Source: Oscillospiraceae bacterium (GTDB lineage: Bacteria; Bacillota; Clostridia; Oscillospirales; Ruminococcaceae). From it: DNA of 37,923 nt. Below, piece after piece: positions 1-37,923 of this stretch. The notes under the pieces were generated by a model. The model made no database searches and was not told the origin of the DNA. It saw nothing but the letters and a program-made list of their open reading frames with translations. Position numbers and translations under genes: made by a program. Position 1 is the first letter of the stretch. The number at the start of each line of letters is the position of its first letter. The stretch lies in NCBI GenBank assembly GCA_017545185.1, contig JAFWQJ010000092.1, positions 1 to 37,923 of the forward strand. The letters run 5' to 3'.

Positions 1-25
1 AGTATCTGGCAGTCATGTGAGTGCC

Positions 26-104
26 GGAAAGCCCAGCCTGTTCCGGTCGCCTGTGGCTCCCTCCATAGGCTGGGCTTTCCAATTCTGGTGCTTCGTATTT
101 TTTT
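26..104 (+). ncRNA. Strong hairpin plus T-run, possible 3' end of an RNA gene
   Basis: A perfect 14-bp inverted repeat (26-39 with 67-80, arms GGAAAGCCCAGCCT and its complement) encloses a 27-nt loop, and a run of seven T follows at 98-104. No coding frame of note covers it. The long stem with a delayed T-run could be the 3' end of a structured RNA starting before the window, or just the terminator of an upstream gene. I do not recognise an RNA family. Confidence 0.4.
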
Positions 105-170
105 GGAAGGAATCTGTCACCTATCATTGACATTCCTACAAACGATCACAGGATTCTGAATTGTTTTCCA

Positions 171-199
171 TTGACAAAGCGCGGAAAATCTGGTATCAT
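171..199 (+). promoter_or_regulatory. Promoter of the radC-uvrB-dnaE operon
   Basis: TTGACA (171-176), a 17-bp spacer and TATCAT (194-199) preceded by TG at 191-192 (extended -10). It lies 51 bp before radC and nothing as good is seen before the following six genes. Confidence 0.7.
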
Positions 200-250
200 A
201 TAAGATAGCAGTTTCTGCGCTTTTTTATTTGCGGAAAGGGGGCATAGGGC

Positions 251-937
251 ATGGCAGAGAGCATACATCAGGGACACCGCAAGCGGATGCGCGAGCGGTT
301 CCTGAAAACGGAACTGAACGGCTTTCACGCACATGAGGTGCTGGAGCTCCTGCTGTTTTACGGCGTCCCGCGTGTGGACACGAACCCGCTTGCCCATGCG
401 CTGCTTGAACGCTTCGGCAGCCTGCACGGGGTACTCTCCGCGCCGCCGGAGCAGCTCCGGCAGGTCAAGGGCATGACGGATTCCGCCGCCTGCCTGATCG
501 CGCTGATGCGTGCGGTCTATGCCTACGATGCGGCAGAGCAGAGCTGCGGCGTCGCAATGGAATCCTTTTCCGCGATCTGCGATTATTTCACGGATATTTA
601 CCGCTTTGAGAACCGGGAGGTCGTCCGGGCGGCATATCTGGACAGGCGGCTCCGGCTCATCAGCTGCGAGGTGATCGGCGAGGGTGACCCGTCCGCGTCG
701 GCATTTTCCGTCCGCAGCCTGATCGAACATGCCTGTGCGGCGGGCAGCAATGTGGTGATCCTTGCGCACAATCATCCGCAGGGGAGCGCGGCACCGTCGG
801 ATACGGACATTGCGGTGACGCGGCAGCTTGCGGAAACGCTTGCAAAAAGCGGCATATCGCTTGCAGATCATGTGATCGCCGGCGGCGGGGAGACGGTCTC
901 TCTCCGGTCGCTCGGCGTGTTTATGGGCTTGGACTGA
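251..937 (+). CDS. radC: RadC family JAB/MPN-domain protein
   Basis: 228 aa, the normal length for RadC. The N-terminal third resembles the helix-hairpin-helix part of the family and the C-terminal half is a JAB/MPN metalloprotease-like fold. The JAMM signature is complete: HNHPQGSAAPSDTD, with H173, H175, S183 and D186 as the expected zinc ligands and catalytic-site residues. The family was named for a supposed repair role, but its molecular activity is not established. It is the first gene of a tight operon and ends 12 bp before uvrB. The start ATG follows GGAAAGGGGG. Family assignment is secure; function is inferred only from the family. Confidence 0.92.
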   Translation: MAESIHQGHRKRMRERFLKTELNGFHAHEVLELLLFYGVPRVDTNPLAHALLERFGSLHGVLSAPPEQLRQVKGMTDSAACLIALMRAVYAYDAAEQSCGVAMESFSAICDYFTDIYRFENREVVRAAYLDRRLRLISCEVIGEGDPSASAFSVRSLIEHACAAGSNVVILAHNHPQGSAAPSDTDIAVTRQLAETLAKSGISLADHVIAGGGETVSLRSLGVFMGLD

Positions 938-949
938 GCAGGAGGAAAC

Positions 950-2911
950 ATGGAACAGCGTGAATTTCGGCTGCATGCGCCCTATGCGCCGGCCGGCGAT
1001 CAGCCGAAGGCGATCCGGCAGCTTGTGGAGGGCTTTGAAAGCGGCATGGAAAAGCAGATCCTGCTCGGCGTGACCGGCTCCGGCAAGACCTTCACAATGG
1101 CGAATGTCATCGCGGCGCGGAACAAGCCGACGCTTGTGCTGGCGCATAACAAGATTCTTGCGGCGCAGCTCTGCTCGGAGTTCCGGGAGTTCTTTCCGGA
1201 GAATGCCGTCGAATATTTTGTCTCGTATTACGACTACTATCAGCCGGAGGCGTATATCCCGAGCACGGACAGCTATATCGAAAAGGATTCTTCGATCAAC
1301 GACGAGATCGACCGGCTGCGGCACAGCGCGACCATGGCACTGGCCGAGCGCACGGATGTCATCATCGTGGCGTCGGTGTCCTGCATTTATTCGCTCGGTT
1401 CGCCGGAGGAATACCGCAGCATGTCCGTTTCGATGCGTCCCGGCATGGAAATGTCCCGCGAGACGCTGATTGAGGAGCTTGTGCGGATCCAGTACCAGCG
1501 CAACGACCTTGCGCTTGACCGCGGCAAATTCCGCGTGCACGGTGACGTTGTGGATATCTGCCCGGTGAACACGTTTGAGAATGTGATCCGCGTGGAGTTT
1601 TTCGGCGATGAGATCGACCGCATCACGGAGATCGCGCTGATGACCGGCGAACCGATCGCGCAGCTGAAGCACGCGGTCATTTTTCCGGCCAGCCATTATG
1701 TTGTCTCCGGCGACCAGCTGGAGGACGCGATCAAAGACTTGGAGGATGAGCTCGAAGAACGCGTCGCGTTTTACGAGGCGAATCACCGGCCTCTGGAAGC
1801 GGAGCGCATCACGCAGCGCACGCATTACGATATTGAGATGCTGCGGGAGATCGGCTTCTGCCGCGGCATTGAGAATTATTCCCGCGTACTGGCGCGGCGG
1901 GCACCGGGCTCCCGTCCGAGCACGCTGCTCGATCATTTCCCGGACGATTTCCTGCTGATCGTGGACGAATCGCATGTGACGCTCCCGCAGGTCGGGAGCA
2001 TGTACGCCGGCGACCGTGCCCGCAAGGAAACGCTTGTGGAATACGGCTTCCGGCTGCCGAGCGCATTTGACAACCGTCCGCTGAACTTCGAGGAATTCAA
2101 GGCGAAGATCGGCGAGGCGATGTTCGTGTCCGCGACGCCCGGCAAGCTCGAAAAGGAATTTGCGGAGCAGACCGTCGAGCAGGTCATCCGCCCGACGGGT
2201 CTGGTCGATCCGGTCGTCAAGGTCAAGCCGGTCATCGGGCAGATCGAGGATCTGCTGTCGGAGATCCACATCCGCACGGACAGAAACGAGCGCGTGCTCA
2301 TCACGACGCTGACAAAGCGCATGGCGGAGGATCTGACTGCCTATCTTGCGAACATGGAGATCCGCGTGCGCTATATGCACCACGACATTGACACCGTCGA
2401 GCGCATGGAGATCATCCGCGATCTGCGGCTCGGCGAGTTTGACGTTCTGGTCGGCATCAACCTGCTGCGCGAGGGTCTTGACCTGCCGGAGGTCTCGCTG
2501 GTCGCGATCCTCGATGCGGACAAGGAGGGCTTTCTGCGCTCGGAAACGTCGCTGATCCAGACGATCGGCCGCGCCGCACGAAACGCGCACGGCGAGGTCA
2601 TCATGTACGCCGACGAGATCACGGGCAGCATGGAGCGCGCACTCCGGGAAACGGAACGCCGCCGGAATCTGCAGCTTGCGTATAACGAAGCACACGGCAT
2701 CGTCCCGCAGACGATCGTCAAGGATGTGCGCGAGGTGCTGGAAATTTCGACAAAGGAAAAGACCGAGAAGAAGGTCACGAAGAAGATGAATAAGCAGGAG
2801 CGCGAGGCGCTGATCGCGGAGCTGACCGCCCAGATGAAGGAGGCCGCAAAGCTTCTGGAATTTGAGCACGCCGCATTCCTGCGCGACAAGATCAGAGAGC
2901 TGCAGAAATAA
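950..2911 (+). CDS. uvrB: Excinuclease ABC subunit B (UvrB)
   Basis: 653 aa, full length. UvrB is the DNA-damage verification helicase of nucleotide excision repair; it is loaded by UvrA and recruits UvrC. Visible features are Walker A GVTGSGKT at residues 40-47, the damage-probing beta-hairpin ([17 protein letters not shown], about 95-111), the DESH Walker B at 339-342, the C-terminal helicase motifs including a QTIGRAARN motif, and a terminal UVR domain (about 615-650) that contacts UvrC. The SD is AGGAGG just before the ATG. Neither uvrA nor uvrC is in the window; the neighbours are radC and, further on, dnaE. The long open frame on the opposite strand is a compositional shadow. Confidence 0.97.
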
Positions 2912-2928
2912 ACGGGGGAGAGTCAAAA

Positions 2929-3462
2929 ATGGAACAGAAAAAGAGCAGAGCCGGGTTTATTGTTCTGGTGCTTATTCTGCTGCTGGCGGCTGCGGCGGCA
3001 TTTGTGCTGACAAAGACAGATGCAGGCTATTTCCTGAAATGCCATATCAGCAAGGCACCGCGCATGAACTGCGAGGTCATTCTGAATGCGGACGGTCTGC
3101 CGCTTTCGCTGCAGCAGACGGATGTCAAAGGTCTGAACATGGCAGACGGCACGGAGAACAAAGTGTCGGATTTTGCGTCCGATCCTTCCGGCTGTACATT
3201 CCGGTGCAGCGGCGGTGAATACGGCGAGCAGCCGTTTCAGCTGACATTTGCCTGCGGTGACGGAAAGACTGCCGTCATCCCGGTCAGACCGGTCGTCGCA
3301 AGCAGTTGGGAGATGTCCGATGTCACGGTCGTCATCAGCGCGGATTCGGAACAGGAAACCTATTCCTATCAGATCACGATGCGGGTCAACGGCAAAGCAT
3401 ATACCCGTTCCGGCGAAGCAGCCTTTGACGACGGGACCGGCATCAAGGTCAGCAATGTATAA
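2929..3462 (+). CDS. Membrane-anchored protein of unknown function
   Basis: 177 aa. After a short basic start there is one hydrophobic helix (about residues 8-27, rich in L, A and V), then a soluble domain with many short beta-like stretches, so an N-in, surface-exposed protein is predicted. There is no lipobox cysteine and no enzyme motif I recognise. It sits 17 bp after uvrB and 9 bp before the next gene, so it is co-transcribed with repair genes, but an extracytoplasmic protein is unlikely to act in repair. Start chosen from the SD GGGGGAG at 2913-2919. Confidence 0.75.
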   Translation: MEQKKSRAGFIVLVLILLLAAAAAFVLTKTDAGYFLKCHISKAPRMNCEVILNADGLPLSLQQTDVKGLNMADGTENKVSDFASDPSGCTFRCSGGEYGEQPFQLTFACGDGKTAVIPVRPVVASSWEMSDVTVVISADSEQETYSYQITMRVNGKAYTRSGEAAFDDGTGIKVSNV

Positions 3463-3471
3463 GGAGAACCG

Positions 3472-4635
3472 ATGCATACATGGTCAAAAATGCGTCAGAA
3501 GCTTGAACAGGACTATCTGGCGGAATCGCTGAAAGGACGCCTGACCTACTTCGTTACGGCCTATCATGCGATGCATGACGGCGATGAGGGCAGAGTCGCG
3601 GTGCGGCTGGACGGGCAGGAGATCCTGAAAAGCAATTTCTTTGAACGCTTCGGTGAAATGTGGCAGCAGTACGAAAAGCTGAAGCATGACCCGGAGATCG
3701 CAGACCCGTGGTATCAGGCGGCGGTCGGGGCGATTCAGAACGGTACCTTCTACCAGCGGGATTTTTACCGCGCATTCTATGCATTTGACAGTCAGAGCAT
3801 TGCAGAGAGCCTTTCCTCGGAAAACGCCCTTGTGCGGATGCTCGCGCTGCTTGACCGCCGTACCGGAAAGCGCACGCTCGAAAAGCTGCGTGACCGCATG
3901 GCGTCGGAGCCGCAGTGGCTGCAGATGATCTATTTTATCAGACTGGAAGCGGAGGGAATGCTGCTCCCGACAGAAAGGAAACCGATGAAAAAAGGCATTT
4001 TATTTGATCTGGACGGCACGCTCTGGGATTCGTCCGCCGAGTGCACGGATGCATGGAATACGGTCATCCGGGAGCAGACAGACCGTTCAGAGCAGTTCAC
4101 CGTGGATGACATGCACAACTTCATGGGCAGAACCATGGAGGCGATCGCTGCACTGATGTTCCCGTCGCTTCCGGAGGCAGAGCGCCTGCATATCCTCGAC
4201 CTCTGCACCGCGCATGAGCATGATTATCTGCGGTCGCATCCCGCAAGGCTCTATGACGGAGAGCGCGCCGTCATCGCGGAGCTTGCAAAGGAATACGCGC
4301 TCGGCGTCGTGAGCAACTGTCAGGACGGCTACATTGAGATCTATCTTGATCAGTGCGGCTTCTCTGAATTGTACTGCGATCACGAATGTGCCGGCAGAAC
4401 GGGTCTGTCCAAGGGGCAGAACATCCGCCTTGTCATGGAACGGCAGGGCATCACGGACTGTATTTATGTCGGCGATACACAGGGAGACGCGGATGCCGCC
4501 AAAGAGGCAGGCATTCCGTTTATTCATGCGGCTTACGGCTTCGGCAGACCCGATTTCTGCGCTGCCGCGATCCGCGATATTACCGAGCTGCCCGCTGCGG
4601 CGGCAAACATTTTTGAATCAGTAAAGGAGAACTGA
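3472..4635 (+). CDS. Fusion: SF0329-like N-terminal domain + HAD hydrolase
   Basis: 387 aa in one frame. Residues 1-165 resemble the small SF0329 family (WSK near the start, SLKGR at about 19-23, GRVAVRLDG), which has no known function. Residues 172-387 are a complete HAD-superfamily phosphatase of the phosphoglycolate phosphatase type: FDLDGTLWDS (motif I, both catalytic Asp), VVSNCQDG (motif II), a lysine near LSKGQN and YVGDTQGDADAAKEAG (motif IV). The HAD part has its own ATG at 3985 with AGAAAGGAA directly upstream, so the ribosome could make a free 216-aa phosphatase as well. Both halves are usually separate proteins; this may be a true fusion or two genes joined by loss of a stop. Confidence 0.8.
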   Translation: MHTWSKMRQKLEQDYLAESLKGRLTYFVTAYHAMHDGDEGRVAVRLDGQEILKSNFFERFGEMWQQYEKLKHDPEIADPWYQAAVGAIQNGTFYQRDFYRAFYAFDSQSIAESLSSENALVRMLALLDRRTGKRTLEKLRDRMASEPQWLQMIYFIRLEAEGMLLPTERKPMKKGILFDLDGTLWDSSAECTDAWNTVIREQTDRSEQFTVDDMHNFMGRTMEAIAALMFPSLPEAERLHILDLCTAHEHDYLRSHPARLYDGERAVIAELAKEYALGVVSNCQDGYIEIYLDQCGFSELYCDHECAGRTGLSKGQNIRLVMERQGITDCIYVGDTQGDADAAKEAGIPFIHAAYGFGRPDFCAAAIRDITELPAAAANIFESVKEN

Positions 4636-4638
4636 ACA

Positions 4639-4893
4639 ATGGCAGAACATCCGGTTACATTTATGGAGAATACGTACACGAACGAAAAGACCGGCGAAAA
4701 GGCGCAGGGCGTCACCGTGATCCTCAACGGCGGATTCGGTGAGATGTTCGAGATGATCCGCAAAGAGAATCCGAAATACGAGAACAATATCATGCTCTTC
4801 CGGGATGCACTGTTCTTCGGCCTGAATGCGATCATTCAGAACGGCGGACAGCTCCCCGGCGACGAGCAGGAAGAACCGGCAGACGCCGAATAA
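4639..4893 (+). CDS. Small protein of unknown function
   Basis: 84 aa, acidic C-terminus (EQEEPADAE). No signal peptide, membrane helix or motif that I recognise. It starts 3 bp after the stop of the HAD fusion, with AAAGGAG in the end of that gene as SD, and lies 40 bp before dnaE. Position in a tight operon and a good SD support a real gene; nothing points to a function. Confidence 0.7.
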   Translation: MAEHPVTFMENTYTNEKTGEKAQGVTVILNGGFGEMFEMIRKENPKYENNIMLFRDALFFGLNAIIQNGGQLPGDEQEEPADAE

Positions 4894-4933
4894 GGATTTC
4901 GCATAAAAAACTGTATCAGAAGGAGGTGCGGTC

Positions 4934-7900
4934 ATGGAATCGTTTGTGCATCTGCATGTTCATTCGGAATACTCTCTGCTGGACGGTGCCTGCCGCATCG
5001 ACCGGCTGATGCAGAGGGTACGGGAAAACGGACAGGCTGCCGTTGCGCTGACCGATCACGGTGCGCTGTACGGTGCCGTCCGTTTTTATCAGGCAGCCAT
5101 GGAGGCCGGGATCCATCCGGTCATCGGCTGTGAGGTGTATGTCGTCAAGTCACTTGCCGTGTGCCGGCAGCGCGGTACGGAGCCGGATCCTTACCGGCTG
5201 GTGCTGCTCTGCAAGAACAATGAGGGCTACCGGAATCTGGTGAAGCTGGTCTCCGAGGCGAACACGGACGGCATGTTCCGGCAGCCGGTCACGGATCACG
5301 AGGCGCTGAACCGTTACCGCGAGGGGCTGATCTGCCTGTGCGGCGGACGGCACAGCCTCGTGACGAAGCAGCTGCTGCGCGGCGAGTTTGACGAGGCGCG
5401 GGAGACTGCCATGCAGTATGCGCAGATCTTCGGGCAGGGGGATTTCTATCTGGAGATCCAGGATCACAAGCGCCCGGAGGACGCGATGCTCCTGCACGAC
5501 ATGACAAGGATCGCGCATGAATGCGGCATCCCCATGGCGGCGACGAACGACGCGCATTTTCTGACGCGGGAGGATTACCGCGTGCACAAGCTGCTCTCGT
5601 GTATCCGCACGGGCGAAGTGATGTCGGATAACAGCAGGTTTTCGGTGCCGAGCGATGCGTATTACCTGAAATCAACGCTGGAAATGAACGAGCTGTTCGA
5701 GGCGTATCCGGAGGCGCTGCGCTGCACCGAGGAGATCGCGATGCGCTGCAATGTGCAGTTTACGTTCGGCGTGCTGCGTCTGCCGAAATACACGCTGCAG
5801 GGCGTTTCGGATACGGCAGTGTACTTCCATCTGCTTTGTGAGACAGGTCTCCGGCAGCGTTACGGCGATGATCCGCCGGCGGGTGCTGCGGAGCGTCTGC
5901 AGCATGAGTATGAGATCATCACGCGCATGGGCTACGTGGATTATTTCCTGATCGTCTGGGATTTTGTCAATTACGCAAGGAATCATGATATCCCGGTCGG
6001 CCCCGGACGCGGCTCCGGCGCGGGCAGCCTTTGTGCATACTGTCTCGGCATCACGAACATCGACCCGCTGAAAAACGGGCTGCTGTTTGAGCGCTTCCTG
6101 AATCCGGAGCGCGTCAGTATGCCGGATTTTGACATTGATTTCTGTATCGAGGGGCGGCAGCGCGTCATTGAATATGTGATGAAGAAATACGGCAGGAACC
6201 ATGTTTCGCAGATCGTCGCATTCGATACGCTGAAGGCGCGGGCGGCGGTGCGCGATACCGGCAAGGCGCTGGAGCTGCCCTATGCGCTCCGCAACGATGT
6301 CGGCAAGGCGATCCCCGCCGACCCGAATATCACGATCGCGCAGGCTTTGGAGCAGTCCGCAGAGCTGCGCCGTCTGCGGGACGGGAACCGGCAGGTGAAG
6401 GAGCTGCTGGAGCTTGCGCAGGAGATCGAGGGGATGCCGCGGCATACGACCGTTCATGCGGCGGGCGTTCTGATCTCCGCGGAGCCGCTTGCGGATATCG
6501 TGCCGATTCAGCGCAGCGACAATGTGATCGTCACGCAGTATACGATGACCTATTTAGAGCAGCTCGGCCTGCTCAAAATGGATTTTCTGGGGCTGCGCAA
6601 CCTGACGGTGATCCACGAGGCAGAGCGGCAGATCCGCAGGAGACTGCCGTCCTTTTCGATGCAGACGATCCCGGAGGACGATGCCGCAGTCTTTACGATG
6701 CTCTCGAACGGCGACAGCAGCGGCGTATTCCAGCTGGAATCGGACGGTGTGCGCCGCGTTCTGATGCAGATGCGGCCGGCCTGCATTGCCGATCTGACCG
6801 CGGTGATCTCGCTCTACCGCCCCGGCCCGATGGATTCGATCCCGCAGTATCTCGCGGCGCGTGCCGACCCCGGAAAGGTGCGGTACGATCATCCGCTGCT
6901 GGAACCGATCCTGAAGGAGACCTTCGGCTGCATCGTCTATCAGGAGCAGGTCATGGAGATCTGCCGGACGCTTGCGGGCTATTCCTACGGCAGAGCCGAT
7001 CTGGTGCGCCGCGCCATGGCAAAGAAAAAGCATGATGTCATGGAGCAGGAGCGCACGGTGTTCCTGTACGGGAACGATACCTGCCCCGGCGCAGTCGAGA
7101 ACGGCGTGCCGGAGGAAACCGCAAACCTGATCTTTGACCGCATGGCCGCCTTTGCAAGCTATGCGTTCAACAAATCCCATGCTGCGGCATACGCACGCGT
7201 TGCGTATGAAACAGCGTTCCTGAAATGCCGCTATCCCTATGAATACATGGCGGCGCTGCTGACCTCGGTGATGCAGAACAGCCAGAAGCTTGCGGAATAT
7301 ATCTCGCTCTGCACGGCAAAGGGCATCCGCATCCTGCGGCCGGATATCAACACCGGCGATGTGAATTTCTCCGCGGCAGGGGAGGGCATCCGCTTCGGCC
7401 TGACCGGCATCCGCGGCGTCGGAAAGAATCTCGCGGAGGCATGGATCGCGGAGCGCGAGGCACACGGCCCCTTCCGCAGCCTGCAGAACTTTCTGGAGCG
7501 CTGCGCCGACGGCGGCATGAACAAGCGTGCGATCGAAGCGATGATCCGTTCCGGCGCGTTCGACAGCCTCGGCTGGAACCGCCGGCAGATGATCAACAGC
7601 TACGAGTACATGATCGACGCGATCTCGACGCACAGACGCTCCTATGTCAGCGGACAGTTCACGCTGTTCGGCGATACCGATTCGGAGTGGGGGCAGTCGT
7701 TCCGCATGGTGCCGCCGCAGGAGCCGGAATACCCCGAAAAGACCTTGCTCGAAATGGAAAAGGATTATACGGGACTGTTCTTCTCCGGGCATCCGCTTGA
7801 CCGCCTGCAGAACGGCATCCGCCTGCTGCATATCCCGGAGATCGCGGACATCATCCGCATGAAGGACGGTGCCGCGGTGCGGCTGTTCTGCCTTATCACG

Positions 7901-8374
7901 AATGTCCGCCCGCATATCACGAAAAAGGGCGAAAAGATGTGCTATTTGACCGTTGAGGATCACACCGGCACGATGCAGTGCCTTGTATTTCCCGCGCTGT
8001 ATCAGGAGCAGGGGAGCCTGCTGAAGGAATGGAGCGTGCTTTGCATCAGCGGAAAGGTGTCGAAGCGGGACGGCGAAACGGAGCTGCTCTGCGAGACACT
8101 GTTCAGCGAGCAGCAGATGTCAGAATATATCCGGAACAAATGCACGCTCTGCGTGAAGCTGGACGACGGCGCTGCGGACCGCTCGGAGATGATCCTGAAG
8201 CTGCTGCGCTGGTACGCCGGGCCGATGCCGTTCTGCTTCTGGCTGAATCAATCCCGCAAATATCTGTATCCGCGGCTGCCGGAGGGCGGCATCCGGCTGA
8301 GCGGCGAGATGCTTCAGCGTCTGGAAAAGATCGTCCCGCTCTCGCAGTGCGGCCTGATCCTGCACAGGAGGTGA
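4934..8374 (+). CDS. dnaE: DNA polymerase III subunit alpha (DnaE)
   Basis: 1146 aa, normal for DnaE. Order: PHP domain at the N-terminus (VHLHVHSEYSLLDGA, metal-binding histidines), the family C polymerase core with catalytic aspartates D400 and D402 in PDFDIDF and D550 in KMDFLGLR, then tandem HhH, and an OB-fold domain (about 970-1060). No DEDD exonuclease is inserted in the PHP domain, so this is DnaE and not PolC. In Firmicutes DnaE usually extends primers at replication and works with PolC; PolC is not in the window. The SD AAGGAGGTG precedes ATG 4934. Placement with radC and uvrB would suit a role in repair synthesis too, but that is inference. Confidence 0.96.
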   Translation: MESFVHLHVHSEYSLLDGACRIDRLMQRVRENGQAAVALTDHGALYGAVRFYQAAMEAGIHPVIGCEVYVVKSLAVCRQRGTEPDPYRLVLLCKNNEGYRNLVKLVSEANTDGMFRQPVTDHEALNRYREGLICLCGGRHSLVTKQLLRGEFDEARETAMQYAQIFGQGDFYLEIQDHKRPEDAMLLHDMTRIAHECGIPMAATNDAHFLTREDYRVHKLLSCIRTGEVMSDNSRFSVPSDAYYLKSTLEMNELFEAYPEALRCTEEIAMRCNVQFTFGVLRLPKYTLQGVSDTAVYFHLLCETGLRQRYGDDPPAGAAERLQHEYEIITRMGYVDYFLIVWDFVNYARNHDIPVGPGRGSGAGSLCAYCLGITNIDPLKNGLLFERFLNPERVSMPDFDIDFCIEGRQRVIEYVMKKYGRNHVSQIVAFDTLKARAAVRDTGKALELPYALRNDVGKAIPADPNITIAQALEQSAELRRLRDGNRQVKELLELAQEIEGMPRHTTVHAAGVLISAEPLADIVPIQRSDNVIVTQYTMTYLEQLGLLKMDFLGLRNLTVIHEAERQIRRRLPSFSMQTIPEDDAAVFTMLSNGDSSGVFQLESDGVRRVLMQMRPACIADLTAVISLYRPGPMDSIPQYLAARADPGKVRYDHPLLEPILKETFGCIVYQEQVMEICRTLAGYSYGRADLVRRAMAKKKHDVMEQERTVFLYGNDTCPGAVENGVPEETANLIFDRMAAFASYAFNKSHAAAYARVAYETAFLKCRYPYEYMAALLTSVMQNSQKLAEYISLCTAKGIRILRPDINTGDVNFSAAGEGIRFGLTGIRGVGKNLAEAWIAEREAHGPFRSLQNFLERCADGGMNKRAIEAMIRSGAFDSLGWNRRQMINSYEYMIDAISTHRRSYVSGQFTLFGDTDSEWGQSFRMVPPQEPEYPEKTLLEMEKDYTGLFFSGHPLDRLQNGIRLLHIPEIADIIRMKDGAAVRLFCLITNVRPHITKKGEKMCYLTVEDHTGTMQCLVFPALYQEQGSLLKEWSVLCISGKVSKRDGETELLCETLFSEQQMSEYIRNKCTLCVKLDDGAADRSEMILKLLRWYAGPMPFCFWLNQSRKYLYPRLPEGGIRLSGEMLQRLEKIVPLSQCGLILHRR

Positions 8375-8378
8375 ATCT

Positions 8379-9614
8379 ATGCGCCGCTATGAAGCGCTGT
8401 CTCCCGCATTGGAGCAGGAGATCGCAGAAAAACAGAAAGCAGGCTGGGTCTCGCCCTACGCCTGCAAAAACAGCGATGTGATCCGCCGGTATGACCGCGA
8501 AAGCGATCAGCCGAAGATCTACCGTCAGCCCTTTTCCAAGGACGCGGACAAGATCCTGAACAGCCTGTTTTACAACCGCTATGCGGACAAGACGCAGGTG
8601 TTTTCGTTTTACCGCAACGACGATCTGTCGCGGCGCGCGCTGCATGTGCAGCTTGTATCAAGGATCGCGCGGAACATCGGCGCGGTGCTCGGGCTGAATG
8701 CCGATCTGATCGAAGCGATCGCGATCGGGCATGACATGGGGCATACGCCGTTCGGCCACGCGGGCGAGCACGCGCTGCACAGGCTGTATCATGCAAGGAC
8801 CGGCCGCTGCTTCCGGCACAATCTGCACAGCGTCCGGGTGCTGGACAGCATGATCCCCTATAACATTTCGCTGCAGACGCTGGACGGCATCGTCTGCCAC
8901 AACGGGGAGCTGCCGCTCGCGGAATACCGCCCGCAGCCGCTTGAGAGCTTTGCCGCGTTCGATGCACGCATGGAAGCCTGCATCCTTGATGAGGACGGCG
9001 ACCGGAAGCTGATCCCCGGCACACTGGAGGGCTGCCTTGTCCGCATCTGCGACATGCTGGCCTATCTCGGCAAGGACCGTCAGGACGCGGTGCGCGCGCA
9101 TCTGATCCCGGCGGAATCGGTGTTCCCGGAGACCGCAGTCGGCAGAACGAATGCGGAGCTCATCAACAATCTGGAGGTCAACCTGATCGAGCAGAGCTTC
9201 GGAATGCCGTATCTGAAATTTGACGAGGAACATTTTGCCGCTTTACAGCAGCTCAAAAAGGACAATTACGAGCGCATTTATTTGCAGGAGGCCGTGCAGA
9301 AGCAGGTCAGGGACAGCGTTATCCCGATGATGGAGCAGATGTACGAACGCATCTATCAGGATGCCGTGAACCGGGACGAGCACTCCTGCCTGTACCGGCA
9401 TCATATCGCGGCGGTGCTCGAAAAGCAGCAGTGGTACCCGGCGGCGATGCCGTATACCGAGACTGCGTCGGATGACCTGACGGTCGATTTCATCGCGGCG
9501 ATGACGGATGATTATTTCGTGGACTATTATCACGAGCTGTTCCCGGACAGCCCGTATCACATCGAGTATGTCGGATATTTTGACGAATCGCAGGATCCGC
9601 TGCCGCTGACATGA
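8379..9614 (+). CDS. dGTPase-like HD-domain triphosphohydrolase
   Basis: 411 aa. The HD signature is clear: an upstream RRALHVQ histidine, then GHDMGHTPFGHAGEHAL with H118 and D119 as the metal-binding pair, as in Dgt/SAMHD1-type deoxynucleoside triphosphate triphosphohydrolases, which cut dNTPs to nucleoside plus triphosphate and so lower the dNTP pool. Substrate preference cannot be read from sequence. The SD AGGAGG overlaps the dnaE stop and the ATG is 4 bp on, so it is probably translationally coupled to the polymerase, a functionally sensible pairing. Last gene of the operon. Confidence 0.88.
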   Translation: MRRYEALSPALEQEIAEKQKAGWVSPYACKNSDVIRRYDRESDQPKIYRQPFSKDADKILNSLFYNRYADKTQVFSFYRNDDLSRRALHVQLVSRIARNIGAVLGLNADLIEAIAIGHDMGHTPFGHAGEHALHRLYHARTGRCFRHNLHSVRVLDSMIPYNISLQTLDGIVCHNGELPLAEYRPQPLESFAAFDARMEACILDEDGDRKLIPGTLEGCLVRICDMLAYLGKDRQDAVRAHLIPAESVFPETAVGRTNAELINNLEVNLIEQSFGMPYLKFDEEHFAALQQLKKDNYERIYLQEAVQKQVRDSVIPMMEQMYERIYQDAVNRDEHSCLYRHHIAAVLEKQQWYPAAMPYTETASDDLTVDFIAAMTDDYFVDYYHELFPDSPYHIEYVGYFDESQDPLPLT

Positions 9615-9666
9615 TATCCGGCGTGTGAAAATCGCAATTGTTAAAGAAATCTTATAGAATATTCGC

Positions 9667-9695
9667 TTGCAATTTGCCGGTGTCCGTGCTATAAT
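9667..9695 (+). promoter_or_regulatory. Promoter of the GT2/lipoprotein pair
   Basis: TTGCAA (9667-9672), 17 bp, TATAAT (9690-9695). The transcript would begin in a leader where GCCGGC occurs twice (about 9704 and 9727) and can pair across a T-rich loop just before the ribosome-binding site. Confidence 0.7.
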
Positions 9696-9762
9696 ATAGG
9701 ATGCCGGCATTGTTTTTTCTGATCTGCCGGCGATGTTCAAATCAATCGGAGGGTGCTGCAAA

Positions 9763-10851
9763 ATGGCAGACTATAGCAATATTCTGGTCGTGATCCCGTC
9801 TCTGGATCCGGACGAGCGGCTGCTGAAGGTGATCCGCGGCGTGCAGGAGAAGGGCTTTTCGGATATCCTGCTGGTAGACGACGGCTCCGCGCCGGAGAAT
9901 CAGCATTATTTTGAGGAGGGCGCAGCGCTCGGCTGTGCGGTGCTGCATCACGGCGTCAACAAGGGCAAGGGCAGAGCACTGAAAACCGCGTTTGAGTGGT
10001 TTTTGCAGAACCGCCCGGATGCGCAGGGCGCCGTGACGATCGACGGCGACGACCAGCACAGACCCGATGATATCGCAGCCTGTGTCGATCTGATGTTCAG
10101 GCAGGAGAAGGATGTGCTGGTGCTCGGCGTGCGCAATTTCGATCTTGACCATGTGCCGCCCAAGAGCCGCTTCGGCAACAAGCTGACCTCAACGGTATTC
10201 CGGCTGTTCTGCGGCCTGAAGGTCAGCGATACGCAGACCGGCCTGCGCGTGTTCCCGCGGGGCATCATCCCGAAGATGACCGAGGTCTCCGGCGAGCGCT
10301 TCGAGTACGAAACGAATATGCTGCTGGTCTGCAAGCAGGCGGATATCCCGCTGGTCGAGCAGACGATCGAGACCGTGTACATCAACGCGAACGAGACGAC
10401 GCATTTTCATCCGATCAAGGATTCGCTGCGGGTCTACGGCATCATCATCAAATTCTTCCTGAGCTCGCTGCTCTCGTTTCTGCTCGATTACGGTCTGTTC
10501 AATGTGTTTTATGCGGTGTTCGAAAAATACGCGCACAGACTGTTCATGGCAACGGCACTTGCGCGCATATTGAGCTCGCTGTTCAACTTCACGGTGAACC
10601 GCAAGGCGGTGTTCCGCAGCGACGCGCCGCTTGCAACGACGATCGCGCGGTATTATATCCTCTGGGGCTTCCAGCTTCTTGCGTCGTTCGGTCTGGTCAG
10701 ACTGCTCTCCGGTATCTTCGGAGAGGGCGGCGCCGTGGTCGCAATCCTGAAGCTGATCGTCGATATGTTCCTGTATTTCATCAGCTTCCGCGTGCAGCAG
10801 GCATGGGTGTTCAAGCCGGATAACAAGCCGAAGGAACAGGAAGCAGAATAA
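9763..10851 (+). CDS. GT2 glycosyltransferase fused to a GtrA-like membrane domain
   Basis: 362 aa from the ATG at 9763, chosen because CGGAGGG lies about 9 bp upstream; an in-frame ATG at 9733 lacks an SD. Residues 1-215 are a family 2 glycosyltransferase: VVIPSLDPD, LLVDDGS and the DxD-type metal site IDGDDQHR near residues 93-100. Residues about 225-355 carry four hydrophobic helices of the GtrA type (FLLDYGLFNVFY, LARILSSLFNFTVNRKAVF). Such fusions act at the membrane, often moving a sugar to undecaprenyl phosphate or flipping the product, for teichoic acid or surface polysaccharide decoration. The sugar and acceptor cannot be told. Followed after 14 bp by a lipoprotein gene. Confidence 0.9.
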   Translation: MADYSNILVVIPSLDPDERLLKVIRGVQEKGFSDILLVDDGSAPENQHYFEEGAALGCAVLHHGVNKGKGRALKTAFEWFLQNRPDAQGAVTIDGDDQHRPDDIAACVDLMFRQEKDVLVLGVRNFDLDHVPPKSRFGNKLTSTVFRLFCGLKVSDTQTGLRVFPRGIIPKMTEVSGERFEYETNMLLVCKQADIPLVEQTIETVYINANETTHFHPIKDSLRVYGIIIKFFLSSLLSFLLDYGLFNVFYAVFEKYAHRLFMATALARILSSLFNFTVNRKAVFRSDAPLATTIARYYILWGFQLLASFGLVRLLSGIFGEGGAVVAILKLIVDMFLYFISFRVQQAWVFKPDNKPKEQEAE

Positions 10852-10865
10852 ACAGGGGAGATTCC

Positions 10866-11504
10866 ATGAAAAATCTTGCAAAAATCGCAGCACTGATTCT
10901 GAGTATTCTGCTCCTGCCCGGATGCGCGGCGTCCGATAACGGGGGCATCGTCGGGGAGGGCAGTACGCCCGAAACGGAGGAGATCACGTTCTCGCCTGCA
11001 AACGCGTTTGATTATGTGACCGGTTCCGCAGAGGAGACGCTGAAATGGGCGCAGGAAAACCCGGTCGCCGTATCCGGAGAGAACTGCTCCGGGCATGAAG
11101 TCATTGCGGCATTTTTCGATGCGGCAAATGCAGGAAAACCGGCATCTGTTCTGTGTGCGAAATATTATGACATCCATCCGGAGCGCATGTCCGCGGAGCT
11201 GTACGAAGAAGAAAAAAATCAGTATCCTGTTCTGTATTTTTATCTGGTCGAATATGACGGAAAGGAATACCGTGTCAAGACCCGCGAAAGCTGCGGCACC
11301 GAACTGCTCAGTGAGGAGACCTATCCGTATTTTGTGCATCTGACCGGCGAGAACCCGGCGGGCGCACTGACAAAGTATACCGATGAATACGATCTGGTCT
11401 ATGACCCGGATGTCACGCTTGACCAGCTGTGGATGTCATTCGCCGACGATGCAAATCCGGAGCCGGTCAGGTTTACGCCTGTGTTTACCGATTATCATGA
11501 CTGA
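10866..11504 (+). CDS. Lipoprotein of unknown function
   Basis: 212 aa. A lipoprotein signal peptide ends in LLPGC with C20 as the lipidated residue. The mature part begins with a Gly/Glu-rich linker and then a mixed alpha/beta domain with no motif I recognise. SD GGGGAG precedes the ATG, and the gene starts 14 bp after the glycosyltransferase, so the two share a transcript. A role on the outer face of the membrane is inferred from the signal only. Confidence 0.78.
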   Translation: MKNLAKIAALILSILLLPGCAASDNGGIVGEGSTPETEEITFSPANAFDYVTGSAEETLKWAQENPVAVSGENCSGHEVIAAFFDAANAGKPASVLCAKYYDIHPERMSAELYEEEKNQYPVLYFYLVEYDGKEYRVKTRESCGTELLSEETYPYFVHLTGENPAGALTKYTDEYDLVYDPDVTLDQLWMSFADDANPEPVRFTPVFTDYHD

Positions 11505-11514
11505 ACAGAAATAC

Positions 11515-11543
11515 GCGCCTCGCTGCTGTCCGCGGCGGGGCGC
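11515..11543 (+). terminator. GC-rich hairpin after the lipoprotein gene
   Basis: A 12-bp stem including two G-U pairs (11515-11526 with 11532-11543) closes a TGTCC loop just after the stop codon. No T-run follows, so it may be a weak terminator or a transcript-end stabiliser. Confidence 0.45.
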
Positions 11544-11743
11544 AAATCACATCAGTGGGGTTCAGGAGAACACAATGTCGGTTTGACAGTATCATGATAT
11601 CACAGAAGCTGCGCGGATTTTGTCGTAATCGCAATTCCCGTGAAAAAGATTTCGCGGCCATCGCGCATGTATGCTGTCATAAAAAAGAACCTTGCGCATT
11701 CGTCCCGAAGAACGTGCACTGAAATCCGAATCTGCTTGTTCTT

Positions 11744-11749
11744 TATAAT
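11744..11749 (+). promoter_or_regulatory. Possible -10 element before the symporter leader
   Basis: TATAAT with no recognisable -35 at 17 bp and no TG extension. A start near 11756 would give a leader of about 107 nt containing the terminator at 11801-11832. Confidence 0.3.
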
Positions 11750-11790
11750 GGGGTCTGGTGGCAGAGCCCCATTTTGAATCCGTCGGAGAC
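11750..11790 (+). repeat. Dispersed GAGCCCCATTTTGAAT repeat, copy A
   Basis: Shares GAGCCCCATTTTGAAT and a following TCG-AGA-ACCGC pattern with 25733-25770 and more distantly with 14667-14708. The GGGG at its start can pair with the internal GCCCC. Confidence 0.5.
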
Positions 11791-11800
11791 ACCGCTTACA

Positions 11801-11832
11801 GCATTCCGGAACAGTTCTGGAATGCTTTTTTT
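11801..11832 (+). terminator. Rho-independent terminator in the symporter leader
   Basis: GCATTCCGGAA (11801-11811) pairs with TTCTGGAATGC (11815-11825) over 11 bp with one G-U pair and a 3-nt loop, followed directly by seven T (11826-11832). It ends 31 bp before the symporter start, so it either isolates that gene from upstream reading or acts as an attenuator. Confidence 0.8.
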
Positions 11833-11863
11833 CTGCGTATATTCTCCGCAGGAGGTGAAGCGT

Positions 11864-13162
11864 ATGCGTCTGCTGACTGCATGGAACGGTCTGCTCTGGC
11901 AATGGCTCCTGCCGGTGCTGCTGACGGTCACGGCGGTCGTCTGCGGCATCCGGCAGCGGTTTTATCCGGTGCGCGGGCTTTCCGGTGTCCTGCGCCGGAC
12001 TTACGGCAGCCTGCTTTCCCGGAACGCCGACCGGGAACAGCGGCGCGTGTTTGCGTCCGCGCTGGCCGCGACCATGGGCACGGGCAATCTGGTCGGGACG
12101 GCACTCGCGGTCATGACCGGCGGCGCGGGCGCGGTGTTCTGGATGTGGGTCTCCGCGCTGCTCGGCATGATACTGGTCTGTGCAGAAAACGCGCTCGCCG
12201 CAAAATACCGCGGCGGCGGGTTCTCCGGCACAATTGCATATCTGCGGAACGGCCTGAACAGCCGGTTCTGTCCGGCATTTTTCTCGTTCTGCTGTATGCT
12301 GACGGCACTCGGCATGGGCGACCTTGCACAGAGCAGCACGATCGCGCAGACGGCGCACAGCTTCGGTATCCCGCTGCCCGCCGCGGGACTGGTCACGGCG
12401 GGGCTGCTCTGCGTGATCCTGTGCGGCGGCGGCCGGCGCACAGGCAGCGTGACCGTCCTGCTGATGCCGATGCTCTGCGGCGGATATCTGCTCGGCTGCT
12501 TTGTGCTGATCGGAATGCATATCCGCGCTTTGCCGGGTACGCTCCTGCAGATCATCCGCGGCGCCTTCGGGCTGCGTCCGGCGGGCTGCGGCATCAGCGC
12601 GGCGGTATTTCTCAGCAGTCTGCGCACGGGCTTCTGCCGCGGCATCTTCTCGAATGAAGCGGGGCTCGGCAGCTCGGCGCTGCTGCATTCCGGCGCCGCA
12701 GATGCGTCAAAGCAGGGGGATTGGGCTGCCGCGGAGGTCTTTGCGGATACGCTGGTCAGCTGCACCGCGACCGCGCTGGTCATCCTGACGGCACCCGCAT
12801 CCGCTGCAGAGGACGCCGCCGGACTTCTGCTGTCCGCGTTTTCCGCGGGGCTCGGACGCTTCGCCGGCATATTCCTCGGGATCTGCATGATGCTGCTGGC
12901 CTTTGCGACGATGCTCGGCTGGTACCGCTGCGGCGAGATTTCCGCCTGTACGCTGTTCGGCAGACGCGCCGCACAGGTGTTCAAAGCCGCCTATCTGCTG
13001 GCGGCTTTTGCGGGCGCACTCGGGGAGCCCGCATGGATCTGGACATTCTGCGACTGCATGAACGGCATGACAGCATTGCCGAATCTCTATGCTTTGCTGC
13101 GGCTGCATCCCGGCGCAGCAAAAATCCACACGGTCAATCAGACGGTAAATTCGCCTGAATGA
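11864..13162 (+). CDS. AGCS family sodium:alanine/glycine symporter
   Basis: 432 aa from ATG 11864, preceded by a GGAGGTG SD; a longer frame to 11774 would cover the terminator and is rejected. Many hydrophobic helices span the protein. The family signature is plain: ATMGTGNLVGTALAVMTGGAG near residue 65, SNEAGLGSSALLH around 265, and DTLVSCTATALVILT. AGCS carriers import alanine or glycine with Na+ (or H+). The C-terminus is slightly short against the usual 440-480 aa. The leader terminator suggests attenuation, but no known aptamer is visible. Confidence 0.92.
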   Translation: MRLLTAWNGLLWQWLLPVLLTVTAVVCGIRQRFYPVRGLSGVLRRTYGSLLSRNADREQRRVFASALAATMGTGNLVGTALAVMTGGAGAVFWMWVSALLGMILVCAENALAAKYRGGGFSGTIAYLRNGLNSRFCPAFFSFCCMLTALGMGDLAQSSTIAQTAHSFGIPLPAAGLVTAGLLCVILCGGGRRTGSVTVLLMPMLCGGYLLGCFVLIGMHIRALPGTLLQIIRGAFGLRPAGCGISAAVFLSSLRTGFCRGIFSNEAGLGSSALLHSGAADASKQGDWAAAEVFADTLVSCTATALVILTAPASAAEDAAGLLLSAFSAGLGRFAGIFLGICMMLLAFATMLGWYRCGEISACTLFGRRAAQVFKAAYLLAAFAGALGEPAWIWTFCDCMNGMTALPNLYALLRLHPGAAKIHTVNQTVNSPE

Positions 13163-13165
13163 CCG

Positions 13166-13191
13166 TGCGGCATGACTGCCGGTGTGCCGCA
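13166..13191 (+). terminator. Hairpin after the symporter gene
   Basis: TGCGGCA (13166-13172) pairs with TGCCGCA (13185-13191), followed by GTTATATAT. The weak T-run makes termination uncertain. Confidence 0.4.
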
Positions 13192-13231
13192 GTTATATAT
13201 GCATGATAGATATTATCACAGAGCTGATACA

Positions 13232-13717
13232 TCATGATTCGCTTTTGATCTCCGTTGAGGGGTATTTCGTCCAGTAATAATGATACTCAGACCCGAAAAA
13301 TCTTCTGAACACTTCATCATGCTGTTCCAGTGAATTGCCCTGCAAGTTTTCATATTCAAAATCAATCTGCATCCTGCCGTCCGATTCGATCGTCAGGAAC
13401 ATCAGCCGCCAGATCTTTTCCTCTCCGAAGCGTTCCAGATACGCCTGATAGAGCGCCAGCGCCAGCTTCGGCAGTGTCCGCATGACATCACGCTCGCTTA
13501 TGGGGGTAGAATCATAGCGTTTCCAGAAGAAATCCCGTGCGCATATCACGCCGGTTTCCGCTTCGATCAAGCCGAACCATGTCTGCGCAAACCCCCGCGC
13601 ACATCTCGCATAAAAACAGATCTTCTTCCACGGCACCGGCATCATGCTGACGAGAAAATATCCAAGTTCTGTCTGCGCGGCTTCGATCGCTTTCATGTTA
13701 TCAAGCAGTTCCATCAT
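13232..13717 (-). CDS. YezG-like (DUF600) immunity/antitoxin-type protein
   Basis: 161 aa. The layout matches the YezG/DUF600 family: a start like MPVPWKKICFYA, an aromatic mid-section (WFGLIEAETG), an acidic helical segment, then WRLMFLTIESDGRMQIDFEYENL-type strands ending in an aromatic C-terminus. In Bacillus, YezG is the immunity partner of a YeeF LXG nuclease toxin. No toxin, LXG or other polymorphic-toxin gene is next to it: neighbours are a symporter and a DinB-like gene on the other strand. It may be an orphan immunity gene. Start ATG 13717 follows AAAAGAGG. Confidence 0.65.
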   Translation of the reverse strand: MMELLDNMKAIEAAQTELGYFLVSMMPVPWKKICFYARCARGFAQTWFGLIEAETGVICARDFFWKRYDSTPISERDVMRTLPKLALALYQAYLERFGEEKIWRLMFLTIESDGRMQIDFEYENLQGNSLEQHDEVFRRFFGSEYHYYWTKYPSTEIKSES

Positions 13718-13761
13718 AGACCTCTTTTCTCTGCGGGAGCGGGCAGATTGTTGATAAATAT

Positions 13762-13790
13762 ATTATATCATATTACGCAGGAAAATGCAA
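13762..13790 (-). promoter_or_regulatory. Promoter of the YezG-like gene
   Basis: Reading the minus strand: TTGCAT (13790-13785), 17 bp, TATAAT (13767-13762) preceded by TGA (extended -10). It is back to back with the DinB-like promoter. Confidence 0.7.
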
Positions 13791-13827
13791 TGATGCCGGA
13801 GTGAAAAAGTGTCATGATTTTCTGATA

Positions 13828-13857
13828 TTGACAAACGCAATCTGTCTATGCTACAAT
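13828..13857 (+). promoter_or_regulatory. Promoter of the DinB-like gene
   Basis: TTGACA (13828-13833), 18 bp, TACAAT (13852-13857) with TGC directly before the -10. Confidence 0.7.
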
Positions 13858-13880
13858 AATTACAGACAGGGGGATTTGAT

Positions 13881-14555
13881 ATGAACAAGGAATGGTCAGA
13901 GCAGAACAAACGGATGCAGGCGCAGCTTAAAAAGCGGGAGACGTATCCGGCGGGACTGGATACGCTGTTCAACCTGCGCGGAGAACTGTTTGATACGCTC
14001 TGTTTGCTGCGGGACAGCCTGAACCGCGGGGAACTGTGCGCGATGCCGTTCCCGAAAGCGGCCGGCTATCACAGCAAAACGGTTGCGTATTCGGTCTGGC
14101 ATATCTTCCGGATTGAGGATATCGCCGCACATACGCTGATTGCAGGGGATGAGCAGGTCTTTTTCGCCGGCGGCTGGCAGCAGCAGACCGGTGCTCCGAT
14201 CATCACGACAGGCAATGAGCTTGTCGGTGCGCAGATCGCGGATTTTTCGCAAAAGCTGGATATTGACGCGCTGTATGCCTATGCCGCAGCGGTGAAGGCG
14301 AGTACCGAGGAAATGCTGAAAGCCCTGCCTTATGATCTGTTGAAGCAGAAGATCGCCCCTGAACGGGAAGCCGCACTTCGGGCACTGCATGTTGTCAGCA
14401 CGGACGAGAACGCCGCGTGGCTGGTCGATTACTGGTGCGGCAAGGATATCCGCGGGCTGATCGGGATGCCGTTTTCGCGGCACTGGATCATGCACACAGA
14501 GGCTTCGCTCCGCATATACAACAAACTGAAACCCAAACAGCCCGAAGGCAAATAA
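13881..14555 (+). CDS. DinB/YfiT-like putative metalloenzyme
   Basis: 224 aa, all-helical. The three-histidine arrangement of the DinB-like four-helix-bundle superfamily can be seen: SVWHIFRIED with H74, and FSRHWIMHTEASLRI with H201 and H205, which would bind one divalent metal. Members include thiol S-transferases and many proteins of unknown function. The C-terminal tail overlaps the terminator hairpin. Monocistronic with its own promoter and a GGGGG SD before ATG 13881. Family call is moderate; no substrate can be named. Confidence 0.65.
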   Translation: MNKEWSEQNKRMQAQLKKRETYPAGLDTLFNLRGELFDTLCLLRDSLNRGELCAMPFPKAAGYHSKTVAYSVWHIFRIEDIAAHTLIAGDEQVFFAGGWQQQTGAPIITTGNELVGAQIADFSQKLDIDALYAYAAAVKASTEEMLKALPYDLLKQKIAPEREAALRALHVVSTDENAAWLVDYWCGKDIRGLIGMPFSRHWIMHTEASLRIYNKLKPKQPEGK

Positions 14556-14570
14556 GCTTTCGGGCTGTTT
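14535..14570. terminator. Bidirectional terminator between DinB-like and AraC genes
   Basis: AAACAGCCCGAA (14535-14546) pairs perfectly with TTCGGGCTGTTT (14559-14570). The left arm lies in the 3' end of the DinB-like gene. T-rich ends on both sides suit the convergent gene pair. Confidence 0.7.
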
Positions 14571-14637
14571 GCATAGGCTGCAAAAAAGGTGCCGACTGTA
14601 ATATCAGCACCCAATTTGTTATACATAACGGGATTCC

Positions 14638-14708
14638 AAAGGGACACTGTCCCTTTGACAGGGTTTGGGGCGGAGCCCCGTTTCGGATACATCGCGAAGC
14701 GATACCGT
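14638..14708. repeat. Three-hairpin element including repeat copy B
   Basis: Three small palindromes in a row: AAAGGGACA/TGTCCCTTT (14638-14656), GGGGCGGAGCCCC (14667-14679) and ATCGC-GAA-GCGAT (14691-14703). The last two parts resemble copies A (11750) and C (25733). It sits against the end of the AraC gene. It may be a small non-autonomous repeat. Confidence 0.5.
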
Positions 14709-15440
14709 TCACTTTCTCACACGGAAAAACGCTTCGCGGTAGCGTTTGGGTGTGAGTCCGGTCTGCTTGCGGAACACCTGAATGAAGTGGCTCTCCGAGC
14801 TGAAACAGAGGTAATCCGCGATCGCGAGACAGGAAAATTCGGAGTACCGCAGCATATTTTCTGCCGCTTCGATGCGCTTTTTCGTGATATATTCAGAGAC
14901 CGACATGCCGACCTCTCTGCGGAACAGTCTGGAGAGATAGGTCGGGCTTAACCCCGCCGCCTGTGCGAGATCGGGCAGCGTCAGCTTGGTATGCAGATTG
15001 TCGTAGATATAGTCAATGCAGATCGTGACGGCGCGCGGATAGCGGTTCTGTTTTTTGAGCAGGTGCATTCTCTGCGCGTAGTCCTCGACGACCTCGCGGT
15101 GCAGCATCCGCACCTCCTCGGCCTCCTTGCAGCGGTCGATGCTGTGGATATAGATATCGCTCAGATTATAGGCCTCCTCCATTTCCATGCCGCCTTCGAT
15201 GCAGGCTCTGGTAATGAGCGCGACCGTGATGATCAGATGATACTGCAGATTGCGCAGCGGTTCCTCGCTGAGCTTACCCATTTCGCTGATCTCGAACGGC
15301 TGATAGAGCCGCCGCATTTCCTGCACATCGCCGTCCTGTATCGCCTTGAAAAACGCGTTTTCACGTTCATAGGCAAGGTGCGAGATGCTCTGCTCTCGGT
15401 TCAGGAATGCCTGATGCGTGAGCTTCTGTTCGATGTCCAT
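14709..15440 (-). CDS. AraC family transcriptional regulator
   Basis: 243 aa. The C-terminal hundred residues are a double helix-turn-helix DNA-binding domain: ICIDYIYDNLHTKLTLPDLAQ, GLSPTYLSRLFRREVGMSVSEYI, then the second HTH and the signature FIQVFRKQTGLTPKRYRE. The N-terminal part (about 1-135) is helical and is not a cupin; it resembles sensor regions of other ruminococcal AraC regulators. It is divergent from the double-lichenase gene with 151 bp between the starts, and two TTTGATA direct repeats 20 bp apart lie between them. Control of the lichenase gene is therefore likely but is inference. SD AAAGGGG. Confidence 0.9.
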   Translation of the reverse strand: MDIEQKLTHQAFLNREQSISHLAYERENAFFKAIQDGDVQEMRRLYQPFEISEMGKLSEEPLRNLQYHLIITVALITRACIEGGMEMEEAYNLSDIYIHSIDRCKEAEEVRMLHREVVEDYAQRMHLLKKQNRYPRAVTICIDYIYDNLHTKLTLPDLAQAAGLSPTYLSRLFRREVGMSVSEYITKKRIEAAENMLRYSEFSCLAIADYLCFSSESHFIQVFRKQTGLTPKRYREAFFRVRK

Positions 15441-15457
15441 AAGATGACCCCTTTCTT

Positions 15458-15486
15458 ATTATAATATATTTCGGGGAATAATGCAA
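15458..15486 (-). promoter_or_regulatory. Promoter of the AraC gene
   Basis: Minus strand: TTGCAT (15486-15481), 17 bp, TATAAT (15463-15458). A start near 15451 leaves a very short leader that still holds the GGGG of the SD. Confidence 0.55.
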
Positions 15487-15492
15487 CAGAAA

Positions 15493-15519
15493 TTTGATAA
15501 AAAAGCTTTCTGTTTGATA
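15493..15519 (+). promoter_or_regulatory. TTTGATA direct repeats, candidate AraC-type operator
   Basis: TTTGATA occurs at 15493-15499 and 15513-15519, 20 bp apart (two helix turns, same face). The second copy lies where a -35 would be for the -10 at 15541. AraC-family dimers often bind direct repeats about 21 bp apart with the inner site next to the -35. Confidence 0.5.
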
Positions 15520-15537
15520 TTTTCGCACAAATATTTA

Positions 15538-15546
15538 TGCTATACT
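15538..15546 (+). promoter_or_regulatory. Extended -10 of the lichenase gene
   Basis: TGC followed by TATACT (15541-15546). The only -35-like TTGATA (15514-15519) is 21 bp away, too far for good unaided contact, which fits an activator-dependent promoter. Confidence 0.5.
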
Positions 15547-15591
15547 GACAATAGAAATCCATGGGGGATTTTGAAAAGGAGGGCTATAATC

Positions 15592-17526
15592 ATGAGGAAG
15601 CAGTATCGTACAGTCGCGGCGGCCTCCGCACTTCTGATTACGGCAGGGGTGCTGATGGGTGCAGTCAGTGCAGCGACAAAGGGTGACCTGAACAACGACG
15701 GCCAGTTGAACAGAGACGACGCGCTGTCGCTCCGTTCGTTCCTGACGGGCGTGACCAACGACCTGAAGGAAGACATGGACGTCAACGGTGACAGAAAGAT
15801 CGACGCAAGGGATCTTTCCGCACTGAAGTACAGCATTCTGAATCCGCAGCAGCAGCAGGATCCGGGTCAGAATCCGAGCGGTCCGCAGGATACGCCGAGC
15901 GGCATCAAGGATTACGGAACCCCGATGAATGAGAACGCAACAATGGTTTCCGATTTCCGCAAGGGTGCCGGCGATTTCTTCGCATCCGAGGGCTGGACGA
16001 ACGGCAAGCCGTTTGACTGCTGGTGGTACAAGCAGAATGCACAGATCGTGAACAGCGCACTGGAGCTGAAGATCGACCAGAAGTGGACGAGCGACCGCAA
16101 CAGTGACTGGGATCCGCAGTATTCCGGCGGTGAGTTCCGCACCAACAATTTCTATCACTACGGCTATTATGAGTGCTCGATGCAGGCGATCAAGAATGAC
16201 GGCGTTGTGTCTTCGTTCTTCACCTACACCGGTCCGTCCGATGTGATTAACGGACAGAAGAACCCGTGGGACGAGGTCGATATCGAGATCCTCGGCAAGG
16301 ACACCACGAAGGTGCAGCTCAACTACTACAGAGACGGCGTCGGCAAGCACGAGTATATGTATGATCTCGGCTTCGATGCTTCCGAGGGCTATCATACCTA
16401 CGGCTTTGACTGGCAGTCCGACCATATCACATGGTATGTGGACGGCAAGGAAGCCTATACGATGCGCGGCGACTGCCCGAAGACCGCAAGCAAGATCATG
16501 ATGAATGCATGGCCGGGCAGAACCGTTGACGACTGGCTCAAGCCGTACAACGGCAACAAGCCGCTGACCGCGCATTATCAGTGGGTCACCTACGACCAGA
16601 ACGGCAAGTCCGGCAGCGGCCAGCAGGGACAGCAGCAGAACCCGTGGGAGAATCCGGGTCAGCAGAACCCGTGGGAGAACCCGGGTCAGCAGAACCCGTG
16701 GGAGAATCCGGGTCAGCAGAACCCGTGGGAGAACCCGGGTCAGCAGAACCCGTGGGAGAATCCGGGTCAGCAGAATCCGTGGGAGAACCCGGGCCAGCAG
16801 GACAACCCCGGCCAGCAGGGTTCCGACTCCTCAGGCGGCATGAACGCGAATGCGACCATGGTCTCTGACTTCAGAACCGGCAATGCAGGCGACTTCTTCG
16901 CATCCGACGGTTGGACGAACGGCAAGCCGTTTGACTGCTGGTGGTACAAGCAGAACGCGCAGATCAACAACGGTCTGCTGGAACTGAAGATCGACCAGAA
17001 GTGGAATCAGGGCGACGCGAACTCCGACTGGAACCCGATGTATTCCGGCGGTGAGTTCCGCACCAACAACTTCTATCACTACGGCTACTATGAGACCTCG
17101 ATGAAGGCAATCAAGAATGACGGCGTTGTGTCCTCGTTCTTCACCTACACCGGTCCGTCCGATGTCGTCAACGGCCAGAAGAATCCGTGGGACGAGATCG
17201 ACATTGAGATCCTCGGCAAGGATACCACGAAGGTTCAGTTGAACTACTACAGAAACGGCGTCGGCGAGCACGAGAAGATGATCGACCTCGGCTTTGATGC
17301 CTCGCAGGATTTCCACAGATACGGCTTTAACTGGCAGCCGGGCAAGATCACATGGTACATTGACGGCAGAGAAGTCTGGTCGATGTCCGGTGATGTTCCG
17401 GTCACCCCGAGCAAGATTATGATGAATGCATGGCCGGGCAAGACGGTTGACGACTGGCTCAAGCCGTACAACGGCAACAAGCCGCTGACCGCTTACTACC
17501 AGTGGGTCACCTACAACCAGCAGTAA
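15592..17526 (+). CDS. Secreted dockerin-GH16-GH16 lichenase (beta-1,3-1,4-glucanase)
   Basis: 644 aa from ATG 15592 (AAGGAGGG SD). A signal peptide (1-27, ending AVSA) is followed at once by a dockerin (about 30-84) with two calcium loops, GDLNNDGQLNRDD and DVNGDRKIDARD. GH16 domain A is about 112-337 and domain B about 417-644. Both carry the lichenase motif WDE[VI]DIEILGKDTTKVQLNYY; nucleophile and acid/base are E228 and E232 in A, E535 and E539 in B. They are joined by six NPWENPGQQ repeats (350-403). Both domains match Bacillus-type lichenases along their length, so mixed-linkage glucan is the expected substrate. The N-terminal dockerin is less common than a C-terminal one. The copies are nearly identical over long stretches: a recent duplication. 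Confidence 0.95.
   Translation: MRKQYRTVAAASALLITAGVLMGAVSAATKGDLNNDGQLNRDDALSLRSFLTGVTNDLKEDMDVNGDRKIDARDLSALKYSILNPQQQQDPGQNPSGPQDTPSGIKDYGTPMNENATMVSDFRKGAGDFFASEGWTNGKPFDCWWYKQNAQIVNSALELKIDQKWTSDRNSDWDPQYSGGEFRTNNFYHYGYYECSMQAIKNDGVVSSFFTYTGPSDVINGQKNPWDEVDIEILGKDTTKVQLNYYRDGVGKHEYMYDLGFDASEGYHTYGFDWQSDHITWYVDGKEAYTMRGDCPKTASKIMMNAWPGRTVDDWLKPYNGNKPLTAHYQWVTYDQNGKSGSGQQGQQQNPWENPGQQNPWENPGQQNPWENPGQQNPWENPGQQNPWENPGQQNPWENPGQQDNPGQQGSDSSGGMNANATMVSDFRTGNAGDFFASDGWTNGKPFDCWWYKQNAQINNGLLELKIDQKWNQGDANSDWNPMYSGGEFRTNNFYHYGYYETSMKAIKNDGVVSSFFTYTGPSDVVNGQKNPWDEIDIEILGKDTTKVQLNYYRNGVGEHEKMIDLGFDASQDFHRYGFNWQPGKITWYIDGREVWSMSGDVPVTPSKIMMNAWPGKTVDDWLKPYNGNKPLTAYYQWVTYNQQ
16639..16800 (+). repeat. 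Tandem repeat, 6 x 27 bp, coding linker
   Basis: Six in-frame copies of a 27-bp unit encode NPWENPGQQ. The Asn codon at position 5 alternates AAT, AAC, AAT, AAC, AAT, AAC, so the true period is 54 bp repeated three times. Confidence 0.95.
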
Positions 17527-17547
17527 ACCAGATTTCCTCCCCAAACT

Positions 17548-17579
17548 CCCGCAGCCGTTTCGCATTTTCCGGCTGCGGG
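17548..17579 (+). terminator. Hairpin 1 after the lichenase gene
   Basis: CCCGCAGCCG (17548-17557) pairs with CGGCTGCGGG (17570-17579). It lacks a direct T-run. Confidence 0.55.
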
Positions 17580-17595
17580 GGTACCATATATTTTG

Positions 17596-17629
17596 CAGCA
17601 GACAAACTTCGTGTCTGCTGTATTTTTTT
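17596..17629 (+). terminator. Main terminator of the lichenase gene
   Basis: CAGCAGACA (17596-17604) pairs with TGTCTGCTG (17612-17620) and is followed by TATTTTTTT. Strong intrinsic terminator. Confidence 0.88.
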
Positions 17630-17640
17630 GTATGCGGATA

Positions 17641-17671
17641 AGCCGGAGGGGATGCCTCCGGCTCATTTTTT
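17641..17671. terminator. Third hairpin between lichenase and FkbM genes
   Basis: AGCCGGAGG (17641-17649) pairs with CCTCCGGCT (17655-17663), then CATTTTTT on the plus strand. On the minus strand it lies just after the FkbM gene and may end that transcript as well. Confidence 0.7.
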
Positions 17672-17684
17672 ATGTGATCCTGCG

Positions 17685-18776
17685 TTATTCTGCGTACTGC
17701 GTATTGCCGTTGTCCTCGCAGACCGCGTAGAGATTTGTCTCCCAGGCGGGGATATAGGGGAGATGCCGGATGAACAGCCGGTAGCGCGGATTGATGCGCT
17801 TGACCAGCAGCGGCAGCTCGAAGATATCCTCATTGCGGTGATAGAGCGAGATCATCAGCTTCGGGGCAAAGCGGGCAATGGAACGGCTCGCGCCCCAGAG
17901 TGCCTCGCGCTCCGCACCCTCGACGTCCATTTTGAGGAGCGTCAGCGGGTTGCCTGCCAGCAGGTTATCGACCGAGCGCGCCGGCGTCATGATGCCGTCC
18001 GCAGCGACCGAGGACTGTCTGCCGGCCTTTGCGCCGAAGGGCAGCTCGGTGTCCACGCACCATGCCGTGCACTGATAGCACTGCACGGAGGGCGTATCGC
18101 CGACGAATTTGACGAGCTTCTTGTAGTTCTTCTTATCCGGCTCCACTGCGACGATGCGGTGATATTTGCCGCGGGTGTATTCGAGCATCTCGCGGATCGT
18201 GTCGCCGTTGTAGGCGCCGAGATCGACGTAGATCTCGTGATTGGTCGGCTGCAGCACGCGGTTCCAGATCTCATCCTTGGTATCGACCTGATCCATGAGA
18301 TATGCCGGGTTGCCGCTGATCTTGAAATTGATAATATTCGCGTAGATCTGGCGGGAGCGTTCGTCGGCGAGCGACTGATACACCTGCTGGATCTCCTCCT
18401 CGTGCTCGGTGCAGTATTCGGGCGTGAACAGTCCGCCGCCGACGACCGGCACATCGGGCACATAGAGCTGATACCGCTCGCCGAGTGCACGGATGCGGTC
18501 GATCATCTGCGGCGAGCAGACCGCAAATGCGAGCACAATGACAAAATCGTCGTACTGCGCTTCCAGCTCGGAGAGCTTTTTGACGGGATAGCCTGCAAAA
18601 TCATGTCCGCGGACAAACTCGTCGCTCGCAAAGATCCCGGCAACGGGAATCTCATAGTTGCGCATGGCAGCGAGGATTCGCACGGCGCCGTCGCCCATTC
18701 CGTAAAGGAAGATCGGACGGCTTTCGGCCTTCAGACGATCCCACACAGAAATTTTTTCGGTAACAAATTGCAGCAT
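17685..18776 (-). CDS. FkbM family methyltransferase
   Basis: 363 aa. An N-terminal domain (about 1-120) with IFLYGMGDGAVRI resembles a Rossmann-like nucleotide-sugar or SAM-associated fold seen in surface-polysaccharide proteins. The C-terminal part is an FkbM methyltransferase: YVDLGAYNGDT (SAM-binding motif I) and LLKMDVEGAEREAL. FkbM enzymes usually O-methylate a sugar or other hydroxyl. It lies 18 bp after the PH-domain gene in the same direction, so the two share a transcript. The acceptor is unknown. Confidence 0.88.
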   Translation of the reverse strand: MLQFVTEKISVWDRLKAESRPIFLYGMGDGAVRILAAMRNYEIPVAGIFASDEFVRGHDFAGYPVKKLSELEAQYDDFVIVLAFAVCSPQMIDRIRALGERYQLYVPDVPVVGGGLFTPEYCTEHEEEIQQVYQSLADERSRQIYANIINFKISGNPAYLMDQVDTKDEIWNRVLQPTNHEIYVDLGAYNGDTIREMLEYTRGKYHRIVAVEPDKKNYKKLVKFVGDTPSVQCYQCTAWCVDTELPFGAKAGRQSSVAADGIMTPARSVDNLLAGNPLTLLKMDVEGAEREALWGASRSIARFAPKLMISLYHRNEDIFELPLLVKRINPRYRLFIRHLPYIPAWETNLYAVCEDNGNTQYAE

Positions 18777-18794
18777 GATCTTGTAATCCCTTCG

Positions 18795-19253
18795 TTAATC
18801 GTTATGATCGTGGCAGTCACAGTCATCGACCGGATGATCCATCATATCGTCATGGTGATGCGGAATATGTCCGCCGCCCATGCCGCCGGTGATCGCGTAG
18901 AGATCGCGGCCTCTGGTGTTGTAGCGGTCGCGCTCGGCATTGATCTGCTTATCGAGCATCTTGAGCACCTCACGCGGGTGCTTGACGCAGCGGACTTCCT
19001 TTTCCGGCGTGTCGGTATCGCGGACAAAGATGACAATGGTGCCGCAGCCGACGAGCCGCTGCCAGAAGGGCAGCTTGAGCTTTTTATCGGTGACCTTGTA
19101 GAGATCGAGCTCGTCCTCGTCAAGGCTCAGCCAGCCCGTGCGTGTGATAAACTTGGTCTCCGTGAGAAAATATTTGGTGAATGTCCACGGCAGACCGAGG
19201 AATGTCCGTTTGCGGTCAGACCAGATGGCTTCAATCTCATTTTTCTTGCTCAT
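18795..19253 (-). CDS. PH-like domain protein with His/Asp-rich tail
   Basis: 152 aa from the ATG at 19253, chosen because GAAAGGAG lies 8 bp upstream; a longer frame begins further up without an SD. Residues 1-110 look like a small bacterial PH-type domain (WSDRKRTFLGLPWTFTKYFLTETKF, GWLSLDEDELDLYKV, then strands and a helix). The last 30 residues are extreme: GGMGGGHIPHHHDD, then DHPVDDCDCHDHND, rich in His, Asp and Cys and probably able to bind metal. No signal or membrane helix. It lies between GH31 and FkbM genes, but a link to them is not evident. Confidence 0.75.
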   Translation of the reverse strand: MSKKNEIEAIWSDRKRTFLGLPWTFTKYFLTETKFITRTGWLSLDEDELDLYKVTDKKLKLPFWQRLVGCGTIVIFVRDTDTPEKEVRCVKHPREVLKMLDKQINAERDRYNTRGRDLYAITGGMGGGHIPHHHDDMMDHPVDDCDCHDHND

Positions 19254-19319
19254 AGCAAAGCTCCTTTCGCCGGTGATCCGGTTGATTGTGATATGCAGCG
19301 GGGGACAGTCCCGCATGTT

Positions 19320-21683
19320 TTACAGTTCGATGACCGTGATGCCTGATTCCGCGGCCGGAATGCGGATGCCGGTGCCGGAAACGGTCACGGTATAATGGAC
19401 GCCGCCCTTGGTGCAGGAAAGCGTGATGCGGTTTCCTGTGCGTTGCGCGGTCAGCGTGCAGAAGCGTTCGCCGTCTGCATGATATATTTCCGCCGAAGCG
19501 GTATGCCCGTCCTGAAGCCCGCAGATGCGCACCTCTGCGTGACAGAGATAGTCATAGCAGACATTGCCGCGGAAATCGCCGAGCACGAGGATCGTATCCG
19601 GCCGGACGTACAGCGGCATTTCCAGATAGCCGCAGGTCTTTCGCAGAAAGCGGCCGCCGGTGACGGTCTCTCCGCTGAGCAGATCGCTCCATTCGCCCGC
19701 CGGGAGATAGTATTCCGCAAGCCCTTCTTCGTTCATGACCGGCGCACAGAGCAGGCTGTCGCCGAGCATATACTGCCGGTCGAGCGTCAGGCAGGCGGGG
19801 TCATCCGCGTAGTCGATGAACATCGCGCGCATCATCGGAATGCCGGTCTGATGCGTCCTGTTCGCCTGCGCCCAGAGGTATGGCATGAGCCTGCCTTTCA
19901 GCGCTGTAAAGAACCGCAGCACGGCACAGGCGTTTTCCGGATCCTCCGGGTCGTCCTCCTCATAGAGCCACGGCACGCGGTAGGAATGCGAGCCGTGCAG
20001 ACGGCTGTGCGTGCTCATCAGGCCGAACGCGACCCAGCGCTTATAGACATCCGGAGAGGCGGTCTGTTCAAAGCCGCCGATATCGTGCGAGAAGAACCCG
20101 AAGCCGGATGCCGTCAGCGAGAGCCCGCCGCGCAGCGTCTCCGCCATGGCCGAATAGGTCGCAGCGCAGTCGCCGCCCCAGTGTACGGGGAACTGCTGAC
20201 AGCCGGCGGTCGCGCTCCTTGCAAAGAGCACGGCGTTTCCTTTGCCTTTGCAGCCCTCCAGTGCTTCAAACACGGTTTTATTATAAAGGTATGCGTAATC
20301 GTTATGCATCGCGGCAGGGTCTGCACCGTTATACCAGACCACATCCCTTGCGGGGATGCGCTCGCCGAAATCGGTCTTGACCGCATCGACGCCGTCCGCG
20401 CAGAGCATCCTGATCTTGTCCGCGAACCATGTCCGCGCATCGGGATTCGTAAAATCGACGATGCCCATGCCGGACTGCCAGAAGTCTGTCTGGAAGATGC
20501 TGCCGTCGGTTTTCCGCAGCAGATACCCATTTGCGGCGGCCTCGTCAAACAGCGCGGGCTGCTGCGCGATATACGGATTGATCCACACGCAGATGCCGAC
20601 GCCGTACTGTTCCTTCAGCCGCTTCAGCATTCCCTGCGGGTCGGGGAACTGCTCGGTATCCCACTGAAAGCTTGTCCATGTCTGCGCCTGCATCCAGAAG
20701 CAGTCGAAATGAAACATGGAAAGCGGGATCTGCCGCTTTTTCATCCCTTCCAGCATTTCGCAGACGGTCTGCTCATCGTAGTCCGTCGTGAACGAGGTCG
20801 AGAGCCAGAGCCCCAGCGATCTCGCAGGCGGGAGCGCGGGCTTGCCGGTCAGGTCTGTATAATGCCGCAGCACATCGGCGCAGTTCTCTCCGCCGATGAC
20901 GCAATAGGTGAGTGATTCGCCGGCCGCGGTCATGCTGACCTTTGAGACGGTATCGGAACCGGCCTCAAAGCTGACATGCCCGGTATGCGCCGCAAGGACG
21001 CCGTAGCCGCGCGAGCTGATATAAAACGGAACGGATTTGTAGCTCTGGTCGGTACAGGTGCCGCCGTCACTGTTCCAGATCTCAACGGTCTGTCCGTTTT
21101 TGACAAAGGGCGTGAACTGCTCGCCGAAGCCGTAGACATATTCGCCGACGGAGAGGTCAAGCTGTTCGCGGATGAAGCAGCCGCTCTTATTCGGCGGGAT
21201 GCTCCAGAACGGCTCGGACTTTGCGGATTCCTCCGCCAGCCGGATGCGCTCTGCATCTGCCTGAATATAGGATGCCGCGCGCTGTGTGCTGCCCGTGAGC
21301 CGCTTTCCGTCATAGGTGAAGCTGACGTTCCATGCACCGTGCTTCGCGACCGTCACGGCGGTTTTTCCGGCGGTCAGTGTGATGCCGTCCTCCGTTTCGG
21401 TGATGAAGGGCTGAAAGCCGGGGTCTGCGGAAAGCGCAAATTCCGGTGCGCGGGAGACCGCTCCCTTATGGTGCATCAATTGCACGCAGATGACATTTTC
21501 CCGCGGGGATGAGAACGAGACGGTCAGCATCACGCCGCCGAGCGTCATGCCGCGGTGGTGGATCGGGTGGGACGCCGCGCATACCGTCACGGTACCGCCG
21601 GAGATCTGTACGCTGCAGGGCTGCACGGCATAGCTGACCGTATATCCCTGTCTGTTCAGCCAGAAGCCGTCAGAAAATTTCAT
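19320..21683 (-). CDS. GH31 alpha-xylosidase (YicI type)
   Basis: 787 aa, full length, no signal peptide, so cytoplasmic. GH31 enzymes remove terminal alpha-linked sugars with retention. The nucleophile is D438 in KTDFGE and the acid/base is D505 in HWGGD. The run KTDFGERIPARDVVWYNGADPAAMHNDYAYLYNKTVF matches the YicI alpha-xylosidase group more than alpha-glucosidases, and MFHFDCFWM with WINPYIAQQ is also typical. The expected role is removal of xylose from xyloglucan oligosaccharides taken up after extracellular cellulase action. It has its own promoter and may be read with the PH-domain gene 66 bp on. Confidence 0.92.
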   Translation of the reverse strand: MKFSDGFWLNRQGYTVSYAVQPCSVQISGGTVTVCAASHPIHHRGMTLGGVMLTVSFSSPRENVICVQLMHHKGAVSRAPEFALSADPGFQPFITETEDGITLTAGKTAVTVAKHGAWNVSFTYDGKRLTGSTQRAASYIQADAERIRLAEESAKSEPFWSIPPNKSGCFIREQLDLSVGEYVYGFGEQFTPFVKNGQTVEIWNSDGGTCTDQSYKSVPFYISSRGYGVLAAHTGHVSFEAGSDTVSKVSMTAAGESLTYCVIGGENCADVLRHYTDLTGKPALPPARSLGLWLSTSFTTDYDEQTVCEMLEGMKKRQIPLSMFHFDCFWMQAQTWTSFQWDTEQFPDPQGMLKRLKEQYGVGICVWINPYIAQQPALFDEAAANGYLLRKTDGSIFQTDFWQSGMGIVDFTNPDARTWFADKIRMLCADGVDAVKTDFGERIPARDVVWYNGADPAAMHNDYAYLYNKTVFEALEGCKGKGNAVLFARSATAGCQQFPVHWGGDCAATYSAMAETLRGGLSLTASGFGFFSHDIGGFEQTASPDVYKRWVAFGLMSTHSRLHGSHSYRVPWLYEEDDPEDPENACAVLRFFTALKGRLMPYLWAQANRTHQTGIPMMRAMFIDYADDPACLTLDRQYMLGDSLLCAPVMNEEGLAEYYLPAGEWSDLLSGETVTGGRFLRKTCGYLEMPLYVRPDTILVLGDFRGNVCYDYLCHAEVRICGLQDGHTASAEIYHADGERFCTLTAQRTGNRITLSCTKGGVHYTVTVSGTGIRIPAAESGITVIEL

Positions 21684-21727
21684 GCGCGTCCTGCACCTCC
21701 CGTCCGCAGTTATAAATATACGCTTAT

Positions 21728-21756
21728 ATCATACCATAAATCCGCCCGAAAGTCAA
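21728..21756 (-). promoter_or_regulatory. Promoter of the GH31 gene
   Basis: Minus strand: TTGACT (21756-21751), 17 bp, TATGAT (21733-21728) preceded by TGG (extended -10). Confidence 0.75.
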
Positions 21757-21777
21757 TCTGTCGAACGCTGATTCGGC

Positions 21778-21813
21778 AAAAAAATCCCGAAGCCGTCGCG
21801 GCCTCGGGATTTT
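21778..21813 (-). terminator. Terminator of the SleB-like gene
   Basis: On the minus strand AAATCCCGAGGCC pairs with GGCTTCGGGATTT (one mismatch; arms within 21782-21813) and ends in seven T (21784-21778). Confidence 0.85.
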
Positions 21814-21843
21814 CGTGTATGTAGGGGAACGTCTCGTAACCGA

Positions 21844-22677
21844 TCAATACCGGGTACGGAAGTAATTGCGGTATCCGTCACCGTTGAAGTACAGATACCC
21901 GTGTGCGAACTGCGTGGGATCAGCGAGGTACAGGTCAACAGCAGCTTTGACACTGTCCGTCACATATCCCGACATTCCGTCCATGTTGACCAGATATTCC
22001 AGACCGGCGAACTGATTTCGCTGCATCAGGACATCGTAGATCGTATTCGGAAAAGCGGGAGAATTGACGCGGTTCATAATGACTTCCACAACAAGTGCCT
22101 TGTCAGCCTCCGGCACCCAGTTTGCGCCGTACTCATGCCCCACGACGTTGCAGAGCATACAGTATTCGCGGTCGGTGACCGTGATCGCATTCACATTCGG
22201 TGCTTCAGCAGTGACTTCGCTTTCTGCTTCGGGAGAAGCGGTCGTCTCTGTCTGTGTTGACGCTGCAGCTTCCGCTGCATCAGACAGCTCTGTGACCTCC
22301 TGCTCGGAAGAAAGCGCGAGGAACTGCTCGGGTTCGGTCTGCACAGTGCTTGTTGTTTCCGGTGCCGCAGTGCTCTCTGTGACAGGGACTGTCGTGCTCA
22401 CAGCGGTTGTCGTCGCCGGAGCAGAGGATGCGGTCGTTCCAGTGGTGACTGCCGTCGTCCTGACGGTGACAGCAGTGGTTTTTGCGGTGGTTGCCTTGGT
22501 TACGATAGACGTCGTTTCGATCGAAGCTGCGGTAGTAACAGTTTCAGCCGTCATCTCGATTACAGTATCGCTCAGATCGGTTTTCGCAACGGAAACTTCC
22601 GTGTTGATGATGCCGCCGCGGAGCATGCCGTAAGAGAGGAGGCACAGGGAAGCTGCTGCGACCTTCACTTTTCTCAT
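21844..22677 (-). CDS. Exported SleB-like cell wall hydrolase with Ser/Thr linker
   Basis: 277 aa. An N-terminal hydrophobic segment (about 5-22) acts as signal or anchor; a long Thr/Ala/Val/Ser-rich linker follows (about 35-160); the C-terminal 110 residues are a SleB/Hydrolase_2 domain with VVGHEYGANWVPEADKALV, where E182 is the expected catalytic Glu, then VIMNRVNSPAFPNTIYDVL and NQFAGLEY. SleB-type enzymes are lytic transglycosylases acting on peptidoglycan; here a vegetative wall-remodelling role is as likely as spore germination. The Thr-rich linker resembles those of secreted ruminococcal enzymes. Monocistronic, with own promoter and terminator. Confidence 0.88.
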   Translation of the reverse strand: MRKVKVAAASLCLLSYGMLRGGIINTEVSVAKTDLSDTVIEMTAETVTTAASIETTSIVTKATTAKTTAVTVRTTAVTTGTTASSAPATTTAVSTTVPVTESTAAPETTSTVQTEPEQFLALSSEQEVTELSDAAEAAASTQTETTASPEAESEVTAEAPNVNAITVTDREYCMLCNVVGHEYGANWVPEADKALVVEVIMNRVNSPAFPNTIYDVLMQRNQFAGLEYLVNMDGMSGYVTDSVKAAVDLYLADPTQFAHGYLYFNGDGYRNYFRTRY

Positions 22678-22727
22678 CGACTCATCCTTTCGTAAAATAA
22701 TAGGTGCGTCTGTACGACGCTTTTCAT

Positions 22728-22756
22728 ATCATACCACATTTTGCGAGATATTACAA
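22728..22756 (-). promoter_or_regulatory. Promoter of the SleB-like gene
   Basis: Minus strand: TTGTAA (22756-22751), 17 bp, TATGAT (22733-22728) with TGG before the -10. Confidence 0.65.
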
Positions 22757-22970
22757 CGAAATTACAGATTTTTCCATTTTGTAATCAAAAATCCTTCCGA
22801 CCCTTCCGGAACTTTCTGGATATCCTGCACAATAAAATCCGTCTTTTTTGCCGTTCTGATGCATCCGAAAAACGGGAGCCGTCTCTGAAAAAGCGGAAAT
22901 ACCGCGTGTTTACGAAAAAATCGTTTCACAGTTCTGTCACATTTTATTCATATTATCGTGCAAATCCGCA

Positions 22971-22999
22971 TTGACATTTTTGCGGAAACATATTATAAT
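22971..22999 (+). promoter_or_regulatory. Promoter of the serine acetyltransferase gene
   Basis: TTGACA (22971-22976), 17 bp, TATAAT (22994-22999): consensus in both hexamers. Confidence 0.82.
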
Positions 23000-23032
23000 A
23001 ATAGGTAATACCGGATAGAAAGGCGGCTTGTT

Positions 23033-23992
23033 ATGGCACATAAACTGGAGGAGCAGATCCACGGACTGCTGGACACTTTGCTTGCGGACTACTGCGGCGG
23101 ACGCATCATCGACGCTGAGGTCACGCTCGATCACCCGAACAAGGACGTTGTCATTGATATCGTATATAAGCTCCGGCAGATCATTTTTCCGGGCTATTTC
23201 CGCAATCAGGCATACCGCGTGTATACGGTGCGGAATCATGTCTCGATGCTGCTGGAGGACGTCATCTTCAATCTGATCCGTCAGATCTCGATCGTTCTGG
23301 TCTACGCGCCGGAATACAGCGATGCTTCGCCGGAGACGATCCGGCAGCGTGCGGAGGAGATCACGCTCGCGTTCATCGGCAAGATCCCGGAGATCCGCGC
23401 CTACATCGAAATGGATGTGGATGCCGCCTATGACGGCGACCCCGCAGCCTATAACAAGGACGAGATCATTTATTCGTACCCGGGACTGTTCGCGATCCTT
23501 GTCAGCCGTATCGCGCACCAGCTGCATCTGCTGGGCGTCCCGCTGATCCCGCGCATCATGACGGAGTACGCGCACAGCCAGACCGGTATCGACATTCACC
23601 CGGGCGCATCGCTCGGCCGGTACTTCTTCATTGACCACGGCACGGGCATCGTCATCGGCGAGACGACCGAGATCGGCGACAACGTGAAGGTGTATCAGGG
23701 CGTGACGCTCGGTGCGCTTTCGACGCGCGGCGGGCAGTCTCTGAAATCGAAGAAGCGGCACCCGACGATCTGCGACAATGTGACGATCTACTCCGGCGCG
23801 TCGATCTTGGGCGGCGAGACGGTGATCGGCCGGGGCGCGGTCATCGGCGCGAATGCGTTTATCACGCGCTCGATCCCGGAGGGTGCCAAGGTCAGCATCA
23901 AGAATCAGGAGCTGCATTACCGCTACGACCCGAAGCAAAAGCCGGAGGCGGAAACGGTCGATCCGGACGACACATGGTTTTATATCATCTGA
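23033..23992 (+). CDS. cysE: Serine O-acetyltransferase, long EpsC/SrpH type
   Basis: 319 aa. It makes O-acetylserine from serine and acetyl-CoA, the first step to cysteine. The N-terminal 180 residues are helical; the C-terminal part is a left-handed beta-helix of hexapeptide repeats: TGIDIHPGASLGRYFFIDHGTGIVIGETTEIGDNVKVYQGVTLGA, shown by its parts IDIHPGA, FIDHGTG and VTLGA, then GASILGG and VIGRGAVIGANAF. The His in FIDHGTG is the expected catalytic residue. It is longer than E. coli CysE because of the N-terminal domain, like SrpH/EpsC proteins. It stands alone; no cysK is next to it. No T-box or SAM riboswitch is seen in its short leader. Confidence 0.93.
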   Translation: MAHKLEEQIHGLLDTLLADYCGGRIIDAEVTLDHPNKDVVIDIVYKLRQIIFPGYFRNQAYRVYTVRNHVSMLLEDVIFNLIRQISIVLVYAPEYSDASPETIRQRAEEITLAFIGKIPEIRAYIEMDVDAAYDGDPAAYNKDEIIYSYPGLFAILVSRIAHQLHLLGVPLIPRIMTEYAHSQTGIDIHPGASLGRYFFIDHGTGIVIGETTEIGDNVKVYQGVTLGALSTRGGQSLKSKKRHPTICDNVTIYSGASILGGETVIGRGAVIGANAFITRSIPEGAKVSIKNQELHYRYDPKQKPEAETVDPDDTWFYII

Positions 23993-24000
23993 ATGCAGAA

Positions 24001-24030
24001 CCCCGCACGGCGCGTAACCGTGCGGGGTTT
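24001..24030. terminator. Bidirectional terminator between cysE and the secreted-protein gene
   Basis: CCCCGCACGG (24001-24010) pairs with CCGTGCGGGG (24018-24027), flanked by AA and TTT. It serves the convergent genes on both sides. Confidence 0.8.
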
Positions 24031-24068
24031 GTGTATCAGATTGATTCTTTGCGGAAATGAAGCGGTGC

Positions 24069-25265
24069 TTAGAATCCGAGCAGCGTCTTGAATTCTGCCG
24101 GTGTACACTCATAATATTTGTTTCCTGTCCACGCTGTTGTCGAATTCCAGAAGAACTGCACCTTTGTGATGCTACCGCTGTTCAGCTTGTTCAGCAGCCA
24201 TGTATTGTGAGAATATGCGTCCTTGTAGCCGCAGTTCAGCAGGATCTGGAGTTTGTTTTTGTAGACAGCCGTCGTCCAGCCGCTGTTGGCCGGAAGTGTG
24301 ACATTTGTGCCGAGGCACATTTGCAGGGTGCTGCCGCTGACTTTGACAGCATCAAAGCGGTTGTTCTTGAAGTGCGTCGCATACTGGCCGCCGTAGTAAT
24401 CATAAGCGACAGTCGTCATGCTCGTGCTGTTCAGGATGCCGGTATAGACGGTATTGTTATTCTTCGTATAGGTTTTCTTGAGTCTGTTCGTCACATAGGC
24501 ATTCTGACCGCAGCCGTTGTAGGTGACCTTGAGATCGTTCAGGATCGTGCAGGTCTGTGCCGATGCGAAGTACACAGCGCCGTCCGTTCTGAACGGGATG
24601 GTTCCGCTGAATGTGAATTCCGTGGTATAGCCGCGGGGGCGCGATCCGCTTCCTCTCTTGATCAGATTCGGCGCGCTGAATGTCGTGCGGCCGTCAGAGC
24701 AGCTCAGCTTCATGCCTGCCAGATAGAAATCGTCCCAGCGGATTGTTCCGCTGTACTGACCGGTTGCCGGATCCAGCGTGAACGACGACACATAGCCGTC
24801 GAGTGTATATCGGATCGTCGAATAGCCCGGATCGTATGCTCTGAGGCCGAGCGTATTGGCGGTCCTGGAATGGTGATAGATCAGGTTGAGCGCATAGGGC
24901 TTGTTGTTGAAATCTGTCATGTTGATCTTGTCGATATACTGTCTGACGGCGGTCAGGCTGTCGATCGTACCGACGGACGGGTGAATGGATCCCATGACCT
25001 GATAATCAGCCGCATTCTTGTATTTGAGCGTGCGGCCTGCCGGGTTGAAGCTGGATCTGAATTCCGGCATATTTGCCTGATCCTCAACGGTTTCCCAGTA
25101 ATACCCGATGACACCGGTTGTATTGTAGTTCTTCAGGTTTTGGTAGTAGCCGATGCTGCCGGAATTGGTGTTGACCGTGTAAGCCGATGCTGTCATACCG
25201 GCTGCGGACATTGCCGTGATCGCCGCTGCGGTGATCGCGGTCAGTTTGCGAATGATCTGTTTCAT
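24069..25265 (-). CDS. Secreted protein of unknown function
   Basis: 398 aa. A clear signal peptide (1-28, ending MTASA) leads into a 370-residue domain rich in Tyr, Asn, Thr and Ser with many beta-strand-like stretches. I see no GH, CBM, cohesin or dockerin signature. A tail repeating the theme W-x-aromatic-NST-x-x-W could bind a ligand, but this is a guess. The gene is expressed alone from a promoter with an A14/T14 tract in its spacer and lies beside cellulosome-related genes. Start ATG 25265 follows AGGGAGGAAAT. Could be a surface-binding or structural protein for plant polymers. Confidence 0.8.
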   Translation of the reverse strand: MKQIIRKLTAITAAAITAMSAAGMTASAYTVNTNSGSIGYYQNLKNYNTTGVIGYYWETVEDQANMPEFRSSFNPAGRTLKYKNAADYQVMGSIHPSVGTIDSLTAVRQYIDKINMTDFNNKPYALNLIYHHSRTANTLGLRAYDPGYSTIRYTLDGYVSSFTLDPATGQYSGTIRWDDFYLAGMKLSCSDGRTTFSAPNLIKRGSGSRPRGYTTEFTFSGTIPFRTDGAVYFASAQTCTILNDLKVTYNGCGQNAYVTNRLKKTYTKNNNTVYTGILNSTSMTTVAYDYYGGQYATHFKNNRFDAVKVSGSTLQMCLGTNVTLPANSGWTTAVYKNKLQILLNCGYKDAYSHNTWLLNKLNSGSITKVQFFWNSTTAWTGNKYYECTPAEFKTLLGF

Positions 25266-25342
25266 AATATTTCCTCCCTAAAAAAAGATTTTCGGAGCGG
25301 TTGAACCCCTTGCTGCAGCCCCGGGGCACCCGCTGTATGTTA

Positions 25343-25371
25343 ATTATACTGCAAAAAAAAAAAAAATGCAA
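25343..25371 (-). promoter_or_regulatory. Promoter of the secreted-protein gene
   Basis: Minus strand: TTGCAT (25371-25366), exactly 17 bp, TATAAT (25348-25343). A run of 14 T (minus strand) fills most of the spacer, so its length would change with slippage. Confidence 0.75.
25353..25366. repeat. A14/T14 homopolymer inside a promoter spacer
   Basis: Fourteen A on the plus strand between the -35 and -10 hexamers; the last base is shared with the -35. It is the longest homopolymer I see in the window. Confidence 0.9.
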
Positions 25372-25379
25372 TATTTTGC

Positions 25380-25633
25380 GACAAAACGCACAAAATTGTG
25401 ACGAAATCCCGTATATCGCGACGAAATCCCGTTTTTTTGCCCTGAGTTGCCGGTCACGGACGAAATGCCGCTTGTGCAGTTCGTCGCGGACGAACGGGCG
25501 TTTTGAGGGCATTTTTACCGTTTATCAGGGACGAAATCCCGCATCTGGACGCTTTTTCATCTAACAAAATGCAAGATAATTCATTCTTTTTTCAATATCC
25601 GACACTTTGGCATTTCGTCCGCGACGAATTGCC
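25380..25633. repeat. GACGAAATCCCG motif array with two palindromes
   Basis: GACGAAATCCCG occurs at 25400-25411, 25420-25431 and 25530-25541; GACGAAATGCCG at 25459-25470; a degenerate GACAAAACG at 25380. The first three are exactly 20 bp apart. Two palindromes use the same core: GTTCGTC-GCG-GACGAAC (25479-25495) and GGCATTTCGTC-CGC-GACGAATTGCC (25609-25633). This looks like a set of sites for one DNA-binding protein. Confidence 0.7.
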
Positions 25634-25650
25634 GGAGCAGCCTGCCGCAC

Positions 25651-25684
25651 AAAAAAGACGCTGATCTTGCGGTCAGCGTCTTTT
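25651..25684 (-). terminator. Terminator of the GHL10-type gene
   Basis: Minus strand: AAAAGACGCTGA (25684-25673) pairs perfectly with TCAGCGTCTTTT (25664-25653), with T continuing to 25651. The stop codon lies in the stem. Confidence 0.88.
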
Positions 25685-26941
25685 CTTGCGATTCAGAACG
25701 GTGCCTGGGGACGCGTCCGCAGCGTTCTCCGCGCCGGAGCCCCATTTTGAATGCATCGCAGATACCGCCGCTTCCACCGCCTCACGCTCCGTCTCCGGCA
25801 GCGTGAGCAGCGCGTCCCCGTGGTAATACGCGACCCCGCAGAGCGTTCGGTCGGAGAGTACATCCTCGGTCTGCACGGCGGGGAGCTTCTCGGCGGTGCA
25901 CCATTCGTCCCGCCCGGAGCCAGCCGGCGGGTCGGGGTGCCCGTATTTGTACACCGCCAGCCCGACCGCCATGCGCACGGAATCCGCCCGCGGGAGCTCT
26001 GTCCAGTCCCGTAGCATCTCCGCAAACGGACAGGCTTCATTCCGGTAGCCGAAATACAGCTGCGGAATGATGAGATCGCAGTACCCGCCGTCTCTGCACC
26101 ATTTTTCCGCATCCGCAAAGAGCGTTTCGCGGTTCTTCTGCAGACTGCCCTGCGGACTGACGGAAAACACCGCGTTTTCGTCCGCATCGTGCACCGCGCC
26201 GTACATCGCCTGCATGAGCGCGCTGATATTGCCGCGCCGCCATTCCGCAAGGTCATCCGCGCCGGATCTCGCAAAGGCGTCCGCGTCAAATTCCGGGGTA
26301 TCGGTCGGATAGAAGTAGTCGTCCGCATGAATGCCCGCGGGGTGATATTTCAGCATCAGCTCGGTGATGACGCCTTTCAGGAATTTCCGCGTGGAATCCG
26401 CCGCCGGGTCGAGATAGAACCGCCCGTCCCATGTTGTGAGGTTCCGCTTTCGGAGCTTGCCGTTTTTGTACCACGCACAGAGCGCGGCATCGCCGGTCTG
26501 CTGCGCCATGACCTCGCCGGTCTGCAGCCTGAGCGGATTGATCCATGCGTGCAGCGCGATCTGCTGTTCTGCGCAGATATCGGTGAAAATCTGCATCCCG
26601 TCGTGCTCGCCGGCGGCAGGCAGGGCAGGGTAGTAGACGGACGGATAAATGCTTTCCCCGAACGCGCAGACATGCACGAATACCGTATTGATGCCGAACC
26701 CGGAGAGCTTTTGCAGATAGCTGCTGACATGTTCCCGGCAGACCGCCTCGTCCGGATCGGAGAGCAGGGCACTGACGCTGAAATACGGGATCCATGCAGC
26801 GACGATCTGTTCCGGCTGCGGTGCGGAGACAGGGACAGTCTCTGCGGATTCTTCGGCGGGCGGCGGGGGCAGGGGCGGCGCCGCGGCGCAGGCGGTGAGC
26901 AGCAGCGGCAGACAGAGCAGCAGGGGACGGATGCGCGGCAT
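25673..26941 (-). CDS. GHL10-type glycoside-hydrolase-like lipoprotein
   Basis: 422 aa from ATG 26941. Longer starts (to 26974) would lie in the probable -10 TATAAT, and GGAAAGGAAG is at the right distance for 26941. Lipoprotein signal with LTAC, C18 lipidated, then a Pro/Glu linker. The main domain is a TIM-barrel of the glycosyl-hydrolase-like 10 family: FGINTVFVHVCAFGESIYPS, LHAWINPLRLQTG, YLDPA, GIHADDYFYP and YCDLIIPQLYFGY. Members are thought to act on wall glycans, often with esterase or sugar-binding partners. The last 27 codons run through repeat copy C (WGSGAEN onwards) and into the terminator, so the native C-terminus may have been altered. Confidence 0.82.
   Translation of the reverse strand: MPRIRPLLLCLPLLLTACAAAPPLPPPPAEESAETVPVSAPQPEQIVAAWIPYFSVSALLSDPDEAVCREHVSSYLQKLSGFGINTVFVHVCAFGESIYPSVYYPALPAAGEHDGMQIFTDICAEQQIALHAWINPLRLQTGEVMAQQTGDAALCAWYKNGKLRKRNLTTWDGRFYLDPAADSTRKFLKGVITELMLKYHPAGIHADDYFYPTDTPEFDADAFARSGADDLAEWRRGNISALMQAMYGAVHDADENAVFSVSPQGSLQKNRETLFADAEKWCRDGGYCDLIIPQLYFGYRNEACPFAEMLRDWTELPRADSVRMAVGLAVYKYGHPDPPAGSGRDEWCTAEKLPAVQTEDVLSDRTLCGVAYYHGDALLTLPETEREAVEAAVSAMHSKWGSGAENAADASPGTVLNRKKRR
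25733..25770 (+). repeat. Dispersed GAGCCCCATTTTGAAT repeat, copy C
   Basis: Near match to copy A at 11761-11795 (shared core GGAGCCCCATTTTGAAT or GAGCCCC..., then TCG-AGA-ACCGC). Here it lies inside the 3' end of the GHL10-type gene. Confidence 0.5.
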
Positions 26942-26972
26942 AAACATGCTTCCTTTCCGGTGTGATATCTCC

Positions 26973-27001
26973 ATTATACCGGAAAGGCCGCGCGAAACAT
27001 G
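26973..27001 (-). promoter_or_regulatory. Probable promoter of the GHL10-type gene
   Basis: Minus strand TATAAT (26978-26973) with a poor -35, CATGTT (27001-26996), 17 bp away. It follows the hairpin at 27020-27054. Confidence 0.4.
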
Positions 27002-27017
27002 TCATTTACGGCAGCAG

Positions 27018-27054
27018 AAAGCCCGCATCCGGATCAGTCTGCCGGATGCGGGCT
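27018..27054 (-). terminator. Terminator after the cohesin-like lipoprotein gene
   Basis: A perfect 13-bp stem, AGCCCGCATCCGG (27020-27032) with CCGGATGCGGGCT (27042-27054), followed on the minus strand by only TTC. A strong stem with a weak T-run; partial read-through into the next gene is possible. Confidence 0.6.
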
Positions 27055-27060
27055 GCGCTG

Positions 27061-27831
27061 TCAGTCAATGCGAATCTCTCCGCCGATCGTTTTCAGACTC
27101 ACGGTATCTCCGTTCTCATTTTTCAGATCCGCGAGCTCGGTTTTGAGCTTATAGACCCTGCCGGAGGCCGCATTCTTGGGGATATCGAAATAGCAGGTGA
27201 ACAGATTGCCGTTTTCGTGGGAATCCTCCTGACCGAGAATGCCGTAAGCAACGATCAGGTTTTCGGTCGCGACCGAGCAATAGGTCAGAGCGGAGCCGAC
27301 GGCCGGACCCTTGTCGCTGACGCCCTGGAAGCTGTCCGGGTCATACTGCGGGGTGATCGCCGGGTCATAGATCACGCGGATGCCGCCGGCGCAGAAGCCG
27401 GGGTTGTTGTGGAGCTTCACCGTGACCGGCACGCTTTTCTGACCCGCCTTTGCATGGATGACGCCGATGCTCAGCGCGGGCTCGCTGCCGACCGCGTAGC
27501 TGTCGCCGTCATCGGCTGCGGCGGGCGTTTCCTGCGCAGCCTGTTCGTTTCCGGAAGCGTTCTGCGCGGGCGCATCGTTGTTCTGTGCAGCCTGACCGTC
27601 CCCGGCGGATGCGGCATTTCCGGCGCCGTTATCGGAAGCGGGCTTTGCGGTATCCCCGTTCCCGCCTGCTGCCTGATCGCCGCCGTTGTTGTTTTCAACG
27701 ATCTCGGTGACAACAGGCTCCCGGCTGTTCAGTGTACCGTCCTGCTGCGGCGCATCGCTGACCTCACAGGCAGAAAGCGTGCCTGCGATCAGCAGCGCAC
27801 AGCAGATCAAAGCAGATTTCATCAGTTTCAT
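27061..27831 (-). CDS. Lipoprotein with a single cohesin-like domain
   Basis: 256 aa. Lipoprotein signal with LSAC, C22 lipidated. A low-complexity spacer rich in Asn, Ala, Gly, Asp and Gln (about 30-110) would hold the domain off the membrane. Residues 116-256 look like a cohesin: ALSIGVIHAKAGQKSVPVTV, then PGFCAGGIRVIYDPAI, LFTCYFDIPKNAASG and a last strand pair LADLKNENGDTVSLKTIGGEIRI, shown in parts here. Cohesins bind dockerins, two of which are in this window. Its ATG overlaps the DUF58 stop (ATGA), so it is translated with moxR and DUF58. Lipid-anchored single cohesins are unusual; known ruminococcal anchors use sortase. Dockerin binding is inferred, and a general beta-sandwich is the alternative. 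Confidence 0.75.
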   Translation of the reverse strand: MKLMKSALICCALLIAGTLSACEVSDAPQQDGTLNSREPVVTEIVENNNGGDQAAGGNGDTAKPASDNGAGNAASAGDGQAAQNNDAPAQNASGNEQAAQETPAAADDGDSYAVGSEPALSIGVIHAKAGQKSVPVTVKLHNNPGFCAGGIRVIYDPAITPQYDPDSFQGVSDKGPAVGSALTYCSVATENLIVAYGILGQEDSHENGNLFTCYFDIPKNAASGRVYKLKTELADLKNENGDTVSLKTIGGEIRID

Positions 27832-28946
27832 GATTCAGGATTCCTTTCTTCTTGTATCAAAGCAATGTGACGGACATTCGGGCGGTGCTCATGATCGGAG
27901 AGCGGCCGCAGGGAGATGACCGTCATAGCGGGGTCGCGGTCTGCGGCAAGCAGGAGATCCGCGGCCGGATGAACGGTAATGAGGATGATCGCGGAGCTGC
28001 TGTCCTTCTGCCGGATCTCTTTGAGCAGATCGGTCGTGCGGCCGGAAATGCCGTAGGAGATCGCCGCGAGCAGCCGCAGCATCGGATAGAGCGCGTCTGT
28101 GCCGGAGCGGAACGGCGTTTCGGCGGGCGCGTCATTGACGTCAGTATTTGCGCAGAGCCGGACGGGTATCCGCATTCCGGCTGCGGTATTGAGACAGGCC
28201 GCACAGAGCCGCACGGCATTTTCAAACGAACCCGTATCGGATACGGTCTCGCGGTCGGTCTCTCTGGATTCCATGCTCAGTACGACGGTCACGGTCGGAG
28301 AGGCTGTCTCCTGAAACTGCCGGACCATCGGCTGTTCGGTACGCGCCGAGGCGCTCCAGCAGATATCCCGCACCGGGTCGCCGTCCGTATAGGGACGGAT
28401 GCCGCTGAAGCACATGCGGTCGGGGATCAGCATCCGCCTGCGGATGATATCGCCCATGATCTGCCGCGGGAACGCATCCGGGATCTCCGAATGCCTGCGC
28501 CCCGGGAGCACGGTCAGCTCGGCGTGCGCCTCCGGCAGTCTGCGGGAGAGCTCCTGTGCGCCGAACAGGTCGTTGATGACGATGACCGCGTGATCGACGG
28601 TGAACATGCCGCGCCTTGTGCAGGTGACCTTCCAGTGCCGGGTGATCTTCCGGTACGGCATCACGCAGAAGAAGCTGGAAACGAACCGTGTCTCCTCGGA
28701 AACGGCCGACTGCTTCGTCGCGAACAGCAGCGAGGAATGCGTTGTCAGCTCGGCCTTGACCCACGGCAGCGGGAGAAGCTTCCGGCTGCAGATCGTCTCG
28801 GTCAGCGTGACCGTGTCGCCCTCAAAGGCCTCCTGCTCGGAGAATGCGAGCTCATAGGTGAGATTTTTGAAGCCGAACCGCCGGATGAGTGACTGGGAGA
28901 CTACGATCGCGAAGCCGACGCAGAGCAGCAGCAGTACGAGGATCAT
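27828..28946 (-). CDS. DUF58 domain protein
   Basis: 372 aa. One or two hydrophobic segments at the N-terminus (about 1-18) anchor it; a beta-rich part follows, and then the DUF58 core with PYTDGDPVRDICWSASART and VRQFQE, ending in a von Willebrand A-like fold (VVLSMES, a degenerate MIDAS). DUF58 proteins occur almost always beside MoxR ATPases, as here, where start and stop overlap by 4 bp (ATGA) on both sides. The role of these pairs is poorly known; chaperone-like assembly of surface or metal-dependent proteins has been suggested. Confidence 0.9.
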   Translation of the reverse strand: MILVLLLLCVGFAIVVSQSLIRRFGFKNLTYELAFSEQEAFEGDTVTLTETICSRKLLPLPWVKAELTTHSSLLFATKQSAVSEETRFVSSFFCVMPYRKITRHWKVTCTRRGMFTVDHAVIVINDLFGAQELSRRLPEAHAELTVLPGRRHSEIPDAFPRQIMGDIIRRRMLIPDRMCFSGIRPYTDGDPVRDICWSASARTEQPMVRQFQETASPTVTVVLSMESRETDRETVSDTGSFENAVRLCAACLNTAAGMRIPVRLCANTDVNDAPAETPFRSGTDALYPMLRLLAAISYGISGRTTDLLKEIRQKDSSSAIILITVHPAADLLLAADRDPAMTVISLRPLSDHEHRPNVRHIALIQEERNPES

Positions 28947-29896
28947 GATTTCGGCACCGGCACGCTGTCAAGGATCTCGCCGACCAGACTGCGTGCAGCC
29001 TGCCGGTCTGTGAGCAGTCCCTCTGCCGCATGGATGCGGTGCGTGCAGACCGCCGGGAATACCTTTTTGATATCGTCGGGCAGCAGATAGTCTCTGCCTT
29101 CCATAGCCGCGGCAGCCTGTGCCGCGTGCCGGACGGCGAGCGCGCCGCGGGTGCTCAGTCCGAAGCGGATCTTCTTGTGCCGCCGCGTTGCATCCGCGAG
29201 ATCGAGCAGATAATCGAGCACCGCGTCCGAAGCGGAAACGGTCCGCACGGCCTGCTGCGCCGCGAGCAGCGTTTCAGGATCGGTGACCGGCTTCAGCGCA
29301 TCCAGCGGGTCGGCGGTCTGCCGGTCTTTGAGGATCTCGCGTTCCTGATCCCGTTCGGGGACGCCGGGTGCAAGGCACATGAAAAAGCGGTCGAGCTGAG
29401 CCTCGGGCAGCGGGAACGTGCCCTGCAGCTCGATCGGGTTCTGTGTCGCGATGACGAAAAACGGCTTCGGCAGGTCATACCGGACGCCGCCTGATGTGAC
29501 ATGATGCTCCGCCATGCATTCGAGCAGACCCGCCTGCGAGCGCGGCGCCATGCGGTTGATCTCGTCGGCGAGCAGCAGATTCGTAAAGACCGGCCCTTTG
29601 CGGAACTGCATGGTGCGGCTGCCGTCGGGCTGCTGCACGAGCATCTCAAAACCGGTGATATCCGCCGGCATCAGGTCGGGCGTACACTGCACGCGCTTGG
29701 AATCGCAGCCGGTCAGCACGGCAAACGCGTTGACGAGCGTGGTCTTGCCGGTGCCGGGGAGATCCTCGAGCAGCACATGTCCGCCGCAGAAAAGCGCGGC
29801 TGTCAGCATATAAATAGTATCGTCCGCGCCGCGGATGACGGTCCCGGCGCCCTGCCGGAGCTTCTCCGCAAGCTGCGGGATATCCTGTATTTTCAT
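28943..29896 (-). CDS. MoxR family AAA+ ATPase
   Basis: 317 aa, usual length. Walker A LPGTGKTT at 46-53, Walker B LLLADEINR with D111 and E112, sensor 1 in VIATQNPIE, and the C-terminal lid domain. MoxR ATPases are thought to remodel or activate partner proteins. This is the first gene of a three-gene unit (moxR, DUF58, cohesin-like lipoprotein) with its own consensus promoter. The SD AAAGGAG precedes the ATG. Confidence 0.93.
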   Translation of the reverse strand: MKIQDIPQLAEKLRQGAGTVIRGADDTIYMLTAALFCGGHVLLEDLPGTGKTTLVNAFAVLTGCDSKRVQCTPDLMPADITGFEMLVQQPDGSRTMQFRKGPVFTNLLLADEINRMAPRSQAGLLECMAEHHVTSGGVRYDLPKPFFVIATQNPIELQGTFPLPEAQLDRFFMCLAPGVPERDQEREILKDRQTADPLDALKPVTDPETLLAAQQAVRTVSASDAVLDYLLDLADATRRHKKIRFGLSTRGALAVRHAAQAAAAMEGRDYLLPDDIKKVFPAVCTHRIHAAEGLLTDRQAARSLVGEILDSVPVPKS

Positions 29897-29931
29897 GGGG
29901 CACTCCTTTCAGAAAAAACTCAGATACTGCT

Positions 29932-29960
29932 AGTATAGCATGAGAAACCGATTTTGTCAA
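29932..29960 (-). promoter_or_regulatory. Promoter of the moxR operon
   Basis: Minus strand: TTGACA (29960-29955), 17 bp, TATACT (29937-29932) with TGC before the -10. Confidence 0.82.
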
Positions 29961-30115
29961 ATCCTGTGCAGCATTTTTCTTTGGGATGCGGTTCCGAAAA
30001 CCGCGAAGGAAAATCGAAAACAAATTCCGGCGGCCTGTTTTTGTGTATTACATTTTGTATATTCACTGGAACGGATTACAAAACAGTAACGCAAAAAATA
30101 GGCTTATTCGCATAA

Positions 30116-30167
30116 AACCGCAAGAAATGATACGCATAAATCTTTGAAATATCATGTTTTTGCGGTT
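30116..30167. repeat. Long imperfect inverted repeat upstream of the cellulase
   Basis: AACCGCAAGAAATGATA (30116-30132) is the near complement of TATCATGTTTTTGCGGTT (30150-30167), with one mismatch and one bulge around a 17-nt loop. It lies upstream of the promoter, so it is more likely a protein site or an old terminator than part of the mRNA. Confidence 0.55.
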
Positions 30168-30242
30168 GCGGACACTTCGCAATTTTCGGGGATTTAGGCA
30201 GTTTGTGCAGATATAAAGCGCAAAAATGGGAAATTGTTTGAC

Positions 30243-30279
30243 GAATATTCAAGGAATGTTCACAAAATGTCCATATAAT
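30243..30279 (+). promoter_or_regulatory. Cellulase promoter region with GAATRTTC repeats
   Basis: GAATATTC (30243-30250) and GAATGTTC (30254-30261) lie 11 bp apart, one helix turn, over the place where a -35 for TATAAT at 30274-30279 should be. No good -35 exists, so activator control is plausible. A second TATAAT is at 30296-30301. Confidence 0.45.
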
Positions 30280-30321
30280 ACAGACTGTTTTCGGCTATAA
30301 TGTAAGTGTCGGACTTCCGAC

Positions 30322-30376
30322 CCAAAAAATGAGGGTTTTTTGGAATGTTGCTACAAAAAATGAGAGGGGTTTTTTC
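30322..30376 (+). promoter_or_regulatory. Twin A6/T6 hairpins, the second enclosing the SD
   Basis: CAAAAAATGAG...TTTTTT occurs twice (30323-30341 and 30354-30375). In the second copy the loop holds GAGAGGGG (30362-30369), the ribosome-binding site of the cellulase, so A6/T6 pairing would hide it. The first copy closes with CC/GG. Confidence 0.5.
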
Positions 30377-32497
30377 ATGAGCAAACATTTGATGAAGCGC
30401 GTCGGCGCAGTCTGCACGAGCGCTGTGATGTCTCTGAGCGCACTGATCGCAACGAGCACCGTCACACCGATCACGGCAGATGCGGCCGGCAGCGACAACT
30501 ACGCAAGACTGCTCCAGTACAGCCTGTATCTGTATGACGCCAATATGTGCGGCGACATCTCCGGCAGCTGTGCAATGGAGTGGCGCGGCAACTGCCACAT
30601 GGACGATCAGGTCAAGGGCGGTTACCACGACGCAGGCGACCATGTCATGTTCGGTCTGCCGCAGGGCTACGCTGCCAGCACGATCGCATGGTCCTACTAC
30701 GAGTTCAAGAACTCGTATGACAAGCTCGGCCTGACCGACCACTACAAGACGATCAACAAGCACTTTATTGATTTCTTCAAGGCGTCCACGAAGCTGAGCG
30801 GCGACAGCGTCTCCGAATTCCTGTATCAGAAGGGCGAGGGTCAGCCGGACCACAACTACTGGGGCGCACCGGAGAACCAGACCGGTTCCCGCAAGATGTA
30901 CTGGACGTCCAACGGCGCAAGTGATATCGCAGCAGAGTATGCGGCAGCGCTCGCACTGGACTACATCAACTTCAAGAATGAGGATTCCCTGAAGTACGCA
31001 AAGGCGCTTTATAACTTCTCCTGCCAGAACAACCAGGTCGCAAGAGACGGCGTGCAGGGCTTCTACCTGAGCAACGATGCAAAGTGCAGCGATGACCAGG
31101 CATGGGCAGCCGCATGGCTCCACATCGCGACCGGCGAAGGCAAGTACCTCGACGATGCAAAGTCCAAGGTCACGCAGTACCTCGGCTGGGCACACGCATG
31201 GGGCAACACCGACCTCGGCGCAGCGACCGTCATCGCGGAGATCACCAATGACTGGAGCAAGGTCAACGGTTATATCGGTTCTGTCTGCAACTCCAGCAAT
31301 TACCTCTGCATGGACAGTTGGGGCAGTGCAAGATATAACTGCGGCATGCAGTTCATCTCGCTGCTCGCGACGAAAAAGGGCGGCGCAAACTATGCAAACT
31401 GGGCACAGGGTCAGATGAACCTGATCCTCGGCGGCAACGGCGGCAAGAACTATGTTGTCGGCTGGGACAACAACTCCCCGACACACTGCCACCACAGAGC
31501 TGCATCCGGCATGAACGATTCCAAGAGCGATGAGCCGAACAAGTATGTGCTTGTCGGCGCACTCGTCGGCGGCCCGAACAAGGACGGCTTGTATGTTGAC
31601 CAGCGTTACGATGAAATCGGCTACATGGTCAACGAGGTCGCACTGGACTATCAGGCCTGTCTGGTCTGCGCGGCAGCCGCACTGTATGACAAGTTCGGCA
31701 CCGGTTCCTGCGATACCTCGATCACCGGCGTCAAGAACGTGAACCTCACTCCGGGCAGCGGCGATACCCCGCAGCAGCCGCAGACCACGACGGCTCCTCC
31801 GGACAATCCGCAGCAGACCGTGACCGATGCACCGAATCCGTCTCAGCCGGGTACTGCAAGCGGCAACGCGACCGTGACCGAAGGCAATGAAGAAGGCAAG
31901 TATCAGATCGCAGTCAACGGTCCGTGCACGCTCGAGATCAAGATCAAGACCAACTCCAATGACTGGGAGTCCAACGGCGGCTACGGCTACTCGCAGGGCG
32001 ACTGGGTCCAGAAGGAATGGAAGGCAGATTCTTCCAGCGGTTCCTTCACCGTGTCGATCGACGTTCCGTCGGGCGTCAGCAATGTCCAGTTCCAGATCTA
32101 CTGGCCGAAGTCTGCTACGATCGAAAGTGCAAGCTATACCGGCGGTTCGTCGAACCCTGTCGTCACCGATCCGCCGCAGATCGTCACGCAGGCACCTGTG
32201 ACCACGACCACAACGACCACGACGACCACCACCACGACCAGTGCTCCGGCGACCACTACTACCACAGTGACCACCGAGCGTGAAAAGCCGAAGATGATGA
32301 ACCGCGGCGACGCAAACTGCGACGGCGGCTGCGACGTCTCCGATGCAGTTCTCATCTGCCGTCTGGCTGTTGAGGACAAAAACGCACACATCACCGATCA
32401 GGGCATTGCCAATGCCGACGCAAACAGAGACGGCAAAATGGACAGCGACGATGTCGTTGAGATCCTGAACTGGATCGCATTCCTTGTTCAGTGGTAA
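30377..32497 (+). CDS. Secreted GH9 cellulase with CBM-like module and dockerin
   Basis: 706 aa from ATG 30377 (GAGAGGGG SD). Signal peptide about 1-37. GH9 catalytic domain about 38-455: DAGD at 85-88 holds the catalytic base, HHR at 372-374 is the substrate-site motif and E420 in NEVALDYQA is the expected proton donor. A Pro/Thr linker leads to a beta-sandwich of about 495-592, rich in exposed Trp and Tyr, that is probably a carbohydrate-binding module of a family I cannot name. A Thr-tract linker (about 600-640) precedes the C-terminal dockerin (643-702) with loops DANCDGGCDVSD and DANRDGKMDSDD. No Ig-like domain is found before the catalytic domain. It would cut cellulose or other beta-1,4-glucans while bound to a cohesin scaffold. 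Confidence 0.95.
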   Translation: MSKHLMKRVGAVCTSAVMSLSALIATSTVTPITADAAGSDNYARLLQYSLYLYDANMCGDISGSCAMEWRGNCHMDDQVKGGYHDAGDHVMFGLPQGYAASTIAWSYYEFKNSYDKLGLTDHYKTINKHFIDFFKASTKLSGDSVSEFLYQKGEGQPDHNYWGAPENQTGSRKMYWTSNGASDIAAEYAAALALDYINFKNEDSLKYAKALYNFSCQNNQVARDGVQGFYLSNDAKCSDDQAWAAAWLHIATGEGKYLDDAKSKVTQYLGWAHAWGNTDLGAATVIAEITNDWSKVNGYIGSVCNSSNYLCMDSWGSARYNCGMQFISLLATKKGGANYANWAQGQMNLILGGNGGKNYVVGWDNNSPTHCHHRAASGMNDSKSDEPNKYVLVGALVGGPNKDGLYVDQRYDEIGYMVNEVALDYQACLVCAAAALYDKFGTGSCDTSITGVKNVNLTPGSGDTPQQPQTTTAPPDNPQQTVTDAPNPSQPGTASGNATVTEGNEEGKYQIAVNGPCTLEIKIKTNSNDWESNGGYGYSQGDWVQKEWKADSSSGSFTVSIDVPSGVSNVQFQIYWPKSATIESASYTGGSSNPVVTDPPQIVTQAPVTTTTTTTTTTTTTSAPATTTTTVTTEREKPKMMNRGDANCDGGCDVSDAVLICRLAVEDKNAHITDQGIANADANRDGKMDSDDVVEILNWIAFLVQW

Positions 32498-32515
32498 TCT
32501 TTGATACAATCACAT

Positions 32516-32556
32516 AACGCGGACACGGGTACGGTCATTCTGGCCGTATCCGCGTT
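32516..32556 (+). terminator. Hairpin after the cellulase gene
   Basis: AACGCGGACACGG (32516-32528) pairs with CCGTATCCGCGTT (32544-32556), 12 of 13 positions. No T-run follows, so termination may be partial. Confidence 0.5.
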
Positions 32557-32591
32557 CGCGTATATACAGAAACTGCGGAGGAACCAACCGG

Positions 32592-33464
32592 ATGAAAAAA
32601 AAGACTGACCTGAAAAAGCTCGAAAAACGGAGAAAACAGGTGCGCGGCATCGGCATACGCCTGCTGCTTTTGCTGCTGTTCATTGCCATGGCATACGGCG
32701 CAAACAACCGCATCGAGGTCTCGGAATATACGTATGAAACGTCACAGCTTTCGTTTTCATTCGACGGCTTCCGCATCGTGCAGCTCAGCGACCTGCACAA
32801 CAAGATCTTCCCGAAGAACAATGAGACCCTGCTGCGCGAGGTGCGCGCACTGGAGCCGGATATCATTGTGCTGACCGGCGACGCGATCGACGGCAAAACG
32901 CATACGGATATCCCGGCGGCGCTGCAGTTCATGGAGCAGGCCGTGCAGATCGCGCCGGTCTATTATGTCTCCGGAAACCATGAGCACGCCGTCCAGCAGG
33001 ATATCTTCACGCAGTATCTGGAAAAGGTAAAGGAACTCGGCGTGCGGTATCTCAGCAACGAAGCGGTGCAGATCAGCACGGAATCCGGCCAGACCTTCAC
33101 GCTGATCGGCATGGACGACAATTCCCTGCAGGCGAACATCCTGCAGACGCTGACCGCGGACGCAAAGGACGATTTTCAGGTGCTTCTCGCGCATGAGCCG
33201 CAGTATCTGACGGAGAGCTATGCGCCGTCCGGCGCCGATCTGGTCTTGGCGGGACATGCCCACGGCGGGCAGTTCCGGATCCCGTTCGTGCATCAGGGCA
33301 TCTGGGCGCCGGATCAGGGCTTATTCCCGAAGCTGACCGAGGGCAGCTTCACCGAGGGCGATACGACGATGTATGTCAGCCGCGGGCTCGGCAACAGCGC
33401 GTTCCCGCTGCGGCTCTGCAATCATCCGGAGATCGTCAGCGTGACACTCCGCGTCGTAAAATGA
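32592..33464 (+). CDS. Membrane-anchored metallophosphoesterase (YkuE type)
   Basis: 290 aa. A very basic N-terminus precedes one hydrophobic helix (about 20-36), so the enzyme faces outward. The calcineurin-like phosphoesterase motifs are complete: QLSDLHN (D67, H69), LTGDAIDG (D97), SGNHEH (N129, H130), LLAHEP and LAGHAHGGQ. Two divalent metals are expected. Relatives such as YkuE act at the outer membrane face, but the substrate is not known. It lies 95 bp after the cellulase gene and 13 bp before the asparaginase gene. Confidence 0.9.
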   Translation: MKKKTDLKKLEKRRKQVRGIGIRLLLLLLFIAMAYGANNRIEVSEYTYETSQLSFSFDGFRIVQLSDLHNKIFPKNNETLLREVRALEPDIIVLTGDAIDGKTHTDIPAALQFMEQAVQIAPVYYVSGNHEHAVQQDIFTQYLEKVKELGVRYLSNEAVQISTESGQTFTLIGMDDNSLQANILQTLTADAKDDFQVLLAHEPQYLTESYAPSGADLVLAGHAHGGQFRIPFVHQGIWAPDQGLFPKLTEGSFTEGDTTMYVSRGLGNSAFPLRLCNHPEIVSVTLRVVK

Positions 33465-33477
33465 GAGGATATTGCTT

Positions 33478-34503
33478 ATGCAGATCGCGTTGATCCTGAC
33501 CGGCGGGACGATATGCAGCAGAACGGCCTCCGACGGCGCGCGCAGAAGTGATGCGGGTACTGCGCTGACGGTGCTGGAACAGCATTACCGCCTTGCGAAT
33601 CCGTATTCGTCGGTGCAGTTTCAGACGTTTATCCCGCTGAACAAACTGAGCGAGGATCTGACGCCGGACGACTGGTGTACGCTGCTGCGGGCATGCTCCA
33701 CGCTTGACCATGAGAAATTCGGCGGCATTATCATCGCACACGGCACGGATACGCTGGAACAGACCGCCGCGATGCTGTCGGCAGCACTCTGCGGCATCAG
33801 CATCCCGGTCGTGCTTGTCTCGGCGATCGCGCCGCTTTCGGATGCGATGACAAACGGCCACGCCAATTTTGACGCAGCCGTCAAGCTGATCTGCCGCGGG
33901 TTATCGGGCGGCGTGTGGGCGGTGTACCGCAATCTGAGCGGCGAGACGTACCTGCACCGCGGTTTTGACCTGCTGCCCTGTCAGCATGAGAGCATGGACT
34001 TTTTCAGCAGCACGATGCAGCCTGCTGAGCGGGTGCGCACGGCGGAGCGCATCCCGAAAAAAAGCACCCGCACGGATATGCGGGTACTGTCTGTGAAGGC
34101 GCTGCATCCGAAGGATGTGCTGCTGCTGCATCCGTACAACGGGCAGCGTTACGACCGCTTTTCGCTGGACGGCACGGCCGCGGTCGTGCACGGAACGTAT
34201 CATTCCGAGACGGCCAATTCGTCACGGTATTCGCCGTTCGGGATGCAGAATCTGATCCGCCGCTGCAGGCAGCTTGAGATCCCCTGCTATCTGGCACCCT
34301 GTCATCTGCATGACGAGAGCTACGGCTCCAGCTGCGACCTGATCGGCGAGGGTGCGATCCCGCTGGAGGGCATGACGCTTTCCTTCGCCTACGGCGCGGT
34401 CTGGGTCGGCTGTCTGCTCGGGTATGAGGGCGACGCGCTGACGGTGTTCGTCCGGCAGACCCGTCAGTTCCTGGAAAGCCAGGACTTCCGCTGCTGCATG
34501 TAA
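33478..34503 (+). CDS. Asparaginase/glutaminase family protein
   Basis: 341 aa from ATG 33478 (GAGAGGAT SD); a TTG two codons earlier is possible but less likely. The asparaginase family motifs are LTGGTI at residues 7-12 (first catalytic Thr) and AHGTDTLEQTAA (second Thr, with Asp). No signal peptide, so cytoplasmic. The C-terminal domain is present but drifts from the bacterial type I/II consensus, so asparagine is the likely but not certain substrate. Its 3' end overlaps the DUF4416 gene on the other strand by 40 bp. Confidence 0.82.
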   Translation: MQIALILTGGTICSRTASDGARRSDAGTALTVLEQHYRLANPYSSVQFQTFIPLNKLSEDLTPDDWCTLLRACSTLDHEKFGGIIIAHGTDTLEQTAAMLSAALCGISIPVVLVSAIAPLSDAMTNGHANFDAAVKLICRGLSGGVWAVYRNLSGETYLHRGFDLLPCQHESMDFFSSTMQPAERVRTAERIPKKSTRTDMRVLSVKALHPKDVLLLHPYNGQRYDRFSLDGTAAVVHGTYHSETANSSRYSPFGMQNLIRRCRQLEIPCYLAPCHLHDESYGSSCDLIGEGAIPLEGMTLSFAYGAVWVGCLLGYEGDALTVFVRQTRQFLESQDFRCCM

Positions 34504-35006
34504 ATTGTACGTGCCTGCGTCAGAAACGCATGTACCTGCGGCAGCTTGAAATCCATGTATGTCCACGGAAACGGGTTCCATGCGTGCCGCGCATAAAAGA
34601 GCGTCAGCTCCGCGTAGATGCCGTCAGAGAGCGGGATGCGGTGTCCGGCGTTTTTTGTTGTCGCAAGCGAGAGCCGTCCGGCGCTGACAAACCCTGGGTC
34701 AAGATTGACGGAGCGGTTCCCGTTCGCTGCTGCGGCCTGCTCGATGCTGTTCGTCAGCGTTTTGATCGCGGCGAGCTCCGCAGGATCGCGGCACTCCGAA
34801 AATGAAAGCATTTTGCGGCAGACTTTGCCGCCCATTTCGCCGTCGTAATAGGGCGAGATATCGGAAAAGCAATACGGCTCCGATTCGAGATCGGTTTCGC
34901 CGTATGCTGCTTTCAGCTTTGCGATCGCTGCATCGGCGGTGCGTTCGTCTGTGTACAGCACCGCGCAGATCAGCTTTTCCGGTTCAAATGATAAGGCTTT
35001 CCCCAT
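34464..35006 (-). CDS. DUF4416 family protein
   Basis: 180 aa. The DUF4416 pattern is evident: AVLYTDERTADAAIAKL near the start, SEPYCFSDISPYY, then SVNLDPGFVSAGRLSLATTKNAGHRIPLSDGIYAELTLFY by its parts NLDPGFV, LATTKN and GIYAELTL, and PFPWTYMDFK at the end. The function of the family is unknown. It has its own consensus promoter and runs into the asparaginase gene tail to tail. SD AAAGGAG lies before ATG 35006. Confidence 0.88.
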   Translation of the reverse strand: MGKALSFEPEKLICAVLYTDERTADAAIAKLKAAYGETDLESEPYCFSDISPYYDGEMGGKVCRKMLSFSECRDPAELAAIKTLTNSIEQAAAANGNRSVNLDPGFVSAGRLSLATTKNAGHRIPLSDGIYAELTLFYARHAWNPFPWTYMDFKLPQVHAFLTQARTIYMQQRKSWLSRN

Positions 35007-35035
35007 GATGATGCTCCTTTCATTTCTGCGTATTT

Positions 35036-35064
35036 ATGATAGCACGGATAGGCAGAAATGTCAA
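35036..35064 (-). promoter_or_regulatory. Promoter of the DUF4416 gene
   Basis: Minus strand: TTGACA (35064-35059), 17 bp, TATCAT (35041-35036) with TGC before the -10. Confidence 0.78.
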
Positions 35065-35236
35065 GCAGCATTCGGCTTGCGGCGCAAGAAATCAGGCATT
35101 TTCTCAGTCTTTTTGATGCCATATCTCCTTTTCGGAATTGTGCAGCTGAAATAAATCGGAATTTGCAGGAGAAAAGTACGACGAACTGAAAGAAATCCTA
35201 ACGATTGTTTTTTGCATAAATATGGAGGATAAAGCG

Positions 35237-36316
35237 ATGAAATCTGAAAAATCAAAAAGAGTAAAAAAAGTTTTTTTGATAATTGCCTGCATTTTTATTA
35301 TATTTCTTGCAGTTACATTTTTGATAAATAAACTACTGTTATCAAAAGAAAAGCAGATGCTGACCGAAGCAGGGTATTATAATCCTGTTTCGGTCGGAGA
35401 CTATTCGCTGAATGTATATGATTTTGGCAATAAAGAAGGTACGCATACATTTGTGGGAATATCGGGCAGAGGCGTTTATGATTTCAGCGTGAGAATGCAT
35501 CGTTTTATGGGCGGTTTTGCCGATGATAACAGAATTGTAGTCGTTGACCGACCCGGCTACGGACTCAGCGACGATACAAAGGAACCACTGACCGTAGAGA
35601 GCATCGTGGACGATTATCGTACAGCGCTCATAAATGCTGGAATCGAAGCGCCGTATATACTGCTCCCGCATTCAATAGGGAGCGCTTATGCAACGTATTG
35701 GGTAAGCAAATATCCCGAAGAGATAGAGGGCGTGGTTTTTCTTGACGGTACACGGCTTAACGGAAAATGCGATCTTTCGGAAGGCAATGTCATTGAAAAC
35801 AGAGCCGCTATAGCTGCAGCGCAGATGGGGCTGATCAGACTTTCTAAGTCATTGCTGTTAAAGGTCGAGATCCCCGGCATGAATTATACGGATGAACAGC
35901 GAAAGTATTCCGAAGCATTGAATCTGCATAATAGATTTAATTATGCTTCTTCCTATGAAGAGGAACATTCAAACGAATTTTGCGATACTGCATATAATGA
36001 GATGAAGCAAAACGATGTACCAAAGGTTTATATCAGTTCATCGTTTGCATTTCGCACCAAAGAAGAAATTGATGAAATGCTGGAGTGGGATAAGCGGGAA
36101 TGTGAATTTAAGGGAATGAAGCAGCCAAAGTTTGTGGCTGACGTGGATTATATAAAGAATTATTTTGATACCGAATTTCAGCCGTATATTGATAAACTGG
36201 GAAACTGCGAGCTGGTGCTGCTGCCGGGGATACACTGTATTTATGACCAGCGTCCCGATGATGTGGCAGAGATCATCAGCGATTTTCTGGACAGAATAGA
36301 GGAACAAACGGAATAG
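35237..36316 (+). CDS. Membrane-anchored alpha/beta hydrolase
   Basis: 359 aa from ATG 35237, 8 bp after GGAGG. A lysine-rich start and one hydrophobic helix (about 11-32) anchor it. The alpha/beta hydrolase fold is clear: VVVDRPGYGLSDD, then LLPHSIGSAYA with S146 as nucleophile in a variant elbow (HSIGS where GxSxG is usual), and LLPGIHCIYDQRPDD with the likely catalytic His. The gene is much richer in A and T than its neighbours and uses many ATA, AAA and TAT codons, which suggests acquisition from a lower-GC relative. Substrate unknown. Confidence 0.87.
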   Translation: MKSEKSKRVKKVFLIIACIFIIFLAVTFLINKLLLSKEKQMLTEAGYYNPVSVGDYSLNVYDFGNKEGTHTFVGISGRGVYDFSVRMHRFMGGFADDNRIVVVDRPGYGLSDDTKEPLTVESIVDDYRTALINAGIEAPYILLPHSIGSAYATYWVSKYPEEIEGVVFLDGTRLNGKCDLSEGNVIENRAAIAAAQMGLIRLSKSLLLKVEIPGMNYTDEQRKYSEALNLHNRFNYASSYEEEHSNEFCDTAYNEMKQNDVPKVYISSSFAFRTKEEIDEMLEWDKRECEFKGMKQPKFVADVDYIKNYFDTEFQPYIDKLGNCELVLLPGIHCIYDQRPDDVAEIISDFLDRIEEQTE

Positions 36317-36420
36317 AAAATCGGAATTTGCTTTAACAGATATATTCTGATTTACCGCAGAAACACGTTTCTGAACGGAAAAAAGCGGTGCTGAAAACAC
36401 GAAAGGAGGTGTTCGATCCG

Positions 36421-36702
36421 ATGCGCGGCATCATAGAACGCAAAAAAATGCATCCGAACAATATGATGTGTGCAGGCTGGTCTCCGGCTCTGGGAATGTA
36501 CATCATGAACACGCTGGAATCAGCAAGCTTTTTCAGTTACTGCGATTTTTACGAGATCACCGAGGATACCTACGAGCATTTTCTTGATGAGGGCTTTGAC
36601 CCGCAGCCGGTCAGACTGCTGTTTTCAGGGTCCCCGCACCGGAAGCCGACGGACGAGGAACAGCGGCTTCACGACATTTTTTTCGGATGCACAGAAGAAT
36701 GA
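36421..36702 (+). CDS. Small protein of unknown function
   Basis: 93 aa from ATG 36421, 10 bp after a perfect AAAGGAGGT SD; an in-frame GTG at 36388 lies before the SD and is rejected. Rich in Met, Cys and aromatic residues (MMCAGWSPALGMYIMN), with an acidic middle. No signal, no motif that I recognise. It lies 28 bp before the DUF4177-like gene. Confidence 0.65.
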   Translation: MRGIIERKKMHPNNMMCAGWSPALGMYIMNTLESASFFSYCDFYEITEDTYEHFLDEGFDPQPVRLLFSGSPHRKPTDEEQRLHDIFFGCTEE

Positions 36703-36729
36703 CCGGATGAAACCACAGAAAGGATATTG

Positions 36730-36909
36730 ATGATGAAAACCTACAAGATCGTTGAAATTGAACGCAAATGCATCAAAAATGATTACAGCTACGCGGAAAT
36801 CGTCATGGAATCCGAGGCGCAGGACGGCTGGGAGGTCGTCACCGTCACGTTTGATCAGGGCAAGGATATCCGCGGCAGCATGATCATCGTGTTCAGCCGG
36901 GAGCGCTGA
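36730..36909 (+). CDS. DUF4177-like small protein
   Basis: 59-60 aa. The arrangement KTYKIVEIERK, then an acidic stretch, EAQDGWEVVTVTF and a final strand IIVFSRE follows small DUF4177-type proteins (two strands, a helix with GWE, two strands). Function unknown. AAAGGATATTG precedes two adjacent ATG codons, either of which could be the start. Ends 4 bp before nth. Confidence 0.6.
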   Translation: MMKTYKIVEIERKCIKNDYSYAEIVMESEAQDGWEVVTVTFDQGKDIRGSMIIVFSRER

Positions 36910-36913
36910 TGCG

Positions 36914-37567
36914 ATGACGAAGCTGCAGAAAAAGGCAGCAGAGATCTGCGACGTCCTTGATACGCTGTATCCGGAGGCGCTCTGCTCGCTGGAATACGAC
37001 AAGCCCTATGAACTGATGATCGCGACGCGGCTTTCCGCACAATGCACGGATGCCCGTGTCAACATCGTGACAAAAGATCTGTTCAAACAGTACCCGACGC
37101 TGGATTCCTTCGCAGATGCGGAGCTTTCGGCACTTGAGCAGGCGGTGCATCCCTGCGGCTTTTATAAAGCAAAGGCAAAGAGCATCAAGGAAATGTGTCA
37201 GCGCGTCCGCGATGTGTACGGCGGCGTCGTGCCGGACAACATGGACGACCTGCTGACGCTGCCCGGCATCGGGCGGAAAACCGCGAACCTGCTGCTTGGT
37301 GACGTTTACGGCAAGCCTGCCGTCGTGACCGATACGCACTGCATCCGCATCAGCGGGCGGCTCGGCCTGACGAAGAACCATGCCCCGGAGCAGGTCGAAG
37401 CCGACCTGCGGAAGGTGCTGCCGCCGGAACGCTCCAACCGGTACTGTCACCAGATGGTGCTGTTCGGCCGCGATGTCTGCACGGCGAGAAATCCGAAATG
37501 CGCGGAATGTCCGCTCAAATCGTTCTGCACCGATCCGGCGTTTACAAAAATTGCAAAAAAAATCTGA
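36914..37567 (+). CDS. nth: Endonuclease III (DNA glycosylase/AP lyase)
   Basis: 217 aa, usual length. It removes oxidised pyrimidines and cuts the abasic strand in base excision repair. The HhH motif LPGIGRKTA holds the catalytic lysine K122, D140 lies in VTDTHC, and the 4Fe-4S cluster is complete with C189, C196, C199 and C205 (CTARNPKCAECPLKSFC). All match E. coli Nth (K120, D138) with a two-residue offset. Begins 4 bp after the DUF4177-like gene. A second repair gene in the window besides uvrB and radC. Confidence 0.95.
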   Translation: MTKLQKKAAEICDVLDTLYPEALCSLEYDKPYELMIATRLSAQCTDARVNIVTKDLFKQYPTLDSFADAELSALEQAVHPCGFYKAKAKSIKEMCQRVRDVYGGVVPDNMDDLLTLPGIGRKTANLLLGDVYGKPAVVTDTHCIRISGRLGLTKNHAPEQVEADLRKVLPPERSNRYCHQMVLFGRDVCTARNPKCAECPLKSFCTDPAFTKIAKKI

Positions 37568-37575
37568 AAAAGGGC

Positions 37576-37604
37576 TTGACAAAAAATAGTTTCTGTGCTA
37601 TAAT
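37576..37604 (+). promoter_or_regulatory. Promoter of the T-box transcript
   Basis: TTGACA (37576-37581), 17 bp, TATAAT (37599-37604) with TGC before the -10: full consensus. Confidence 0.88.
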
Positions 37605-37610
37605 CGCGAA

Positions 37611-37923
37611 TGAAAGGCAATGAGGAAGACACGCGCAGCGTTGCCGATGTCTGCAGAGAGCCGGCGGCAGGTGTGAGCCGGTGTCATGCAAAGCTGTGTA
37701 TCCCTTCTGAGCCGGAACGCCGAATTTTTGCGGCGGGATTCATTCTGATATCGCGGTGATATCAATTTGAAATCCCGGCAGAATAGTAGGTTTTCCCGTG
37801 ATGCTGCGTTAATGTAAAGGGCTTGTCGGAGCTCACTGAGCGGTGCGCGCAATAGCGGCACAATTTGAGTGGTACCGCGGGTAATCAGGAATGATGCTCG
37901 TCTCAAAGAACGATTCTTTGGGA
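37611..37923 (+). ncRNA. T-box riboswitch leader (3' edge cut by the window)
   Basis: A T-box leader senses uncharged tRNA and lets transcription continue into a synthetase or amino-acid gene. Stem I elements: GAGGAAGACAC near the base (37621-37631), AGAGAGCCGG and GGTGTGAGCCGG in the upper part, CTTCTGAGCCGG closing. The T-box core TGGTACCGCGG lies at 37870-37880. The terminator stem TCTCAAAGAA (37901-37910) with TTCTTTGGGA (37914-37923) reaches the last base, so the T-run and gene are outside. TGGT fits a tRNA with A73, which allows Ile, Val, Phe, Tyr or Leu and excludes Cys. The specifier codon, within about 37687-37710, cannot be fixed by eye. Confidence 0.88.

Follow-up and report, generated by a model that had tools for sequence, protein, structure and literature searches.

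Which role could a single cohesin have when it is encoded third in a MoxR-DUF58 operon, and does it depend on the two genes ahead of it? In the window (the whole stretch of DNA that was analysed, 37,923 nucleotides), a MoxR AAA+ gene was followed by a DUF58 gene, as in the MoxR-DUF58-DUF4129/transglutaminase operons, with which the locus shares its first two genes and the overlapping starts. The third gene differed: where a transglutaminase, DUF4129 or VWA membrane protein is expected, the window encodes a cohesin protein with a predicted lipid anchor. The initial annotation had proposed that MoxR and the DUF58 protein may help to fold, load or control this cohesin. The features of the locus are listed in Table 1.

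Table 1. Features of the operon and its neighbours in the window.
Feature	Position	Strand	Characteristics
GH16 (lichenase-type) protein	15481..17526	+	two GH16 stretches, N-terminal dockerin
GHL10-family gene	25673..26974	-	downstream neighbour
Hairpin 3' of lipoprotein gene	27021..27053	-	likely terminator, T-tract weak
Cohesin lipoprotein gene	27061..27831	-	256 aa; Pfam, profile and fold matches
Cohesin domain (predicted), residues 116-256	27064..27486	-	nine strands; AlphaFold2 pLDDT 94.8, pTM 0.88; Foldseek 4n2o E 5.6e-10
Low-complexity linker, residues 23-115	27487..27765	-	Ala/Asn/Gly/Gln/Asp-rich; from the sequence
Lipoprotein signal peptide and lipobox LSAC	27766..27831	-	lipidated Cys22 expected; sequence pattern
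duf58	27828..28946	-	DUF58 protein, 372 aa; PF01882 E 4.7e-11 (above cut-off); N-terminal segment hydrophobic (hydropathy)
moxR	28943..29896	-	MoxR-family AAA+ ATPase, 317 aa; PF07726 AAA_3 E 2.5e-55, AAA_lid_2 E 2.3e-19
Extended -10 sigma-A-type promoter of operon	29932..29960	-	TTGACA-17-TATACT, TG 5' of -10
GH9 cellulase, C-terminal dockerin	30329..32497	+	divergent neighbour; dockerin 19.5 bits, below cut-off 22.9

Operon layout and neighbouring genes

Reading of the sequence and its open reading frames confirmed the three minus-strand genes of the initial annotation, with ATGA overlaps at both the moxR/duf58 joint (28946-28943) and the duf58/lipoprotein joint (27831-27828). The consensus promoter annotated ahead of moxR was also found, with 11 of 12 consensus matches at 29960-29932; 5 promoter-like sites were counted in the region 26500-30500, the mean of shuffled sequences being 1.3. 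Both promoter hexamers were present before moxR in 13 of the 14 relatives' loci inspected, which were taken from the 19 lipoprotein-bearing named loci; in the fourteenth (L159), the inspected stretch reached the -10 only.

The strong hairpin placed after the lipoprotein gene was borne out as a structure, with a perfect 12-bp stem (27053-27042/27032-27021) behind the stop codon. The 77-nt stretch folded with -34.1 kcal/mol (z -3.5), and 1 of 200 shuffles was equally good. Because the T-tract was weak (TTTCTGC) and the terminator scan did not report the hairpin, its role as a terminator is likely, not proven.

Comparison with the nearest relative (L148) gave dN/dS values of 0.25 for the lipoprotein gene (that of L148 being read from one codon ahead of its start), 0.08 for duf58 and 0.07 for moxR. 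With the next relative (L149), the values were 0.48, 0.19 and 0.11, respectively. Purifying selection acts on the lipoprotein gene, though more weakly than on moxR and duf58.

Dockerin enzymes are encoded close by, as first described: the GH9 and GH16 proteins both carry a dockerin, that of the GH9 protein matching below the cut-off in the window and with 26.4 bits at the same place in another genome of the genus (G022). Named loci with the lipoprotein numbered 19, several of them truncated; a GH9 gene (searched with the catalytic part) lay upstream of the operon in 11 and the GHL10 gene downstream in 9. Dockerin matches (E <= 1e-5) were found in all 30 genus genomes and ranged from at least 45 to at least 143 per genome, these counts being lower bounds with at most 149 candidates scored per genome. 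The window's own genome had at least 143 such dockerin matches; its cohesin matches at E <= 0.1 numbered 28, and 18 exceeded the cut-off. The genus also has cohesin-type ectodomains on membrane proteins that adjoin ECF sigma factor genes.

Lipobox and cohesin domain of the lipoprotein

The N-terminus of the lipoprotein (MKLMKSALICCALLIAGTLSAC) showed the pattern of a type II signal peptide with a lipobox Cys. The strict lipobox pattern fitted 14 of 25 related proteins, the window's lipoprotein included; the remaining 11 had, by eye, a Cys after a Gly or Ser that closed the hydrophobic stretch. The lipobox signature of the lipid anchor suggested in the initial annotation is present, and lipidation would be expected on Cys22. 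The Pfam search of the lipoprotein gave no match to a usual anchor of monovalent scaffoldins (SLH, LPXTG, LysM, C-terminal transmembrane helix or similar); its C-terminus is the end of the cohesin domain, and the lipobox stands in place of the known anchors.

The 256-aa protein consisted of a single cohesin without a dockerin or an enzyme module, and PF00963 was its sole Pfam family at E <= 1. This match covered residues 119-254 (model positions 2-138 of 139) and reached 20.4 bits (E 6.1e-4), below the curated cut-off of 24.1, which is a sensitivity threshold and not a structural feature. Two weak matches were the only ones in NCBIfam, both to the linker.

No cohesin was found when the full lipoprotein was compared with the PDB by phmmer; however, a profile built from 25 related domains, the window's own included, did find them. 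The profile matched 24 distinct chains at E <= 1, of which 23 were cohesins or scaffoldins, the best being a cell-wall anchoring protein of Ruminococcus flavefaciens (8ajy, E 1.6e-11); the ScaE cohesin 2zf9 followed with E 1.6e-10. Foldseek analysis of the AlphaFold2 model revealed that the best 50 of 86 matches (E <= 0.001) were all cellulosome entries by title, the title of 3kcp naming only 'multimodular components'. Two structures made up the top eight: 4n2o, a 'novel autonomous cohesin', and 4wkz, the ScaG cohesin, whose structure includes an X-dockerin. A different beta-sandwich fold, for instance that of a carbohydrate-binding module, was rejected, as none was among the best 50 of 86 matches. 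Profile, predicted fold and Foldseek search agreed with the cohesin that had been annotated, and it is near certain that the C-terminal domain is a cohesin.

Strands 5 and 6 are part of the dockerin-facing sheet of known cohesins. On one side of these strands, as assigned by strand alternation and not from model coordinates, positions 76, 80, 87 and 93 were hydrophobic in 72 to 100 % of the 25 aligned domains, and Ala or Gly stood at position 89 in 24 and at position 91 in 23 of them; this scoring covered the one sheet, with no control from the other. Such a side would suit a dockerin-facing surface. The other domains shared 26 to 87 % identity with that of the window, 22 of 24 only 26-40 %, and with a cohesin domain that diverges this fast the partner may differ between species.

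Gene order in the genus and the family

The genus set comprised 30 genomes, the window's own included. Many of them are fragmented or incomplete, so that absences may be gaps. A DUF58 ortholog (E <= 1e-30) was found in 22 genomes, and the cohesin lipoprotein directly followed it in 20 of these, G024 and G017 being the exceptions. With start codons and gaps depending on the start chosen by the analyst, the duf58/lipoprotein joint was an exact ATGA overlap in 10 of the 20 loci, and the distance from the DUF58 stop to a possible lipoprotein start was at most 70 nt in 19 and 169 nt in the remaining one. An upstream MoxR gene was present in 19 loci; the remaining one (L038) is truncated on that side, and MoxR appears in its named record (L162). 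Five genomes (G001, G013, G015, G025 and G026) had neither DUF58 nor a lipoprotein of the group, which may reflect assembly gaps, and in G029 the lipoprotein lay at a contig end, where an absence may likewise be a gap.

A DUF58 relative was present in 43 named loci; the lipoprotein profile matched 19 of them and gave no match in two further genus-type loci (L167 and L168) or in the 22 more distant ones. All 21 genus-type named loci came from metagenome-assembled Ruminococcus, Oscillospiraceae or Clostridia, none from a cultured species; where a source was given, it was the rumen or another gut site. In the tree of the lipoproteins, 24 of the 25 rows grouped together with support 86/88, and a single group of all 25 appeared in 15 % of 200 bootstrap trees. 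The bootstrap had yet to converge, and the grouping is only moderately supported. The lipoprotein of G017 fell outside the group of the operon lipoproteins.

Chance gene order was rejected, as 20 of the 22 DUF58 genomes keep the order despite the low identity of most cohesin domains. The three-gene order is thus not unique to one strain, which supports the initial annotation, and a stand-alone cohesin with a predicted lipid anchor in third place of a MoxR-DUF58 operon is a real genus-wide variant. The MoxR-DUF58 pair, of a kind with few established functions, gains by it a conserved, testable partner in fibre-degrading gut bacteria.

Three genomes had the lipoprotein away from the pair. In G022 (96 % complete), the lipoprotein gene and its GH9-dockerin, phosphoesterase and asparaginase neighbours were in place, while the 12-kb stretch lacked both MoxR and DUF58 and the genome search gave no DUF58 ortholog. 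G024 (99 %) had the lipoprotein and MoxR-DUF58 on different contigs, with one stop inside the DUF58 match. G020 (84 %) had the lipoprotein, and its search likewise gave no DUF58 ortholog. All three lipoproteins grouped with the operon ones. Since the lipoprotein is kept apart from MoxR-DUF58 in these genomes, no dedicated loader is needed beside it. Over the 30 genomes, both proteins were present in 21, DUF58 only in 1, the lipoprotein only in 3 and neither in 5 (Fisher p 0.002, a value confounded by common descent and by genome incompleteness). The genus strongly favours the pairing, but the dependence is not obligate.

In a sample of 177 genomes drawn from the larger family, a DUF58 relative was found in 30, of which 28 belonged to other genera. 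Of these 28 loci, 23 had an ORF that started at the DUF58 stop codon and opened with membrane segments (by eye). The flanks were 1.5 kb, so that some third genes were incomplete, and within them none of the 28 loci matched the lipoprotein profile. Five third-gene proteins of other genera were scanned: DUF4129 was matched in three, one above the cut-off, and in two it was not. The window's own genome also holds MoxR, DUF58 and transglutaminase genes together on contig C23 and a further MoxR-DUF58 pair on C34. A DxSxS motif was absent, by eye, at the aligned place in the window's protein and in the other 31 alignment rows; because rows from other genera lack it too, its absence is not a special feature of this operon.

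Possible functions and known relatives

We favour, with moderate confidence, a lipid-anchored stand-alone cohesin that catches dockerin or X-dockerin proteins at the membrane independently of MoxR-DUF58. The lipoprotein would be expressed from the conserved operon promoter, exported by Sec and then lipidated on Cys22, and the linker of about 90 residues would hold one cohesin just outside the membrane. There it would capture dockerin- or X-dockerin-bearing cellulosome proteins; dockerin capture is likely, and the lipoprotein may act as a transit receptor for newly secreted dockerin proteins or as an extra surface anchor. It occupies the place of the DUF4129-type or transglutaminase membrane protein of other genera. 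For MoxR and DUF58, a general function in the envelope is most likely, and the cohesin would work without them. The gene trio probably gives the cell a membrane-close hook for enzymes that digest plant fibre. A lipid anchor would place the docking site at the membrane itself, beside the secretion channel, and would so bear on how more than 100 dockerin proteins are sorted and held before assembly.

Since cohesin-type domains also occur on the ECF-adjacent membrane proteins of the genus, the presence of this fold does not by itself imply that enzymes dock. Binding of a ligand other than a dockerin (a glycan, an envelope protein, or a host or fibre surface) by an adhesin or sensor subunit has a small but real chance; it is also in keeping with the single-cohesin, dockerin-less proteins of unknown role in R. 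flavefaciens, where the authenticity of some putative cohesins was left open (PMC4081043). However, the nearest solved relatives come from scaffoldins or cohesin-dockerin complexes, and dockerins abound in all 30 genus genomes. The same abundance argues against the lipoprotein being a structural subunit of a MoxR-DUF58 envelope complex, in place of the DUF4129-type protein and with no part in a cellulosome. Although the ORFs with membrane segments at the same position in other genera and their DUF4129 matches would fit such a subunit, the lipoproteins without an adjacent MoxR-DUF58 pair in three genomes make it improbable.

The three genomes, G022 with its otherwise unchanged neighbourhood above all, also speak against the chaperone role set out at the start, with MoxR and DUF58 dedicated to folding, loading or gating the cohesin. 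MoxR proteins are taken to be cytosolic, whereas the cohesin would lie outside the membrane, and the related MoxR-DUF58 pairs of other genera in the family have a different third gene. On present evidence such a loading machine is unlikely, and this proposal of the initial annotation is not upheld, in spite of the kept gene order with its exact ATGA overlaps, the confounded co-presence, and a Bifidobacterium operon of MoxR, DUF58 and a surface FN3 protein in which MoxR is described as a possible chaperone of FN3 (PMC8430577). We give little credence to a wider scheme, a membrane-side assembly checkpoint in which the cohesin would catch dockerin proteins leaving the Sec channel, MoxR-DUF58 would act across the membrane through DUF58 to drive their release to scaffoldins, and the ECF-adjacent sister cohesin ectodomains would read dockerin supply and adjust expression.

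The favoured capture of dockerin proteins has parallels among known proteins. The autonomous cohesin of R. flavefaciens (4n2o, 4wkz), a structure reportedly linked to Voronov-Goldman 2015, also stands alone and is the closest fold in the PDB; both entries appear to be ScaG, the name given to 4wkz. It shares 21-22 % identity over the aligned fold, whereas the window's protein has a lipobox, a long linker and a MoxR-DUF58 operon. OrfXp is located at the membrane, and if it is a lipoprotein, the lipid anchor of the window's cohesin is less new. Like the window's lipoprotein, OlpC, the clostridial ScaG and OrfXp carry a single cohesin at the cell surface, and PMC6507058 proposes that surface scaffoldins of the OlpC and ScaG types serve as transit receptors, taking up dockerin enzymes after their secretion and retaining them ahead of assembly. 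For OlpC and the clostridial ScaG, attachment is through a cell-surface-binding module according to the same source, in contrast to the lipobox found here. The anchoring scaffoldin ScaE (2zf9), among the best profile matches, likewise has a single cohesin and a surface anchor; it is described as sortase-anchored by LPXTG (PMC5301203), where the window's protein has the lipobox.

Known anchors in a 2024 cellulosome survey are of the S-layer, sortase-motif and related wall-binding kinds, with the classes SLH, LPxTG, LysM, C-terminal helix and similar, and the word 'lipoprotein' is absent from its main text (PMC11557425). In the titles and abstract openings of the open-licence papers listed by the literature search, neither a cohesin lipoprotein nor a MoxR-DUF58-cohesin operon was described. 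Relatives may already stand unlabelled among the R. flavefaciens single-cohesin proteins without dockerin whose role is given as unknown (PMC4081043). The PFNA operon of Bifidobacterium (pkb2-fn3-aaa-atp-duf58-tgm) likewise combines MoxR and DUF58 with a secreted or surface beta-sandwich protein, but this protein is FN3 and not a cohesin, fn3 lies upstream, and a kinase and a transglutaminase are present (PMC8430577).

Genes downstream of the operon

The GHL10-family gene repeatedly adjoined the cohesin lipoprotein gene across loci; this also held in G017, a genome of the genus in which MoxR-DUF58 sits elsewhere. Its product in the window is probably a lipoprotein too, judging from an LLTAC read by eye in the sequence. 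Analysis of the 398-aa protein with Pfam and NCBIfam revealed no match at E <= 1.

Coordinates of the features described here
Feature	Locus	Coordinates	Genome
GHL10-family gene, next downstream of cohesin lipoprotein gene	window	25673-26974	
398-aa protein, signal-peptide-like start (by eye)	window	24069-25265	
ECF sigma + single-TM cohesin-type protein	L141	1602-3796	own genome, contig C57
Same arrangement	L191, L202, L137		
Dockerin-like repeat + cohesin-type + GH25 protein	L138	9804-11345	own genome, contig C34

Cohesin-type ectodomains beside ECF sigma genes

Single-TM proteins with a cohesin-type domain in the ectodomain were observed, their genes abutted or overlapped by an ECF sigma factor gene. 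Among 21 hand-picked loci, this arrangement was present in four genomes (G000, G001, G002, and G006); L201 (G009) encoded a comparable cohesin-type membrane protein, but a sigma neighbour was not detected. A profile built from five of these proteins matched cell-wall anchoring cohesins of R. flavefaciens at 3.6e-7, and ScaE at 3.5e-6.

By gene arrangement alone, these membrane proteins would be called anti-sigma-like; a Pfam and NCBIfam scan of two of them found no family. A cohesin in the role of sensor would fit dockerin sensing; the open-licence literature search found nothing on such a sensor.

Other cohesin-type proteins

One protein of the own genome (L138) combined a GH25 lysozyme domain with a cohesin-type domain, which scored slightly below the cut-off at 23.9 bits, and an N-terminal dockerin-like repeat recognised by eye. 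By eye, similar architectures were seen in other genomes (L099, L096, L193, L198, and L199).

Two genomes from a different genus of this family, G163 and G048, encoded short proteins (at L089 and L097, respectively) with a cohesin-type domain and a lipobox-like signal, the latter assigned by eye. The family-sample search reported no DUF58 relative in either genome, and the tree placed both proteins outside the main lipoprotein group.
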